A stretch of 64,000 nucleotides of DNA, taken from the NCBI GenBank assembly GCA_017405805.1, contig JAFQZU010000005.1, positions 184,308 to 248,307 of the forward strand. The letters are read 5' to 3'. This DNA is from Lachnospiraceae bacterium. GTDB taxonomy: Bacteria; Bacillota; Clostridia; Lachnospirales; Lachnospiraceae. The notes beneath the pieces were generated by a model that saw only the letters and a list, made by a program, of their open reading frames with translations, searched no databases and was not told the DNA's origin. Shown piece by piece: positions 1-64,000 of this stretch (position 1 is its first letter; each line of letters starts with the position of its first letter). The translations under genes and the position numbers were made by a program.

Positions 1-271
1 ACTCCCCGTCCCTGATCTCCTTTGTGATTCTGGTCAGCTCCTGATAGACGATCCTGCCTGCTCCCATGTTCATGTGGCCGACTTCCGAATTGCCCATCTG
101 TCCGTCCGGAAGGCCGACCGCCATGCCGCTCGCATAGCCTTTTACGAACGGGCAGTTTTTCATCAGCCCGTCAAGAACCGGAGTATTCGCCATTGCCACC
201 GCGTTGGCCTTCGGATTGTCATTGAGTCCGAAGCCGTCCAGGATCATCAGTACTACAGGCCTGTGCTCCAT
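1..271 (-). CDS. gpmI: 2,3-bisphosphoglycerate-independent phosphoglycerate mutase, N-terminal part
   Basis: The gene runs off the left edge, so only about 90 N-terminal residues are present. The start reads [15 protein letters not shown], the metal-binding N-terminus typical of this alkaline-phosphatase-superfamily enzyme, and the GNSEVGH motif that carries the catalytic serine follows. The enzyme interconverts 3- and 2-phosphoglycerate in glycolysis, in the cytoplasm, using Mn2+. Two in-frame ATG codons lie close together; the second (271) is chosen because it sits 6 nt after the AAAGGAG site at 278-284, while the first directly abuts it. Divergent from glnN. Confidence 0.93.
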
Positions 272-320
272 ATTCATCTCCTTTATAGTTAATATAAATT
301 CCCGAAATGTTTCAACGTGT

Positions 321-349
321 ATTGTACTACGGAATTGTCAAATAAACAA
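321..349 (-). promoter_or_regulatory. Probable promoter of gpmI
   Basis: On the minus strand TTGTTT (344-349), a 17-bp spacer and TACAAT (321-326) form a sigma-A-type promoter about 50 bp upstream of the gpmI start. Seen in the sequence; activity is inferred. Confidence 0.45.
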
Positions 350-377
350 CAATATTCGGTGCGCCAGCACGGCGTAC

Positions 378-406
378 TTTTCAGACTTCCGCAAATGTGT
401 TATAAA
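378..406 (+). promoter_or_regulatory. Possible promoter of glnN
   Basis: TTTTCA (378-383), 17 bp and TATAAA (401-406) stand 47 bp before the glnN start. The match is modest, so this is a weak call. No clear nitrogen-regulator operator was recognised nearby. Confidence 0.3.
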
Positions 407-452
407 TAATCTCGTAAATCGATATCATACGAAAAAACACAGGAGAACGTGC

Positions 453-2546
453 ATGAAAGACAGCATTCAGAACCTTCCCTCCCTCTTCGGGAGCATGGTA
501 TTCAATGAAGAGACGATGAAGGAGAGGCTCTCTCCCTCCTGCTATAAAGAATGGAAAAAGAGCGTCACGGACGGTTCCCCTCTGGAACTCTCCACGGCCA
601 ATGAGATCGCGGAGGCCATGAAGCAGTGGGCCGTGGAAAAGGGCGCCACCCACTATACGCACTGGTTCCAGCCCATGACCGGCTTCACGGCGGAAAAGCA
701 CGACAGCTTCATCTCTTTGAACGACGAGGGCAAAGTTGTCATGGAATTTTCCGGCAAGGAGCTCGTCCGCGGCGAACCCGACGCCTCCTCCTTCCCTTCC
801 GGCGGCCTGCGCGCCACCTTCGAGGCGAGGGGCTACACCGCCTGGGATCCGACCTCCTTTGCTTTTATTAAGGAAAATTCCCTGTGCATTCCCACCATCT
901 TCTGCTCCTACTCCGGGCACGCCCTGGACAAGAAGACCCCGCTCCTCCGCTCCATGGACGCCGTGAGCAAGGAGGCTGTGCGGATCCTTCGCCTGTTCGG
1001 CGACACCGCCACGCACAGGGTCATCGCACAGGTGGGACCCGAACAGGAGTATTTCCTGGTCGACAAAAAAGTCTACAACCAGCGCGAAGACCTGATCATG
1101 ACGGGACGCACTCTGTTCGGCGCGAAGCCGCCCCGCGGACAGGAGCTGGAGGATCATTATTTTGGCGCCATCCGTCCCAGAGTCGCCGCTTTTATGCAGG
1201 ATCTGGATACGGAGCTGTGGAAGCTCGGCGTCCTGTCCAAGACCAAACACAACGAGGTGGCGCCCGCCCAGCACGAGATGGCGCCGCTGTATACCGACGC
1301 CAACGCAGCCTGCGACCAGAACCAGGTCACCATGGAGCTCATGAAAAAGGTTGCTGACCGGCACGGCCTGGTCTGCCTGCTCCACGAAAAGCCTTTTGCC
1401 GGCGTCAACGGATCGGGCAAGCATGACAACTGGTCCCTGGCCACGGACTCGGGCGAGAACCTCTTCCGTCCGGGCTCCACGCCCAGTCAGAACGCCCAGT
1501 TCCTGCTCTTCCTCACCGCCTTTATCAAGGGCGTGGACGAGTATCAGGAGATGCTGCGCGCCACCGTCGCGACCCCGGGCAACGATCACCGGCTGGGCGC
1601 CCAGGAGGCACCCCCGGCAGTGGTTTCCATATTCCTCGGCGATGAGCTGAGCGGCGTGGTGGACGCCATCATCCGGGGCGAAGTCTACCGCGATGCCGGC
1701 AAGCGCAACCTGCAGATCGGCGTCGACGCCATGCCGCCCATCCCCATGGACAACACGGACCGCAACCGCACCTCTCCCATGGCCTTCACCGGCAACAAGT
1801 TCGAATTCCGCATGGTGGGATCCGGCCTGTCGGTCTCCGGCCCCAATATCGTGATCAATACCATGATGGCCGAGGAGCTGAGCCGTTTTGCGGATGAACT
1901 GGAGAAGTCCGATGACTTTAAGCACGATCTCAACAAGCTGATCCGGCGAGAGCTGACCGCCCATCAGAGGATCATTTTTGACGGAAACGGATACGACGAG
2001 TCCTGGCTGATGGAAGCCAAGCGGAGGGGCCTGGCCAACAGCACCACTTCCGTGGACGCGCTGCCCGCCTATATCATGCAGAAAAACATAGATCTGTTCG
2101 TGCGTCACGCCATTTATACGAAAGAGGAAGTGCACGCCCGCTATAAGATCCACGTCGAGAACTATATCGCGACCATTGCCATCGAGGCGCGCACCATGAT
2201 CGACATGCTCCGCAAGGACATCCTGCCGGCGTGCTCCCGCTACGGCATGAAGCTCTGCGAGGGATATGAAAAGAGAAAAGCACTGGGCTTCCCCTGCAAA
2301 TACGAGGAGGAGAACGCACGCAACAACTGCATGCTGACCGACTGTCTGAACGACGCCTGTGACAAGCTCGAGCGTGACATGCGCGAAGTGCCTGCCGACC
2401 CGGAAAACGCCATGCACTACTGCCGCGACGTGATCATTCCGGATATGGACGAATGCCGCAGTTATGCGGATCAGCTGGAGACCATTACGGATAAGGGGGC
2501 GTGGCCGTTCCCAGTCTATTCCGATTTATTATTCAGCGAGAGATAG
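453..2546 (+). CDS. glnN: Glutamine synthetase type III
   Basis: 697 residues, the size of the GlnN (GSIII) class rather than the ~450-residue GlnA class. It makes glutamine from glutamate, ammonium and ATP in the cytoplasm. Family signatures seen include THWFQPMTG, the GPEQEYFLVD metal-binding stretch, the NEVAPAQHE motif, the GSGKHDNWS loop and NDHRLGAQEAPPA. The ATG at 453 follows AGGAG at 441-445; the in-frame upstream extension lacks a ribosome site. It stands alone between divergent gpmI and convergent thiN, with a palindromic repeat just after the stop that may end its transcript. Confidence 0.96.
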   Translation: MKDSIQNLPSLFGSMVFNEETMKERLSPSCYKEWKKSVTDGSPLELSTANEIAEAMKQWAVEKGATHYTHWFQPMTGFTAEKHDSFISLNDEGKVVMEFSGKELVRGEPDASSFPSGGLRATFEARGYTAWDPTSFAFIKENSLCIPTIFCSYSGHALDKKTPLLRSMDAVSKEAVRILRLFGDTATHRVIAQVGPEQEYFLVDKKVYNQREDLIMTGRTLFGAKPPRGQELEDHYFGAIRPRVAAFMQDLDTELWKLGVLSKTKHNEVAPAQHEMAPLYTDANAACDQNQVTMELMKKVADRHGLVCLLHEKPFAGVNGSGKHDNWSLATDSGENLFRPGSTPSQNAQFLLFLTAFIKGVDEYQEMLRATVATPGNDHRLGAQEAPPAVVSIFLGDELSGVVDAIIRGEVYRDAGKRNLQIGVDAMPPIPMDNTDRNRTSPMAFTGNKFEFRMVGSGLSVSGPNIVINTMMAEELSRFADELEKSDDFKHDLNKLIRRELTAHQRIIFDGNGYDESWLMEAKRRGLANSTTSVDALPAYIMQKNIDLFVRHAIYTKEEVHARYKIHVENYIATIAIEARTMIDMLRKDILPACSRYGMKLCEGYEKRKALGFPCKYEEENARNNCMLTDCLNDACDKLERDMREVPADPENAMHYCRDVIIPDMDECRSYADQLETITDKGAWPFPVYSDLLFSER

Positions 2547-2552
2547 AATATA

Positions 2553-2649
2553 GGAGTCGTATTTAGTACCCGCAGGGCCTTTTTGCGGCTATAGGGCCGC
2601 GAACGAGCGAGCTTAGGCGAGCGTGCCCAAGGGTATTAAATACGACTCC
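2553..2649. repeat. Palindromic interspersed repeat, copy A
   Basis: A 97-bp element whose ends form a near-perfect inverted repeat (GGAGTCGTATTTA on the left, its complement on the right; 18 of 19 positions pair). The core holds an inner hairpin (GCGGCT/GGCCGC) and a GAGCGAGC...GGCGAGCG segment. The same core occurs at 42294-42390 (inverted) and 42591-42691. It lies between the convergent glnN and thiN genes and is followed by ATTTTT on the plus strand, so it may act as a transcription terminator. Confidence 0.8.
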
Positions 2650-2659
2650 ATTTTTAATA

Positions 2660-3361
2660 CTAATAGTGAATATTGTGAAGGTGTTCGGTCAGGATCAGTA
2701 TACCGGCGCCCTTTTGGATGGAAAATGCGCCCGGTCCATTACCCGGAACCGTTTCGTTGCTGATCCCCAGTGAGGAATCATTGGCGATCACCGCATCGGA
2801 AAGTTCATATTTCATGTTCCGGATGGAAACGCCCTCCAGCCGGTCGGACAGCGCACACAGTGACACGGTTCCCTCAAACCCTTCCGGCAGACGGAAGGTC
2901 TCATTCTCTATGACCGTTATGGCAGTCCTTCCAAGGAAGAGCCAGGGTCTTGCCCCTTTCCTGCGGATCTTGAGCGCCATCTGGAGATTGGAAAAGGAGT
3001 GGTCGAAACGTCCGCCCAGCGCGCCGTAAATGAAAAAGCGCGCAAAGCCCCTCTCCAGCCCGATCATGACGGCTTTCTCCGAATCCGTCTCGTCTTTTTG
3101 GACCGGCAGGCGTATGACGCTCTCCGGCCTTTGCGCCTCAAAGCGCTCCAGATACTCTTCTTCCCGCCCTGCGATCGAATCGAAATCCCCAAGGATCAGA
3201 TCCGGCTCCAGACCAAGGTCCAGGATATGGCGAAGTCCGCCGTCCACCGCGATGAGAAGATCCTCCTTTGAAAGGGAGGGAAAGTGTGTTTTCTCGCGGG
3301 GATCAAAGCTGGGGTCGAACTCGCCGGCGCAGACCAGGATACATCTTCCCGGCGCGCTCAT
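2660..3361 (-). CDS. thiN: Thiamine pyrophosphokinase
   Basis: 233 residues. It transfers pyrophosphate from ATP to thiamine to make thiamine diphosphate, in the cytoplasm. The family pattern is clear: AVDGGLRH, then PDLILGDFDSI with the metal-binding acidic residues, KDETDSEKA, and GALGGRFDHSFSN. The ATG at 3361 overlaps the pgsA stop as ATGA, which suggests coupled translation; a longer reading starting at 3439 would lie inside pgsA and has no support. Last gene of the yicC-to-thiN operon. Confidence 0.93.
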   Translation of the reverse strand: MSAPGRCILVCAGEFDPSFDPREKTHFPSLSKEDLLIAVDGGLRHILDLGLEPDLILGDFDSIAGREEEYLERFEAQRPESVIRLPVQKDETDSEKAVMIGLERGFARFFIYGALGGRFDHSFSNLQMALKIRRKGARPWLFLGRTAITVIENETFRLPEGFEGTVSLCALSDRLEGVSIRNMKYELSDAVIANDSSLGISNETVPGNGPGAFSIQKGAGILILTEHLHNIHY

Positions 3362-3894
3362 TTCATGGAACCCAGCACCTGCTTGTTCTGCATGATATAC
3401 GTCACCAGCGAAACAACCGTGAGCACAAGTGCGATCCACATGACTATCTCAGTGAGCAGGGACAGCTGCGGGAGATCCATGATCATCAGTATGATCATGA
3501 TCATCTGGAAGACCGTCTTCCACTTGCCCCAGTAATTGGCGGCGATGACGATCCCGTTGTCCGCCGCAATGAGACGGAAGCCGCTGATGATAAACTCCCG
3601 CGCCACGATGATGATCACAATCCAGGAAGGGATCTTCCCCAGGTCCACCAGGCAGATCATGCCTGATACCGTCAGGAGCTTATCGGCGAGCGGGTCCATA
3701 AATTTCCCGAAATCCGTGATCAGATTGTATTTGCGGGCGATCTTGCCGTCGAGCAGGTCCGTCAGCGATGCGACGATAAAAATGATGAGCGCCGCCCATT
3801 TCAGCCCCGGATTGTAAGCGGTTCCAAGCAGGAACGCCACAAAAAAGGGCACCAGCACGATTCGGAGTACTGTGAGTTTATTCGGCAGATTCAT
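3358..3894 (-). CDS. pgsA: CDP-diacylglycerol-glycerol-3-phosphate 3-phosphatidyltransferase
   Basis: 178 residues with about five hydrophobic segments: an integral membrane enzyme that joins CDP-diacylglycerol and glycerol-3-phosphate to phosphatidylglycerophosphate, the first step to phosphatidylglycerol. The CDP-alcohol phosphotransferase signature is present (DLLDGKIAR, then G and two Asp in FGKFMDPLADK). ATG 3894 is chosen because GGAG stands 6 nt upstream; it lies within the 3' end of rimO, overlapping it by 17 nt. Overlaps thiN by 4 nt. Confidence 0.95.
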   Translation of the reverse strand: MNLPNKLTVLRIVLVPFFVAFLLGTAYNPGLKWAALIIFIVASLTDLLDGKIARKYNLITDFGKFMDPLADKLLTVSGMICLVDLGKIPSWIVIIIVAREFIISGFRLIAADNGIVIAANYWGKWKTVFQMIMIILMIMDLPQLSLLTEIVMWIALVLTVVSLVTYIMQNKQVLGSMK

Positions 3895-5218
3895 AGATCT
3901 CTCCAATTAAATCATAATCCTGGGATCCCGTCACTCTTACCCTGACCAGATCCCCTGTCATCAGATCCCTTTTCGTCTCAATAAAGAGCAGGCCGTCCAC
4001 GCCGGGCGCGTCCTTATAAGTGCGGGCGGTATAGGCGTCCTCCCCCACGATATTTCCTTCGACCATGGCCTCCAGAACGCGGCCCTTCATATCTTCGGCC
4101 TGTTCGAACGCGATCTCCTGCTGGATGAGCATCAGGTCCTTCTGCCTTTTTTTCTTCAGGCGCGCCGGCACCTGCGGTTTCATACCGGCCGCAGGCGTCC
4201 CCTCCTCTCTGGAATAGGGAAAAACGCCCAACCTGTCAAAACGCATTTTCCGGACGAAGTCCTCCAGGATCTCGTGGTCCGCGATGGTCTCCCCGGGGAA
4301 CCCGCTGATCAGGGTCGTGCGCAGACAGATATCCGGGATCTCTCTCCGCACAAAAGCGATCATCTCTTCGAGTTCTCTCCGGTTGGTATGCCGTCCCATT
4401 TTGCGCAGGATATCGTCCGAGGCGTGCTGCACGGGAATATCCAGATAGTGCAGGACCTTGGGGGTATCGCGTATGGTCCGGACCAGTTCGGGCGTGATCT
4501 CCTCGGGATAGCAGTACAGGATCCGGATCCACGCGATGCCTTCCACGAGGGCGAGTTCACGCAGCAGTTCCGGAAGCTTTTTCTCACCGTAGAGGTCCAC
4601 GCCGTAAAGCGTCGTCTCCTGGGCCACCAGGATCAGTTCGCGGACGCCGGACTGTGCCAGGGTCTGTGCCTCACGGATCAGCTCCTCCATGGGTCTGCTG
4701 CGGTATTTTCCCCGCACGGAGGGGATCACACAGTAAGTGCAGCACTTGTCGCACCCCTCGGCGATCTTCAGGTAGCTGTAATAGCCCCCTGTCGTGATCA
4801 CCCTGGGATAGACCGTGCCGGTCCTGCCTTCGAGGTCCTCTGTGTAGAGCTTTCCTTCCTCCTGTTCTCCCAGCGCCTCCTCCAGCGCACGGATCAGGTG
4901 CTCCTCGGCAGTCGTTCCGATGACGGCATCCACCTCCGGGATCTCCCGCAGGATCTCATCTTTGTAGCGCTGCGCGAGACAGCCTGTCACGATCAGTGCC
5001 TTATACTGCCCGCTCTTTCTTCTCTCCGCAAGGGAAAGGATGTTCTCGATGCTCTCCATTTTCGCGTCGCCGATAAAACAGCACGTGTTGACGACCGCAG
5101 CCTCGGCTTCCTCTTCATCATCGGTAAAAGAATGCCCATGCGCAGCGAGGGCTCCGAGCATCTCCTCGGAGTCCACCAGATTTTTGTCGCAGCCCAGCGA
5201 CACAAAAAGTATTTTCAT
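3878..5218 (-). CDS. rimO: Ribosomal protein S12 (Asp) methylthiotransferase
   Basis: 446 residues, usual length for RimO. It is a radical-SAM enzyme with two [4Fe-4S] clusters that adds a methylthio group to an aspartate of ribosomal protein S12. Seen: N-terminal MTTase domain (SLGCDKNLVDSE, VNTCCFIGDAK, TGCLAQRY), radical-SAM CxxxCxxC in EGCDKCCTYC, and a C-terminal TRAM-like region. RimO is preferred over MiaB because of the SLGCDKN and EGCDKCC forms. Its ATG overlaps the rpoZ stop (TAATG). Confidence 0.94.
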   Translation of the reverse strand: MKILFVSLGCDKNLVDSEEMLGALAAHGHSFTDDEEEAEAAVVNTCCFIGDAKMESIENILSLAERRKSGQYKALIVTGCLAQRYKDEILREIPEVDAVIGTTAEEHLIRALEEALGEQEEGKLYTEDLEGRTGTVYPRVITTGGYYSYLKIAEGCDKCCTYCVIPSVRGKYRSRPMEELIREAQTLAQSGVRELILVAQETTLYGVDLYGEKKLPELLRELALVEGIAWIRILYCYPEEITPELVRTIRDTPKVLHYLDIPVQHASDDILRKMGRHTNRRELEEMIAFVRREIPDICLRTTLISGFPGETIADHEILEDFVRKMRFDRLGVFPYSREEGTPAAGMKPQVPARLKKKRQKDLMLIQQEIAFEQAEDMKGRVLEAMVEGNIVGEDAYTARTYKDAPGVDGLLFIETKRDLMTGDLVRVRVTGSQDYDLIGEIYESAE

Positions 5219-5628
5219 TATTCCAGGCTCTCGTCTTCCCGGGCAGGGGCCGTTTCCTCATAGAAATCCTCTTCCCCATGGAATTCCGTGCCCTCTTCCT
5301 CAGCCGCGGGCGCCTCCTCATCGGCCGTGTCGACGGCCGCATCCGCTTCTTCCGCAGCGGCTTCCGCTTCCTTCATTGCCTCGTATTCCTTGATCTCTTC
5401 TTCGGTGAGAATACGGATCTTGCCCTGATTGAGCTCCTCGACCGCGATGGAGAGCGGCTTCTCTCCCTTTCTCTCCTCCACGAGGCTCTCGTCGCCGTCC
5501 ACCAGCTGGCGGGCTCTCCTGGCGGTCGCCATCACGATGGAATAGCGGCTGTTGATGACCGGCGTCTCGCCCTCCTCGACATTTTTGTTGACGACTTTCA
5601 TCAGGTCCACGTAAGACGGGTGAATCAT
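5218..5628 (-). CDS. rpoZ: RNA polymerase omega subunit with acidic C-terminal extension
   Basis: 136 residues. The first ~75 match omega (MIHPSYVDLM, SRYSIVMATARRARQL, KPLSIAVEEL), the small subunit that helps assemble RNA polymerase. The remaining ~60 residues are almost all Glu, Ala and Asp, much longer than the family core and probably disordered. Directly upstream of rimO, downstream of gmk, an order common in Firmicutes. Confidence 0.9.
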   Translation of the reverse strand: MIHPSYVDLMKVVNKNVEEGETPVINSRYSIVMATARRARQLVDGDESLVEERKGEKPLSIAVEELNQGKIRILTEEEIKEYEAMKEAEAAAEEADAAVDTADEEAPAAEEEGTEFHGEEDFYEETAPAREDESLE

Positions 5629-5696
5629 ACCCTTTTTTCCTCCTGTATTTACAATTATCCGGCAAAAAACAACACTGCGACAAACGTCGAATGAAT

Positions 5697-5725
5697 ATTA
5701 TAGCATAAGTATCTTCTTTAGGAAA
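5697..5725 (-). promoter_or_regulatory. Possible internal promoter before rpoZ
   Basis: TTTCCT (5720-5725), 17 bp and an extended -10 TGCTATAAT (TATAAT at 5697-5702) on the minus strand. It overlaps the 3' end of gmk and would give rpoZ and the genes after it their own transcript. Confidence 0.45.
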
Positions 5726-6368
5726 GCTTTCCTGCCTCCCTGGCTTCGATGATTTTTTCAAGATCCTTCACGAACCGGTTCACAAAAGCCGCGTCCGGGC
5801 GGCAGTCATCCGGCGCGTACCGGATCAGACGGTCCAGGGTCATCGCACTCGCCGTCACATCCTCATTGATCAGCATGTAGTCGTAGTCCGGTATATATTT
5901 CGCCTCTTCCAGTGCCTGTTTCAGGCGCTTTGTCACCACTTCGGGCGACTCGGACTCTCTGCCGCTGAGGCGTCTCTCCAGCTCTGCCGCGGAGGGCGTG
6001 ATCAAAAAGATCAGCATGCTGTCCGGGATCTTATTCCGGATCTGCACCGCACCCTGCACTTCGATCTCTAAAAGGACATTGAAGCCGCCGCGGCGTTTTT
6101 CTTCCACGTAAGCACGCGGCGTCCCGTAATAGTGATTGACGTAGCCGGCATATTCGAGAAAGCCCTCTCTTTTGATTTCCTCCTCGAACCGCTCGTCGGT
6201 CACGTAAAAATAATCCTCGCCCTCGACTTCTCCGTCGCGGGGAGCCCTGGTGGTCATAGACACCGAGAGGACATGATCGTCCGTCATTCCGCGCAGTTTC
6301 CGGATCACCGTGCCTTTGCCGGAGCCCGAAAAGCCGGAGATCACTACCAGTTTACCGTCAAATTCCAT
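5718..6368 (-). CDS. gmk: Guanylate kinase
   Basis: 216 residues. Phosphorylates GMP to GDP with ATP. P-loop in ISGFSGSGKGT, the GMP-binding SVSMTTRAPRDGEVEG.DYFY region, and the LEIEVQGAVQI segment are present. ATG 6368 follows GGAGG with a 6-nt gap and overlaps the end of remA by 11 nt; a longer reading from 6446 would run through remA. Confidence 0.95.
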   Translation of the reverse strand: MEFDGKLVVISGFSGSGKGTVIRKLRGMTDDHVLSVSMTTRAPRDGEVEGEDYFYVTDERFEEEIKREGFLEYAGYVNHYYGTPRAYVEEKRRGGFNVLLEIEVQGAVQIRNKIPDSMLIFLITPSAAELERRLSGRESESPEVVTKRLKQALEEAKYIPDYDYMLINEDVTASAMTLDRLIRYAPDDCRPDAAFVNRFVKDLEKIIEAREAGKLS

Positions 6369-6624
6369 CTGCTGCCTCCAATCTCTCAGCCTGCGCCCTG
6401 CCGCGGATCGTCTCCGGCAGAAGCGCCGACAGTACGATCCGGTCATTATCCATCACAATGACCGATTTGGTCTTGCGTCCCTGCGTGGCGTCGATGGCTC
6501 TGGATTCCTCCCTGGCTTTGGTTATCATCCTCTTGACGGGAGCCGAATCCGGATTGACGACGGCAACGATCTTGCCTGCATTGACGATATTGCCAAATCC
6601 CACATGTATAAGCGTTGTTTGCAA
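6358..6624 (-). CDS. remA: RemA-type regulator (DUF370)
   Basis: 88 residues matching the RemA/YlzA family (IHVGFGNIVNAGKIVAVV, SAPVKRMI, DATQGRKTKSVIV). In Bacillus subtilis RemA is a DNA-binding regulator of extracellular matrix genes. The conserved order yicC-remA-gmk-rpoZ supports the call. Its targets here are unknown. Confidence 0.92.
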   Translation of the reverse strand: MQTTLIHVGFGNIVNAGKIVAVVNPDSAPVKRMITKAREESRAIDATQGRKTKSVIVMDNDRIVLSALLPETIRGRAQAERLEAADGI

Positions 6625-6643
6625 CTCCTCTGCTCCTGCCTTT

Positions 6644-7522
6644 TCACTCGATATTCTGGATCTGTTCGCGCACCTTCTCCACCGTAGTCTTGAGCTCGAT
6701 GGCGCGGTCCGTGATCTCCTTGTCGTCCGATTTCGAGAGTATGGTATTGGACTCCCGGTTCATCTCCTGGGCTATGAAATCGAGCTTTCGCCCGACCCCC
6801 TCGTCCGTGCCCAGAGCGTCTCTGGTCGCCAGGATATGGCTGCGCAGCCGGACCAGTTCTTCGTCCAGGCACACCTTATCCGCGTAGATCGTAACTTCCT
6901 GCACGATCCGGCTGTCCTCCACGGCGCGGTCCTCCAAAAGCTCCCGGACCTTATCCGCAAGACGCCTGCGGTAATTTTCCACTACGACCGGAGACTTCTT
7001 TTCGATGAACTCCACATTTTCGAGCATCTCGTCCAGCTTGGAGAGAAGATCGTCACGCAGGAAGGCTCCCTCGCGGATCCTCGCCTGCAAAAATTGCTCT
7101 GCCGCGCTCCGCAGCACGGTTTCCAGCCTCTCCCAGATCTGGGTTTCGTCAGGGCTCTCCTCCTCCATGGTAAAGACGTCGGGGTAGCGGGAGAGCTGGA
7201 AGGCGGAGATGTCGTTCTTGATCCCGAACTCCTCCTCCATCTCCTTCAGGTGCCGGATATATTCCCCCGCGATCCTGCTGTTGTATTGGACCGTGCGGTT
7301 CGATTCGGTCAGATCCTCATAGCTGATATAGACGTCGACCTTTCCCCTCTTCATGTACTCCTTGAGCACGGCGCGGATCTGCGCCTCCAGAGGGTTGAGC
7401 TGCCTGGGCATGCGCAGACCGATGTCCAGATAGCGGTTGTTGACGGATTTGATCTCTACTGATACGCGGTACATATGGTCGGCCACTTCGCTCCGCCCGT
7501 ACCCTGTCATACTCTTGATCAT
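6644..7522 (-). CDS. yicC: YicC/YloC-family endoribonuclease
   Basis: 292 residues. It begins with the canonical MIKSMTGYGR and contains KSVNNRYLDI and the C-terminal EMNRESNTILSKS motif. Members are metal-dependent endoribonucleases involved in RNA turnover. An upstream extension to 7630 exists but ATG 7522 fits the family start. First gene of the operon that continues to thiN. Confidence 0.92.
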   Translation of the reverse strand: MIKSMTGYGRSEVADHMYRVSVEIKSVNNRYLDIGLRMPRQLNPLEAQIRAVLKEYMKRGKVDVYISYEDLTESNRTVQYNSRIAGEYIRHLKEMEEEFGIKNDISAFQLSRYPDVFTMEEESPDETQIWERLETVLRSAAEQFLQARIREGAFLRDDLLSKLDEMLENVEFIEKKSPVVVENYRRRLADKVRELLEDRAVEDSRIVQEVTIYADKVCLDEELVRLRSHILATRDALGTDEGVGRKLDFIAQEMNRESNTILSKSDDKEITDRAIELKTTVEKVREQIQNIE

Positions 7523-7629
7523 TTTATAAGCCTCATACTGCTCCCGCCCTGCGGGTTTGATTCTTTGCATATATAAAGAAATTTTACTTCCCTTTCCGAT
7601 GTTTGTAAAGAAGAACCCCCCTACGCGCA

Positions 7630-7658
7630 TTGCGGTCGCGGTGAAATCCTAGTAAAAT
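7630..7658 (+). promoter_or_regulatory. Possible promoter of rqcH
   Basis: TTGCGG (7630-7635), 17 bp and TAAAAT (7653-7658), about 55 bp upstream of the rqcH start. Moderate match. Confidence 0.4.
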
Positions 7659-7712
7659 GAAAACCGGTTTTTGAAAAGAATTGACAGCCGGTGCGCGAAA
7701 GGTAGTTACGAT

Positions 7713-9503
7713 ATGGCTTTTGACGGAATTACAACGGCCTGTCTCGTCCGCGAATTGTCGGACAGACTGACAGGCGGAAGAATCTATAAGATCGCACAGA
7801 CAGACAAAGACGAGCTCACGATTACCATCAAGCCCGCGGCCGAGCGGGGCGGCGGACAGGTGCGGCTCTATCTCTGTGCGGACCCCTCTCTCCCGCTCGC
7901 TTATCTGACGGAAGTTTCCCGCAAAGCGCCTCTGCAGGCGCCTTCCTTCTGCATGCTCCTGCGCAAGCACCTGCAGAACGGACGCATCATTTCCGTCACC
8001 CAGCCCGGTCTCGAGCGGATCATCCGGATCGAGGCGGAGCACATGGACGAGATGGGAGACCTGAAAAAACACATCCTGGCAGTCGAGCTGATGGGCAAAC
8101 ACAGCAACATCATCTTTATGAACAAAGAGGGGGTGATCACGAACAGCATCAAGCACATCTCCTCCCTGGTCAGTTCCGTGCGGGAAGTGCTGCCCGGAAG
8201 GCCCTATTTTATTCCCGATACGCAGAATAAGCGGGATCCGCTCCGCGAGGACAGGGAGCGCTTTCTCGCCCTGGTCGGCAGTGCCCAAACGGACACTGCA
8301 AAGCTGCTGGTGCGCACCTATACGGGTCTTTCGCCGCAGATCGCCGAGGAGCTCTGCGACCGCGCGGGCCTGACCCACGACAGGAGCGCCTCCTCCATAC
8401 CAGCGGAAGAGGCTGAAAGGCTCTGGCTTTCTTTTGACGGACTTATGCGCGGGATCGAACAGGGAGACTACTCTCCCACCCTTTACTATAAAAAGACGGC
8501 AGAGGGAAGACGCGGCGCGCCTGCCGCATACGCGGCGGTCCCTCTTACGATCTACGCGGATCACGAAGCCGTATCCTTCGCCTCCATGTCGGAACTCCTG
8601 GAGACCTTCTACGCCCAGAAAAACGCAGACACCAGGATCCGGCAGAAATCGGCCGATCTGCGCCGCATCGTGCAGACGATCCTGGAGCGCGATATCCACA
8701 AGTACGATCTTCAGTGCAGACAGCTGAAGGACACGGAGAAGCGGGACAAGTTCAAGCTGTACGGCGAACTGCTCAACACCTATTCCTACTCCATCCCCTC
8801 CGGCGCAAAAAGCTGCGAGGTGGAGAATTATTATAACGGGGAGACCGTCCGGATCACGCTCGATCCCACGCTCACGCCCTCGCAGAACGCCGTTCGCTAC
8901 TATGACCGCTACACAAAGCTCAAGAGGACCGCTGAGGCGCTGGAAAGCCTGACTGTCCAGGTCAAGGAGGAGATCGATCATCTGGAGAGTATCCGCACGG
9001 CCCTCTCCCTCTCCACTTCCGAGGGCGATCTGGCCCAGATCCGGCAGGAGCTGGAGCAGACGGGCCTGGTCCGGAAGCACACGTCCGGAAAGGGCAAAAA
9101 AGGGAGCCGGATCCCGATCAGCAAACCGCTCCACTACGTCAGTTCGGACGGATATGATCTCTATGTCGGCAAGAACAACCTGCAGAACGATGAGCTGACT
9201 TTCCGCTTTTCGGCGCCTTCCGACATCTGGTTTCACGCCAAGGATATCGCCGGGTCCCATGTCATCCTCTGTGCCAGAGGACAGAAGATGAACGATATCC
9301 CGGACAGAGTCTTTGAGGATGCCGCTTCCCTCGCGGCCTGGTATTCCGCCGGCCGCAGCCAGGAAAAGGTGGAGGTCAGTTATCTGGAGCGCAGGGGCGT
9401 AAAAAAACCGGGCGGCGCCCGTCCCGGTTTTGTCATCTATCACTCCAACTATTCCATTACGGCCAGGACGGATATCTCCGGCCTCAAGGAGATCTCTTCC
9501 TGA
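7713..9503 (+). CDS. rqcH: Ribosome quality control protein RqcH (NFACT, Rqc2 homologue)
   Basis: 596 residues. NFACT proteins bind split 60S/50S ribosomes carrying stalled peptidyl-tRNA and add C-terminal alanine tails; older annotations call them fibronectin-binding proteins. Seen: N-terminal NFACT-N starting MAFDGITTACLVREL, the EIMGKHSNII-like stretch (VELMGKHSNIIF), a central helical/coiled region (~290-460), and a C-terminal NFACT-R domain (SDIWFHAKDIAGSHVIL). The upstream in-frame ATG at 7671 lacks a ribosome site, so ATG 7713 is used. Divergent from yicC. Confidence 0.93.
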   Translation: MAFDGITTACLVRELSDRLTGGRIYKIAQTDKDELTITIKPAAERGGGQVRLYLCADPSLPLAYLTEVSRKAPLQAPSFCMLLRKHLQNGRIISVTQPGLERIIRIEAEHMDEMGDLKKHILAVELMGKHSNIIFMNKEGVITNSIKHISSLVSSVREVLPGRPYFIPDTQNKRDPLREDRERFLALVGSAQTDTAKLLVRTYTGLSPQIAEELCDRAGLTHDRSASSIPAEEAERLWLSFDGLMRGIEQGDYSPTLYYKKTAEGRRGAPAAYAAVPLTIYADHEAVSFASMSELLETFYAQKNADTRIRQKSADLRRIVQTILERDIHKYDLQCRQLKDTEKRDKFKLYGELLNTYSYSIPSGAKSCEVENYYNGETVRITLDPTLTPSQNAVRYYDRYTKLKRTAEALESLTVQVKEEIDHLESIRTALSLSTSEGDLAQIRQELEQTGLVRKHTSGKGKKGSRIPISKPLHYVSSDGYDLYVGKNNLQNDELTFRFSAPSDIWFHAKDIAGSHVILCARGQKMNDIPDRVFEDAASLAAWYSAGRSQEKVEVSYLERRGVKKPGGARPGFVIYHSNYSITARTDISGLKEISS

Positions 9504-9507
9504 CCCG

Positions 9508-11241
9508 TCACATCCAGTGAAGGTTTTCCAACACGCGAAGCAGCCTTCTCCCTTTGGGCATGCCCAGCACATCCTGCCTGCTGATCCCGTGAAGCCGGAT
9601 CAGTGTAAAGAAGTAGACGGGGATGGCGGTCAGTATTGCAGGGACGATGGCGATCAGGTTTGCCATATAGGTCCCGGTCAGTCTGTCCGCCACAAAAAAT
9701 ACAATCTGGTAAACCGCTCTTGTCACGGCGCCCATGGCGCAGGCGGACAGAACCGGCAGCCCGTACATCCTTCCCCTGCGGATATGCATATGCAGATAGT
9801 ACTGCAAAAACGCCTCGTCCAGAAAGAAGATCAGTACAGAGTACAGAATACTGGCGATCACCAGCGCATAGGCGCCGATATTGGTCGTCAGGAGCAGCAG
9901 GATCAGGACCACCGTCTGCACGGCCAGGGCGATCGCGGCCGTGAGCAGGGGGAGATGCATTTTGCCGATCGACTGCAGCGCCGCGTTGGCGATCGTCGCC
10001 GCCGAGTAGAAAATGACCGTCACTGCAAGGGCGCTCAGAAGCGATGACGAGGTATCCAGCGTATCCCACTGCGGGAACAGGAGCATGGTGACCGGCCGCG
10101 CCAACACCGTCAGCCCCACTGCGCAGGGCACCGCAATGATCAGTGTCATGCGGATGGCGCCGACGCTGCGCTTTCTGGTATCCCGCATATCTTTTCGCGC
10201 ATACGCAGTAGAAATACCCGGAATGATCGCCGCCGCCACGGCAGTCGCGATCGAGATCGGAATATTCGTGATCACGACGGCCTTGTTGGAGAAAAGACCG
10301 TAGATCGTCGTGGTCGGGACCTCCTTCCATCCCTTCATCCCGATCATAAGCTTCATAAATATGGTCTGGTTGAGGGAAGTCGTGAGATTGAGGATAAAGC
10401 TGCTGAGGATAAAGGGCGTGATGACCAGGATTGTCTCCAGCATGATCCTGCCGTAGGAGGTGAGCGCGCCGGACCGGTCGCGCCTCATGCGCGCGTGAAA
10501 TGACGGTCTGTGGATCATATAGACTGCCAGCATGAAGAAAAGCGCCGCCGCGACGCCGCTTCCCGTACCGAGGGCGCTTCCCATGGCTCCCCGGATGGCC
10601 CTGGCCGTCTGGCCGGCCGGATAAGGCATCCCGGGCTGTCCCGTGAGAAGATTCTCGGCGGCCGCGAAATTCATCAGAAAATAGGCGCCGCCAATACTGA
10701 CGGCGGCGTTGACCACCTGCTCCAGGATCTGGGAGACGGACGTCTGCACCATGGTCTGGTTGGCCTGGAAATAGCCGCGCAGGGAGCCCAGAAGGCCGAA
10801 AAGAAAGATGGTCGGCGCAAAGACACGCAGGACCGGCACCGAATTGGGCGGCACGAGAAGGCCCGCTCCGAAATACAGGACCAGGCTTGCCGCAGCGCCC
10901 ACTGCCAGCGTGTATATAAGCGCGCAGTGAAACACGCGCTGCGCGTCCTTATAACGGCCTACCGCCATCTTCTGCGCCATCAGTTTGGAGATGGCCGAAG
11001 GCACGCCAAAAGAAGAGACAAGCAGAAAGATCGTGTAGATGTTGATCGCCGTCCCGTAATACCCGTTCCCCTCGTCTCCGATGATGGCGGTCAGAGGGGA
11101 CCTGTATAAAAGTCCTATGATGCGGGAAAGGATACTGGCTGCTGCCAGTATCCCTGCCTGGACCACTACGCCGCTTCTTTGCTGCGCAGAAGCCGTAAAA
11201 GATATTTTCCCGGATTTCGTTTTCTTTCTGTTGTCACCCAT
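9508..11241 (-). CDS. MOP-superfamily polysaccharide/lipid flippase (SpoVB/YtgP-like)
   Basis: 577 residues with about 14 predicted membrane segments after a short polar N-terminus. The start of the core (AGILAAASILSRIIGLLYRSPL) and the SFGVPSAISKL segment resemble SpoVB/YtgP lipid II-type flippases of Firmicutes, which move cell-wall or exopolysaccharide precursors across the membrane. The exact substrate cannot be told. Follows glgA by 22 nt and converges on rqcH with only 4 nt between the stops. Confidence 0.85.
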   Translation of the reverse strand: MGDNRKKTKSGKISFTASAQQRSGVVVQAGILAAASILSRIIGLLYRSPLTAIIGDEGNGYYGTAINIYTIFLLVSSFGVPSAISKLMAQKMAVGRYKDAQRVFHCALIYTLAVGAAASLVLYFGAGLLVPPNSVPVLRVFAPTIFLFGLLGSLRGYFQANQTMVQTSVSQILEQVVNAAVSIGGAYFLMNFAAAENLLTGQPGMPYPAGQTARAIRGAMGSALGTGSGVAAALFFMLAVYMIHRPSFHARMRRDRSGALTSYGRIMLETILVITPFILSSFILNLTTSLNQTIFMKLMIGMKGWKEVPTTTIYGLFSNKAVVITNIPISIATAVAAAIIPGISTAYARKDMRDTRKRSVGAIRMTLIIAVPCAVGLTVLARPVTMLLFPQWDTLDTSSSLLSALAVTVIFYSAATIANAALQSIGKMHLPLLTAAIALAVQTVVLILLLLTTNIGAYALVIASILYSVLIFFLDEAFLQYYLHMHIRRGRMYGLPVLSACAMGAVTRAVYQIVFFVADRLTGTYMANLIAIVPAILTAIPVYFFTLIRLHGISRQDVLGMPKGRRLLRVLENLHWM

Positions 11242-11263
11242 TCAGTACTACTCTAATCGATCC

Positions 11264-12721
11264 TCAGCCGCCGATCATCCTCTCATACATTTCCTGATAC
11301 TGAAGCGCCGACTGCTTCCAGGAGAAATCCTGCTTCATGGCGCGCTCCACGATCTTGTTCCAATCGCGCTTCCTGTCGTAGAAGATATGCTCCGCGTAGC
11401 GGATCACGTGCATCATGTCGTGCGCGTTGTAATTGGTGAAGGAGAAGCCCGTGCCGGTCCCCTCGTATTCGTTGAAGGGCTCGACCGTATCCTTGAGTCC
11501 GCCGGTCTCACGCACGATGGGCAGCGTCCCGTAGCGAAGCGACATGAGCTGGCTCAGTCCGCAGGGCTCAAAGAGCGAAGGCATCAGGAAAGCATCCGAC
11601 GAAGCATAGATCTTGTGGGAGAGCTCATCGGAATAATAGATGTTCGCGGAGAGCTTGTCATTGTACTTCCAGTCAAAATACCGGAACATATTCTCGTATC
11701 TGTCTTCGCCCGTTCCCAGTACGACGATCTGGATCGCATCCGTAGAGAGCATCTCCTCCAGGACATACGCGATCAGGTCGAAGCCCTTTTGATCCGTCAG
11801 GCGGGAGACGATGCCGATCATCATGCACTTCTCGTCTCTTCGAAGACCGAGCTCCTTCTGGAGGGCGATCTTGTTCTTGATCTTGTCCCGGCGGAAGGTG
11901 CTTACCGTATACGGCTTCGCGATCTTGGTGTCGTGATCCGGAGAGAAATCCGTGTAGTCGATCCCGTTCAGGATCCCGTGGAGCTCCGCCGATCTGGCGT
12001 TCATGAGGCCGTCCAGTCCCTCGCCGAAGAAAGGCGTCTTGATCTCTTCCGCATAGGTCGGGCTCACCGTGGTGATCTCGTCCGCATAGACGAGGCCGCC
12101 CTTGAGAAGGTTGGCGTCCTTATAGGCCTCGAGCTTGTCGGGCGTAAAGTAATAGCCTGACAGTCCCGTGATGTCCTCCACGTCCTCGACGCCCCATCTT
12201 CCCTGGAACTTGAGGTTATGGATGGTCATGATCGTCTTGATCCCGTGATAGAACTGATCGCCCTGGAAGCGCTCCTTGAGATACACGGGAATGAGGCCGG
12301 TCTGCCAGTCGTGGCAGTGGATCAGGTCGGGCCGGAAATCAAGGGCCGGAAGTACGGAGAGGCAGGCCTTGGAAAAGAAGGCGTACCTTGTGATCTCAAA
12401 GAGCGGATCGTCCGTATAGACCGTGTCCGTCGTGAAAAAGCTCTCGTTATCGATAAAATAGAAAGTGATCCCTGCATAGACCGTCTGCAGAACGCCCACA
12501 TACTCGCTCTTCCAGTGGTAATCCATATACAGGTGCGTCACATATTCCATATTGTCCTTGACGCTCTGCTTCATGCAGGAGTATTTGGGCAGCATGACAC
12601 GAACGTCAAAAAGCTCAGGATCAATATCCTTGGGAAGCGATCCCACAACGTCCGCAAGACCTCCCGTCTTTATGAACGGAACACATTCCGATGCTGCAAA
12701 TAGGATCTTCTTTTTTTCCAT
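11264..12721 (-). CDS. glgA: Glycogen synthase (ADP-glucose)
   Basis: 485 residues, GT5 family, GT-B fold. It extends alpha-1,4-glucan chains from ADP-glucose. Seen: N-terminal KTGGLADVVGSLPK substrate loop, DLIHCHDWQTGLIP, TIHNLKFQG, and the C-terminal SLFEPCGLSQLMSLRYGT plus RETGGLKDTV nucleotide-sugar site. ATG 12721 follows a GGGGGG-rich ribosome site. No other glycogen genes are adjacent. Confidence 0.95.
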   Translation of the reverse strand: MEKKKILFAASECVPFIKTGGLADVVGSLPKDIDPELFDVRVMLPKYSCMKQSVKDNMEYVTHLYMDYHWKSEYVGVLQTVYAGITFYFIDNESFFTTDTVYTDDPLFEITRYAFFSKACLSVLPALDFRPDLIHCHDWQTGLIPVYLKERFQGDQFYHGIKTIMTIHNLKFQGRWGVEDVEDITGLSGYYFTPDKLEAYKDANLLKGGLVYADEITTVSPTYAEEIKTPFFGEGLDGLMNARSAELHGILNGIDYTDFSPDHDTKIAKPYTVSTFRRDKIKNKIALQKELGLRRDEKCMMIGIVSRLTDQKGFDLIAYVLEEMLSTDAIQIVVLGTGEDRYENMFRYFDWKYNDKLSANIYYSDELSHKIYASSDAFLMPSLFEPCGLSQLMSLRYGTLPIVRETGGLKDTVEPFNEYEGTGTGFSFTNYNAHDMMHVIRYAEHIFYDRKRDWNKIVERAMKQDFSWKQSALQYQEMYERMIGG

Positions 12722-12803
12722 TCAACGTCCCCCCTGTCGCAGGTTAAATGCTGTTGACTATCATACGATTTCATTATACCCTATTTTTTACCCTCTGTGC
12801 TGT

Positions 12804-12845
12804 AAAAATAAAAAAGGACGGAAAACTTTACATTTTCCGTCCTTT
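12804..12845 (-). terminator. Intrinsic terminator after rny
   Basis: On the minus strand a perfect 13-bp stem (arms 12833-12845 and 12813-12825, 7-nt loop) is followed by a T-rich tail. It begins 7 bp past the rny stop. Confidence 0.9.
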
Positions 12846-12852
12846 GCCATGA

Positions 12853-14400
12853 TCACTTGGCGTAGTCGGTCACCCTGGATTCACGGATGACGCTTACTTT
12901 GATCTGGCCGGGATATTCCATATCGTTCTCGATCTTCTTGGAAATATCGTGGGCCAGAAGCACCATATCAGTGTCATTGATCTGTTCAGGAACTACCATG
13001 ACACGGACTTCTCTTCCTGCCTGAATGGCATAAGAATTACTTACCCCTTTAAAACTGTTCGTGATTTCTTCCAGCTGCTTGAGTCTGGTTGTGTATGTTT
13101 CCAGCGTTTCCCTTCTCGCTCCGGGACGGGCTGCAGAGATCGTATCCGCCGCCTGGACGATACAGGAGATCAGTGTAGTGGCCTCCACGTCGCCGTGATG
13201 GGACTCCACCGCGTTGATCACCGTGGGGGATTCTTTGTATCTGCGGCAGAGCTCAGCGCCCAACTGCACATGGGATCCCTCCATCTCGTGATCCACTGCC
13301 TTGCCTATGTCGTGCAGAAGTCCGGCACGTTTGGCAAGACGTATATCGAGGCCGAACTCGCCGGCCAGAAGACCAGAGATCTGCGCGACCTCTATGGAAT
13401 GCTTGAGTGCATTCTGACCGTAGCTCGTACGGAAGCGCATCTTTCCGAGAAGACGGACCAGTTCGGGATGAATGCCGTGCACGCCGACTTCGAGTGTCGC
13501 GGCTTCGCCCTCTTCCTTGATCTTCGCCTCTACTTCACGCTGCGCCTTCCCCACCATTTCTTCAATCCTGGCGGGATGGATGCGTCCGTCCACGATCAGC
13601 TTCTCCAGTGCGATCCTGGCGACTTCGCGCCTGATCGGATCAAAGCCGGAAATGACGACCGCTTCCGGTGTATCATCAATGATCAGGTCAACGCCTGTCA
13701 TCGTCTCCAGTGTGCGGATATTACGTCCTTCACGCCCGATGATCCTGCCCTTCATCTCATCGCTGGGGAGCTGGACCACGGAGATCGTCGCTTCCGAAAC
13801 ATGGTCTGCAGCGCACCGCTGGATGGCGCTGATCACATATTCCCTGGCCTTCTTGTCCGCCTCTTCCTTCGCTTCCGCCTCGATCTCTTTGATCATCACG
13901 GCGGAATCATGTCTCACATCATCTTCAACAATTTTTAAAAGGTATTCTTTTGCCTGTTCAGAGGTAAGACCCGAAATCCGTTCGAGTTCCTGCATACGCT
14001 GCTCACTCAGTCTCTCGACCTCGTCCCATTTCTTGTGCAGTGTCTCTTCCCTGGACTGCAGACTCTGTTCCCTGCGCTCGAGAGTATCCATCTTGCGATC
14101 GAGTGTCTCTTCCTTCTGCTGGATCCTGCGCTCGTTCCGCTGCACTTCTCCACGTCTCTCGCGGATCTCTCTGTCCAGTTCATTTCTGGACTTGATCCGC
14201 TCCTCCTGGATCGCAAGCCTTCCTTCGCGCTTTTCTTTCTCAGCAGTCTCCAGCGCCTCATCGATGATGGCCCTGGCTTTTTCCTGCGCATTGCCGATCG
14301 TCTCCTCATGCTGCTTCTTGCGGTAGCCGGAAGCGACAAAAAAAGTGATCGGAACAGAGAGCACCAGAGTACAGATCACTGCAATGACAGCAGTACCCAT
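12853..14400 (-). CDS. rny: Ribonuclease Y
   Basis: 515 residues. Membrane-anchored endoribonuclease that starts mRNA decay. Order: one N-terminal membrane segment ([21 protein letters not shown]), a long charged coiled coil (~30-190), a KH domain ([17 protein letters not shown]), and an HD domain with H-D in [16 protein letters not shown] 14400 lies 9 nt after GGAGG. Confidence 0.96.
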
Positions 14401-14568
14401 ACAGGAGCACCTCCTTATGAAATTGTAATAAGAGTACGCGGGGCGCACTCCAACCAATCGGCACGGAACCTATCTCTTCGGGCAGCCGCCGCACACATCA
14501 TTTCCGTCCGGAACAGACATCTATCCGCGGCAGACGTACGGCTCAAATCGATAAACTCACAGTTTTTA

Positions 14569-14597
14569 ATTCTATACAAAAACGGAAACACTGTCAA
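14569..14597 (-). promoter_or_regulatory. Promoter of rny
   Basis: TTGACA (14592-14597), 17-bp spacer and TAGAAT (14569-14574) on the minus strand: near-consensus sigma-A. It lies just past the rpiB stop and implies a ~160-nt leader before rny. The spacing and hexamers are seen directly. Confidence 0.7.
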
Positions 14598-14604
14598 GGA
14601 TGTT

Positions 14605-15051
14605 TCAGTTCTGACCCTCTTCGATCGCCGTGATTTTCGCGATCCTCCGCACGTGTCTCTCATCCCCGGAAAAAGGCGTGTCCAAAAAGGTATCCACGAT
14701 CTTTAAAGCGAGGCCGGGGCCGAGGACTCTTGCTCCCATGGCCAGGATATTCGCGTCGTTGTGCTCCCTCGTAGCCTGGGCGCTGAAGCAGTCGCCGCAC
14801 AGGGCCGCGCGAATGCCGTGCACCTTGTTGGCCGCGATGGAAATGCCAATGCCCGTTCCGCAGATCAGGATCCCCCTGTCTGCTTCTCCCTTCGCCACCG
14901 CGTCCGCGACGCGCTTTGCATAGTCGGCGTAGTCCACTGCCTCGTTGCTGTAAGTGCCGTAGTTGCAGTACTCCAATCCTCTTTTTTCCAGATGGCCGAT
15001 CACTTCCTGCATCAGCCCGTAACCGCCGTGATCACATCCAAGAGCAATCAT
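14605..15051 (-). CDS. rpiB: Ribose-5-phosphate isomerase B
   Basis: 148 residues, RpiB/LacAB family. Interconverts ribose-5-phosphate and ribulose-5-phosphate. Seen: MIALGCDHGGYGLM, the DYADYAKRVA segment, the catalytic-Cys loop in ICGTGIGISIAANK, and REHNDANILAMGAR. Last gene of the recA-recX-rpiB group. Confidence 0.94.
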   Translation of the reverse strand: MIALGCDHGGYGLMQEVIGHLEKRGLEYCNYGTYSNEAVDYADYAKRVADAVAKGEADRGILICGTGIGISIAANKVHGIRAALCGDCFSAQATREHNDANILAMGARVLGPGLALKIVDTFLDTPFSGDERHVRRIAKITAIEEGQN

Positions 15052-15092
15052 TTACTCCCTCCTGTCTCTTTAAAAACTTCTTAAAAAATACA

Positions 15093-15701
15093 TCAGACTT
15101 CATCCATTATACGTCTGATCAGGCCATTTTCGTAGCCTTTTCTGGAAAGAAAGGCCATCATTTTCTGTTTTTTCTCCCACCCGGCGAGGACGGGGTCATA
15201 TCCCTTCTTTTTCAAAAGGGCCCTTACCTGCTCTTCCTGGGCCCTGGATGTATCCTCCCTGTCAAGAACGGAGAAAGCTCTGTCGATGCATTCTCTGGAC
15301 AGTCCCTGCTGCATGAGGTCGTGCCGGATCCGCTTTTCGCTTCGGTCCCGCAGATGATACTGCACGTAGCCGGAGGCGAAGCGGTCGTCATCCAGATATC
15401 CCGCCTCCATAAGGGATCCGACCGTGTCCTCGACGATCCGGGGATCGAAGCCGGCTTCCAGGAGCTTCCCGCGGAGCCTCGTGACGGAATAGTCCCTGTC
15501 CTTAAGCAGCGTCCCGCTCCGGCGAAGACACTCCTTCCGCTGCTGCTCCATCAGCTCCGCAAGGACGTCTCCGGATATTTCCGCCTCCTCTTTCAGACCG
15601 CGCAAAACAGCGTCCCTGCGCTGCAGCACAAGGACGCTATCATCTTCCATGCAGATACGGACTTTCGTTTTGCCCACCGGTTCCACTCTCTCAATCCGCA
15701 T
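15093..15701 (-). CDS. recX: RecX regulatory protein
   Basis: 202 residues. RecX proteins bind RecA filaments and modulate them. The three-helix repeats are visible: DYSVTRLRGKLLEAGFD, LMEAGYLDDDRFASGYV, and RIRHDLMQQGLSRECID. It starts 24 bp downstream of recA, has an AGGAG site and is very likely co-transcribed with it. Confidence 0.9.
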   Translation of the reverse strand: MRIERVEPVGKTKVRICMEDDSVLVLQRRDAVLRGLKEEAEISGDVLAELMEQQRKECLRRSGTLLKDRDYSVTRLRGKLLEAGFDPRIVEDTVGSLMEAGYLDDDRFASGYVQYHLRDRSEKRIRHDLMQQGLSRECIDRAFSVLDREDTSRAQEEQVRALLKKKGYDPVLAGWEKKQKMMAFLSRKGYENGLIRRIMDEV

Positions 15702-15725
15702 GTAAATCTCCTGTTTCTTATATTC

Positions 15726-16796
15726 TTATATAGCCGCTGTCTCTTCAGCCGCCGTTTCAGCCGTCTCCGGCTCAGGTGCGATATGCGCGCCGTCCGGATC
15801 CAGATCATAATACTCGCGCACCTTGCGGTCAATCTCCGCCAGAAGACGGGGATTCTCCTCGAGATATCTCTTGGCGTTCTCACGGCCCTGGCCGATCTTG
15901 TTGCCCTCGTAGTTGTACCAGGCGCCGCTCTTATTGACAATGTCTACCTTGGCGGCCAGATCCAGCACGTCGCCGGTATAGGAAATGCCCTTGCCGAACA
16001 TGATGTCGAACTCGGCTTCCTTAAAAGGCGGCGCGATCTTGTTCTTGACGACGCGGACCCTGGTCCGGTTGCCGATCACTTCGCCGCTCTGCTTGAGAGA
16101 TTCGATCCTGCGGACGTCCAGACGGACGGAGGAATAGAATTTCAGTGCGCGGCCGCCGGTGGTCGTCTCGGGATTTCCGAACATGATGCCCACCTTCTCA
16201 CGCAGCTGGTTGATAAATACCACCGCGCAGTTGGACTTGCTGATCACGGCGGTCAGTTTCCTGAGGGCCTGCGACATGAGGCGCGCGTGAAGGCCCACGT
16301 GAGAATCGCCCATATCGCCGTCAATCTCCGCCTTGGGAACCAGTGCGGCCACGGAGTCCACGACCACGATGTCGATGGCGCCGGACCTGACCATGGTCTC
16401 CGTGATCTCCAGTGCCTGCTCACCGCTGTCGGGCTGTGAGATGTACAGGTTGTCCACATCCACGCCGATATTGCGGGCGTAGACGGGATCCAGCGCGTGC
16501 TCCGCGTCGATAAAGCCGGCGATCCCGCCGCGCCTTTGCACTTCGGCGATCATGTGCAGGGTCACGGTCGTCTTGCCCGAAGACTCGGGCCCGTAGATCT
16601 CGATGATCCTTCCTCTGGGGATGCCGCCGAGTCCCAGCGCGATATCCAGGCTCAGCGAGCCGGTGGGAATGGTCTCTATATTCATCTGGGCAGAGGGATC
16701 GCCGAGTTTCATGACGGCACCCTTGCCATACTGTTTCTCGATCTGCAGGAGCGCGGCGTCCAGCGCTCTCTTCTTCTGATCCTGATCCATATTCAT
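15726..16796 (-). CDS. recA: Recombinase RecA
   Basis: 356 residues. ATP-dependent strand-exchange protein and co-protease for LexA. Walker A in GPESSGKTT, the [10 protein letters not shown] stretch, Walker B-type [14 protein letters not shown], loop 1/2 ([38 protein letters not shown]) are intact. A short acidic tail ends the protein. It sits behind a LexA-regulated promoter. Confidence 0.98.
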
Positions 16797-16832
16797 ACTC
16801 TTAACACTCCTTTGCAGCGCAAATTTACTGTT

Positions 16833-16881
16833 CGAACATCTGTTCTTGTATCAGTATAACACCGCCTGCACGGTAATGCAA
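16833..16881 (-). promoter_or_regulatory. recA promoter with LexA (SOS) box
   Basis: Minus strand: TTGCAT (16876-16881), 17 bp, TATACT (16853-16858). Immediately downstream, 16833-16846 reads CGAACATCTGTTCT on the plus strand, a GAAC-N4-GTTC palindrome matching the Gram-positive LexA box. Repression by LexA and induction after DNA damage are inferred from this. Confidence 0.85.
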
Positions 16882-16941
16882 GTCATCGGCCGCACATTTT
16901 CGGAAAGTGAGAGCAGAAATCCTTTTGTCATTATCACAGTC

Positions 16942-16974
16942 AAAAGCGGAACTGTCAACTTCCGACAGTTCCGC
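16942..16974 (-). terminator. Terminator after the sigma-like gene
   Basis: Perfect 11-bp stem (16946-16956 with 16964-16974) followed on the minus strand by TTTT. It separates the sigma-like gene from recA. Confidence 0.7.
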
Positions 16975-17003
16975 CAGCCGCGCTTTCCTATTCCTTTTTT
17001 TCA

Positions 17004-17765
17004 TTATTGCTGCGGGGCAATGTCCCGTATGGCGTTGCCGGAGATCCGCATGATCTCCAGGATCTCATCCTCTTCGAGCTCCCCCTCCGCGGCCAGCTCG
17101 GCCGCCGAGACGGGTCTTCCCAGATCCGACGCCAGTTCGGCCGCCTTCTCCGCGATCAGATTGACGCGGTCCTCCAGTCCCTTGTCCGCCGCCTTCTCCG
17201 CCACATTGCAGGAGATCAGGTTCTCCATGGCGTCCATGATCCGGGAAGCCAGAAAACCGTCCACCTCCGACAGCTTTTCCAGGGGTGCAAGGAGCGTCGC
17301 TCCGACTGTGAGCGCCTCGTTCCCCGCGCCGATCAGGTCCTCCATGAGGACCCCCTGTCCCGCGTACAGTCTCGCGATTTCCGCCACATTCCGGAGCGAG
17401 AAGGTGATCAGCTTCTCCTGCGCGTCCCGCTCTCCCGCCATGGAAGAGAGCTTTACCGCATCCAGTATGTTCGCGGGCGGGATCTCGATGGCTTCCAGCA
17501 TCTGCATATAGTCTTTGAAATAGTCGTGTTCCTCCCGGGTGATCCTCTCCTCCAGGGGAAGGGGCTCCCCGACGCCGATCCCGTTCTGCACCAGGTAGGC
17601 GCGGACCTGCATCATCTGCTCAGGCGTCAGCGACAGGTCGGCAAAACACTCCTCCAGCTCGTCCGGAGAGATCACATTGCCGTTCCCGGCGCTCCCCTGC
17701 ACGATCCCGCGGAGCCTTTCCATGAACACTTTCTGCATGTCTTTTCTGTCTTTTTGTCCGCTCAT
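17004..17765 (-). CDS. Sigma-70-like protein lacking DNA-binding regions
   Basis: 253 residues. The N-terminal part resembles sigma region 1.1 (ISPDELEECF...LTPEQMMQVRAYLVQNGI), the middle resembles core-binding region 2.1-2.2 (LRNVAEIARLYAGQGVLMEDLIGAGNEAL) and the C-terminal part resembles region 3 (ELASDLGRPVSAAELA). I see no convincing region 2.4 or region 4, so promoter recognition by itself looks unlikely; it might bind RNA polymerase core. ATG 17765 is used; a GTG at 17777 overlaps the stop of the rhomboid-like gene and is an alternative. Family resemblance is from memory. Confidence 0.7.
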   Translation of the reverse strand: MSGQKDRKDMQKVFMERLRGIVQGSAGNGNVISPDELEECFADLSLTPEQMMQVRAYLVQNGIGVGEPLPLEERITREEHDYFKDYMQMLEAIEIPPANILDAVKLSSMAGERDAQEKLITFSLRNVAEIARLYAGQGVLMEDLIGAGNEALTVGATLLAPLEKLSEVDGFLASRIMDAMENLISCNVAEKAADKGLEDRVNLIAEKAAELASDLGRPVSAAELAAEGELEEDEILEIMRISGNAIRDIAPQQ

Positions 17766-17773
17766 ATCCTTCG

Positions 17774-18754
17774 TCACTCCAAGGGGGAGGGACGCTCCCC
17801 GGCCTTTACGTGTTTATGTGTGAACAGATGGTCCTGGCAGTATTCCAGCCCGCCCTCGCACTTGGAGCAGAAGCGGAATTCCAGCTCCGGGTGGTCGACA
17901 TTGGTCCGGCCGCAGATCGCGCAGCGGTGGACCAGAGAGCCGCTCCGGCCGCCGAGGTCCTGTTTTCTCGCGTGTACGGGCCCTGCCCCGGCGCCGGGAT
18001 TTCTACCCTGCCCGGTGTTCCCGGCAAAAGGTCCCCTCTGTCTTTCACCGCCGGCTGCCGCGCGCCACGCCCTTCTTCTTTGTCCGGCGCGCAGGCCGTT
18101 TAACCCGCCGTTTCTCTCCAGCCAGAAGATGAGGAGATTTACGGCAGTGGCCGCGACGGCGAACCGCACGGGCGCGTTCCCCGTCACAAAGCCGTAGGCG
18201 AGGTAGGCGAGGTCAAGGAGCGCTATGTACTTGGCCTTGATCGGTACGAGAAAGAACAGGAGGAACTGTGCGTCCGGCATGGTCAGCGCGAAGGCGACGA
18301 TGATGCCGAGATTGATGTAGTAGGTGGAAAAAACGATGGAATACATGGATATATAGGTCTGCGCCCCGACGGTGTCGATGCCGGACGAAGCCGCGGTCAG
18401 ATAATAAAAGCCCATCCACAAAAAGGCGCTCACCACCATCAGCAGCATGCCGCGCAGAATGAAGACGTTGTACTTCCACGTCCCCCAGATCCGCTCCAGC
18501 GCGTTCCCTATGCTGTAGTAGCAAAAGAGCATGATGGCCATGGAAAACACACTGCTGTATCCGGGCAGCACGAGTAGCCAGGAGACCAGGCGCCAGATCT
18601 GGCCGTGCATGATCGCATAGGGGTTCAGCGTCACCATATATAATAATGAAGGTTTCAAATAGGCGATCATGAAACCGATCGCGTACATGATGATCATGAC
18701 CATCGTAAGATTGCGGATGGCGTATCTGCCGAACTTTCTCTCAAGATTATCCAT
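17774..18754 (-). CDS. Rhomboid-fold membrane protein with C-terminal zinc-ribbon-like domain
   Basis: 326 residues. About six membrane segments occupy residues 15-215 with the rhomboid-like feature of MHGQIWRLVSWLL in the first half. The catalytic GxSG serine motif of active rhomboids is not visible, so it may be a pseudoprotease. A Gly/Arg-rich linker (~220-270) leads to a C-terminal cytoplasmic module with CAIC, CSKC and CQDH pairs that could bind zinc. Translationally linked to the downstream sigma-like gene. Confidence 0.7.
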   Translation of the reverse strand: MDNLERKFGRYAIRNLTMVMIIMYAIGFMIAYLKPSLLYMVTLNPYAIMHGQIWRLVSWLLVLPGYSSVFSMAIMLFCYYSIGNALERIWGTWKYNVFILRGMLLMVVSAFLWMGFYYLTAASSGIDTVGAQTYISMYSIVFSTYYINLGIIVAFALTMPDAQFLLFFLVPIKAKYIALLDLAYLAYGFVTGNAPVRFAVAATAVNLLIFWLERNGGLNGLRAGQRRRAWRAAAGGERQRGPFAGNTGQGRNPGAGAGPVHARKQDLGGRSGSLVHRCAICGRTNVDHPELEFRFCSKCEGGLEYCQDHLFTHKHVKAGERPSPLE

Positions 18755-18823
18755 AAAAACCTCTCAGGGACGCCTGCCGTAAAAAGCGGGGCGTCATTGT
18801 TTTTTCGGTAAGTAATTCTATCC

Positions 18824-18852
18824 ATTCTATCATTACGCCCTGCAATTGTAAA
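18824..18852 (-). promoter_or_regulatory. Probable promoter of the rhomboid-like/sigma-like pair
   Basis: Minus strand TTTACA (18847-18852), 17 bp, TAGAAT (18824-18829), about 70 bp upstream of the first start codon. Confidence 0.5.
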
Positions 18853-18884
18853 CTGCTTCGGGGCCCGCCCCGGATTTCCCGCTG

Positions 18885-18913
18885 TTGCATTTTGAGGGGC
18901 GCTGTCATATAAT
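18885..18913 (+). promoter_or_regulatory. Promoter of the acyl-CoA dehydratase activase-like gene
   Basis: TTGCAT (18885-18890), exactly 17 bp, TATAAT (18908-18913). It argues that translation starts downstream of 18920 rather than at the ATG codons inside the promoter region. Confidence 0.7.
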
Positions 18914-18989
18914 GCTAATTCAGAAGATTGCGTACAACTCATATGTTTCGGTCCGTTTTTCCGGACACGGGAAAAGGAGTATCAGAATA

Positions 18990-21900
18990 TTGGACACCAG
19001 AGATTGTCTGCTCGGAATAGATATTGGATCCACCACTGTCAAGATCGCCATCATGGACCAGGAGCACCATCTGCTCTTTGCGGATTACAGAAGGCACCAC
19101 GCCGACATCAGGGGCACCCTGTCCGACCTGGTGAGCGAAGCGCTTGACCAGCTCGGCGACAAGGTCGTGCATCCCGTCATAACGGGCTCCGGCGGCCTTA
19201 CCCTCGCCAATCACTTACAGACGCCTTTCGTGCAGGAAGTCGTCGCGGTATCCTCTGCCCTGGAGCACTTTGCGCCGCAGACGGACGTCGCCATCGAACT
19301 GGGCGGGGAAGACGCCAAAATCATATATTTTGAGAACGGAACGGTCGAACAGCGCATGAACGGCATCTGCGCGGGAGGGACCGGCTCTTTTATCGACCAG
19401 ATGGCTTCCCTTTTGCAGACGGACGCCGCGGGGCTCAACGAGTATGCAAAGAGCTATCGCTCCCTGTACACCATCGCCGCAAGGTGCGGCGTGTTCGCCA
19501 AATCCGACATCCAGCCCCTCATCAACGAGGGTGCCACCAAGGAGGACCTGGCAGCCTCCATTTTCCAGGCTGTCGTGAACCAGACCATCAGCGGACTTGC
19601 CTGCGGCAAGCCCATTCGCGGACACGTGGCCTTCCTCGGCGGACCGCTCCACTTCCTGCCCGAGCTTAAGCGGGCCTTCATCCGCACGCTCAAGCTGGAT
19701 AAGGACCACGCGCTCAGCCCTAAAAACTCGCATCTTTTTGCCGCGATGGGCAGCGCCATGAACGCCGTCGCGGACGTTAAGCTGCCTCTCTCCGAGATGA
19801 AGGAAAGGCTGCAGAGCGACATTCATATGGAATTTGAGATCGGGCGAATGGATCCGCTCTTTTCCTCCGAGGAGGACTATGAGGCTTTCCGCGCCCGCCA
19901 TGCCTGCGCATGCGTGCAGAAAGCGGATCTCTCCTCCTATCACGGAAACTGCTATCTGGGCATCGACGCCGGCTCCACCACCACCAAGCTCGCGCTTGTC
20001 GGCGAGGACGGCTCCTTACTGTATTCCTTCTACAGCGGCAACGAGGGGAGCCCTCTCAAGACGGCCATCCGCTCCATGGCGGAGATCCAGAAGCTCCTGC
20101 CCCCGGACGCGAAGATCGTCCGGAGCTGCTCGACCGGATATGGCGAAGCCCTCCTGAAAGCGGCTTTTCTCCTGGACGAAGGAGAGGTCGAGACCATCGC
20201 GCACTACTATGCCGCCGCCTTTTTTGACCCGGACGTGGACTGCATCCTCGACATCGGCGGACAGGACATGAAATGCATCCGCATCAAAAATCACGCCGTG
20301 GACAACGTGCTGCTCAACGAGGCCTGCTCCTCCGGGTGCGGCTCCTTCATCGAGACCTTTGCGAAATCCCTCGACTACAGTGTGCAGGATTTTGCCGCTG
20401 CGGCGCTGTTTGCAAAGCATCCCATCGATCTGGGCACCCGCTGCACGGTATTTATGAACTCCCGCGTCAAACAGGCGCAGAAGGAGGGCGCGGACGTCTC
20501 CGACATCTCCGCCGGCCTCGCCTACTCCGTCATCAAGAACGCGCTCTTTAAGGTCATCAAAGTCTCCGATGCCTCCCAGCTGGGCGAAAATATTGTCGTC
20601 CAGGGCGGCACCTTCTACAACGACGCCGTTCTCCGCGCGCTGGAGATCATTGCGGAGGGAGACGTGATCCGACCCGATATCGCCGGCATTATGGGCGCTT
20701 TCGGCGCCGCTCTGATCGCGCGCGAGCGCTATGACGGCGTCACGCCTTCTACCATGCTCAGCTTCAGCGAGATCGAGAGCCTGCAGTACGAGACCACTCT
20801 CCGTCCCTGCGGAAAGTGCACCAACAACTGCCGCCTCACGGTCAACCGCTTCAACGGCGAGAGAGAATTCATCTCCGGAAACCGCTGCGAGAGGGGGCTT
20901 GGCAAGGAGCGCCGCCGCAGCGATATCCCCAACCTTTACAAGTACAAGCTGGGAAGGATCTTCCGCTACAGACCGCTTCCCGAGGCCCTCGCCTCGCGGG
21001 GGACCGTCGGTATCCCGCGCGTTTTGAACATGTACGAGGATTACCCTTTCTGGTTTACGTTTTTTACCAAACTCCATTACCGGGTCGTGCTCTCGCCCCT
21101 GTCGACGCACAAGACCTATGAGATGGGCATCGAATCGATTCCGAGCGAATCGGAATGCTATCCCGCAAAAATAGCCCACGGCCACATCGTCTGGCTCATG
21201 AGCCATAACGTCGACTTCATCTTCTATCCTTCGCTCTTCTACGAGCGCAGGGAGATCAAAGACGCCGACAATTACTACAACTGCCCCATCGTCACTTCCT
21301 ATCCGGAGAACATCCGCAACAACGTGGAGGAGATCGGAAGCGGGGAAGTCACCTTCCGCAATCCCTTCATGGCCTTTACCAGCCCTGATACCATCTCGGA
21401 GGCCCTGTGCAAAGAGTTTACGGAGATCCCGGAGGCAGAGCTCCGCGCCGCGGTGCAGGCGGGCTGGGACGAACTCCGCCGCTGCAGGGAGGACATTCAG
21501 AATAAGGGCGAAGAAGTGCTGCGCTACATGGAAGACCACCACTGCAAAGGCATCGTCCTCGCAGGGCGCCCCTACCATCTGGATCCCGAGATCAACCACG
21601 GCATTCCCGAGATGATCACGTCCTACGGCATCGCCGTGCTGTCGGAGGATTCCATCTCGCATCTGGGCACGCCGGAGAGACCGATCACGGTCCTGGACCA
21701 GTGGATGTATCACTCCCGCCTCTACGCGGCGGCGAGCTATGTCCGCACCAGGGACGACCTTGATCTGATTCAGCTCAACTCCTTCGGCTGCGGCCTCGAC
21801 GCAGTGACGACGGACCAGGTGAACGATATCCTCGCCGGCTCCGACAAAATATACACCTGCCTCAAGATCGACGAAGTCAACAATCTCGGCAGTGCCAGGA

Positions 21901-23240
21901 TCCGCGTGCGCTCCCTGATCGCCGCGATCCGGATCAGGGATGAGAACGGGACACGTGCCGCCGTTCGCTCCTCCTCCATCCACAAGGTGTCCTTCACCCA
22001 GGAGATGCGAAAGAACTATACGATCCTTTGCCCGCAGATGTCGCCCATTCACTTTGAGCTGATGGAACCGGCCCTGCGTGCCTGCGGCTACAATCTTGTG
22101 GTACTGCCCAACGACAACCGCCGCGCGGTGGATTTCGGCCTCAAATATGTCAACAACGACGCCTGCTACCCTTCCCTCTTCGTCGTGGGACAGATCATGG
22201 AGGCGCTCGACTCCGGCAAATACGACCTGAACAAGACCGCCGTGATCATGTCGCAGACAGGAGGCGGCTGCAGGGCGTCCAACTACGTCGGTTTCATCAG
22301 AAGGGCGCTCAGAAAAGCCGGCATGGAGCAGATCCCGGTCATTTCCGCCAACCTCTCCGGCCTGGAGGAGAACCCCGGTTTCCAGATCGGATTCAAGGAG
22401 TTTTCGCGCGTGGCCTACGCCGCTATTTTTGGCGACGTCATGATGCGCTGCGTCTATCGGATGCGTCCCTATGAACTGGAGAAGGGAAGCGTCAACGCGC
22501 TCCACAGCAAGTGGAAGGAGCGCTGCATCCATTATCTCATGCATACCACCGGCCTGAATGTGCCCAGAGTCCACCGGATGTGCATCCAGATGATCCGCGA
22601 ATTCGACCGGATCCCCGTGAGCGAAGAGCGCAAGCCCCGCGTGGGGATCGTCGGAGAGATCCTGGTCAAGTATGCCCCTGCGGCCAACAACTACCTGGTC
22701 GACCTTCTCGAGCAGGAGGGCGCCGAGGCCAACGTCCCCGATCTCATGGGCTTCATGCTCTACTGCTTCTACAACCAGGTATACAAGGCGGAGCACCTCG
22801 GGACCAGCAAAAAGACCGCCCGCAATTCCACCAGGGCGATCCATCTGATCGAAGGACTGCTGAAGCCGGTCTACAAAGCCTATGAGCAGAGCGTCCACTT
22901 CGAGGCGCCGGCGAGCATTTACGACATCGTCCGCTACGCCGAGCCCATCGTTTCCATCGGCAACCAGACCGGCGAAGGATGGTTCCTCACCGGTGAAATG
23001 GTCGAGCTGATCAAGAGCGGCGTGGAGAACATCGTCTGCATCCAGCCCTTTGGCTGCCTGCCCAACCACGTCGTTGGCAAAGGCGTGATCAAAAAGATCC
23101 GCACCATGTACCCCCGCGCCAATATCGCCGCGGTAGACTATGATCCGGGTGCCAGTGAAGTCAACCAGCTCAACCGCATCAAGCTCATGCTGGCCACCGC
23201 AGTCAAGCGCCTCGATGAGCCGGTCTCTATCACGAGCTGA
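18990..23240 (+). CDS. Giant 2-hydroxyacyl-CoA dehydratase activase-related protein (two ASKHA domains plus DUF2229)
   Basis: About 1416 residues. Two BcrA/BadF/HgdC-type ATPase domains stand in tandem (LGIDIGSTTVK near residue 6 and LGIDAGSTTTK near 325), each with the GGQD/GGED and Cys-containing CSSGCGSF- or GTGSF-type loops that hold the [4Fe-4S] cluster in HgdC. Then come CGKCTNNC, the DUF2229 region and a C-terminal part resembling the dehydratase subunits. HgdC-type activators inject a low-potential electron into 2-hydroxyacyl-CoA dehydratases; the role of this fused form is not known to me. Start: TTG 18990, 10 nt after AAAGGAG (18973-18979), is favoured because upstream ATGs fall at or before the promoter. 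Confidence 0.82.
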   Translation: MDTRDCLLGIDIGSTTVKIAIMDQEHHLLFADYRRHHADIRGTLSDLVSEALDQLGDKVVHPVITGSGGLTLANHLQTPFVQEVVAVSSALEHFAPQTDVAIELGGEDAKIIYFENGTVEQRMNGICAGGTGSFIDQMASLLQTDAAGLNEYAKSYRSLYTIAARCGVFAKSDIQPLINEGATKEDLAASIFQAVVNQTISGLACGKPIRGHVAFLGGPLHFLPELKRAFIRTLKLDKDHALSPKNSHLFAAMGSAMNAVADVKLPLSEMKERLQSDIHMEFEIGRMDPLFSSEEDYEAFRARHACACVQKADLSSYHGNCYLGIDAGSTTTKLALVGEDGSLLYSFYSGNEGSPLKTAIRSMAEIQKLLPPDAKIVRSCSTGYGEALLKAAFLLDEGEVETIAHYYAAAFFDPDVDCILDIGGQDMKCIRIKNHAVDNVLLNEACSSGCGSFIETFAKSLDYSVQDFAAAALFAKHPIDLGTRCTVFMNSRVKQAQKEGADVSDISAGLAYSVIKNALFKVIKVSDASQLGENIVVQGGTFYNDAVLRALEIIAEGDVIRPDIAGIMGAFGAALIARERYDGVTPSTMLSFSEIESLQYETTLRPCGKCTNNCRLTVNRFNGEREFISGNRCERGLGKERRRSDIPNLYKYKLGRIFRYRPLPEALASRGTVGIPRVLNMYEDYPFWFTFFTKLHYRVVLSPLSTHKTYEMGIESIPSESECYPAKIAHGHIVWLMSHNVDFIFYPSLFYERREIKDADNYYNCPIVTSYPENIRNNVEEIGSGEVTFRNPFMAFTSPDTISEALCKEFTEIPEAELRAAVQAGWDELRRCREDIQNKGEEVLRYMEDHHCKGIVLAGRPYHLDPEINHGIPEMITSYGIAVLSEDSISHLGTPERPITVLDQWMYHSRLYAAASYVRTRDDLDLIQLNSFGCGLDAVTTDQVNDILAGSDKIYTCLKIDEVNNLGSARIRVRSLIAAIRIRDENGTRAAVRSSSIHKVSFTQEMRKNYTILCPQMSPIHFELMEPALRACGYNLVVLPNDNRRAVDFGLKYVNNDACYPSLFVVGQIMEALDSGKYDLNKTAVIMSQTGGGCRASNYVGFIRRALRKAGMEQIPVISANLSGLEENPGFQIGFKEFSRVAYAAIFGDVMMRCVYRMRPYELEKGSVNALHSKWKERCIHYLMHTTGLNVPRVHRMCIQMIREFDRIPVSEERKPRVGIVGEILVKYAPAANNYLVDLLEQEGAEANVPDLMGFMLYCFYNQVYKAEHLGTSKKTARNSTRAIHLIEGLLKPVYKAYEQSVHFEAPASIYDIVRYAEPIVSIGNQTGEGWFLTGEMVELIKSGVENIVCIQPFGCLPNHVVGKGVIKKIRTMYPRANIAAVDYDPGASEVNQLNRIKLMLATAVKRLDEPVSITS

Positions 23241-23304
23241 GGCACCGTTCCCCAGGCTGAGGCATTGTACGCCATTTATACATGCGGGCCGGTTTTCTTT
23301 GGGC

Positions 23305-23899
23305 AAAAAAAATAAAGCACAGAATCGGAAAGGGTATTCATCATCTTCGTGATCAATACCCTTTCCTAATGTACTTTGTCCAATGGATTATACCTCCGTA
23401 GTACATTCTGTCTCCCGTTCTCTTTCCACCTTTTTCCTTTGTACTGATTGTACTGTGACGCCTTTTCGGAGATTTCTATATAAATCTGACTTCTCGTCAT
23501 CGGTCTGTAATCGATCTCCCTGCCTCAGCCGCTTGTTCTTTCAAGAACTTACCTGCATCTTATGACCTACTGTCTGATCGGTACGATGATCTGAAACCAC
23601 TACTGCCTGATCCCCTCCGACAGCTCCCTGTTTCTCATCCTGTACCTTTCCGGTTTCCGGTCTACCTTCACCTGCAGATTTTTATCTTCCGAATGCTTGT
23701 CTCTTCGGCCTGGATCTCATTCTCCAAAAAACGGATCCGTCACTTCATTATGTACTCGATTGCGGAATACGATATTAAGTTGTCGTTGCTCCTTTAAATC
23801 CTAGGATTAATTGATTTCTCGGTTTTGTTACCTTCCTTTCTTCTTCCCATCCAGAAGAGTTTCGGTGAACTTCTCGTCACCTTTATGTCCTCTCTTGTT
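23305..23899 (-). ncRNA. Candidate large structured non-coding RNA
   Basis: The 814-bp gap between two genes holds no convincing ORF on either strand and is visibly richer in A+T than its neighbours. The minus strand carries a consensus promoter (23906-23934) reading into it. About 590 nt later a perfect 12-bp stem (23327-23338 with 23355-23366) and a T-rich run (23305-23316) could end the RNA. Many short hairpins lie between, for example GTTCT/AGAAC, GTAC/GTAC, GATTT/AAATC, and a TGTACT...AGTACA pairing near the 3' end. Size resembles known large ornate RNAs such as ROOL or OLE, but I cannot identify the class from memory, and no OLE-associated gene is adjacent. Confidence 0.5.
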
Positions 23900-23905
23900 G
23901 TATTT

Positions 23906-23934
23906 ACTATACTATAATGGTTTGCATTTGTCAA
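23906..23934 (-). promoter_or_regulatory. Consensus promoter of the candidate RNA
   Basis: Minus strand TTGACA (23929-23934), 17-bp spacer, TATAGT (23906-23911). No open reading frame with a ribosome site follows, which is the main reason to propose a non-coding transcript. Confidence 0.7.
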
Positions 23935-23997
23935 TAAATTGATTCGCAAATATATTTGTTTTCTGATTATTCAGATATTTTCTGACAATTTTCTAAA

Positions 23998-24028
23998 CAA
24001 AAAACTGCCGCAGCACAAGCTGCGGCAG
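23998..24028 (-). terminator. Terminator after glyA
   Basis: Perfect 10-bp GC-rich stem (24005-24014 with 24019-24028), 4-nt loop, followed on the minus strand by six or more T. It lies about 27 bp past the glyA stop. Confidence 0.93.
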
Positions 24029-24054
24029 CCACCTCATTTCAATATAGATCCTGC

Positions 24055-25293
24055 TCACTGGATCGGATACTTGTCCGTGATCTCCCTGATGATCGCCCTT
24101 GCCTCTTCGATGCCTGCTTCCTGCTTCTTGATCACTAAGGCAATTGCCTCCGCTACGCGGTCGAAGTCCTCTGTATTAAGGCCCCTCGATGTGGCGGCCG
24201 GTGTGCCGAGACGGATACCGCTGGTCACGAAGGGAGATCTTGTCTCCTTGGGAATGGTATTCTTGTTGGCCGTGATGTGTGCCTCGTCAAGCCACTTCTC
24301 CACCTGCTTGCCGGTGAGGTCATAGCGGTTGAGGTCCACGAGCATCAGGTGATTGTCAGTGCCGCCGGAGACGATGTCGATATCGCGTGCCATGAGGCCT
24401 TTGCACAGCGCCTGTGCATTGTCCTTGACATTCTGCATATAGACCTTGAAGGAGGGATCCAGCGCTTCCTGGAAGCAGACTGCCTTGGCAGCGATCACAT
24501 GCTCGAGAGGGCCGCCCTGGGTGCCCGGGAACACAGCCTTGTTGAAGTTATACTTCTCTGCCGCTTCTTTATTGGCAAGGATCATGCCGCCCCTGGGTCC
24601 GCGCAGCGTCTTGTGGGTCGTGGTGGTGACCACGTCCGCGTACGGGAACGGATTGGGATGAAGGCCCGTGACGACAAGGCCCGCGATGTGCGCGATATCC
24701 GCCATGAGTACGGCGCCGCAGAGGTCAGCCGCCTCTCTGAATTTGGCAAAGTCAATGGTCCTGGCATAGGCGGAAGCGCCGGCGATGATCATCTTCGGCC
24801 TGTGCTCCATGACCAGTCTCTTGAGCTCGTCATAATCGATAAAACCGTTCTCATCCACGCCGTAAGGAACGACGTTGAAATAAGTGCCGGACATATTCGC
24901 GCTGCTGCCGTGCGTGAGGTGTCCGCCCTGATTGAGATTCATTCCCATCAGAGTATCACCGGGCTTAAGCACGGCGAACTGGACCGCCATATTGGCCTGC
25001 GCGCCGGAGTGGGGCTGTACGTTGGCGTAGTCGCAGCCAAAGAGCTTTTTGGCGCGCTCGATTGCCAGCGTCTCGATCTCATCCACGACATAGCAGCCGC
25101 CGTAGTAGCGCTTGCCGGAATAGCCTTCTGCATATTTATTCGTGAGAGGACTTCCCATCGCAGCCATAACGGCTTTGCTTACCCAGTTCTCGGAAGCGAT
25201 CAGCTCGATGTGAGCGTTCTGGCGGGCAATTTCCTTTTCAATGGCCTCTGCGATCGCGGGATCTGTTCTCCTGACTTCTTCCAATGAATACAT
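24055..25293 (-). CDS. glyA: Serine hydroxymethyltransferase
   Basis: 412 residues. PLP enzyme that interconverts serine and glycine with tetrahydrofolate, feeding one-carbon units to purine synthesis. Seen: [40 protein letters not shown], and the PLP-lysine motif [18 protein letters not shown] 25293 is chosen; AGGAGG lies 12 nt upstream, slightly far. It carries its own promoter and terminator, so it is probably a single-gene unit. Confidence 0.96.
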
Positions 25294-25331
25294 CTGTAAT
25301 TCATACCTCCTATATTGAGCGCTTTCCTCTA

Positions 25332-25360
25332 AGTATAGCAAGCAGATTTTTGAAGGGCAA
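25332..25360 (-). promoter_or_regulatory. Promoter of glyA
   Basis: Minus strand TTGCCC (25355-25360), 17 bp, TATACT (25332-25337) with a TGC extension. Confidence 0.6.
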
Positions 25361-25470
25361 TACGTCTTTTTGCATGAGAAAATATCAGGTTTTCAAAAAA
25401 ATTTGTAAATATACATGAATATGAACATAGGAAGCGCATGAATCCGCCTTACATTCGTCAAAAAAAATCC

Positions 25471-25499
25471 TTGTTGCAGAGAACGTTTATCTCTATAAT
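25471..25499 (+). promoter_or_regulatory. Promoter of carB
   Basis: TTGTTG (25471-25476), 17 bp, TATAAT (25494-25499), leaving a ~65-nt leader before carB. I see no PyrR-type or other attenuator in it. Confidence 0.6.
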
Positions 25500-25571
25500 A
25501 GTTAGGAAAAAAAAATTAACCATGCGGCAGAGATGAAAAAGAGACAACAATAAAGGAAGTGTGAGGTAAAG

Positions 25572-28800
<3,229 letters not shown>

Positions 28801-28808
<8 letters not shown>

Positions 28809-29886
28809 CAGCAACCTGTCAATGAAAAAAGCACTGATTGCCATGAGCGGCGGGGTGGACTCGTCGCTTGCGGCGCTGCTGACCAAAAATGCCGGACTGG
28901 AATGCGTGGGCTGCACCATGAAGCTGTACAGCAGCGAGGAGATCGGTCTTTCGCGCACTCACACCTGCTGCAGTCTTGATGACGTTGCGGATGCCAGGAG
29001 CGTTGCTTACAAGATCGGCATCCCCTACTATGTCTTCAACTTCACTGAGGATTTTCAGAAAAAGGTGATCGACCGGTTCGTCTGCTCCTACGAGTGCGGA
29101 CTTACGCCCAATCCCTGCATCGACTGCAACCGCTTCATGAAATTTGACAAGCTGTTTGACCGCGCGAAGATTCTCGGCTGCGACTATGTCGTGACCGGCC
29201 ATTATGCCCGCATTGAAAAACAGGACGGCGGGTACGTGCTGAAAAAGGCTTTGGATGAGACAAAAGACCAGAGCTACGTGCTCTACTCCATGACGCAGGA
29301 GCAGCTGGCACACACGCTGTTTCCGCTGGGGAACATGCAGAAATCCGAAGTTCGAAGGCTCGCGGAGGAAAACCGCTTTATCAACGCCGCAAAGCCGGAC
29401 AGCCAGGATATCTGCTTTGTGCCGGATGGCGATTACGGTGCTTTTCTGGAGAGATATACCGGAAAGAAATATGCGCCGGGTCCGTTTCTTGATACAGAAG
29501 GAAATGTCCTCGGAACCCACAAGGGAACCGTGCGCTATACCATCGGCCAGAGAAAAGGGCTGGGGATCGCATTCGGGAAGCCGATGTATGTCAAAAGCAT
29601 CGATGTTCAGAACAATACGGTGACGCTTGCAGAAAATCAGGAGCTGTATTCCGACGTGCTGACAGCAAATGAATTCCATTGGATCAGCGGCCGGATCCCG
29701 CCTGCCGAGGTCAGGTGCAAGGCAAAGATCCGGTATCGGCATGCAGAACAGAGTGCGGCCGCTTATCCGCAGCCGGACGGTAAGGTAAAGATCGTGTTCG
29801 ACCAGCCGCAGCGGGCCATCACGCCCGGCCAGGCCGTCGTACTGTACGACGGCGACGTCGTTCTTGGCGGCGGCAGGATTATGTGA
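28801..29886 (+). CDS. mnmA: tRNA-specific 2-thiouridylase MnmA
   Basis: 361 residues from a TTG start. Thiolates U34 of the Lys/Glu/Gln tRNAs. Seen: the PP-loop AMSGGVDSSLAALL, NPCIDCNRFMKFD (first catalytic Cys), YVVTGHYAR, KDQSYVLYSM, and PDSQDICFVPDGDYG (second catalytic Cys). The TTG at 28801 has AAGGAG at 28791-28796; an ATG at 28822 has no ribosome site, so TTG is preferred. Overlap with carB suggests one transcript. Confidence 0.92.
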
Positions 29887-29913
29887 CCATTAAGAATTGA
29901 ACATTAAAAAAAT

Positions 29914-29972
29914 GCAATAAAGAGGCGTATGCATTCACCCACGGGTGTCTGCATACGCCTCTTCTGTTTTTT
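29914..29972. terminator. Bidirectional terminator between mnmA and the LCP gene
   Basis: A perfect 13-bp stem (29921-29933 with 29950-29962) with a second inner CACCC/GGGTG stem, flanked by TTTTTT on the plus side and a T-rich tract on the minus side. It serves two convergent genes. Confidence 0.88.
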
Positions 29973-29976
29973 GCCG

Positions 29977-31722
29977 TTACTGCTGGTGATTTGTATATTC
30001 CACCGGCTGGATCCTTCCGCCGGGCTCCTCATTGAAGATCATCATGATTCGCACGCGGTTGCGCTTGACGCTGCCCATGTCGGGCCACATCACGTACAGC
30101 GGCTGTGATCCGCCCGAGTAGGTGGGCTGCAGCTCGCCGTAACCCTCGTCCGCCGTCTGCTTGTGGATGTTCCACATAGCGCCGTCAGACAGCTGCATAT
30201 TCACGAGCTCCACGATCTTGCTCTCCGGGATATTGGTCTGGTATGAGCCCTCCAGATCGTTGAGAAGCTCACCGACGCTCATCAGGATTGCAGGCGACAT
30301 CAGTTTGTCAAGCAGCGCATCCAGGACCTGCTCCTGGTCGCGTCCGCGCTGGTTGTCGCCGTCCGCAAAGCTGTATCGCTCACGGCAGAAGGCGAGTGCC
30401 TGGTCGCCGTTCATGTGATGCCAGCCTCTGTCGAAGTGGAAGTCGTCCGTGTACGCGTCAAAAGCATATTCCACATAGATATCCAGTCCGCCCAGCGCAT
30501 CCACCAGTTTGATCAGCGTGTCAAAATTCACGCGGATGAAATAGTCGATATTGATGCCGTACAGCTCGGACAGCGTGCGCATCGATGCGTCGACGCCGTA
30601 GATGCCGGCGTGGGTCAGCTTGTCCAGTTCGTCTCCGGAGACATCCGGTATTTTGACGTAGTAGTCGCGGGGCGTAGAGGTCATGATGATCCTCTTGCTC
30701 CTGGGATTGACCGTCATGATGATGTTGACGTCGCTCCGGCTGGTCTGGGAGATATCGCCGTAGACATCGATACCGCTGATCAGGACATTGAAGGATTCGC
30801 CCGATCCGATATTTGCCTGTTCAAAGTCCGTTCTCACGCCGTAATGGTGGATGATCTTGACGTTGCCCTCGTATCCCCGGACGACCTGACAGAGGACGGA
30901 GTCATACGCCTGATTGTAGATAGCCGCGTCGACCTCATTGTCCATGAGGGCCTGCGCCACTTCCACTTCTGTCTTATACTCCTTCAGGGCCACTTCTTTT
31001 CCGAGGAGCGTATTGATCTCCTGGATGATGGCGGGGCCGCCGGTCGTGTCCGTCACGTTGTAGCCGAAGGTGTAATCCGCGCAGTCCGTTATGTCCTCAG
31101 CCGTGCTGCCCGCCTTTACGGCGACGACCATGTCATCTGTCTTATAGGCTTCGTTGCCCACGCCGATCAGGCCGATCGTCTGGTTGATGTAACGAATGCC
31201 CAGCAGAAGGAGGATACACATTACCGCGCTGATGATACAGCCGATCTTTCGCTTTTTCCTGCTCCTCGTCAGATTTAGGAAGAGAAGGATGAAGGCGGCC
31301 GCAAACAGTACGATCGCCGTTATGACCATCAGATGGGTCGGGAAGAAGCCCGTTCTGCCCATCCTGAAAAGCAGAATGACGGAGAGGACGATCTGCAGGA
31401 TCGCAAGTACTCTTCCGCCGATGCGGAACCATCTGGAGATCTTGCGCGCCCGCTCCCTGTCCTGCCTGGATGCGGCGGAACGTTTCACGCGCTTTTTCTT
31501 AACCGCGGAGGGGTCGGCCGCAGAGGACCTTGCAGCGCCCTGCGCGGCACTGCGGCTGACGGCAGTTCTTCTCTTTGCCGTACCTGCGGATGTCTTTGTC
31601 CTCCCGGATGTCTTTTCTGTACTCCTTGCACCGCCTGCGGAGGAAGTCCCTGCCTTTCTCCCGGTTCCTGACGCATCTGTGCGGACCGGACGCGCCGTCC
31701 TCTTCTTTGTTCCTTCGTCCAT
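29977..31722 (-). CDS. LytR-CpsA-Psr (LCP) family protein with an extra substrate-binding-like domain
   Basis: 581 residues. Residues 1-95 are a Ser/Thr/Ala/Arg/Lys-rich disordered cytoplasmic tail; three membrane segments follow (~100-190). Next is an extracellular part (~195-310) resembling a periplasmic binding fold (DMVVAVKAGSTAEDI, VAQALMDNEVDAAIYN), then the LCP domain (~315-480: FNVLISGIDVYGD, RSDVNIIMTVNPRSKRI, STPRDYYV, HAGIYGVDASMRTLSELYGINIDYF, FCRERYSF). LCP enzymes attach teichoic acids or capsule polymers to peptidoglycan. The start codon has only a weak ribosome site. Confidence 0.88.
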   Translation of the reverse strand: MDEGTKKRTARPVRTDASGTGRKAGTSSAGGARSTEKTSGRTKTSAGTAKRRTAVSRSAAQGAARSSAADPSAVKKKRVKRSAASRQDRERARKISRWFRIGGRVLAILQIVLSVILLFRMGRTGFFPTHLMVITAIVLFAAAFILLFLNLTRSRKKRKIGCIISAVMCILLLLGIRYINQTIGLIGVGNEAYKTDDMVVAVKAGSTAEDITDCADYTFGYNVTDTTGGPAIIQEINTLLGKEVALKEYKTEVEVAQALMDNEVDAAIYNQAYDSVLCQVVRGYEGNVKIIHHYGVRTDFEQANIGSGESFNVLISGIDVYGDISQTSRSDVNIIMTVNPRSKRIIMTSTPRDYYVKIPDVSGDELDKLTHAGIYGVDASMRTLSELYGINIDYFIRVNFDTLIKLVDALGGLDIYVEYAFDAYTDDFHFDRGWHHMNGDQALAFCRERYSFADGDNQRGRDQEQVLDALLDKLMSPAILMSVGELLNDLEGSYQTNIPESKIVELVNMQLSDGAMWNIHKQTADEGYGELQPTYSGGSQPLYVMWPDMGSVKRNRVRIMMIFNEEPGGRIQPVEYTNHQQ

Positions 31723-31849
31723 ATATCAATATCCCGATCTTTTATTCTCTGTAATACTCATATTTCATGCCGCAATAATCCAAAGTGCTCATAATAAGGC
31801 ACTTTACTATTGATAAAATACTCTATTTGCCATTTTTATGCAAGACGAA

Positions 31850-32137
31850 TCAGTCTTCGAATTCGATATCCAGGTCATCCCTCTCCGAGGCCGCTTCCAG
31901 GCAGAGCTGCTGCAGCGCGCGCATATATGCCGGCATCCTTTTGGCCGCTTCCTCCGTGTGCAGAAACAGGATCTCGTTCGACGGATCCTCGCCTCCGGGA
32001 AAAGAGGGGTCCGTGAACACATCGTAGAGCGCGTCCAGGTTCCTGCCGTACCAAGGAGGGAGAGGCAGCGCCGCCGTCAGTTTTTCATGGAGCTGCCGTT
32101 TGTCCTCAATATCCCTGAGATCTATGAAATAGCGCAT
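31850..32137 (-). CDS. Barstar-family ribonuclease inhibitor
   Basis: 95 residues matching barstar: FIDLRDIEDK at the start and PPWYGRNLDALYDVFTD, the helix that in barstar plugs the barnase active site (with the two Asp kept, one Trp replaced by Tyr). It has no signal peptide, so it should stay in the cytoplasm. It begins 15 bp after the barnase-like gene on the same strand, the usual toxin-immunity layout. Confidence 0.9.
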   Translation of the reverse strand: MRYFIDLRDIEDKRQLHEKLTAALPLPPWYGRNLDALYDVFTDPSFPGGEDPSNEILFLHTEEAAKRMPAYMRALQQLCLEAASERDDLDIEFED

Positions 32138-32152
32138 TTTTACCCCCTGCCT

Positions 32153-32836
32153 TTAATAGAGCTGTTCAAAGGACCCGTAATGGTCCGATGTGTAATAGAT
32201 TCTTCCGTCGTCCGAGTATACGATCCGCTTTGCACCCCTCTTTTTAGCTCCCAGCGTATCGATGTCGCACTCGTGATATTTGCCGTCCGGCAAAAGACCC
32301 TCACGGTTTCCGTAATAATCGCCTCCTATGCACATGCCGGGGGCGTAATCCTCCAGGGAGCCCCCGTCCCAGCCCAGCTTTCTCGCCTCCTTCTTGGTCA
32401 TGAAGTTGGAGGGGAGCCTGCCGTACACATGAAGGTAGAGAGCCACGTCTTCCTTAGTGGTGTATGAGCCGTTCTCATCGATCTGCGGCGCTTCCGCAGC
32501 GGGCGTCTCCTCCTGCGGCGCTTCCACAGTGGGCTCCTGCGCCGGCGGGTCCTCTGCCGTGAGTTCCTGTCCGGACGGCGCTTCCGCTGTATCTTCCTGC
32601 CCGGGCGGCTCCTCCGCTGTTAATTCCTGCCCGGCCGGCGGGTCCTCTGCCGTAAGTTCCTGCCCGGCCGGCGCTTCGCCCGGTTCTCCCCCGTCTGCCG
32701 CCTCCTGCAGTATGTCGTAGACATTTTCCTCCTGCTTTGCCTTCCCGCATCCGATGAGGCCTGCCGCGCACAGAATAAAGAGCAGGCTCATAAGAAGGGG
32801 CAAAAGCCGCCGTCTTTGTTTCTTCAGAGTTTTCAT
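32153..32836 (-). CDS. Lipoprotein-anchored barnase-type ribonuclease
   Basis: 227 residues. Residues 1-30 form a lipoprotein signal peptide ending LIGC (Cys30). Residues ~58-120 are a tether of repeated QELTAEDPPA-like units rich in Pro, Glu and Gln. Residues ~124-227 match barnase over its whole length; the counterparts of the barnase catalytic residues appear kept: Lys148, Arg178, Glu189, Arg204, His219. So it is predicted to be an active RNase on the outer face of the membrane. ATG 32836 has GAGG 5 nt upstream; GTG 32842 is the alternative. Paired with the barstar gene. Confidence 0.88.
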   Translation of the reverse strand: MKTLKKQRRRLLPLLMSLLFILCAAGLIGCGKAKQEENVYDILQEAADGGEPGEAPAGQELTAEDPPAGQELTAEEPPGQEDTAEAPSGQELTAEDPPAQEPTVEAPQEETPAAEAPQIDENGSYTTKEDVALYLHVYGRLPSNFMTKKEARKLGWDGGSLEDYAPGMCIGGDYYGNREGLLPDGKYHECDIDTLGAKKRGAKRIVYSDDGRIYYTSDHYGSFEQLY

Positions 32837-32872
32837 AGACACCTCATGTTGAAAAGTGAACTGTTTTTTGTC

Positions 32873-32878
32873 ATTATA
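32873..32878 (-). promoter_or_regulatory. Possible extended -10 promoter of the barnase-barstar pair
   Basis: Minus strand TGATATAAT, an extended -10 about 37 bp upstream of the barnase start; no good -35. Confidence 0.35.
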
Positions 32879-32962
32879 TCATACTCTCTGCAAATACCGT
32901 CCTATTAAGGTAAACGCTAACGCGATTACGATATTACGTTCTGTTCCGTTTTAAAAATAATA

Positions 32963-32992
32963 TTGACAATGTCTCCTGTTTTGTGCTATGAT
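32963..32992 (+). promoter_or_regulatory. Promoter of the T-box/TrpB transcript
   Basis: TTGACA (32963-32968), 18 bp, TATGAT (32987-32992). It fits a transcript start near 33000, at the 5' end of the T-box leader. Confidence 0.65.
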
Positions 32993-32999
32993 GCGTTAA

Positions 33000-33280
33000 A
33001 CCGTTGAAGAAGAGTAAGTAGATCAGGACCTCCTGCTACCAGAGAGCCGCAGCCGGTGGAATTGCGGCAGTCAGTGCCTTGATCGAATGGACTTCCGAGG
33101 GCGACCAGAAACGGACGGATTATCCGAAGTATGGGAGACGGAGTATGGATCTCCGTGATCAAAGTCCGGCATATGTCAGTATGCGCTAAGTGGGTATGAT
33201 CGTCATACCAAGCCGGGTGGCACCGCAGGTAGAGCTCTTTTTACCTGTCCCAGCAGAATTTGCATGGGACAGGTTTTTTT
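33000..33280 (+). promoter_or_regulatory. T-box leader specific for tRNA-Trp
   Basis: The leader carries the T-box core TGGCACCGC (33218-33226), which pairs with the uncharged tRNA acceptor end, and a terminator (33243-33251 with 33265-33273, then eight T). In stem I the likely specifier is TGG (33088-33090) in the context GAATGGAC, the tryptophan codon, which agrees with the downstream TrpB-like gene. When tRNA-Trp is uncharged, the antiterminator should form and the gene be expressed. Confidence 0.9.
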
Positions 33281-33323
33281 GCGTTCCTGTCCCGGAAGAC
33301 TGTATTCGGAAAGGAGAATAAAC

Positions 33324-34694
33324 ATGAGCGACAGAAAAATCCCCTACAAGATCTATCTCAATGAAGACGAGATGCCGAAGGCCTGGTACAATCTGCGGGC
33401 CGACATGAAGAACAAGCCCGCGCCCCTTCTCAACCCCGGCACCGGGCAGCCCCTGAGCGCCGCCGAGCTGGAGCCCATCTTCTGCAAGGAGCTGGTTCAG
33501 CAGGAGCTGGATGAGACGACGCCCTATATCGCCATTCCCGATGAGATCCGCGATTTTTACAAGATGTACAGACCTTCTCCCCTGGTCCGCGCTTACTGCC
33601 TGGAGAAGAAGCTGGGCACGCCCGCCAAAATCTACTACAAGTTCGAGGGCAACAATACCAGCGGCAGCCACAAGCTCAATTCCGCCATCGCGCAGGCCTA
33701 TTACGCAAAGCAGCAGGGTCTGAAGGGCGTGACGACCGAGACCGGAGCCGGCCAGTGGGGCACAGCCCTCTCCATGGCGTGCGCGTATCTGGAGCTCGAC
33801 TGCAAAGTCTACATGGTAAAGGTCTCCTACGAGCAGAAGCCTTTCCGCCGCGAAGTCATGCGCACCTACGGCGCCTCCGTCGTTCCTTCTCCCTCTGAGA
33901 CCACGGAAGTGGGACGCCGCATCCTTGCGGAGCATCCCGGCACCACGGGAAGCCTTGGCTGCGCCATCTCCGAGGCAGTGGAGGTCGCTACCGCCAACCC
34001 CGGCTACCGCTATGTGCTCGGAAGCGTGCTCAACCAGGTCCTTCTGCACCAGTCCGTGATCGGTCTCGAATCCAAGATCGCCATGGATAAGTACGGCATC
34101 AAGCCCGATATGATCATCGGCTGCGCCGGCGGCGGCTCCAACCTGGGCGGCCTCATCGCCCCCTTCATGGGCGAAAAGCTCCGCGGCGAAGCGGACTACC
34201 GAATCATCGCGGTCGAGCCCGCCTCCTGCCCCAGCTTCACCCGCGGTACCTTCGCGTACGACTTCTGCGATACCGGCAGGATCTGCCCTCTCGCGAAGAT
34301 GTACACGCTGGGATCCGACTTCATCCCCTCTCCCAACCACGCCGGCGGCCTGCGCTTCCACGGCATGAGCACCACGCTCTCCCAGCTCTATCACGACGGT
34401 TACATGGAGGCGACAAGCGTGGAGCAGACCAGCGTCTTCGAGGCAGCCGAGATGTTTGCCAGAGTGGAAGGCATCCTGCCTGCGCCCGAGAGCTCCCATG
34501 CCATCCGCGTCGCGATCGACGAGGCTATGAAGTGCAAGGAGACCGGCGAGGAGAAGACCATCCTCTTCGGCCTTACGGGAACCGGCTATTTTGACATGGT
34601 CGCGTACGAAAAGTATCACAACGGTGAGATGAGCGACGAGATCCCCACCGATGAGCAGATCGCCGCTTCCATCGCCAAGCTTCCCAGGATCTGA
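33324..34694 (+). CDS. TrpB2-type tryptophan synthase beta-like PLP enzyme
   Basis: 456 residues, longer than TrpB1 (~395) and carrying the TrpB2-type N-terminus (YLNEDEMPKAWYNL). The PLP lysine lies in NNTSGSHKLNSA; ETGAGQWGTALS and the Gly-rich GCAGGGSNLGG phosphate loop are present. It should make tryptophan from indole and serine; TrpB2 may work without TrpA. ATG 33324 follows AAAGGAG. No other trp genes are adjacent; it is the only gene behind the T-box and has its own terminator. Confidence 0.92.
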   Translation: MSDRKIPYKIYLNEDEMPKAWYNLRADMKNKPAPLLNPGTGQPLSAAELEPIFCKELVQQELDETTPYIAIPDEIRDFYKMYRPSPLVRAYCLEKKLGTPAKIYYKFEGNNTSGSHKLNSAIAQAYYAKQQGLKGVTTETGAGQWGTALSMACAYLELDCKVYMVKVSYEQKPFRREVMRTYGASVVPSPSETTEVGRRILAEHPGTTGSLGCAISEAVEVATANPGYRYVLGSVLNQVLLHQSVIGLESKIAMDKYGIKPDMIIGCAGGGSNLGGLIAPFMGEKLRGEADYRIIAVEPASCPSFTRGTFAYDFCDTGRICPLAKMYTLGSDFIPSPNHAGGLRFHGMSTTLSQLYHDGYMEATSVEQTSVFEAAEMFARVEGILPAPESSHAIRVAIDEAMKCKETGEEKTILFGLTGTGYFDMVAYEKYHNGEMSDEIPTDEQIAASIAKLPRI

Positions 34695-34713
34695 AGCATG
34701 TAATTCCATCCTC

Positions 34714-34743
34714 AAAAGCCGCCTGCAGGGGCGGCTTTTTTTT
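34714..34743 (+). terminator. Terminator after the TrpB2-type gene
   Basis: Stem AAAAGCCGCC (34714-34723) with its complement (34730-34739), followed by eight T. Confidence 0.92.
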
Positions 34744-34792
34744 GACGCGGGACCGGATTGCATTCCCGGCGTCAAAAGAGTATATTGGGGGC

Positions 34793-35764
34793 ATGATCAT
34801 TGAAGCTAACCTTAATTTCGACAAAGAACAGCAGGAAATCTTCCCCGTGGAGATGGAGTCCTTCCCCTACCGCTGCAGCCAGACCCGTCTGGACAGCCGT
34901 CCCGGGCGCTCCATCCCCTGGCACTGGCACAATATCTTTGAGATCGACTATGTCTCGAAGGGAACGCTTTTGTGGCACACCCCCGAAGACTCTTTTGTCA
35001 TTGAAAAGGGAGAAGCAGCCATTACCAACGCCGGGATGCTCCACACCTGCACTGCCATGGGCGATACGCCCTGCGAATACTATACGCTCCACTTTGACAT
35101 GCATCTTTTGACCGGCATGTACAACAGTGTGTTCGAGGAAAAATACTTTCTTCCCCTGATCCGGAGCGACGTACTGACATCCTGGCCCGTCAAGCCGGAT
35201 TCCCTCCTTCACCTGAAGATGATCGAGGCCGTTCTGCGCGCCGTGGAGATCAGCCGGGAGGAGCCCTTTGGCTATGAGTTCGACATCCGCAGCGTCCTGA
35301 GCAGCTTCTGGCGCATGCTCTTGCAGGACACCAAGGATCTGCAGAAGGCCGCCATGCCCGGCAGCACCGCGGATACGGAGCGCATCAAAATCATGATGCG
35401 CTATATAAAAGAACACTGCGCCGAGAAACTGACGCTCGACGACATCGCCGCCTCTGCCGGCATCAGCACGAGGGAGTGCACGCGGTGCTTCCGCCGCTGC
35501 ATCAATTCCTCCCCCAATGTTTACCTCACCCATACCCGGCTCCGCATGGCCGCTGACCTTCTCGCCTCTTCCGCCAAGAGCGTCATCGAGATCAGCGAGG
35601 AGTGCGGCTTCAGTTCGCCGAGCTACTTCGGAAAGGTCTTCCGTGAGATCGTGGGAAGCACGCCCAAGGATTACCGAAAGAAGGTAAAGGAGGGGAAGGC
35701 GCCCCACATCCCGGACAGCGTAAGCCTGAACGTGACGGATGAAGAAGAGGAGGAGATCCTGTGA
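34793..35764 (+). CDS. AraC-family transcriptional regulator
   Basis: 323 residues. N-terminal cupin sensor domain (IPWHWHNIFEIDYVSKG, EGEAAITNAG-like) and C-terminal double helix-turn-helix (LTLDDIAASAGISTRECTRCFRR; DLLASSAKSVIEISEECGFSSPSYFGKVFREIVGSTPKDYR). The ligand and targets are unknown; its nearest neighbours are the TrpB2-type gene upstream and a convergent lipoprotein. Start is uncertain: ATG 34793 matches the family length but has only a G-rich run directly before it; an in-frame start at 34742 is possible. Confidence 0.85.
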   Translation: MIIEANLNFDKEQQEIFPVEMESFPYRCSQTRLDSRPGRSIPWHWHNIFEIDYVSKGTLLWHTPEDSFVIEKGEAAITNAGMLHTCTAMGDTPCEYYTLHFDMHLLTGMYNSVFEEKYFLPLIRSDVLTSWPVKPDSLLHLKMIEAVLRAVEISREEPFGYEFDIRSVLSSFWRMLLQDTKDLQKAAMPGSTADTERIKIMMRYIKEHCAEKLTLDDIAASAGISTRECTRCFRRCINSSPNVYLTHTRLRMAADLLASSAKSVIEISEECGFSSPSYFGKVFREIVGSTPKDYRKKVKEGKAPHIPDSVSLNVTDEEEEEIL

Positions 35765-35778
35765 TCTCCTCCTCTGTT

Positions 35779-36042
35779 TCATGCAATGCTCAATCCTGTG
35801 CCGGCGCCGCTTTCCATGTTGTAGTAATCATTGATCACATAGTATCTGCTGTCCGCATGATCCAGCGTGTGGTCAAATGCATCAGCGCCGAGCGCATCGT
35901 CAAGTGTGCCGAGGTCAGAATCATACTCGATCGAATGGAGCGCAGGAGGGCTTTCCGGCTCTTTTGCTTCTTTTGCTCCCTCGAACCCGCATGCGGACAA
36001 TAAAGAGAGGGCAGCCACAAAAATAATAATTGTCTTCTTCAT
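35779..36042 (-). CDS. Small lipoprotein of unknown function
   Basis: 87 residues. A lipoprotein signal peptide ending LLSAC, followed by an acidic ~65-residue tail rich in Asp and Tyr. I do not recognise a domain. It begins 2 nt after the rlmD stop and is probably co-transcribed with it. Confidence 0.65.
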   Translation of the reverse strand: MKKTIIIFVAALSLLSACGFEGAKEAKEPESPPALHSIEYDSDLGTLDDALGADAFDHTLDHADSRYYVINDYYNMESGAGTGLSIA

Positions 36043-36044
36043 AC

Positions 36045-37238
36045 TTAATTATGTGTCAGTAAACAGACGGTTTCGACCCCTTCGGTATAAGGAAACATAT
36101 CCACCGGAACCGCCTTTTTCATCTGATATCCGTTTTGTGTAAGATACTCCAGGTCTCTGGCCAGCGTCACCGGTTCGCAGGACACATACACCACTTTGGA
36201 AGGGCCGAGTTTTGTCAGTGACTGCAGGAACTGCTGCGACGCCCCGCTTCTGGGCGGGTCCAGAAAGACGATGTCCATCTTCTCGCCGTCCTCCGCCAGC
36301 TCCTCCATAAACTCTCCCGCGTCGCTCTCGGCCACCTGTACATTGGAAGCGCCGTTCATCTGCGCGTTGTGGGCGGCGTCGCGGACCGCTTCGGGATTGA
36401 GCTCCGCGCAGATCACCTCTCTGCAGCGGTCCGATGCGATGATCCCGATGGTCCCGATCCCGCAGTAGGCGTCGAGAATGCGCTCTTTCCCGGAAAAACC
36501 GGCCAGATCCAGCGCAATATTGTAGAGCTTCTCCGTCTGCAGGCTGTTTACCTGATAGAAAGAGCGGCTGGAGATGCGGAACCGTTTCCCGCACAGGACG
36601 TCCTCGATGTATCCGGGACCGTAGAGGACCTTTTCCCTCTGTCCCAGCACCATAGTCGTATCCTTATCGTTGATATTCATCACGACCGTCGTGATCTCCG
36701 GATGGCGCTCCGTAAGCTCCTTGATAAACGCTGTGCCGCGCGGCAGTACGGGGTCCGTCGTCACCAGCGTCACCATCACCTGCCTCGTGGCACGCGCCGC
36801 GCGCACCTGTACATAGCGCAGAAATCCGCTCCCGGTCTCCTCGTCGTAAGCCTTGATCCGGTAGTTCGGAAGCATACGCAGGACAGTTTGGATGATCCGG
36901 TCGGCGCGGGTGTCCTCCAGCAGGCATTTTTTGACTGGGATCACCTCGTGCGTTCCCCTGCGGTAGATCCCGCACACCGCGCCCTGGCGCCTGTCCCTGG
37001 CAAAGACGGAGGTCACCTTGCCTCTGTAGTGGTCGGGATTCTTCATTTTGATGATGGGATCGACCGGGCCGTACCCGCCAATCAGCTCCTGTACATGGGC
37101 CTGCTTGGCAAGGAGCTGTTCATCATAAGGCACGTCGATCATCGTGCAGCCGCCGCAGCGGTTCGATACGGGGCACCTGCTGCGCTTTTTTTCTTTCGTT
37201 TCCTTTTTGCCGGTATTATCGCGAAATTGTCTCTTCAA
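36045..37238 (-). CDS. 23S rRNA (uracil-5)-methyltransferase, RlmD/RlmCD type
   Basis: 397 residues, TrmA/RumA family. Fe-S cluster Cys motif CPVSNRCGGC near residue 22 with a further Cys at VKKC; SAM-binding DAYCGIGTIGI; FLDPPRSGAS; and catalytic Cys in VYVSCEPVTLARD. It methylates a uracil at C5 in 23S rRNA, but which site cannot be told. The usual N-terminal TRAM domain is missing, as in many short clostridial members. Confidence 0.88.
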   Translation of the reverse strand: MKRQFRDNTGKKETKEKKRSRCPVSNRCGGCTMIDVPYDEQLLAKQAHVQELIGGYGPVDPIIKMKNPDHYRGKVTSVFARDRRQGAVCGIYRRGTHEVIPVKKCLLEDTRADRIIQTVLRMLPNYRIKAYDEETGSGFLRYVQVRAARATRQVMVTLVTTDPVLPRGTAFIKELTERHPEITTVVMNINDKDTTMVLGQREKVLYGPGYIEDVLCGKRFRISSRSFYQVNSLQTEKLYNIALDLAGFSGKERILDAYCGIGTIGIIASDRCREVICAELNPEAVRDAAHNAQMNGASNVQVAESDAGEFMEELAEDGEKMDIVFLDPPRSGASQQFLQSLTKLGPSKVVYVSCEPVTLARDLEYLTQNGYQMKKAVPVDMFPYTEGVETVCLLTHN

Positions 37239-37260
37239 GGCTTCTAAGATCCTCTCTCAC

Positions 37261-37296
37261 ACAAAACCCGGTTCCGATAACAGCTCGGAACCGGGT
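37261..37296 (-). terminator. Terminator after the superoxide reductase gene
   Basis: Perfect 12-bp stem (37266-37277 with 37285-37296) followed by TTTTG on the minus strand. It ends only ~25 bp before the rlmD-type start, so the methyltransferase may rely on partial read-through. Confidence 0.75.
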
Positions 37297-37334
37297 ACAC
37301 ACACTATCCCGCAGGCTGTGCGGCCTGTTTGGTA

Positions 37335-37709
37335 TTACAGTTCAGCTTTCCAGAGTCCGTGCAGGTTGCAGTACTCCCATACGGCAACGGGATCGGAAGC
37401 CTCAAATACAGCGCAAGGAGCCTCGCCGGGCTTCAGGACCTTGAACTGGCCGCCGTCCTTGGTCTGCAGATAGATCCACTGGATAAAGTGCTCCTCCGCC
37501 ATGGGATGCTCGACGGAGCCGACCTGGACCGTGATCTTGCTTCCTTCGACCTTGACGTCCGGAACGTGCTTTTCCTTGGCGCCGTCCGTGGTATTGCCTT
37601 TGAGCTCTGTCATGAGCTCTCCACAGCAGGAAGGAGGACATCCCTTCTCATTGAGTTTCACAACGATACTACCGCACTTTTTGCAGCGGAAAAATTTCAG
37701 TTCTGCCAT
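37335..37709 (-). CDS. Desulfoferrodoxin (superoxide reductase)
   Basis: 124 residues. Reduces superoxide to peroxide in anaerobes. The N-terminal desulforedoxin-type Fe(Cys)4 site is complete (Cys9, Cys12, Cys28, Cys29) and the catalytic Fe(His)4Cys site is visible (His48, His68, His74, Cys114, His117, with the Glu46-Lys47 pair before the first His). ATG 37709 has AGGAG upstream. Supports an obligately anaerobic host. Confidence 0.94.
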   Translation of the reverse strand: MAELKFFRCKKCGSIVVKLNEKGCPPSCCGELMTELKGNTTDGAKEKHVPDVKVEGSKITVQVGSVEHPMAEEHFIQWIYLQTKDGGQFKVLKPGEAPCAVFEASDPVAVWEYCNLHGLWKAEL

Positions 37710-37800
37710 ATTATAAACTCTCCTTTCTGTCACAAGGACAATTGTTTCCTGTTCCATTTTATTCTAATGCATCCTGCCGGAAAAAGGAAGAGATATTCCG

Positions 37801-40548
37801 TCAACCTTCAGTCGACAGGCCCTTTCTGAGTGCCTCCCTCTCCTCTTCGCTCATATGGTCCAGGAGGCCTCTGCGGGCGCCCCCGCCCTGTTCCGTGTAG
37901 TGTTCCGTCATGCTCTCCTTTGTGCGCAGGATCTCCTCCAGCAGGTTCCTGGCGGACATGCGGAGGGCCCCCGTCCCGAAGATGATGACCTGCTCCACCG
38001 AATCCGAAGTGGCCACGGTGACCGTGTATTTGCGGCTCAGTTCATGGGCTGCCTTTTCGATATACAGATCCGCCGTCTCCGCCTCTTTGGTATACACCAC
38101 GTCGATCCCGCTGACGTGCTGGATCTCGCCTCTTCCGCCCCGCACCTTGTATGCGTCAAAAACAAGGATCAGGTGCTCCCTTCTGAACCCGGCAAAATCC
38201 GCCAGGATCTCGATCAGCCTGTCCCTTGCCGCCATGATATCGGTCTGGGCCAGCTCCCGCAGATCCTCCCACGCGAAAATAATGTTGTACCCGTCCACGA
38301 GAAGATAGGATTTTTCCGGCACGGGCTGCGGTTTTTTATTTTTTGCGCTGTCTGAACCGCCGGAGGAAGGCCGCCTTTTCCTGGACTGGACGCTCTCGTC
38401 CATGGCGCTGCGGTCCCGGATGGGCCCGTAGGTCCTCTCGAAGATCCTTCTCAGCTCATCCTCCGCCATGGAGATGGCCCGCTCGCGCTCCGCAAAGGTC
38501 TGCGGTTCTTTTCTCTCGCGCCTGCCGGCCGCCAGCGCCGCCTGCCGCATCATCTCTTCCTCGGGGTCTTCTTCCTCCTCGTCCGGCGCGCTCCAGCTGC
38601 TCTCCTGGTGCATGTATTCTTTCACCTCGTACCAGGGAATGATCGTACCGACGCCGTGGGAACAGAAGACTGATGCGGACGGATTGCGCAGGTCCGCCTC
38701 CGGATCGTAGCCGGAAGCCTCAACGACTCTCTCCGCGTCGGCGCAGGGCGCATACCCTTCCAGAGAACAGGTCAGCTGTCCCTCTCCCCTGGAGTATGCC
38801 GTCAGTGTCTCGATATAATCGCCGATCGCGGAGACCGGTGCGCTTCCTTCGATCACGGCGCTGTTCCCCTCCAGGTCCGGCTGGGAGAATTTGGCCCCCA
38901 TCCGCTGCAGATCCGTGAGGGCTCTGCCCACGCAGTCCTGCGGGAGAGCCATGCGGAAGCGGTAGAAGGGCTCCAGGAGCACGTTCTGCGCAAACATCAG
39001 GCCCTGCCGCACAGCCCTGTAAGTCGCCTGCCTGAAATCGCCGCCCTCCGTGTGTTTCTCATGGGCCTTTCCCGACAAAAGCGTGATCCTGATATCCGTG
39101 ATCGGAGAACCGGTCAGTACGCCTCTGTGCACCTTCTCCTCCAGATGCGTCATGATCAGCCGCTGCCAGCTCGCCGCAAGGATATCGGTCCTGCAGCGGT
39201 TTTCCAGAACGATCCCGCTGCCCGGTCCGCCCGGCTCGAGAAGCAGGTGCACCTCGGCGTAGTGCCGCAGCGGTTCAAAGTGCCCCACGCCCTCCACGGG
39301 CGCCGCAATGGTCTCCTTATATACGATGGAAGGCCTGCCGAACCGGATCTGGAGTCCGAACCGCTCCCGTATGACCCGCTGCAGGATCTCCCGCTGGACC
39401 TGTCCCATGACCTGCATGGTGATCTCCCGCTTCTCCTCATCGTAGTCCACGCCGAGCATGGGATCCTCCTCCTGCAGGACGAGGAGCTGCCTGTAAGCCT
39501 TGTAGAGATCCTCTCCGGGAGGGAGCTCCAGCGCACACCGCAGGACCGGCTGCAGGAGTTCTCCGCCGACGCTGTGTTCTATTCCGAGCCCGTCTCCGGC
39601 GCGTGTCCCGGTGAGCCCCGTGACGGCGCACACTTCACCCGCGCTCACTTCCTGCACCGCCTCGAACCGCTCGCCGCTGTACAGACGGATCTGCTCGATC
39701 TTCTGGGGATTTCCCTTCTCATCGGGACTGTCTTCCACGGGTGTCTTCACTTTGAGCGATCCCCCCGTGATCTTCATCCAGGTAAGTCTCGCCCCCGCCC
39801 GGTCCCTGGTGATCTTAAAGATCCTTGCGCCAAAATCCTCCCCGTACGAAGGCGGCTCCACGAAGGTATCCAGCACCTCGAGGAGGGATCCGACCCCCAT
39901 CTCGCGCAGCGCCGATCCAAACAGGACCGGGAATGCCTTTCTCTCCCTGATCAGGGAAGCGGCCTGCTCTCTCGTGACGGGTTCCCCCTCCAGATAGCGG
40001 TTCATGAGATGCTCGTCGCAGACTGCCAGATCCTCCTGCAGACCCTCATTGTCCCAATCGCGGCTCCAGTCGACGCATCCGCTGCCCAGTTCTTCTCTGA
40101 TCTGTGAAAGAAGGGTCTGCCTGTCAGCGCCCTGCTGGTCCATCTTATTGACGAAGATCACGGCCGGCACGCCGTAGTGATCCAGGAGCCGCCACAGCAC
40201 CCGCACCTGCCCGTTCACGCCGTCCGCCGCGCTGATCACGAGGACCGCTGCGTCCAGAACACCGAGCACGCGCTCCATCTCCGTGGAGAAGTCCGCATGT
40301 CCCGGCGTGTCAAGCAGCGTATAGGTCCTGCGAAGGCCGCCCCGCTCCGAAACAATCCTCGCCTGCTTCGAAAAAATAGTGATCCCCCTCTCCCGCTCCA
40401 TCTCGTCCGTGTCGAGAAAAGCGTCGCCGTGATCCACCCGGCCGGCCGTGCGGATCGCGCCGGTGCTGTGCAGAAGCGCTTCCGACAGGGTCGTTTTGCC
40501 GGCGTCCACATGTGCGAGGATCCCCAGTATAAAGTTCTGCTGTTTCAT
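37801..40548 (-). CDS. TetM/EF-G-like translational GTPase fused to a NYN (Rae1/YacP-type) RNase domain
   Basis: 915 residues. Residues 1-~660 follow the EF-G/ribosomal-protection layout: G1 in AHVDAGKTT (12-20), RERGITIF switch I, DTPGHADF, NKMDQQ, then domains II to V. An acidic/basic linker (~665-740) leads to residues 746-~880, which match YacP/Rae1: YLLVDGYNIIFAWE, LILVFDAYKVRGG, ETADLYIEKAAHEL, TVATSDSVEQ, with the conserved acidic residues kept. Rae1 of B. subtilis cuts mRNA in the ribosomal A site; EF-G-like factors bind near the A site. So this protein probably acts on ribosomes. No typical ribosome site precedes ATG 40548; a hairpin lies in the leader. Naming it tetracycline resistance is not justified. 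Confidence 0.85.
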   Translation of the reverse strand: MKQQNFILGILAHVDAGKTTLSEALLHSTGAIRTAGRVDHGDAFLDTDEMERERGITIFSKQARIVSERGGLRRTYTLLDTPGHADFSTEMERVLGVLDAAVLVISAADGVNGQVRVLWRLLDHYGVPAVIFVNKMDQQGADRQTLLSQIREELGSGCVDWSRDWDNEGLQEDLAVCDEHLMNRYLEGEPVTREQAASLIRERKAFPVLFGSALREMGVGSLLEVLDTFVEPPSYGEDFGARIFKITRDRAGARLTWMKITGGSLKVKTPVEDSPDEKGNPQKIEQIRLYSGERFEAVQEVSAGEVCAVTGLTGTRAGDGLGIEHSVGGELLQPVLRCALELPPGEDLYKAYRQLLVLQEEDPMLGVDYDEEKREITMQVMGQVQREILQRVIRERFGLQIRFGRPSIVYKETIAAPVEGVGHFEPLRHYAEVHLLLEPGGPGSGIVLENRCRTDILAASWQRLIMTHLEEKVHRGVLTGSPITDIRITLLSGKAHEKHTEGGDFRQATYRAVRQGLMFAQNVLLEPFYRFRMALPQDCVGRALTDLQRMGAKFSQPDLEGNSAVIEGSAPVSAIGDYIETLTAYSRGEGQLTCSLEGYAPCADAERVVEASGYDPEADLRNPSASVFCSHGVGTIIPWYEVKEYMHQESSWSAPDEEEEDPEEEMMRQAALAAGRRERKEPQTFAERERAISMAEDELRRIFERTYGPIRDRSAMDESVQSRKRRPSSGGSDSAKNKKPQPVPEKSYLLVDGYNIIFAWEDLRELAQTDIMAARDRLIEILADFAGFRREHLILVFDAYKVRGGRGEIQHVSGIDVVYTKEAETADLYIEKAAHELSRKYTVTVATSDSVEQVIIFGTGALRMSARNLLEEILRTKESMTEHYTEQGGGARRGLLDHMSEEEREALRKGLSTEG

Positions 40549-40563
40549 CTATTTACACCGATC

Positions 40564-40592
40564 CGCCGGCATTGAATTTCAGACTGCCGGCG
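40564..40592. promoter_or_regulatory. Hairpin in the leader of the GTPase-NYN gene
   Basis: Perfect 8-bp GC-rich stem (40564-40571 with 40585-40592), 15 bp upstream of ATG 40548 and downstream of the likely minus-strand promoter region. With no clear Shine-Dalgarno site after it, it could influence translation. Confidence 0.45.
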
Positions 40593-40612
40593 TTCTTTCC
40601 TGTTTTTCAGGC

Positions 40613-40640
40613 TTGTTTTGCCTGTAAAATAGATTATACT
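40613..40640 (+). promoter_or_regulatory. Probable promoter of purC, overlapping a divergent -10
   Basis: TTGTTT (40613-40618), 16 bp, TATACT (40635-40640) on the plus strand. The same bases contain TATAAT on the minus strand, so divergent promoters may compete here. I see no purine riboswitch. Confidence 0.45.
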
Positions 40641-40684
40641 ATAAAGATGCAATATCTTCGAATACTATGAAGGAGGAATGACAT

Positions 40685-41554
40685 ATGCAGGAGTACACCC
40701 CGGTAAAAGAAGGAAAAGTACGCGAGATCTACGACATCGGCGATCAGCTCATCATGGCGGCGACCGACAGGATCTCCGCTTTTGACGTAATCCTGAAAAA
40801 TAAGATCAGCGGCAAGGGAAAGGTCCTCACGCAGATGTCCCGTTTCTGGTTTGACCTGACAAAGGACATCATTCCCAATCACATGATCAGTGTAGACGTT
40901 AACGACATGCCGGAGTTCTTCCGCCAGGAGCGTTTTGACGGCAGCAGCATGCTCTGCCGCAAGCTGACCATGCTCCCCATCGAATGCATCGTCCGCGGCT
41001 ATATCACGGGCAGCGGCTGGGAGAGCTATACAAAGAACGGCACCGTCTGCGGCATCACCCTGCCCGCCGGCCTCAAGGAATGCGACAAGCTTCCCGAGCC
41101 CATCTATACCCCCAGCACCAAGGCCGAGATCGGCGACCACGATGAGAACATCAGCTTTGAGAAGAGCGTGGAAGTCCTCGAGAAAGCCTTCCCCGGCCAC
41201 GGCGAGGAGTACGCGAAGACCATCCGCGACTGCACCATCGCCCTGTACAAAAAGTGCGCCGATTACGCCCGTGAGCGCGGCATCATCATCGCGGACACCA
41301 AGTTTGAGTTCGGTCTCGACGAGAACGGAAACGTCGTCCTCGGCGACGAGATGCTCACCCCCGACAGCAGCCGCTTCTGGCCCGTCGAGGGATACGAGCC
41401 CGGACACGGCCAGCCCTCTTTCGACAAGCAGTTCGTGCGCGACTGGCTCAAGGCCAACCCCGACAGCGACTATCTCCTTCCCCAGGACGTGATCGATAAG
41501 ACCATTGCCAAATACGAAGAGGCTTATTACCTTCTGACCGGCAGCAAACTTTGA
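40685..41554 (+). CDS. purC: Phosphoribosylaminoimidazole-succinocarboxamide synthase (SAICAR synthetase)
   Basis: 289 residues, the longer SAICAR-synthetase type. Joins aspartate to CAIR in purine synthesis. Seen: KVREIYDIGDQLIMAATDRISAFD, LPIECIVRGYITGSGW, STKAEIGDHDENIS, DTKFEFG and DEMLTPDSSRFWP. AGGAGG lies before ATG 40685. Its 3' end, including the stop codon, is part of a threefold 17-bp tandem repeat. No other pur genes adjoin it. Confidence 0.95.
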   Translation: MQEYTPVKEGKVREIYDIGDQLIMAATDRISAFDVILKNKISGKGKVLTQMSRFWFDLTKDIIPNHMISVDVNDMPEFFRQERFDGSSMLCRKLTMLPIECIVRGYITGSGWESYTKNGTVCGITLPAGLKECDKLPEPIYTPSTKAEIGDHDENISFEKSVEVLEKAFPGHGEEYAKTIRDCTIALYKKCADYARERGIIIADTKFEFGLDENGNVVLGDEMLTPDSSRFWPVEGYEPGHGQPSFDKQFVRDWLKANPDSDYLLPQDVIDKTIAKYEEAYYLLTGSKL

Positions 41555-41586
41555 TCGACAGCAAGCTTTGACCGGCAGCAAACTGT
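41536..41586. repeat. Three 17-bp tandem repeats over the purC stop codon
   Basis: Units 41536-41552, 41553-41569 and 41570-41586 start GACCGGCAGCAAACTTT or a close variant (second unit differs at three sites). The first unit contains the last codons of purC. Confidence 0.8.
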
Positions 41587-41616
41587 AAGACCGCCGGGGC
41601 AAAACCCTGTACTTAT

Positions 41617-42240
41617 ATGAACCAGAATATCTTTAAGAGGAGAGCCGGCTCCGAACAAGCGCGGCTCTCCTCTCATTCTATCCCCTATCAGCTGATCCGC
41701 AGCCGCCGTAAGACCATAGCCATCCAGATCCGGCCCGACGGCGCTGTTGTCGTGCGCGCGCCCCTGCGCGCTTCCCTCAGTGAGATCGATCATTTCATCC
41801 GCGAAAAAGAATCCTGGATCCGCAAGCACGTCGAGATCATGCAGGCGAAAAAAGCCTTGGACAAGTCTCACGAGATCGCCCCGCTCACCGACGAACAGCT
41901 CCGCCACCTGACCCGCAGGGCACGCCTCGTCTTCACGGAGCGAGTCGAATACTTCGCCCCGCTCGTCGGCACGGATTACGGCAGGATCTCCATCCGGCAC
42001 CAGCGTACCCGCTGGGGAAGCTGCAGCGCGGCGGGCAACCTCAACTTCAACTGCCTGCTCCTCCTCGCGCCGCCCCAGGTCCTCGACTATGTCGTTGTCC
42101 ATGAGCTGTGCCATCGCCTGGAGCTCAACCATTCCGCGCGGTTTTGGGGGAATGTGGAGAGGGTTATGCCGGATTACCGGATTTGGAATAGGTGGCTCAA
42201 AGAAAACGGAAGGCAATTGATGCAGTGCCTGGAACAATGA
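41617..42240 (+). CDS. SprT/YgjP-like zinc metalloprotein (DUF45)
   Basis: 207 residues. The C-terminal half holds RTRWGSCSAAGNLNFN and the zinc motif HELCH (His162, Glu163, His166) followed by LNHSARFW, the YgjP/M48-like pattern. Function of the family is poorly known; a soluble metalloprotease is likely. There is no signal peptide. The start lacks a good ribosome site. It is separated from purC by 62 bp and followed directly by the palindromic repeat cluster. Confidence 0.85.
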   Translation: MNQNIFKRRAGSEQARLSSHSIPYQLIRSRRKTIAIQIRPDGAVVVRAPLRASLSEIDHFIREKESWIRKHVEIMQAKKALDKSHEIAPLTDEQLRHLTRRARLVFTERVEYFAPLVGTDYGRISIRHQRTRWGSCSAAGNLNFNCLLLLAPPQVLDYVVVHELCHRLELNHSARFWGNVERVMPDYRIWNRWLKENGRQLMQCLEQ

Positions 42241-42242
42241 TG

Positions 42243-42436
42243 AGTCGTACAGTTAGTATCCCCGGGCGCGGTTTGCAGCGATGTTAAATCTGAAGCCGTA
42301 CATATAGTATCCCCGGGCGCGCTCGCCTATGCTCGCTCTGTCCGCGGCTCTAAAGCCGCTCAAAGGCCCGGGGATACTATATGTACGGCTGTTGCTTTCA
42401 AGGCTGAAAGGGCCCGGGGAAGGTATATGTACGGCT
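42243..42436. repeat. Nested palindromic repeats, copy C inside a second partial copy
   Basis: 42294-42390 is a 97-bp inverted-orientation copy of the element at 2553-2649, with perfect 21-bp arms (AGCCGTACATATAGTATCCCC and its complement). Outside it, 42243-42270 and ~42410-42436 carry another related pair of arms (AGTCGTACAGTTAGTATCCCC-like on the left), as if one element had inserted into another. Non-coding; between convergent genes. Confidence 0.75.
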
Positions 42437-42474
42437 TTTCATTGTTCCGGGCGCTGCGGTGACTAGCTAAGATG

Positions 42475-42516
42475 TCGAGTTGAACATAAACTAGCAGAAG
42501 CTTCTGCCAAACTCGA
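42475..42516. repeat. Hairpin with internal 14-bp palindrome
   Basis: TCGAGTT (42475-42481) pairs with AACTCGA (42510-42516), enclosing the perfect palindrome GCAGAAGCTTCTGC (42494-42507). No gene contains it. The remaining bases to 42590 show nothing I recognise. Confidence 0.5.
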
Positions 42517-42590
42517 AGAAAAGAACCATCATAACAGAACCTGTAGAAAAGTACCCCTGGACGCCTCCGCTATAAGTATGGATAGAAAAA

Positions 42591-42691
42591 GGAGTCATAT
42601 ATTAATAACCCACAGGGCCTTTGAGCGGCTATAGAGCCGCGGACAGAGCGAGCATAGGCGAGCGCGCCCAAGGGTATTAATATATGACTCC
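42591..42691. repeat. Palindromic interspersed repeat, copy B
   Basis: 101 bp in the same orientation as copy A. Arms GGAGTCATATATTAATAACCC and GGGTATTAATATATGACTCC pair with one bulge; the core is nearly identical to copies A and C, including the GCGGCT/AGCCGC inner hairpin. It lies 26 bp from the stop of the pyrophosphatase gene. Confidence 0.8.
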
Positions 42692-42717
42692 GTCTTTATG
42701 CAAACTTATTACGGAAA

Positions 42718-44361
42718 TCAGGCGTACTTCTCTACAACTGTCGTAAGCTTCGGTATAATCTGCACCTTCCTCGACACGATCCCCTCCAGCTTACTGTGCA
42801 CCTCACCCTCCCGATCGGGGAAGGCCTCAGGCACCCAACCCGCCTTCTCGCCGGATGAGAAGAGGATGGAGGCGTTTTCCAGCGCGGAACTGATCATAAG
42901 GACGCCGAGTTCCAACCCCTTTATGTGGGTGACGGTGTCGAGCGTCTGCTGCACTTCGTCGTAGCGGTCCACGAAATCGCTCAGCGCACCGACATTGATT
43001 TTGCCGACCATGATCCGGCAGCCGTTGGTCTCGTAGAAGATGGCGTCGTGCAGGATCATTTCTTCCAGGGACTTGAGTTCCTCTGCCTCGTTGATGGAGA
43101 ACATCTCCTCGGCAAAAGCGTCCAGATCCACGCCGGCAAGGGCCGCCAGGATGTTGGCCGTCTGCCTGTCGCGGGGCGTCGTGGTGGGCGTTCGCAGATT
43201 CATGGTGTCGGACAGAAGGCCGCCCAGAAGAAGGCCTGCGAGATTGTCGTCGATGCTGATCTGGTTCTCGCGGAACATGGTCGCGATGATGGTGCTGGTA
43301 CTGCCGACGATCTCATTCCGGAAGCTGACAGGGCGGGAAGTGGAGAAATCCGTCACCCTGTGGTGATCGATCACTTCCAGGACGCGCGCCTTCTCGATGC
43401 CGGGCACGGAGCGGGAGAACTCGTTGTGGTCCACCATGACGATCTGCTTGTTCTGGTAGTTCATGATCTGGGACATGGTGACATAGCCGACCAGCTTCTC
43501 GTCCTCTCCCACGACGGGATAAGACAGGTAGCGGGTCTTGGACATCTTTTTCTCCACATCCTCGGCGAGCTCATGCACATAAAACTTGATGGGCTTTTTG
43601 CGCATGATCTCGGTGACGGGGGCGGCGTAGAAAAGGAATCTCGACGACATCATGGGACCCAGTCCGGATTGGATGATGGCGCAGTTTTTCTCTTTTGCCA
43701 TCGCGAGGATCTCGTCGCTGACCGAATCGGTCCAGACCACGATGAGCATGCCCGCGCCGCGCTGGATCAGCTCCTTCATCGTATCATCCTTTGCGCCGGT
43801 CACGATGATCCTGTCCTCGATCCCGTAAGGCTCCAGATCGTCGTCCGCCGTGTGGGTGATGACATTGACCCTTCCGTTCAGATGGCGCTCCGGGGGATCG
43901 AAGAGAATGGTTCCCTCCAGCGCTCTGCGGAAATACTCCGTCGGCGTCTGGCAGATGATCTCCAGCGTGTCCTCCGACCTGCTCAGCGCAAGCCTGGCGA
44001 TGGACTTTTGCTCGGCATAGCCGACAAGGCGCCCCTCCGCGTCCGTGATGCCGACCGATTCCCGGTGCGTCTCATCCAGCAGGCGCAGCATGTCGAGAAT
44101 GGACGCGTCGGCCGTCATGCTGACGGGTTCTTCCAGATCGATCTCGTCCATGCGCACTTTGGCCGTCTCCAGAAACATAGGCTCCTCAAAACCAAATCGC
44201 TTCAGCAGGTAGCGTGCCTCATAATTGACCGCGCCGATCCTGCATGCGACGGCGTCTTTCCCCTGCGCCCGCAGATAGGTGGCGTATCCGATCGCGGAAG
44301 TGATCGAATCCGTGTGGGGGTTCTTGTGTCCGATCACATAGATTTTATTATCCTGTGCCAT
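42718..44361 (-). CDS. Manganese-dependent inorganic pyrophosphatase with CBS and DRTGG domains
   Basis: 547 residues. DHH-family PPase split by a regulatory insert: the N-terminal catalytic motif VIGHKNPHTDSITSAIGYA, then CBS1 (~75-130), a DRTGG-like domain, CBS2 (~250-300), then VDHNE, VIDHHRVTDF (the DHH motif) and GLLLGGLLSDT, and the DHHA2 C-terminal domain. Hydrolyses pyrophosphate; nucleotide binding at the CBS pair regulates known relatives. ATG 44361 follows GAGG. Last gene of the proC-metY-PPase run. Confidence 0.92.
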   Translation of the reverse strand: MAQDNKIYVIGHKNPHTDSITSAIGYATYLRAQGKDAVACRIGAVNYEARYLLKRFGFEEPMFLETAKVRMDEIDLEEPVSMTADASILDMLRLLDETHRESVGITDAEGRLVGYAEQKSIARLALSRSEDTLEIICQTPTEYFRRALEGTILFDPPERHLNGRVNVITHTADDDLEPYGIEDRIIVTGAKDDTMKELIQRGAGMLIVVWTDSVSDEILAMAKEKNCAIIQSGLGPMMSSRFLFYAAPVTEIMRKKPIKFYVHELAEDVEKKMSKTRYLSYPVVGEDEKLVGYVTMSQIMNYQNKQIVMVDHNEFSRSVPGIEKARVLEVIDHHRVTDFSTSRPVSFRNEIVGSTSTIIATMFRENQISIDDNLAGLLLGGLLSDTMNLRTPTTTPRDRQTANILAALAGVDLDAFAEEMFSINEAEELKSLEEMILHDAIFYETNGCRIMVGKINVGALSDFVDRYDEVQQTLDTVTHIKGLELGVLMISSALENASILFSSGEKAGWVPEAFPDREGEVHSKLEGIVSRKVQIIPKLTTVVEKYA

Positions 44362-44375
44362 AGTTTTCCTCATTG

Positions 44376-44455
44376 TTATAGCGGCGTTGTTATAGCGGCA
44401 TTAGTACTGTGGTATTAGTACTGCGGCAATATTATAGCGGCATTAGCATTGCGGC
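44376..44455. repeat. Short direct repeats upstream of the pyrophosphatase
   Basis: TTATAGCGGC occurs at 44376, 44390 and 44432; TTAGTACTGYGG at 44401 and 44415. They fill the gap between metY and the pyrophosphatase start. Confidence 0.7.
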
Positions 44456-44470
44456 CCGGTTGATGCGCGG

Positions 44471-45745
44471 TCAGATGAAGGAAAGCGCGTTGTCCAGATC
44501 CTCGATGATATCCTGCACATTTTCGATTCCGCAGGAGAATCGGATCAGGTCGGGGCTGACGCCGCCGGCGCGAAGCTCCTCGTCCGTGAGCTGCCTGTGG
44601 GTGGAATTGGCGGGATGCAGGACACAGCTGTGGGCATCCGCCACATGCGTGGCGATCATGGCGACCTTCAGGTGCTTCATAAATTCCTCCGCTGCACTTC
44701 TTCCGCCTTTTACGCCAAAAGAGATCACGCCGCAGGTTCCGTCGGGCATGTATTTTTTCGCGCGCTCATAGTACTTGTTGCCGGGAAGTCCGGGATAATT
44801 GACCCAGGCCACCTTCTCGTGCTTCTGAAGGAATTCCGCGACCTGCTGCGCGTTGCTGCAGTGTCTGGGCATCCTGACCGCCAGCGATTCGAGGCCCAGA
44901 TTGAGCAGGTAGGCGTTCATGGGCGCCTGGATGGAGCCGAAATCGCGCATCAGCTGCGCGGTGCACTTGGTGATGAAGGCGCCGCCCATGCCGAATTTTT
45001 CCGCATAGGTGATGCCGTGATAGGATTCGTCGGGCGTGGTCAGGCCGGGGAACTTGTCCGCGTGAGCCATCCAGTCGAATTTTCCGCCGTCCACGATGCT
45101 GCCGCCGACTGTGGCGTCGTGGCCGTCCATGTATTTTGTCGTGGAGTGGGTCACGATATCGGCGCCCCACTCGATGGGCCTGCAGTTGATCGGCGTGGCG
45201 AAGGTGTTGTCCACGATGAGCGGAACGCCGTGGCGGTGCGCCGCGTTGGCCCAGCGCTCAATGTCGAAGACCACCAGGGCCGGGTTAGCAATGGTCTCGC
45301 CAAAAACCGCCTTGGTCTCGGGACGGAAAGCTGCTTCCAGCTCCTCGTCCGAGCAGTCGGGATCCAGGAAGGTGAAATCGATCCCCATCCTGCGCATGGT
45401 CACGTTGAAGAGATTGAAGGTGCCGCCGTATATGGTGGAGGAGGAAATGATGTGGTCACCGCAGCCGGCGATATTGAAGACGCTGAAGAAGCTGGCAGCC
45501 TGCCCCGAGGAAGTCAGCATGCCCGCCGTGCCGCCCTCGAGCGCCGTGATCTTAGCCGCCACCATATCGTTGGTGGGGTTCTGCAGCCTTGTGTAGAAAT
45601 ATCCTTCTTCCTCGAGGTCAAAGAGCTTGCCCATGGCGGCGCTGCTGTCGTATTTGAAGGTCGTGCTCTGGATGATGGGGATCATCCTGGACTCGCCGTT
45701 TTTGGGCTCGTAGCCGGCCTGAATGCACATTGTCTCTCTTCTCAT
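44471..45745 (-). CDS. O-acetylhomoserine sulfhydrylase-type PLP enzyme
   Basis: 424 residues, Cys/Met metabolism PLP family. Seen: TTFKYDSSAAMGKLFDLEEEGYFYTRLQNPTND, the TSSGQAASF segment, and the PLP-lysine motif THSTTKYMDGH. Length and N-terminal CIQAGYEP fit O-acetylhomoserine aminocarboxypropyltransferase (MetY), which makes homocysteine from sulfide; cystathionine or methionine lyase activity cannot be excluded. 36 bp downstream of proC. Confidence 0.88.
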   Translation of the reverse strand: MRRETMCIQAGYEPKNGESRMIPIIQSTTFKYDSSAAMGKLFDLEEEGYFYTRLQNPTNDMVAAKITALEGGTAGMLTSSGQAASFFSVFNIAGCGDHIISSSTIYGGTFNLFNVTMRRMGIDFTFLDPDCSDEELEAAFRPETKAVFGETIANPALVVFDIERWANAAHRHGVPLIVDNTFATPINCRPIEWGADIVTHSTTKYMDGHDATVGGSIVDGGKFDWMAHADKFPGLTTPDESYHGITYAEKFGMGGAFITKCTAQLMRDFGSIQAPMNAYLLNLGLESLAVRMPRHCSNAQQVAEFLQKHEKVAWVNYPGLPGNKYYERAKKYMPDGTCGVISFGVKGGRSAAEEFMKHLKVAMIATHVADAHSCVLHPANSTHRQLTDEELRAGGVSPDLIRFSCGIENVQDIIEDLDNALSFI

Positions 45746-45781
45746 TTGAAATCATTCCCTCCTTACTCTATTGTTCGCTCG

Positions 45782-46588
45782 TTACTGGTCTTCTCTCATC
45801 TGTGCGGAGCGCTCCGCGCAGGCGCAGACCGCTTCCATCACCGCGCTGCGAAAGCCCTGACGTTCCAGGACGCGGACCGCCTCGATGGTAGTGCCCGCGG
45901 GCGAGGTGACCATATCCTTCAGTTCTCCGGGGTGTCTGCCCGTTTCGAGGACCATGGCCGCGCTCCCGAGGACTGCCTGGGCCGCGAAGGAATAGACCTG
46001 CGCGCGCGGCATGCCGCACTGTACCGCAGCGTCTGCCATCGCTTCGATAAACATGAAGACGTAGGCCGGGGAGCTGCCGCTCAGGGCCGTGACCGCGTCA
46101 AAAAGCCGCTCCGCCACGATCTCCGCCTTTCCGAAGGCCCTGCAGATCCCGCAGACCTTCTCCAGATCCTCTTCTCCCGCAAAGCGGTTCCCGCAGACCG
46201 CCGTCATTCCCTGTCCGACGAGCGCGGGCGTGTTGGGCATAAGACGGACGATGCGCAGGTCTTTCCAGAAGCGCTCCTCGATCCAGGAGACCGTCTTGCC
46301 GGCAGCGATGCTGATGATCAGCTGGTCCGCCGTTACACAGTCCCGGATCTCATCGATCACCTGTCCCAGAAACTGGGGTTTCACCGTGAGGAACAAAAGC
46401 TCTGCTTCCTTTGCCGCCTGCCTGTTGTCCCCTGTCACCCGGATCCCGAGTCTCTTCTGCACGGCGTCCCGCGCGGTCGCAGAGGGCTCGGCGCCGATGA
46501 TGTCGGAAGGCGCCGCAATGCCGCTTCCTATGATCCCTTCCATAATGGCTCCAGCCATGTTGCCGCAGCCGATAAAACCCAGCTTCAT
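45782..46588 (-). CDS. proC: Pyrroline-5-carboxylate reductase
   Basis: 268 residues. Last step of proline synthesis, NAD(P)H-dependent. Rossmann GFIGCGNMAGAIMEGII at the start, FLTVKPQ, MPNTPALVGQGMTA, ALSGSSPAYVFMFIEA and the TSPAGTTIEA signature. ATG 46588 follows GGAGG by 8 nt; the longer reading to 46624 has no such site. Confidence 0.95.
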   Translation of the reverse strand: MKLGFIGCGNMAGAIMEGIIGSGIAAPSDIIGAEPSATARDAVQKRLGIRVTGDNRQAAKEAELLFLTVKPQFLGQVIDEIRDCVTADQLIISIAAGKTVSWIEERFWKDLRIVRLMPNTPALVGQGMTAVCGNRFAGEEDLEKVCGICRAFGKAEIVAERLFDAVTALSGSSPAYVFMFIEAMADAAVQCGMPRAQVYSFAAQAVLGSAAMVLETGRHPGELKDMVTSPAGTTIEAVRVLERQGFRSAVMEAVCACAERSAQMREDQ

Positions 46589-46720
46589 GAACCTGTCCTC
46601 CCCGCGGTATTGTTCTGGTGACATACCGCTTTTTTCATCCTATAATGGTCTTTGACCGGCACCGCCGGCCGTTACACTTTATCGTATCACAAAAATCTTC
46701 GCAGAGGTAGATTTATATAG

Positions 46721-48535
46721 ATGAAGGCCCCTTCCCGCGACAAAAAAATACTTTTCCCGCTCATGGTCCTCGTGCTCGCAGCCGCCGTCGCCGTGATCCT
46801 TCTCGCAAAAAGAAGGACCGGTACGGACGCCTGCCGGATCGACGAAGCGCCCGCTTTTATGGACGTCACGGAACTGGTCCTGGACAATGCGGAGGGACTT
46901 GCCGTATGCAGCTGCGGCATGTATGACGGCAATACGCTCCTGATCCTGCTGGCAGATCCGGAGAAGGAAGTCTGTCACGCAAGGCTCCTTGACCTTGAGA
47001 AAGGCCGCCTTCGCGATCTTCTGACTTTTCCCTTCCCGGGAGGAAGCACGGAAAACATCCGTATCCTCTCTGCCGATCCGCTGATCATAAGCGACGACGC
47101 CCAGGGGATCGTGTACCGCCCGCAAACGGACGCAGCCCCCTTCCGGGTCCCCTGTAATGATGAATACCCGCCGGAAACGGTGAGCGCCTGCGGCGCGCTC
47201 TATCTGTTCTCTCCCGCGGGGATCCTCTCCCGGTGCGGGGACGATGGTTCCGTCACCGAGATATGGCGTCTGCCGCGGCAGTGCAGCTGGCTCACGCAAG
47301 TGGCAGATCCCGACGATGGAAGTCTTTTGTTTTCCACCTATCCGGAGGACAGGCCGGACATGCAGATCTTTGCGCAGGTCGATCCCGAATCCGGCGAAGC
47401 CGCTTATTTTACATACGAGGGGGAAGATCTTTATTTCGGAGCCGGGTCGGACGGGAAACTGTGCGCCATCCGGTCGGATCCCGACCCGGTACTGACCGTA
47501 TGGGATACCGCAGCAGGTATACTGACTGAGTATGAACTGCCGCAGGCCATCAGACCGGATCCGTCCCGCAGCCTTATGCTGGCGCCGCAGCCGGCAGCTG
47601 GACACTACTGCTGTTTTGCCCTCTGCGATGAGAAAGGAAGGCCGGAAAGGATCTGCCTGTGCGATCTCTCTGACGAGCGGTGCGGACAAAGGACTGCCCG
47701 TGCCGTGCCGGAAAAGATTCCCTATGTTTTCCCGCACGCGGATTACGGGGACCTGTCAGCCCGCGCAGAAGCGATCTATGAAAAATACGGGGTGCACGTG
47801 GTCCTCGGGACTGACGTCCCCGCTGTTTTTCCCGATTATAGCGTCCAGACAGAGGACAATTACTATGTCATGGAGAACGGGCTGTCCACCCTTGAGAGCG
47901 CTCTCAGTCTCTACCCGGGGGACTATTTTCGCGCGCTCTGCGGCCTGTATTACCGGGATATTACCTTCTATCTGACCGGCCCTATGACGCCCCTGTATGC
48001 GGATCAGAATATCTCGGAGGCTGGTGCTTTTACCGTCGATCAGAACACCGTGGCGAAGGTCGCCCTCAATCTGCAGGCAGGCCTGTACCGCGGCATCATC
48101 CTGCATGAACTGACACATGTCACGGATTACGCCCTGCTAAAAAAAGACCTCCTGCGGGAGGAGGAGTGGAGCGCGATGAATCCATCGGGGTTTCAGTATT
48201 ATGATGCCTATATGGATGAAAACGGCAGCAGCTATGATACCGTCGGGGACCCGTCCTATACCGCCGCGGCGGAGGAGGATCCGGAACGGATCTATTTTTA
48301 CGACCGCTACAGCAAGACATTTGCCCTCGAGGACCGCGCCCAGCTCATGCAGGTCCTGATGCGGGATATGACCGGAACGGAGGGCAGCTATACCGCCTCC
48401 GCTCCGCCTGATCTCTGTCTGCAATCGTCTCACACACGCGCCAAAATGCGCTGGTACGCCGCTCTTATACGCGATGCCCTTGACACCGGCAGCTGGCCGC
48501 GGCGCACCTGCTGGGAAGCAGCCCTGGACCGGTGA
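46721..48535 (+). CDS. Membrane-anchored putative zinc metallopeptidase
   Basis: 604 residues. One N-terminal membrane segment (~11-29, ILFPLMVLVLAAAVAVILLA) places the rest outside. Residues ~45-330 consist of repeated strand-rich units ending in D/P-rich turns, possibly a beta-propeller. The C-terminal part has HELTH (His462, Glu463, His466) in an IILHELTHVTDYAL context typical of zincin proteases. I do not recognise a named family. Convergent with the histidine kinase gene; stops abut at 48535/48536. Confidence 0.7.
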   Translation: MKAPSRDKKILFPLMVLVLAAAVAVILLAKRRTGTDACRIDEAPAFMDVTELVLDNAEGLAVCSCGMYDGNTLLILLADPEKEVCHARLLDLEKGRLRDLLTFPFPGGSTENIRILSADPLIISDDAQGIVYRPQTDAAPFRVPCNDEYPPETVSACGALYLFSPAGILSRCGDDGSVTEIWRLPRQCSWLTQVADPDDGSLLFSTYPEDRPDMQIFAQVDPESGEAAYFTYEGEDLYFGAGSDGKLCAIRSDPDPVLTVWDTAAGILTEYELPQAIRPDPSRSLMLAPQPAAGHYCCFALCDEKGRPERICLCDLSDERCGQRTARAVPEKIPYVFPHADYGDLSARAEAIYEKYGVHVVLGTDVPAVFPDYSVQTEDNYYVMENGLSTLESALSLYPGDYFRALCGLYYRDITFYLTGPMTPLYADQNISEAGAFTVDQNTVAKVALNLQAGLYRGIILHELTHVTDYALLKKDLLREEEWSAMNPSGFQYYDAYMDENGSSYDTVGDPSYTAAAEEDPERIYFYDRYSKTFALEDRAQLMQVLMRDMTGTEGSYTASAPPDLCLQSSHTRAKMRWYAALIRDALDTGSWPRRTCWEAALDR

Positions 48536-50674
48536 TCACGCCATATGTTCAATGACATAGCGCAGAGCGTCCATTTCCACCGGCTTGGAGATGTAAGCGT
48601 CCATCTCCGCCTCTCTGCAGCGTTTCCTGTCCTCCTCAAAGGCGTCCGCGGTCATGGCGATGATCGGAACAGCCCCGCGCGCGCCTTCCATGGCACGGAT
48701 CGTGCGTGTCGCCTCATAGCCGTCCATGACGGGCATCTGCAGGTCCATCAGCACCGCGTCGTAGCTGTCTCCGCCAACGCCGGCAATTCTGTTGACCGCT
48801 TCCAGACCGTCTTCCGCCGTGTCCACCACATATCCCTCGTCCTCCAGGATCTCGGCGATGATCTCCCGGTTAAGGGTGTTGTCTTCGACCAGAAGAAGAT
48901 GCAGCATTCCGCCCTTCTTCTGCAGGCCTTCCGTCCTGCGCCTTCTGCCGGCAGCGGCAAAAATGCTGACCTGCTCGGGCTCGGAGACATACTCCTCGAT
49001 GGCCTGTGCGTTCTCCTTGGCGGGTTCGCTGTCATCCGCGCCGATCCCCGCCATCGGCAGCCAGACGACAAAAGTACTCCCCTTTCCGGGCTTTGACCAC
49101 ACGCAGATCACGCCGTCCATTCTCTCGACGATCCCCTTGCAGATGGAGAGACCGAGCCCCGTGCCGCTGACTTTACTCATGGTCGAATTGTGCTCGCGCT
49201 CAAAAGGCGTAAACAGCTTTTCCATGAACCGCTCATCCATGCCGATCCCGTCGTCCTCTACCCGGATCAGGATTCCCTTCTCGCCCGAATAATCACTGCA
49301 TTTGTCCGTACAGGTCGCATTCCCGGATACGGGTTTTGTCCCGACATCCCCGTGGACCCCCACATGGCCGCCCCGGTTCGTGTATTTTACCGCGTTGCTG
49401 ACCAGGTTGACGAGAAGCTGGGTCATGCGGAGCTTGTCGCAGTAGATCATCTTGGGGAATTTTCTGCTGATATCCAGGTCGATGGCAATGTTTTTCTCGC
49501 CTGCGGCGATCCGGACCATATCCACGGAATCCTTCATGATCTGGTGGATATCGTTCCAGGATTCATCCATATCGAGATGGCCGCTTTCGATCCTGGTCAT
49601 GTCCAGGACATTGCCGATCAGCTGCAAGAGGTGCTGCCCCGACGTGCGGATCTGGTCCATGCACTCCCGCACGCGGTCGGGATTGTCCGCGTTTTCCCGC
49701 GCGATGGCAGTGAGCCCAATGATGGACGTCATGGGCGTGCGGATGTCGTGGGACATATTGCTGAGGAAGGCGCTTTTTGCGTTATCCGCCTTTCTGGCCC
49801 GCAGGAGCGCCTCTTCCAGAAGCCGCTGCCTTTGGATCTCTTCCTTTCGTTCTTTATGGATATTGGCAAAGGCAGCTATGATCTCGCGAAGCGGATCCTT
49901 CTCCGTTCCGATCCTGACAAAGATCCCGCGATAATACACGGGGCCCTGTTCCTCATCCATGATTCGGAAGGTGAAGCTGTAGTCCGGATGATCCGCCAGG
50001 ACGCTTTTGACATAATCCAGGTCCACGTTGGCCAGGAATTCCTCCCTGTCGTTGGGATGCACATGATCGACCGCGAATTTATGGATCGAAGCGGAATAGG
50101 ACGGCAGGAGGACCTCCATGAAGCCTTTCCGGAAGGCGGTGTCCATGCGGAAGATCTCATAGGTATCCCGGATCACGTCTACGCTGAAGGCATTGGTATA
50201 CTCTCTGGTCAGCGCCTCGATCAGATCGCTGTTCCTGTCGTTTTCAAGCTCTGTCTCTCTTCTCTTTGTGATATCGCGCAAAGTGATGATGCCGATCACA
50301 TCGTCGTCCTTGGACTCCCGGAGGAACAAAAGGCGCTCCCGGAGCCACACTTCCTTCCCTGACTTCGCGCGTACCCGGATCTCGACGGAACTGTCCCGCA
50401 CGCCGTCGCTGTACATGCGCAGCATGTTTTTGATATCGCCGAACCGCTTCGCTTTCTCTATATTGTCGGAGACCGTCATGGCCATCAGCCGGTCCGTAAA
50501 TTCCCGGATCCTTCCGGGAACGGGCAGATCGGCAAGTTTGTAGAGAACGTCCCCGTCCCGCAGATGAAAGGACGCCGTCATATCCCGGGTCAGATTGATC
50601 TCCAGGTCGGCCGCCGTATAGGCCGATACGACTCTTTGATATAAGCCCTCGTTCTCTGTCGGATAATTGTTCAT
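48536..50674 (-). CDS. Hybrid sensor histidine kinase/response regulator
   Basis: 712 residues, no membrane segment, so cytosolic. Two PAS-like domains (~20-145 and ~155-295), a dimerisation/phosphoacceptor domain (FLSNMSHDIRTPMTSIIG, His), an ATPase domain (LVNLVSNAVKYT; VEDDGIGMDE; GTGLGLSI) and a C-terminal receiver (LLLVEDNTLNRE; AVLMDLQMPVMDG with the phosphorylated Asp; lysine near the end in YISKP). ATG 50674 overlaps the truA stop as ATGA and has GGTGGAG upstream. Output target unknown; no separate response regulator adjoins. Confidence 0.92.
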   Translation of the reverse strand: MNNYPTENEGLYQRVVSAYTAADLEINLTRDMTASFHLRDGDVLYKLADLPVPGRIREFTDRLMAMTVSDNIEKAKRFGDIKNMLRMYSDGVRDSSVEIRVRAKSGKEVWLRERLLFLRESKDDDVIGIITLRDITKRRETELENDRNSDLIEALTREYTNAFSVDVIRDTYEIFRMDTAFRKGFMEVLLPSYSASIHKFAVDHVHPNDREEFLANVDLDYVKSVLADHPDYSFTFRIMDEEQGPVYYRGIFVRIGTEKDPLREIIAAFANIHKERKEEIQRQRLLEEALLRARKADNAKSAFLSNMSHDIRTPMTSIIGLTAIARENADNPDRVRECMDQIRTSGQHLLQLIGNVLDMTRIESGHLDMDESWNDIHQIMKDSVDMVRIAAGEKNIAIDLDISRKFPKMIYCDKLRMTQLLVNLVSNAVKYTNRGGHVGVHGDVGTKPVSGNATCTDKCSDYSGEKGILIRVEDDGIGMDERFMEKLFTPFEREHNSTMSKVSGTGLGLSICKGIVERMDGVICVWSKPGKGSTFVVWLPMAGIGADDSEPAKENAQAIEEYVSEPEQVSIFAAAGRRRRTEGLQKKGGMLHLLLVEDNTLNREIIAEILEDEGYVVDTAEDGLEAVNRIAGVGGDSYDAVLMDLQMPVMDGYEATRTIRAMEGARGAVPIIAMTADAFEEDRKRCREAEMDAYISKPVEMDALRYVIEHMA

Positions 50675-51441
50675 CAGTACTCCACCTTCATAAGACAAAG
50701 ACCTTTTGCGGGCGCCGTGAAGCCGGCCAGGCGCCGGTTGCCCGCCTCCAGCAGATCCGTCATCTCCTCCGGCTCCCGTCTGCCGTATCCGGTCTCCAGG
50801 AGCGTCCCCACGAGGATACGCACCATATTCTGCAGAAAGCCGTTGCCGTGAAAATAGAACCGCACGTAACCGCCGCTCTTTTCGATCCTGATGTCGTAGA
50901 GCGTGCGGACCGTCGATTTGCTCATGCGCGAATTTCCGCAAAAACTCCTGAAGTCATGCATCCCCTTCAAAAGCGCCGCGGCGGCGCGCATCCGCTCGAT
51001 GTCCGGCATCTCATCCAGCACCGTCACATACCGCCTGTCGAAGACGGGCTTGGCGTCCGCACACCAACAGGTGTAGCGGTACACTTTCCCAGTGGCCTTA
51101 AAGCGGCTGTGAAACCGGTCCGCGCAGTGCTTTACGCTGTTTACGCTGATGTCCTCCGGCAGATAGCGGTTCAGATAAGCCTGCACTGCCGCCTCGTCTT
51201 TGGCCGTGTCCAGAAGGACGTTGCAGACCATAGCTCTGGCGTGGACGCCGGCGTCCGTTCTGCCTGCTCCGATGACCGTCAGCTTTTCGACCGGCACGCC
51301 TTCGCCCCGCTCGGCTGCCAGCATGCCTGTGAGGACTGTCTCCAGCTTTCCCTGAATGGTCATCTCGGTGTCGGGCTGGTGCTCCCATCCCTGATAGCGG
51401 GTCCCGTCGTAGCTCACTGTCAGCTTATAATTCCTGCGCAT
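50674..51441 (-). CDS. truA: tRNA pseudouridine(38-40) synthase
   Basis: 255 residues. Converts U38-U40 in the tRNA anticodon arm. The catalytic Asp lies in GAGRTDAGVHA; YDGTRYQGW at the start and RFHSRFKATGKVYRY are typical. ATG 51441 is chosen because it follows a purine-rich GGGGAAGAG site; the longer reading starts inside the upstream gene. Confidence 0.95.
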   Translation of the reverse strand: MRRNYKLTVSYDGTRYQGWEHQPDTEMTIQGKLETVLTGMLAAERGEGVPVEKLTVIGAGRTDAGVHARAMVCNVLLDTAKDEAAVQAYLNRYLPEDISVNSVKHCADRFHSRFKATGKVYRYTCWCADAKPVFDRRYVTVLDEMPDIERMRAAAALLKGMHDFRSFCGNSRMSKSTVRTLYDIRIEKSGGYVRFYFHGNGFLQNMVRILVGTLLETGYGRREPEEMTDLLEAGNRRLAGFTAPAKGLCLMKVEY

Positions 51442-51817
51442 CTCTTCCCCTTGCCTGCTTTTCCGGATGGTTCCTGTTCTCCTCAATATGCTTTTTCAGA
51501 AGATCCGTCACCATCTCCGCATTTTTGCCGTGTTCGAAGGAGAGCGGTTCCATTCCGCCCTGATAGATCACGCGCAGGATCGGTTTCTCGACGCTGAAAG
51601 AGACCAGCGCATTGTCCTCCGCATCTACCGTGATCCCGGGGATCACGCCCCGCACTTCCGCCAGCGGCAGAAATCTCCAGGAAAATCCCTTCCCGGGTAC
51701 ATAGAGATATCCGTCGCTGATCTTAAACCGCTCGATGGTCACGGCACTCTTCAGCTGCGCGGCGGCTTCCTTGGTGTCCGCGCCTTCCGTAACAGGTTCC
51801 AGTCCCCACCATTTCAT
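51425..51817 (-). CDS. Protein of unknown function
   Basis: 130 residues, no signal or membrane segment. The strand pattern (IERFKISDGYLYVPGKGFSWRFLPLAEVRGVIPG...ILRVIYQGG) hints at a PH-like barrel but I do not recognise the family. It overlaps the lipoprotein gene upstream by 4 nt (ATGA) and truA downstream by 17 nt, so it is translated with them. Confidence 0.7.
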   Translation of the reverse strand: MKWWGLEPVTEGADTKEAAAQLKSAVTIERFKISDGYLYVPGKGFSWRFLPLAEVRGVIPGITVDAEDNALVSFSVEKPILRVIYQGGMEPLSFEHGKNAEMVTDLLKKHIEENRNHPEKQARGRDAQEL

Positions 51818-52692
51818 AACTCAACCTCTTTCGCGGCGCGTGCCTCTTCCGGGATCTCGATGCTGTCAAAGGCGTCGTAATCCATAAAATCCATGATGGA
51901 CGTCATTTCCGTCACGGAGAGTTCCAGACCCGCGGTGCCGATCGTTTCCGATATCTGCCCCGTCAGCTTGTCTCCCAGGCTCGTCAGGTCCATCGTGATC
52001 CGCACGGGGAGCTTCTTCTCCTTGCTGATATAGAGGACCGTCGGCACTTCACAGTCTTTGAGATCCGTCACCTTCACATCCAGTCCTGCGCCCTGCAGGC
52101 CGGACATACTTCCGTCAAGCATCTCCTGCAGCGTCTCGCCCGAGAGCGTCAGATCGATCACATAGGCTTCTGTCCCGTTGACGTCCTCGGTCTCCTTCCG
52201 CAGCTCGGCTGTCTGGGAGACGTCCGCGATCTTTCTGAGGACGCTCATGTCCGTCAGCTCCACGCCCTTGAAATCACCCGCCGGCGTGACCTGTTTTGTG
52301 TATTCTCCGCCCTCGACGGAAGTATATGTCACAACATTCTCGCCGTCCTTTTCCAAATAGGTGAGCGCGCCCACTTCCGTGGACGTCCCCATGCCCTCCA
52401 GTTTCGCTTTCATGTCCACGCTGCCCGTGAGCGGCTCTTTGACGAGCTTCATGTCCATGTCCATATCGATGGAAAGGTCCATGCTGTTATCGCCCGAAGC
52501 CAGCTTCATTCCCATCTTCAGGTTTTCCTTTGCGGTCAGGGATTTCACCTTTTCCAGATTGTCCGCCGTCTGTTTGGCGATGCTGACTGCCGTGACTTTC
52601 TGCACGCAGCCGGCTGTAACGACCGCCAGAGCGACGCACAGTATAAGCGCAGCCGCCGCACTCCAATATCTTCTTTTTCCCGCGTTTTTCAT
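51814..52692 (-). CDS. Lipoprotein of the DUF6612/LppX-like kind
   Basis: 292 residues. Signal peptide ending VVTAGC (lipid-modified Cys), then a strand-rich domain with pattern seen in lipoproteins of the LolA/LppX type (KENLKMGMKLASGDNSMDLSIDMDMDM...GTEAYVIDLTLSG...LPVRITMDL). Probable extracytoplasmic ligand or lipid carrier; the ligand is unknown. ATG 52692 is 11 nt after GGAGG; ATG 52701 is only 2 nt after it and is the alternative. Between galE and the hypothetical gene, same strand. Confidence 0.72.
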   Translation of the reverse strand: MKNAGKRRYWSAAAALILCVALAVVTAGCVQKVTAVSIAKQTADNLEKVKSLTAKENLKMGMKLASGDNSMDLSIDMDMDMKLVKEPLTGSVDMKAKLEGMGTSTEVGALTYLEKDGENVVTYTSVEGGEYTKQVTPAGDFKGVELTDMSVLRKIADVSQTAELRKETEDVNGTEAYVIDLTLSGETLQEMLDGSMSGLQGAGLDVKVTDLKDCEVPTVLYISKEKKLPVRITMDLTSLGDKLTGQISETIGTAGLELSVTEMTSIMDFMDYDAFDSIEIPEEARAAKEVEL

Positions 52693-52743
52693 AAGCACCA
52701 TATCCTCCCGCTTCCTCCGGCCTTCACCGGCCCGTTTCGCAGA

Positions 52744-53757
52744 TCAGTTGTAACCGAGGGGATTCTTGCTCTGCCATCTCCAGGAGTCCGCACACATGTC
52801 CTCCAGCGTCCTCTTCGCCTTCCATCCGAGCACTTCTTCCGCTCTGGACGGATCGCTGTAGCAGGTCGCGATGTCGCCGGGCCTTCTTCCCTCTATAATA
52901 TACGGAAGATCGCGTCCGCATGCCTTGGAAAAAGCGTGAATCATATCAAGAACACTGTATCCCGTCCCGGTGCCCAGGTTGAAGATCTGGACGCCGTCCA
53001 GCCTGTCAAAGGCCTTGAGCGCGCTCACATGGCCCTCTGCCAGGTCGCAGACGTGGATATAGTCCCGCACGCCCGTGCCGTCGGGCGTATCGTAGTCATT
53101 TCCGAACACGTGGATCTTCTCGAGCTTGCCCGAAGCCACCTGCGCCACATAGGGAAGGAGATTGTTGGGGATTCCCTTGGGATCCTCTCCCATCAGCCCG
53201 CTTTCGTGAGCGCCAACGGGATTGAAATAGCGCAGCAGCATGACCTGCCAGGACGGATCCGCCCTCCAGATATCCGTCAGGATGCGCTCCTGCATCGCCT
53301 TGGTCTCGCCATAGGGATTGGTGGTCTCTCCCAGCGGGCACTCCTCCGTGATCGGCACGAAGGCGGGATCGCCGTAAACGGTGGCGGAGGAGCTGAATAC
53401 GATCTTCTTGCAGCCATGTCCGCGCATCACGTCGCAGAGGTTCAGCGTGCTCACCAGATTGTTGCGGTAATATTCGATCGGTTTTCTCGTGGATTCGCCC
53501 ACTGCCTTATAACCGGCAAAATGAATGACCGCGTCGATCTTCTCCTTCTCAAAGAGCGCTTCCAGGCCGTCCCTGTCCAAAAGATCCAGTTCGTAGAAAG
53601 CGGGCTTTTTGCCCGTGATCTGCGCGATCCTCTCCAGCACCACCGGACTGGAATTGTAAAGATTATCCGCAATGACTGCCTCGTAGCCCGCCTGCTGCAG
53701 GGCGACGACTGTATGACTTCCGATGTAACCTGTTCCTCCGGTAACGAGTATTTTCAT
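52744..53757 (-). CDS. galE: UDP-glucose 4-epimerase
   Basis: 337 residues. Interconverts UDP-glucose and UDP-galactose with tightly bound NAD. Rossmann VTGGTGYIGSHTVVALQQAGY, the catalytic SSSATVYG and YGETK (Tyr-x-x-x-Lys), and LRYFNPVGAHESGLMGEDP are present. It begins the minus-strand run galE - lipoprotein - hypothetical - truA - kinase. Confidence 0.96.
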   Translation of the reverse strand: MKILVTGGTGYIGSHTVVALQQAGYEAVIADNLYNSSPVVLERIAQITGKKPAFYELDLLDRDGLEALFEKEKIDAVIHFAGYKAVGESTRKPIEYYRNNLVSTLNLCDVMRGHGCKKIVFSSSATVYGDPAFVPITEECPLGETTNPYGETKAMQERILTDIWRADPSWQVMLLRYFNPVGAHESGLMGEDPKGIPNNLLPYVAQVASGKLEKIHVFGNDYDTPDGTGVRDYIHVCDLAEGHVSALKAFDRLDGVQIFNLGTGTGYSVLDMIHAFSKACGRDLPYIIEGRRPGDIATCYSDPSRAEEVLGWKAKRTLEDMCADSWRWQSKNPLGYN

Positions 53758-53839
53758 TATTCGTATCCTTTCTGTGCTATTTTACAATGATACTACTATT
53801 CTAACACACTTCCTTTAGTCACTCTTTACAATTTGTTCA

Positions 53840-53867
53840 TTGACGTTTTTGTAAAATTCATTATACT
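53840..53867 (+). promoter_or_regulatory. Promoter of the citrate synthase gene
   Basis: TTGACG (53840-53845), 16 bp, TATACT (53862-53867), about 30 bp before the start codon. Confidence 0.6.
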
Positions 53868-53900
53868 TGTAAATTATATGTAAAATAAGGAGACATGCCT

Positions 53901-55244
53901 ATGACGATGATGAAGGATGTGTATGAATACGCCACGGATAAAATGAACCTCTGCGTCCGCAGCAACGATATCCCCCAGGAGCTCTTCAGGAGCTATAACG
54001 TCAACCGCGGACTTCGTGACCTCAACGGAAAAGGTGTTCTCACCGGCCTGACACGGATCTCGGACGTGATCTCTTTCAAACAGATCGACGGAAAGCGTGT
54101 CCCTGTTGACGGCGAACTATGGTATCGCGGCTACAACGTAAAGGATCTTGTCGCCGCATGCAGCACCGAGCGCTTCGCTTATGAAAAGCTTGCTTACCTG
54201 CTTCTTTTCGGCGAGTTTCCTTCAGCGGATGAAATCGCTGATTTCAAGGACATCCTTATCACAGCCCGCAATCTTCCCACCAATTTTACCAGGGATGTCA
54301 TCATGAAAGCGCCGTCCCGGGATATCATGAATTCCATGACCCGCAGCATCCTGACCCTGGCTTCCTATGACCCTTACGCCCTGCGCACTGACTTGCCAAA
54401 CGTCATCCGCCAGTGCATCGAACTGATCGCGATCTTCCCCATGCTGGCCATCTATGGCTATCAGGCATTCAATCACTATGACAATTTTGACAGCATGTAC
54501 ATCCACCGTCCGGACGCCTCTTTATCCACTGCGGAGAACATCCTTATGATGCTCCGCCCCGACAAAACCTTTACCGAGACAGAAGCCCGCGTGCTGGATG
54601 CGGCGCTGATGCTCCACATGGAGCACGGCGGCGGCAACAACTCCACCTTTACGACCCGCGTCGTCACTTCCTCCGGAAGCGACACCTACGCGACCATTGC
54701 GGCTGCTATGTCCTCCCTGAAGGGTCCCCGGCACGGCGGCGCAAATCTGAAAGTCGTGGAGATGATGTCCAACATCCGTGAGAATGTCCGGGATCCGCGC
54801 GACGACGAGGAAATGTTCCGCTATCTGACCAGAATGCTGAGCGGCGCCGTCTTTGATCACCAGGGGCTCATCTACGGCATGGGACACGCCGTCTATTCAG
54901 TGTCGGATCCCCGCGAGCGGATCTTCAAGCGTTTTGTCGGAAGGCTCGCGGAGGAAAAGGGCCGTGACGAAGAACTGGCCCTGTATGAACAGGTTGAGCG
55001 CATTGCGCCGCAGGTCATTGCGAAGGACCGCCGCATATACAAGGGCGTCAGCCCAAATGTGGACTTCTACAGCGGCTTCGTCTATGACATGCTCGGCATA
55101 CCAAGGGAGCTTTTCACGCCCATGTTCGCCATCGCGCGGATAGCCGGCTGGAGCGCGCACCGGCTTGAGGAACTGGTTGGCATGGGCAAGATCATCCGCC
55201 CCGCCTATATGAGCGTGATGGATCACCGCTTCCCCGGCGACTGA
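53901..55244 (+). CDS. Citrate synthase
   Basis: 447 residues. Condenses acetyl-CoA and oxaloacetate. The three catalytic positions of the family are seen: His in MEHGGGNNST, His in GMGHAVYSVSDPR and Asp in SPNVDFYSGF. It resembles the clostridial citrate/2-methylcitrate synthase group, so some use of propionyl-CoA cannot be excluded. ATG 53901 lies 8 nt after GGAG; ATG 53895 is only 2 nt after it. No other TCA-cycle gene adjoins. Confidence 0.92.
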   Translation: MTMMKDVYEYATDKMNLCVRSNDIPQELFRSYNVNRGLRDLNGKGVLTGLTRISDVISFKQIDGKRVPVDGELWYRGYNVKDLVAACSTERFAYEKLAYLLLFGEFPSADEIADFKDILITARNLPTNFTRDVIMKAPSRDIMNSMTRSILTLASYDPYALRTDLPNVIRQCIELIAIFPMLAIYGYQAFNHYDNFDSMYIHRPDASLSTAENILMMLRPDKTFTETEARVLDAALMLHMEHGGGNNSTFTTRVVTSSGSDTYATIAAAMSSLKGPRHGGANLKVVEMMSNIRENVRDPRDDEEMFRYLTRMLSGAVFDHQGLIYGMGHAVYSVSDPRERIFKRFVGRLAEEKGRDEELALYEQVERIAPQVIAKDRRIYKGVSPNVDFYSGFVYDMLGIPRELFTPMFAIARIAGWSAHRLEELVGMGKIIRPAYMSVMDHRFPGD

Positions 55245-55247
55245 TCA

Positions 55248-57203
55248 TCAGGCTGTCAGGGCGTCGCTCTTGCCCGTATAGAGCTGGTAGTAACGGCCCT
55301 TCTGCGCGAGGAGCTGCTCGTGATTGCCCCGCTCCACGATCCTGCCGTTTTCCAGGACCAGGATCTGGTCGCTGTTGCGGATGGTGGAGAGCCTGTGGGC
55401 GATGACGAAGGTCGTGCGGCCGCTCATGAGCTTATCCATGCCTTCCTGCACGATCTTCTCGGTCCTGGTGTCGATGGAGCTCGTGGCCTCGTCCAGGATC
55501 AGGACCGGCGGATCTGCGACGGCCGCCCTCGCGATGGCAAGGAGCTGTCTCTGGCCCTGCGACAGATTTGCTCCGTCCCCCTTCAGCATGGTGTCATACC
55601 CCTGGGGCAGGCGCCTGATAAAGCCGTCGGCATTGGCAAGTCTGGCCGCCGCGATGACTTCCTCGTCCGTCGCCTCCAGGTTTCCGTACCGGATATTTTC
55701 CATGACCGTGCCCGTAAAAAGGTGGGTATCCTGCAGGACTATGCCCAGGGACCGCCTCAGATCGGGCTTTTTGATCTTCTGGATATTGATGTTGTCGTAG
55801 CGGATCTTCCCCTCGCTTATGTCGTAAAAGCGGTTGATCAGGTTCGTGATCGTCGTCTTTCCGGCGCCCGTGGAGCCCACCAGGGCGATCTTCTCGCCGG
55901 GGTTGGCGTGCAGGTCGATGTTATGAAGGACTGTTTTGTCGGGGTTATAGCCGAACGTCACATCGACAAACGTCACGTCCCCTTCCATGGGCTGATAGGT
56001 GACCGTGTCGCTGGCCTTGTGGTAGTGCTTCCAGGCCCACTTTCCGGTGTGGGACTTCGTCTCGACGATCTCCCCGTCCTTCACTTCGCAGTTGACCAGC
56101 ATGACGTAGCCGTCGTCCGTCTCCGGCTGCTCGTCCATGAGCTTGAAGATCCTCTCCGCGCCGGCCAGCGCCATGATGATACTGTTGAACTGCATGCTGA
56201 TCTGGTTGATGGGCATGCTGAAATTCTTGTTGAAGGTCAGAAAGCTCGCCAGTGCGCCGACGGTAAACCCGGCGAACTTGTTGAGTGCGAGCAGGCCTCC
56301 CACCAGCGCCACGACGACGTAGCTGGCGTTGCCCATCTGCGCGTTGACGGGTCCTATGATATTGGCGTAAGCGTTCGCCTTGAAGGCGCTCTGGTAAAGC
56401 GCCTCGTTGAGCTCGTCAAACTTCTCGACGGACTGCTTCTCGTGGCAGAAGACCTTTACCACCTTTTCGCCCGTGATGGTCTCCTCGATAAATCCGTTCA
56501 GTTTTCCCAGATTCCTCTGCTGCGCGACAAAATTGCGCCCCGAACGCTTCGTCACCTGCACTGTCATGAACAGCATGAGCGCCACCATGCAAAGGGATAC
56601 GACGGTGAGCGGGATGCTCAGCGTCAGCATCATGGCCAGAATGCTCACGATGGTGATCGCGCTGTTGAAGAACTGCGGGATACTCTGGCTGATCATCTGG
56701 CGCAGCGTGTCCACGTCGTTGGTGAAGACAGACATGATATCCCCGTGCGCGTTCGTGTCAAAATAGCGGATGGGAAGCTTTTCCATATGCTCAAAGATCT
56801 CTTCCCTGATCCGGCGCAGTGTCCCCTGATTGATCACTACCATGAGCCTTGCCTGTGTGTAGGCGGCGGCGATGCCGATCGCGTAAAAACAGACGACCCG
56901 CAGCATGGCTGCCTGAAGCGGTCCGTAATCCGGATCTGCCTGCCCGATCATGGGCGTGATATAATCGTCGATCAGCGTCCGCGTGAACATGGTCCCCTGT
57001 ACGTTCGCAAGGACGGAGAGGACGATGCATATGAGGACCGCGGCCATCTGTATGCGGTAATACTTCATCACGTAGGACATGATCCGCCTGAAGAGCTTGC
57101 CGGGCTCCTGCACCTTGGGTCTTGGCATGCCGCGCATGGCCGGCCCGCGTGGCCTGTCATTCCTGCCGGCTCTGTATGTCTGTTCCTGTCTGTTCTCTGC
57201 CAT
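55248..57203 (-). CDS. ABC exporter half, catalytically competent subunit
   Basis: 651 residues. N-terminal type IV exporter membrane domain with six helices (~35-340), then an ATPase domain: VGSTGAGKTT Walker A, LVLQD Q-loop, LSQGQ signature, LILDEATSSID Walker B with the catalytic Glu, IAHRLST H-loop. An unusual ~40-residue insert before the NBD (EVKDGEIVETKSHTGKWAWKH region). The signature deviates from LSGGQ, as expected for the partner of a degenerate subunit. Pairs with the next gene. Substrate unknown; drug or lipid export is typical. Confidence 0.9.
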   Translation of the reverse strand: MAENRQEQTYRAGRNDRPRGPAMRGMPRPKVQEPGKLFRRIMSYVMKYYRIQMAAVLICIVLSVLANVQGTMFTRTLIDDYITPMIGQADPDYGPLQAAMLRVVCFYAIGIAAAYTQARLMVVINQGTLRRIREEIFEHMEKLPIRYFDTNAHGDIMSVFTNDVDTLRQMISQSIPQFFNSAITIVSILAMMLTLSIPLTVVSLCMVALMLFMTVQVTKRSGRNFVAQQRNLGKLNGFIEETITGEKVVKVFCHEKQSVEKFDELNEALYQSAFKANAYANIIGPVNAQMGNASYVVVALVGGLLALNKFAGFTVGALASFLTFNKNFSMPINQISMQFNSIIMALAGAERIFKLMDEQPETDDGYVMLVNCEVKDGEIVETKSHTGKWAWKHYHKASDTVTYQPMEGDVTFVDVTFGYNPDKTVLHNIDLHANPGEKIALVGSTGAGKTTITNLINRFYDISEGKIRYDNINIQKIKKPDLRRSLGIVLQDTHLFTGTVMENIRYGNLEATDEEVIAAARLANADGFIRRLPQGYDTMLKGDGANLSQGQRQLLAIARAAVADPPVLILDEATSSIDTRTEKIVQEGMDKLMSGRTTFVIAHRLSTIRNSDQILVLENGRIVERGNHEQLLAQKGRYYQLYTGKSDALTA

Positions 57204-57239
57204 ATTTCACCTCATGCGTGCGCGTTTTTGCACGCCCGG

Positions 57240-58988
57240 TCACTGTTTTTTGTCGAAATCGGCGTCGGCGCCCGCACCGACCTGCGACTCATAGACTTCC
57301 CTGTAGATCTCACTGCTGCTCAGCAAATTCTCGTGGGTATCGAATGCGCTGACCCTGCCCTCGTCCATGACGATGATCCGGTCACAGTCCTTAACGCTTG
57401 CGATCCTCTGGGCTATGATCAGCTTGGTCGTATCCGGGATCTCTTCCGCGAACGCCTTGCGGATCTTCGCGTCGGTAGCGGTATCCACGGCACTGGTGCT
57501 GTCGTCCAGGATCAGGATCCTGGGCTTTTTCAGAAGGGCTCTCGCAATGCAGAGGCGCTGCTTCTGCCCGCCCGAGACATTGGTTCCGCCCTGCTCGATA
57601 TAGGTCATATAGCCGTCCGGCATCTTCTCGATAAACTCATCCGCACAGGCCATGCGGCACACTCTTCTGCAGTCCTCCTCCGTCGCTTCCGGATCGCCCC
57701 AGCGCAGATTATCCAGAATGGTCCCCGAAAAGAGGACATTGTTCTGGAGCACCACGGACACCTGGTTGCGCAGGGCTTCCATGTCGTATTCACGCACGTC
57801 GTGCCCGCCGACCAGAAGACGGCCCTGCGTCACGTCGTACAGGCGGCTCACCAGGTTGACCAGGGAGGATTTGGCGCTTCCGGTCCCTCCGATGATCCCG
57901 ATGCTCTCGCCGGAGCGGATGGACAGCGTTACGTCCTTGAGAACGGGATCGCCCTTTCCGGGGCGGTAGGAGAAATCCACGTCCTCAAACACGATGCTGC
58001 CGTCCGGCACCTCCATGATCGGTTCCTCAGGATTTGTCAGAGAGCTCTTTTCCTGTATTACCTCAGCGATTCGCTTCGCGCTCGCTTCCGACATGGTCAG
58101 CATGACAAAGATCATGGAGAGCATCATAAGGCTCATCAGAATATTCATGCAGTATGTCAGAAGGCTCATCAGCTGTCCGGTCGTGAGCGATCCGCTCACG
58201 ATAAAATGCGCGCCGAACCAGCTGATCAGCAGGATGCAGGAATAGACTACCGTCATCATGAAGGGGCTGATCCCCGCCATATTGTTCTCCGCCTTCTTGA
58301 ACATCTTATAGATATTGCCCGCGGCGACGTTGAACTTGTGCACCTCATAGTCTTCCCGCACATAAGCCTTTACGACGCGGATCGCGGACACGTTCTCCTG
58401 TACGCTGCTGTTGAGGTCGTCATATCGCTCGAAGACCTTCTTGAAATACTTGGTCACACGGCCCATGAGCAGCATGACGATGACAGCCAGGATCACCACC
58501 GCGCCCAGATAGATGCTGGCGAGCCGGGGACTGATGATAAAGGACATGGACATCGCGATGATCAGCGTCATGGGCGAGCGCATCGCCATTCTGAGCAGCA
58601 TCTGATAAGCGTTCTGCACGTTGGTGACGTCCGTGGTGAGCCTGGTCACGAGACTGGACGTGGAAAACTTATCGATGTTGGAAAAAGAAAAGGTCTGGAT
58701 ATTGTCGTGCATTGCTTTGCGGAGGTTTCGCGCGACGCCGGCCGATGCCCTTGCCGCGAAGACGCCCCCCAGAATGCCGAACATAAGTCCCATAAGCGCC
58801 ACGACGAGCATCAGGAGCCCTGTCCTGACGATATATTCCATGCTCCCGCCGTTGATGCCCAGGTCTACGATCCTTCCCATGAGGACCGGGATCACCATCT
58901 CGCAGATGACCTCGAAGATCATCATGAGCGGCGTCAGGACCGATACCAGTTTGAATTCCCCAATCTGTGCTGTAAGCGTTTTAAGCAT
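57240..58988 (-). CDS. ABC exporter half, degenerate-site subunit
   Basis: 582 residues. Same architecture as its neighbour: six membrane helices (~15-320) and an ATPase domain with GGTGSAKSS Walker A, VSGGQ signature, but Walker B LILDDSTSAVD has Asp in place of the catalytic Glu, and the H-loop reads IAQRIAS with Gln in place of His. This is the hallmark of heterodimeric exporters such as LmrC. Directly upstream of the partner (36 bp), same strand. Confidence 0.9.
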   Translation of the reverse strand: MLKTLTAQIGEFKLVSVLTPLMMIFEVICEMVIPVLMGRIVDLGINGGSMEYIVRTGLLMLVVALMGLMFGILGGVFAARASAGVARNLRKAMHDNIQTFSFSNIDKFSTSSLVTRLTTDVTNVQNAYQMLLRMAMRSPMTLIIAMSMSFIISPRLASIYLGAVVILAVIVMLLMGRVTKYFKKVFERYDDLNSSVQENVSAIRVVKAYVREDYEVHKFNVAAGNIYKMFKKAENNMAGISPFMMTVVYSCILLISWFGAHFIVSGSLTTGQLMSLLTYCMNILMSLMMLSMIFVMLTMSEASAKRIAEVIQEKSSLTNPEEPIMEVPDGSIVFEDVDFSYRPGKGDPVLKDVTLSIRSGESIGIIGGTGSAKSSLVNLVSRLYDVTQGRLLVGGHDVREYDMEALRNQVSVVLQNNVLFSGTILDNLRWGDPEATEEDCRRVCRMACADEFIEKMPDGYMTYIEQGGTNVSGGQKQRLCIARALLKKPRILILDDSTSAVDTATDAKIRKAFAEEIPDTTKLIIAQRIASVKDCDRIIVMDEGRVSAFDTHENLLSSSEIYREVYESQVGAGADADFDKKQ

Positions 58989-59023
58989 ATAAGTGCCTTT
59001 CCGTCATATCAGAATGATCCGCG

Positions 59024-60100
59024 TCAAAAACGGCGGCGTCTGTGCCGCCAGAAATCTTTGCGCAAGCGTCTTTCCTTCATATCCTTACGTCTTCCGCGTC
59101 TGTCCTGGCGCGGTTTTCTTCTCGTGCTCCACCCGGCATGATAGAACAGCAATATCTCGGAAACCGGCTTCTGCAGAAGCTGCGCCGTTCCGCTGCTGAG
59201 CTGCAGGCCGGCCTCCGGGCTCCTTTGCGGCGTTTCGGGCTCTGCGGTCTCTTCGAGTTCTTCGGTCTCTTCGGGCTGCTGCTCGGGCTCGGGCTCTGCG
59301 ATCTCTGCCGGCGGTTCCTCGGGCTCGGATTCCGGCTCCACTTTATCTGCAGACTCCTCCTCCACGGCTTCGATCAGGATGGGGCCCCCGATCTCCTCCT
59401 GGGTGATCCGGACTTTCTGCGTCTTCATCAATTCCAGGATGACAAGAAAGGTGACGATTACTTCCTCCTTGCTGTTCTCCGCCTCCAGAAGCGCCCGGAA
59501 ATCGGTCTTTGGATGTTTCAAGAGAAAAGCCCGGATATAGAGCTCCTTGTCCGCCGCGCTGATCTCCTCTTTTTTGATCTCGCCAAAAGAACTCCGCACA
59601 GGATCCACGCGATTCTTCTTGCGGCGCAGCACCTGCATGAAGACGTCGTGGAGACTGTCCATGGTATTGTCTCCGATCAGCTCCTCATAATTAATAGGAG
59701 GTACATATTTTCGCACCTCCTCCGGAAGATCCTGTGGTCTGTAATATCGCTGTCCCGCCTCGACGCTGCGCTCGCGCAGCTCCTCCGAGGCATACTTGTA
59801 CATCTTGTATTCCAGAAGACGGCGGACCAGTTCATCCCTGGGATCCCCCTCCTCCTCGCCATCCTCCGTTTCGCGGGGAAGGAGCATCCTGCTCTTGATA
59901 TCCAGCAACGTCGCCGCCATGACCAGAAACTCACTGGTCACATTCATATCCGCGTGCTCCATCTGATGCACGTAATCCAGGTACTGGTCCGTTATTGTAA
60001 CGATCGGAATATCGTATATATCGATTTTATTTTTTTCAAGCAGATGCATGAGCAGGTCCATGGGACCCTCGAACACCTGCAGCTTGATGGGGATCGCCAT
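59024..60100 (-). CDS. scpA: Segregation and condensation protein A with long C-terminal tail
   Basis: 358 residues against a usual ~250. The kleisin core occupies ~1-260 (MAIPIKLQVFEGPMDLLMHLLEKNKIDIYDIPI; LDIKSRMLLP; a winged-helix C-terminal part with VTFLVILELMKTQKVRITQEE). ScpA bridges SMC heads in the bacterial condensin. After it come a Glu/Pro-rich stretch (~262-310) and an extremely Arg/Lys-rich end (~328-358). scpB is not adjacent. ATG lies 1 nt past the stop of the upstream lipoprotein gene. Confidence 0.92.
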   Translation of the reverse strand: MAIPIKLQVFEGPMDLLMHLLEKNKIDIYDIPIVTITDQYLDYVHQMEHADMNVTSEFLVMAATLLDIKSRMLLPRETEDGEEEGDPRDELVRRLLEYKMYKYASEELRERSVEAGQRYYRPQDLPEEVRKYVPPINYEELIGDNTMDSLHDVFMQVLRRKKNRVDPVRSSFGEIKKEEISAADKELYIRAFLLKHPKTDFRALLEAENSKEEVIVTFLVILELMKTQKVRITQEEIGGPILIEAVEEESADKVEPESEPEEPPAEIAEPEPEQQPEETEELEETAEPETPQRSPEAGLQLSSGTAQLLQKPVSEILLFYHAGWSTRRKPRQDRRGRRKDMKERRLRKDFWRHRRRRF

Positions 60101-60101
60101 C

Positions 60102-60800
60102 TCATTTCCCTTCCGCAGATGTTTTGTCGTCTTCTATGCCCGTCACGATCCACTTTTCGTCCTGCTTCTCGACGGTCAGGATGATCTGCCGTTTCTGCGG
60201 CGCCGCATTCTCCACTGTCTCCTTCATGGAAGCCGCCATGATCTCGACGACATCGCTGTAGATCTTCCTGCGCATCGCCTCGGCGCCCTGCTCCTCGTAG
60301 ATGCGGAGCAGCTCTTCCCGATTTTCATTCTGATATGTCTCGATTTCTTCCGACGCCGTCATATCCGCGTCAAAAAGTCTCTCCCCGCGCGGATCATATC
60401 CAACCTCGATCTCCGCTCTGACCGTTCCGACTCCCTTTTTCTCCGAGATGTCCGATATGGTATACGCCAAAAAAGAACGTTCCACCAGAACATCGATAAA
60501 ATCCGAAAATGCTTTCTGCGCCTCCTCGCTCAGATCTTCTTTTTTGATCTCGCCCGCATCGCCGCCCAGCTCCTTGTAAAGGGATTCCTCCAGTTTCTCC
60601 CTGCTGAGGAAATCTACGCCTGCGTCAAGCATAACGGGTTCCGACGCATACTCGGATGCGCTCTGCGGATCCCCGCTGACCAGCGCGTTTAAAAAGCCCT
60701 CGGAGGCTTCCCGGATCTTCTTCCCGTGTATGGCGCACCCGGTCGTGAGCAGCATCGTGAGCAGCACCGCTATACTCAGTAATATAACTGTTTTTTTCAA
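60102..60800 (-). CDS. Lipoprotein, DUF5105-like
   Basis: 232 residues. Signal peptide ending LLTTGC, then a helical domain (FLNALVSGDPQSASEYAS; EEAQKAFSDFIDVLVERSFLAYTI) and a short strand-rich C-terminus (IILTVEKQDEKWIVTGIE), a layout seen in DUF5105/DUF4878-type lipoproteins. Function unknown. Its ATG overlaps the stop of the Fur-family gene by 4 nt, which ties it to that regulator. Confidence 0.78.
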   Translation of the reverse strand: MKKTVILLSIAVLLTMLLTTGCAIHGKKIREASEGFLNALVSGDPQSASEYASEPVMLDAGVDFLSREKLEESLYKELGGDAGEIKKEDLSEEAQKAFSDFIDVLVERSFLAYTISDISEKKGVGTVRAEIEVGYDPRGERLFDADMTASEEIETYQNENREELLRIYEEQGAEAMRRKIYSDVVEIMAASMKETVENAAPQKRQIILTVEKQDEKWIVTGIEDDKTSAEGK

Positions 60801-61237
60801 ACTTCACTCTCCTCGTCTTCCTTGAGAAGACACTCTTCACATACGCCGTAAAAGACGGTCCGCATCGGATTCAGCACGAAGTGGTGATGGTCCTTTAAGT
60901 GCTGTCCGATCCCTTCCAGTTCCTCACAGCGCATGTGGATCAGGCGGCCGCAGCGCTCGCATTTGCAGTGAAAGCATACGCCCTCTTCACAGTGTACGTT
61001 CTCGCCTGCATAAGCGAAACAGGCCGGACTTCCGGCGTCAATGATATACTTATTGACCTTTCCCTCCCGTACCATTCTCTCGAGCTGCCGGTACACGGTG
61101 GCGGTTCCGATCGGATTTCCTATGGACTGAAAATGCGCACAGATGTCCGCAGCCGTCACGTGCCTGCCCGGTACCGAGCGCAGATAGGCTGCCAGTTCTT
61201 CCTTCTGATGTGTATGATATTGTGCTTTTGCCGCCAT
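60797..61237 (-). CDS. Fur-family metal- or peroxide-responsive regulator
   Basis: 146 residues. Winged helix with recognition segment IGTATVYRQLERMVREG, then a dimerisation domain with CKCERCGRL and CEEC, the pair of CxxC motifs that hold structural zinc, and a His-rich DHHHF near the C-terminus. Whether it is Fur, Zur or PerR cannot be decided. First gene of Fur - lipoprotein - scpA. Confidence 0.9.
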   Translation of the reverse strand: MAAKAQYHTHQKEELAAYLRSVPGRHVTAADICAHFQSIGNPIGTATVYRQLERMVREGKVNKYIIDAGSPACFAYAGENVHCEEGVCFHCKCERCGRLIHMRCEELEGIGQHLKDHHHFVLNPMRTVFYGVCEECLLKEDEESEV

Positions 61238-61301
61238 GACATCTCACTTTCCTTGAATAGTACAGGCCCCGCCCCGCTTGACGCGGGTGGAGTATTTTTA
61301 G

Positions 61302-61307
61302 ATTATA
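61302..61307 (-). promoter_or_regulatory. Extended -10 promoter of the Fur-family gene
   Basis: Minus strand TGCTATAAT, the same extended -10 as before rpoZ; no good -35. Confidence 0.45.
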
Positions 61308-61349
61308 GCATAATGTCATTTGTTTCGTACGCTGTTTTTTCTAAATCAA

Positions 61350-61377
61350 TTGTATAAAATCGTTTTTACTGTAGAAT
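61350..61377 (+). promoter_or_regulatory. Promoter of the IlvD-family gene
   Basis: TTGTAT (61350-61355), 16 bp, TAGAAT (61372-61377), ~48 bp before the start codon. No T-box or leader peptide for branched-chain amino acids is visible. Confidence 0.5.
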
Positions 61378-61425
61378 ATAGTGTGAGACGGAAAAAGCCC
61401 TTTACAGACAGGGAAGGATGGTACT

Positions 61426-63108
61426 ATGCAGAACAGATTTGAGAAGGGGACCTTTACCGGCAATGAGATGATCTCCTGCCGGACATTATATAAAGCTAAC
61501 GGCTACAGCGAAGAGGATTTTGATCGTCCGGTGATCGGCATATGCAATTCCTTTGCGGACCTTGTGCCTGGCCACAGACATCTGCGCGCCCTCAGCGAGG
61601 AAGTCAAACACGGCATCTACCGGGCCGGCGGCACGCCCGTTGAGTTCGGCTGTATTTCCGTCTGTGACGGCGTTTGTACGACCCACGACGGTTCCCGCTA
61701 CTCTCTCCCCTCGAGGGAAGTCACCGCCGACGGGATCGAGATCATGGCGAGAGCGCACCGGATGGACGGACTCGTTCTCATAGGTTCCTGCGACAAAACG
61801 GTCCCCGGCATGCTGATGGCGGCGGCACGGCTTGACATCCCCTGCATTTTTCTCGCCGGAGGATGCATGCTGGGCGGTCCTGCCTTCGGCGCCCTTCAAA
61901 AGACCAATTCCACGACGCCCCAGGAGGCCGAGGGCATGCTGCAGGCGGGCGCCATATCGGTCCGCGCCATGGAAGACCTGTCGGAGGTGAGCTGCCCTAC
62001 TGTCGGTTCCTGCCAGCACATGGCGACCGCCAATTCCATGTGCTGCATCGCGGAGGTTCTTGGCATGTCCCTTCCGGGGACCGCCGCCATTCCCGCTGTC
62101 TACAACGCGCGGACAAGAGCCGCCTTCCACACCGGCGAGACCATTGTATCCATGGTCCTTAAGGGGATCACGGCACGCGACCTGATCACGGAGGAATCTC
62201 TCCGCAACGCCATCATGTTCCTCCTGGCAGCGGGCGGATCCACTAACTGCGTCCTGCATCTGTCGGCTATCGCCGATGAGATCGGCATCCCTCCGCACAC
62301 CGTCCTGGAATGGATCGATTCCTATGCGGATACAGTTCCTCTCCTTGTAAAGATCTCCCCCTCTTCCGCCGTTTACGACGCTGAAGATTTCTACAAAGCC
62401 GGCGGCGTACCCGAAGTTCTCAGGCAGCTCCGGTCCGTGCTGTACGGGAACTGTCTGACCGTGACCGGAAGGACGCTTTCCGAGGAGATCCGTTCCTTCC
62501 GCAATCTCTACGGAAGCAATCCGCAAGTCATCTCCACCATGCAGGATCCCTTCTCCAAACTGGCGGGCATCGCAGTCATGCGCGGAAGCCTCGCACCTTC
62601 CTCCGGCGTATCCAAACCCGCTGCCATCGCGCCCGAAGTACGTGTCTTTGAGGGCAAAGCCGTCTGTTACGACGGAGAAGAGGCTGCAAATCAGGCCCTG
62701 GCGAAACGGCAGGTCAAAGCGGGCGACGTCGTCGTCATACGCTACGCCGGCCCCAAGGGCGCACCGGGCATGCCGGAGATGTACAAACCCATGAAGCTGC
62801 TTCACGGGCAGGGTCTCGACAAAACAACGGCTGTCATCACGGACGGCCGCTTCTCGGGTACCAATAACGGCTGTTTTGTCGGACACATCTCACCGGAGGC
62901 GGCGGCAGGCGGCCCGATCGCGCTTGTGCGGGACGGGGACCGGATCCGGATCGATGTGGAAAACCGCAGGGTCGACCTGCTCGTATCAGAAGAAGAACTG
63001 GCGAAAAGACGCGAACAATGGAGTTATACCGCTCCCGTGACGAAGGGTATCCTCAGAAGATATGCGCGCGATGTGCAGAGCGCGGATGAAGGAGGCGTAC
63101 TGCGCTGA
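61426..63108 (+). CDS. IlvD/Edd-family dehydratase
   Basis: 560 residues. The family dehydrates dihydroxy acids with an Fe-S cluster (dihydroxy-acid dehydratase in valine/isoleucine synthesis, or sugar-acid dehydratases). Cys candidates: GICNS, GSCDKTVPGM and GSCQHMATANSM. The PGHRHL stretch and the AIPAVYNARTR run after SLPG look more like sugar-acid dehydratases than classic IlvD, and no ilv gene is adjacent, so the substrate is uncertain. Ribosome site GGAAGGAT precedes ATG 61426. Convergent with the LysM gene, stops adjacent. Confidence 0.85.
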   Translation: MQNRFEKGTFTGNEMISCRTLYKANGYSEEDFDRPVIGICNSFADLVPGHRHLRALSEEVKHGIYRAGGTPVEFGCISVCDGVCTTHDGSRYSLPSREVTADGIEIMARAHRMDGLVLIGSCDKTVPGMLMAAARLDIPCIFLAGGCMLGGPAFGALQKTNSTTPQEAEGMLQAGAISVRAMEDLSEVSCPTVGSCQHMATANSMCCIAEVLGMSLPGTAAIPAVYNARTRAAFHTGETIVSMVLKGITARDLITEESLRNAIMFLLAAGGSTNCVLHLSAIADEIGIPPHTVLEWIDSYADTVPLLVKISPSSAVYDAEDFYKAGGVPEVLRQLRSVLYGNCLTVTGRTLSEEIRSFRNLYGSNPQVISTMQDPFSKLAGIAVMRGSLAPSSGVSKPAAIAPEVRVFEGKAVCYDGEEAANQALAKRQVKAGDVVVIRYAGPKGAPGMPEMYKPMKLLHGQGLDKTTAVITDGRFSGTNNGCFVGHISPEAAAGGPIALVRDGDRIRIDVENRRVDLLVSEEELAKRREQWSYTAPVTKGILRRYARDVQSADEGGVLR

Positions 63109-63723
63109 TCAGCGCAGTACTTCCTCGGAATAATAAGGCACCACAATGTGGGTTCCGGGGTGAATGAGCGGCATGCCGTCGCTGCCTGTTTCCATCTGGT
63201 TGATGCGGCACAGCTCTTCAATATAAATCTCTTCCGACGCATAGTGATCGGGATCCATGTACCGCGCTATGATCTCTTCGGCACTGTCGCCGTACTGGAC
63301 GACGATGTTGTCATAATACTTAAATGCGGGCGGAAGCTCCGCTGCCGACGCCCTTGTGATCATCCCGATCCCCATTGTCATCAGCATGCCGATCACAAGC
63401 CCGATCACGAGCATTGTCACCGATCGTCTGAAGCGCCTCCTGCGGCTCTTAACCTTCCTGCGGTTCGCGGCCGCCTGTCTGCGCCGGGCTTCTTCCCTGT
63501 ACCTGCGGACTTCGTCGTCCGGAATGACATAGCCTGCCGCGTGGCGGAAATCAAGGATCTCCGCGCGGCTGGAGGAGCGGCGCCTTGCAGCGGAGGAAGC
63601 CCTGCGGCCCGATCCTGTACCGTATGAAGGCCTGCGCACAGCCGTTCCGCATATATCCTCCGATACGCCGTAAGCGTTCTGAACACATCCCATGATATCG
63701 ATCCCGTTACTCTTCTGAACCAT
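63109..63723 (-). CDS. LysM-type membrane protein, probable SOS cell-division inhibitor (YneA-like)
   Basis: 204 residues. A basic cytoplasmic part (~1-110, many Arg, Ser, Ala), one membrane segment (VTMLVIGLVIGMLMTMGIGM), and an outside C-terminal LysM-like domain (IVVQYGDSAEEIIARYM...LCRINQMETG...LIHPGTHIVVPYY). B. subtilis YneA has the same plan: a membrane helix and LysM domain under LexA control, next to lexA. ATG 63723 follows AAGGAGG. Three LexA-like boxes and a consensus promoter lie upstream; the homology to YneA is inferred from architecture and regulation. Confidence 0.75.
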   Translation of the reverse strand: MVQKSNGIDIMGCVQNAYGVSEDICGTAVRRPSYGTGSGRRASSAARRRSSSRAEILDFRHAAGYVIPDDEVRRYREEARRRQAAANRRKVKSRRRRFRRSVTMLVIGLVIGMLMTMGIGMITRASAAELPPAFKYYDNIVVQYGDSAEEIIARYMDPDHYASEEIYIEELCRINQMETGSDGMPLIHPGTHIVVPYYSEEVLR

Positions 63724-63750
63724 CGCGAACCTCCTTTTTCCCAGTCTGCG

Positions 63751-63827
63751 CGAACATCCGTTTGCGTGTACCATGATTATATCGAACGTGCATTCTCTTG
63801 TCAACAAGAATTTCGAACGAATATTCG
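63751..63827 (-). promoter_or_regulatory. Promoter with three phased LexA-like boxes
   Basis: Minus strand TTGACA (63799-63804), 17 bp, TATAAT (63776-63781). On the plus strand three LexA-like sites share the frame CGAAC-N4: 63751-63764 (CGAACATCCGTTTG, closest to the recA box), 63783-63796 (CGAACGTGCATTCT) and 63814-63827 (CGAACGAATATTCG). Their starts are 32 and 31 bp apart, about three helical turns each. Confidence 0.7.
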
Positions 63828-63836
63828 GAATATATG

Positions 63837-63865
63837 TTTGCTTTTCCCGCGAGGTCTGATATAAT
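63837..63865 (+). promoter_or_regulatory. Possible divergent promoter at the right edge
   Basis: TTTGCT (63837-63842), 17 bp, TATAAT (63860-63865) on the plus strand, pointing off the window; lexA would be expected here by analogy with the yneA-lexA arrangement, but is not visible. Confidence 0.4.
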
Positions 63866-63894
63866 CCCGTTTTTGACAGTTCAGAAGGGTAAAA

Positions 63895-63999
63895 ATGCCG
63901 AAAAAGCTGATGTTTAAGCCAAAAATTCGACTTTCAGTTTTTTACCCCGATTTCCTAAACTTTCCTAAACCGAGGGATGTGTCAGAGGCTGCAGAATGA
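63895..63999 (+). CDS. Possible 34-codon leader ORF
   Basis: ATG 63895 to TGA 63999, basic N-terminus (MPKKLMFKPKIRL), about 30 nt after the plus-strand promoter. AGAAGGG lies 6-10 nt upstream. It may be a small leader or chance; I do not recognise it. Confidence 0.2.
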   Translation: MPKKLMFKPKIRLSVFYPDFLNFPKPRDVSEAAE

Positions 64000-64000
64000 C

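Follow-up and report, generated by a model that had tools for sequence, protein, structure and literature searches.

A Rae1-type NYN nuclease joined to a translational GTPase in place of the free-standing enzyme in Clostridia

The fusion gene and its surroundings

The window, by which we mean the whole 64,000-nucleotide stretch of Lachnospiraceae DNA that was analysed, carries on its minus strand, at 37801-40548, an ORF with an ATG start, 915 codons plus a stop and zero internal stops, whose product joins a Tet-like translational GTPase to a C-terminal domain of the NYN_YacP (Rae1) type. The features of the gene, with the corresponding residues of its product and the evidence for each, are the following.

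37801..40548, minus strand: the fusion gene, Tet-like translational GTPase plus NYN_YacP (Rae1-type) nuclease (915 aa ORF, Pfam, alignment with 79 full-length relatives)
39856..40530, minus strand: GTPase G domain, residues 7-231 (Pfam GTP_EFTU, 3.5e-51; G1 AHVDAGKTT, RGITI, G3 DTPGH, G4 NKMD)
39586..39834, minus strand: EF-G domain II, residues 239-321 (Pfam EF-G_D2, 1.2e-06)
39337..39552, minus strand: EF-G domain III, residues 333-404 (Pfam EFG_III, 1.3e-08)
38989..39333, minus strand: EF-G domain IV, residues 406-520 (Pfam EFG_IV, 1.3e-18)
39031..39072, minus strand: domain IV loop GKAHEKHTEGGDFR, residues 493-506 (alignment; Tet(M/W/O)-type proteins have YYSPVSTPADFR there)
38737..38982, minus strand: EF-G domain V, residues 523-604 (Pfam EFG_C, 4.9e-15)
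38605..38736, minus strand: GTPase C-terminal extension (NP..SVFC.HG..W..V..YMH), residues 605-648 (alignments of fused and unfused relatives)
38308..38604, minus strand: linker of variable length, residues 649-747 (alignment; low model confidence)
38428..38457, minus strand: short conserved helix ELRRIFERTY in the linker, residues 698-707 (motif count and model)
37822..38304, minus strand: NYN_YacP nuclease domain with acidic residues D752, D798, D827 and D849, residues 749-909 (Pfam, 2.5e-49)

With the G1, G3 and G4 motifs and EF-G domains II to V all present and the catalytic residues kept, the N-terminal part is an EF2-class translational GTPase, and the description of an EF-G/TetM-like GTPase with intact motifs, given in an earlier note on this DNA, proved accurate. 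In a fold search, residues 3-641 of the predicted model aligned with TetM (3j9y); the part covered by at least one-fifth of the rows was model residues 1-626, the NYN half lying outside. The same note had assigned the C-terminal domain to the YacP/Rae1 type with its acidic residues retained; a profile search of this region agrees, placing residues 749-909 in NYN_YacP at 167.9 bits against a gathering cut-off of 24.6, and all four aspartates align with the solved YacP of B. subtilis (5mq8/5mq9, 2e-26). This is the sole NYN_YacP match in the window's own draft genome, which is 84% complete.

The linker between the two halves ranges from 103 to 168 aa between alignment columns 620 and 748 (80 rows). 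Its pLDDT in the predicted model is mostly below 60, and the model has a helix at 685-707; a motif of the ELRRIFERTY type, counted with a pattern written after the consensus had been seen, occurs in 97 of the 149 rows, whereas shuffled linkers gave a mean of 0.08. A comparison of the linker with solved structures gave zero matches at E 1. In the C-terminal extension of the GTPase, Cys/His residues at 602, 629, 631 and 647 (~38608-38745) are kept in most fusions and may form a metal site; unfused relatives are not strictly conserved there.

Elsewhere in the window, the plus-strand ORF at 7671-9503 encodes RqcH, as the earlier note had it (NFACT_N at ~7722-9104, 474.5 bits), and a 604-aa ORF at 46721-48535, also on the plus strand, has zero Pfam matches at 1e-5. 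A promoter scan of 37200-40750 gave zero sigma-70-type matches, and no RNA family in the window reached its gathering score.

Conservation of the join and placing of the GTPase

A contig scan for relatives gave 115 stretches, the best 80 of which were taken. At 79 of these 80 loci, which belong to other genomes, GTPase and nuclease are joined in the same way within a single best-matching ORF of 850-1019 aa; this excludes a local frameshift or assembly artefact and upholds the one continuous 915-codon frame reported earlier. At the remaining locus (L068, 1871-4531) the fusion lies in two frames of 504 and 379 aa, and this locus was excluded from the alignment of 79 full-length relatives. Conservation was read from 149 rows that represent 148 distinct fusions, the window gene entering also as locus L119. 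Gaps in two truncated rows aside, 11 G-motif and eight nuclease positions are unchanged in all 148: D80, G83, H84, N134, K135 and D137 of the GTPase and D752, N755 and D798 of the nuclease are invariant in 149 of 149 rows, the P-loop residues D15, G17, K18, T19 and T20 are invariant bar a gap at the truncated start of one row (L108), and T825, D827, T847, D849 and Q853 of the nuclease are invariant bar a gap in another (L179), where its locus ends; the four NYN aspartates are kept in every fused row except the one truncated at its locus end. Less strict positions are H13 (His in 137/149) and E501 (Glu in 133/149), the latter being the lowest of ten counted positions of the domain IV loop, which are kept in 133 to 149 of the 149 rows. 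Because catalytic and motif positions do not change across 148 fusions, purifying selection appears to act on both halves, and the fused arrangement is no chance join. A conserved operon partner was sought in the flanks, which are short at many loci, and no neighbour family recurred in more than 8 of the 79.

To which family of translational GTPases does the N-terminal half belong? Its best-scoring NCBIfam model is the tet_protect equivalog NF012153, but the 410.6 bits it attains lie below the cut-off of 775, which three class relatives pass (L213, L216 and L219, with 852.6, 892.4 and 1000.8 bits). Identity with EF-G was rejected as well, in view of a score of 292.2 bits against the EF-G equivalog TIGR00484 (cut-off 659.4) and of a separate EF-G in the same genome that scores 1116.6 bits. 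At the tip of domain IV, EF-G has SYHEVDSSEMAFK or similar, the GTPase family of the fusion has KAHEKHTEGGDFR, and Tet(M/W/O)-type rows carry Ser-Pro-Val, at 508-510 in L213 and L125, in whose place the window fusion has the loop listed above. It is the whole Ser-Pro-Val that we take to be defining for Tet-type ribosomal protection proteins. In the accessible part of one source (PMC8161019), Pro509 of TetM is described as a residue in the tetracycline site, and Tet-type factors as binding a site that overlaps those of EF-G and of the drug in the A site.

The same separation is seen in a GTPase tree of 79 sequences built by a quick method, where the 36 sampled fused halves form one clade (support 100) and fused and unfused members together form a clade (99) separate from Tet proteins and EF-G. 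As drawn, the tree nests the fused clade inside the unfused relatives, a nesting that the AU test does not uphold: the unfused rows as one clade are not rejected (p 0.62), that tree being 10.6 better, and our claim is therefore limited to a single origin of the fused clade. In an NYN tree of 65 sequences and 164 columns the free search needed two changes; with the fused rows held together the tree was 11.7 better, and one origin was not rejected (p-AU 0.70). The sequences are thus consistent with one fusion event for the 36 sampled fused GTPase halves. The window protein and that of L046 are neighbours in both the GTPase and the NYN tree (93 and 95), as expected if the two halves travel together.

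The accessible text of Atkinson 2015 (PMC4342817) reports a Tet-NYN fusion in ten Clostridiales species, classes it as Tet and suggests drug resistance. The window gene is very probably of the same kind, and the remark in the earlier note that such fusions are known only from automatic annotation has to be amended on this point, since at least the accessible part of that paper had them in print; it stands in that no functional study of the fusion was recognised in the literature searched, the main Rae1 papers, which may mention the fusion, lying outside that search. Could the protein nonetheless be, as proposed there, a tetracycline-protection protein to which an RNase has been added? That tet_protect is its best model would fit, as would the TetM/TetW/TetO/TetS family annotation on 12 of the 15 plasmid matches listed; we regard this reading as quite improbable, however, and membership of the Tet-protection family was rejected, given the score below a cut-off that class relatives exceed, the lack of Ser-Pro-Val and the separate clade. 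The GTPase is moreover present in 15 of the 15 order-set genomes of the window's own family, like a core gene (fused in 14 of them), one genome (G292) has the fusion alongside a true Tet(M/W/O)-family gene above its cut-off, and among 1022 plasmid records with a match only two, from Monoglobus pectinilyticus and Agathobacter rectalis, cover at least 80% of the query, the others among the 15 listed being mostly unfused relatives on plasmids of Ligilactobacillus salivarius. Drug-blocked ribosomes as the target, which the earlier note had proposed, lose their footing with a GTPase that is outside the Tet protection family and does not have the drug-site loop of TetM.

Fused and free-standing forms across genomes

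NYN_YacP was found in 123 of the 146 genomes of the order set: free-standing in 74, in frames of 170-272 aa; fused in 48, in frames of 857-983 aa, all 48 of which also match the GTPase profile; and in one (G039) in a frame of 523 aa whose class is unclear. Where a second NYN match turned up in a fused genome of this set, it was a fragment: one of 41 bits containing a stop in G050, and one of 27 bits in G021. In the class set, 189 of 291 genomes have NYN_YacP; ~105 of the 291 are fused by the GTPase profile, with contig-cut genes counted as fused, and a further 85 match NYN but show no long frame matching the GTPase family, frame lengths being known among the NYN matches listed (150). Fused genomes of the class set have a single NYN match each, bar four exceptions that were examined: in three the second match is below the cut-off, and the fourth (G274, 61% complete) carries two fused copies. 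An intact fusion together with an intact free-standing YacP was seen in 0 genomes of the order (146) and class (291) sets, with G360, whose GTPase and NYN matches lie on different contigs, unresolved. The fusion stands in for the free-standing nuclease, Rae1.

Among 249 genomes of the phylum set, the GTPase profile matches in 19 at E 1e-150, of which 16 are of fused length, two unfused and one of Tet-like length and score. In one genome (G195, C2:126183-128755) the GTPase and NYN matches adjoin in separate frames, possibly as a split gene. Two UNVERIFIED 'Bacteriophage sp.' records (L258, L259) contain the fusion. Seven of ten tested flanking frames in these records match Pfam and three match nothing at 1e-10; five of the families are ordinary chromosomal ones (prolyl- and Glx-tRNA synthetase, AddB, FeoB and an anion transporter) and the other two are PG_binding_1 and DUF6273. 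Because ordinary chromosomal families flank the fusion, the records look like mislabelled bacterial DNA, and phage carriage was rejected.

Relatives of the GTPase without the NYN domain, ~640-690 aa long, score 713-888 bits (order set) and 750-811 bits (class set) against the GTPase profile, full-length fusions 831-1065 bits (with two divergent ones, G146 at 802 and G368 at 693), Tet and Tet-like proteins 393-472 bits and EF-G 264-380 bits; two proteins are intermediate (G014, 597; G287, 544 bits). The relatives on L. salivarius plasmids are ~46-47% identical. On one such plasmid (L261, 3526-5917) the unfused GTPase gene lies beside, and is transcribed divergently from, a gene for S14 (rpsN) whose product is without cysteine; a search of 80 fused and 20 unfused loci found no rpsN beside the GTPase.

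A clear unfused GTPase is present in 25 genomes of the order and class sets, of which 18 have a free-standing YacP and seven have no YacP match. With G039 and G084 set aside in the order table, the two do not co-occur above chance (Fisher p 0.45 in the order set, 0.19 in the class set), so that functional coupling drawn from their co-occurrence was discarded. From these seven genomes and the lack of any co-occurrence excess, the GTPase seems to work without the nuclease, and the null result counts against a tight functional pairing of GTPase and YacP before the fusion. Perhaps, then, the fusion is no more than two independent ribosome factors in one chain, an ordinary Rae1 and a separate GTPase, EF-G-like or acting in quality control, with the join fixing only their ratio. 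These co-occurrence data favour such an arrangement, as do the 64 of 74 order genomes with a free-standing YacP that lack a clear unfused GTPase and the long, poorly resolved linker. We consider it possible, if on the unlikely side: against it, the join persists across divergent lineages with few splits seen (L068 and G195), the linker holds a conserved helix, and the nuclease tail is degenerate in most fusions.

The tail merits closer description. In free-standing YacP, Glu908 and Arg911 are found in 29 of 29 sequences and Arg912 in 26 of 29, a set that may look over-uniform because 21 of the 29 were the leading entries of a list sorted by score; the B. subtilis YacP alignment extends across that protein's tail, FEKLRR. 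Among the 149 fused rows, position 911 is Arg in 20 and Lys in 14, while 75 have a gap there. The basic tail of free-standing YacP is, by these alignments, degenerate in most fusions, some of which retain part of it, and this suggests that ribosome binding may now be provided by the GTPase.

A possible mode of action and comparison with known systems

We propose that the fusion is a clostridial form of Rae1 whose own GTPase would bring the nuclease to ribosomes, the mRNA being cut once the A site is free of the GTPase; both steps, delivery and cutting, are inferred, and we hold the proposal to be about evenly balanced between right and wrong. Delivery by the GTPase would fit both the exclusion of free-standing YacP and the degenerate tail. 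In its GTP form, the EF-G/Tet-like half would dock on ribosomes whose A site is empty or blocked, bringing the His/Lys-His-Thr-Glu loop of domain IV close to the decoding centre. Since the A site should not have room for domain IV and the nuclease at once, the two would have to act in turn: GTP hydrolysis would let domain IV exit, and the nuclease, on its linker of ~100 residues or more, could then enter the vacated A site and cut the mRNA, after which trans-translation or RqcH would clear the ribosome. SmpB is present in 141 of 146 order genomes; it was not found in the window's own genome (G000), probably owing to missing sequence in this 84%-complete draft. It is conceivable, more tentatively, that the protein is a GTP-gated one-chain mRNA endonuclease, in which the GTPase senses the stalled A site and hydrolysis lets the nuclease swing in, and that this form replaces free Rae1 in much of the gut Clostridia; this stronger version we regard as rather doubtful.

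Alternatively, the target may be structural RNA, with the NYN domain trimming rRNA or tRNA and the GTPase binding an immature or idle ribosome. A role of NYN domains in rRNA and tRNA maturation has been proposed (cited in PMC4342817) and LepA, an EF-G homologue, has been implicated in 30S assembly (PMC12787274), as far as the accessible parts of these sources go. A maturation factor is nevertheless unlikely, given that Rae1, the nearest studied enzyme, can attack mRNA within the ribosomal A site according to the accessible text of PMC12320835.

What would follow if the fusion is a clostridial Rae1 with a GTPase of its own? Widespread gut bacteria would couple mRNA cutting directly to a translation GTPase, and the fusion would offer a handle on how Rae1-type nucleases choose their ribosomes. 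Some proteins annotated as TetM, TetW, TetO or TetS would be ordinary translation factors, and such annotations could inflate resistance counts in gut metagenomes. Within the literature searched, what is new here is that the fusion replaces free Rae1, that a single origin can be claimed for it, how widely it occurs, and that it falls outside the Tet family.

In eukaryotes, a rescue GTPase is paired with a no-go-decay nuclease, and on the stronger, GTP-gated reading the fusion would be a bacterial one-piece counterpart. EF-G shares with the fusion the fold, the G motifs and a His at the same place of the domain IV loop. From Tet-type ribosomal protection proteins (TetM, TetO, TetW) the fusion differs in scoring below the curated cut-off, in having no Ser-Pro-Val loop, in its separate clade and in its nuclease. 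The unfused orthologues in Clostridia and on L. salivarius plasmids have the GTPase family and the C-terminal extension as in the fusion, but no nuclease. The Tet-NYN proteins of Atkinson 2015, as described in the accessible part of that paper, have the same architecture; they were placed there with Tet proteins and resistance, whereas here they form a clade of their own and a stand-in for Rae1. Rae1/YacP of B. subtilis, finally, shares the NYN_YacP domain with its four aspartates, as well as the motifs TAD and TSD..EQ, but is free-standing and ends in a basic tail; the nuclease of the fusion instead makes up the C-terminal portion of a 915-aa GTPase and has a degenerate tail.
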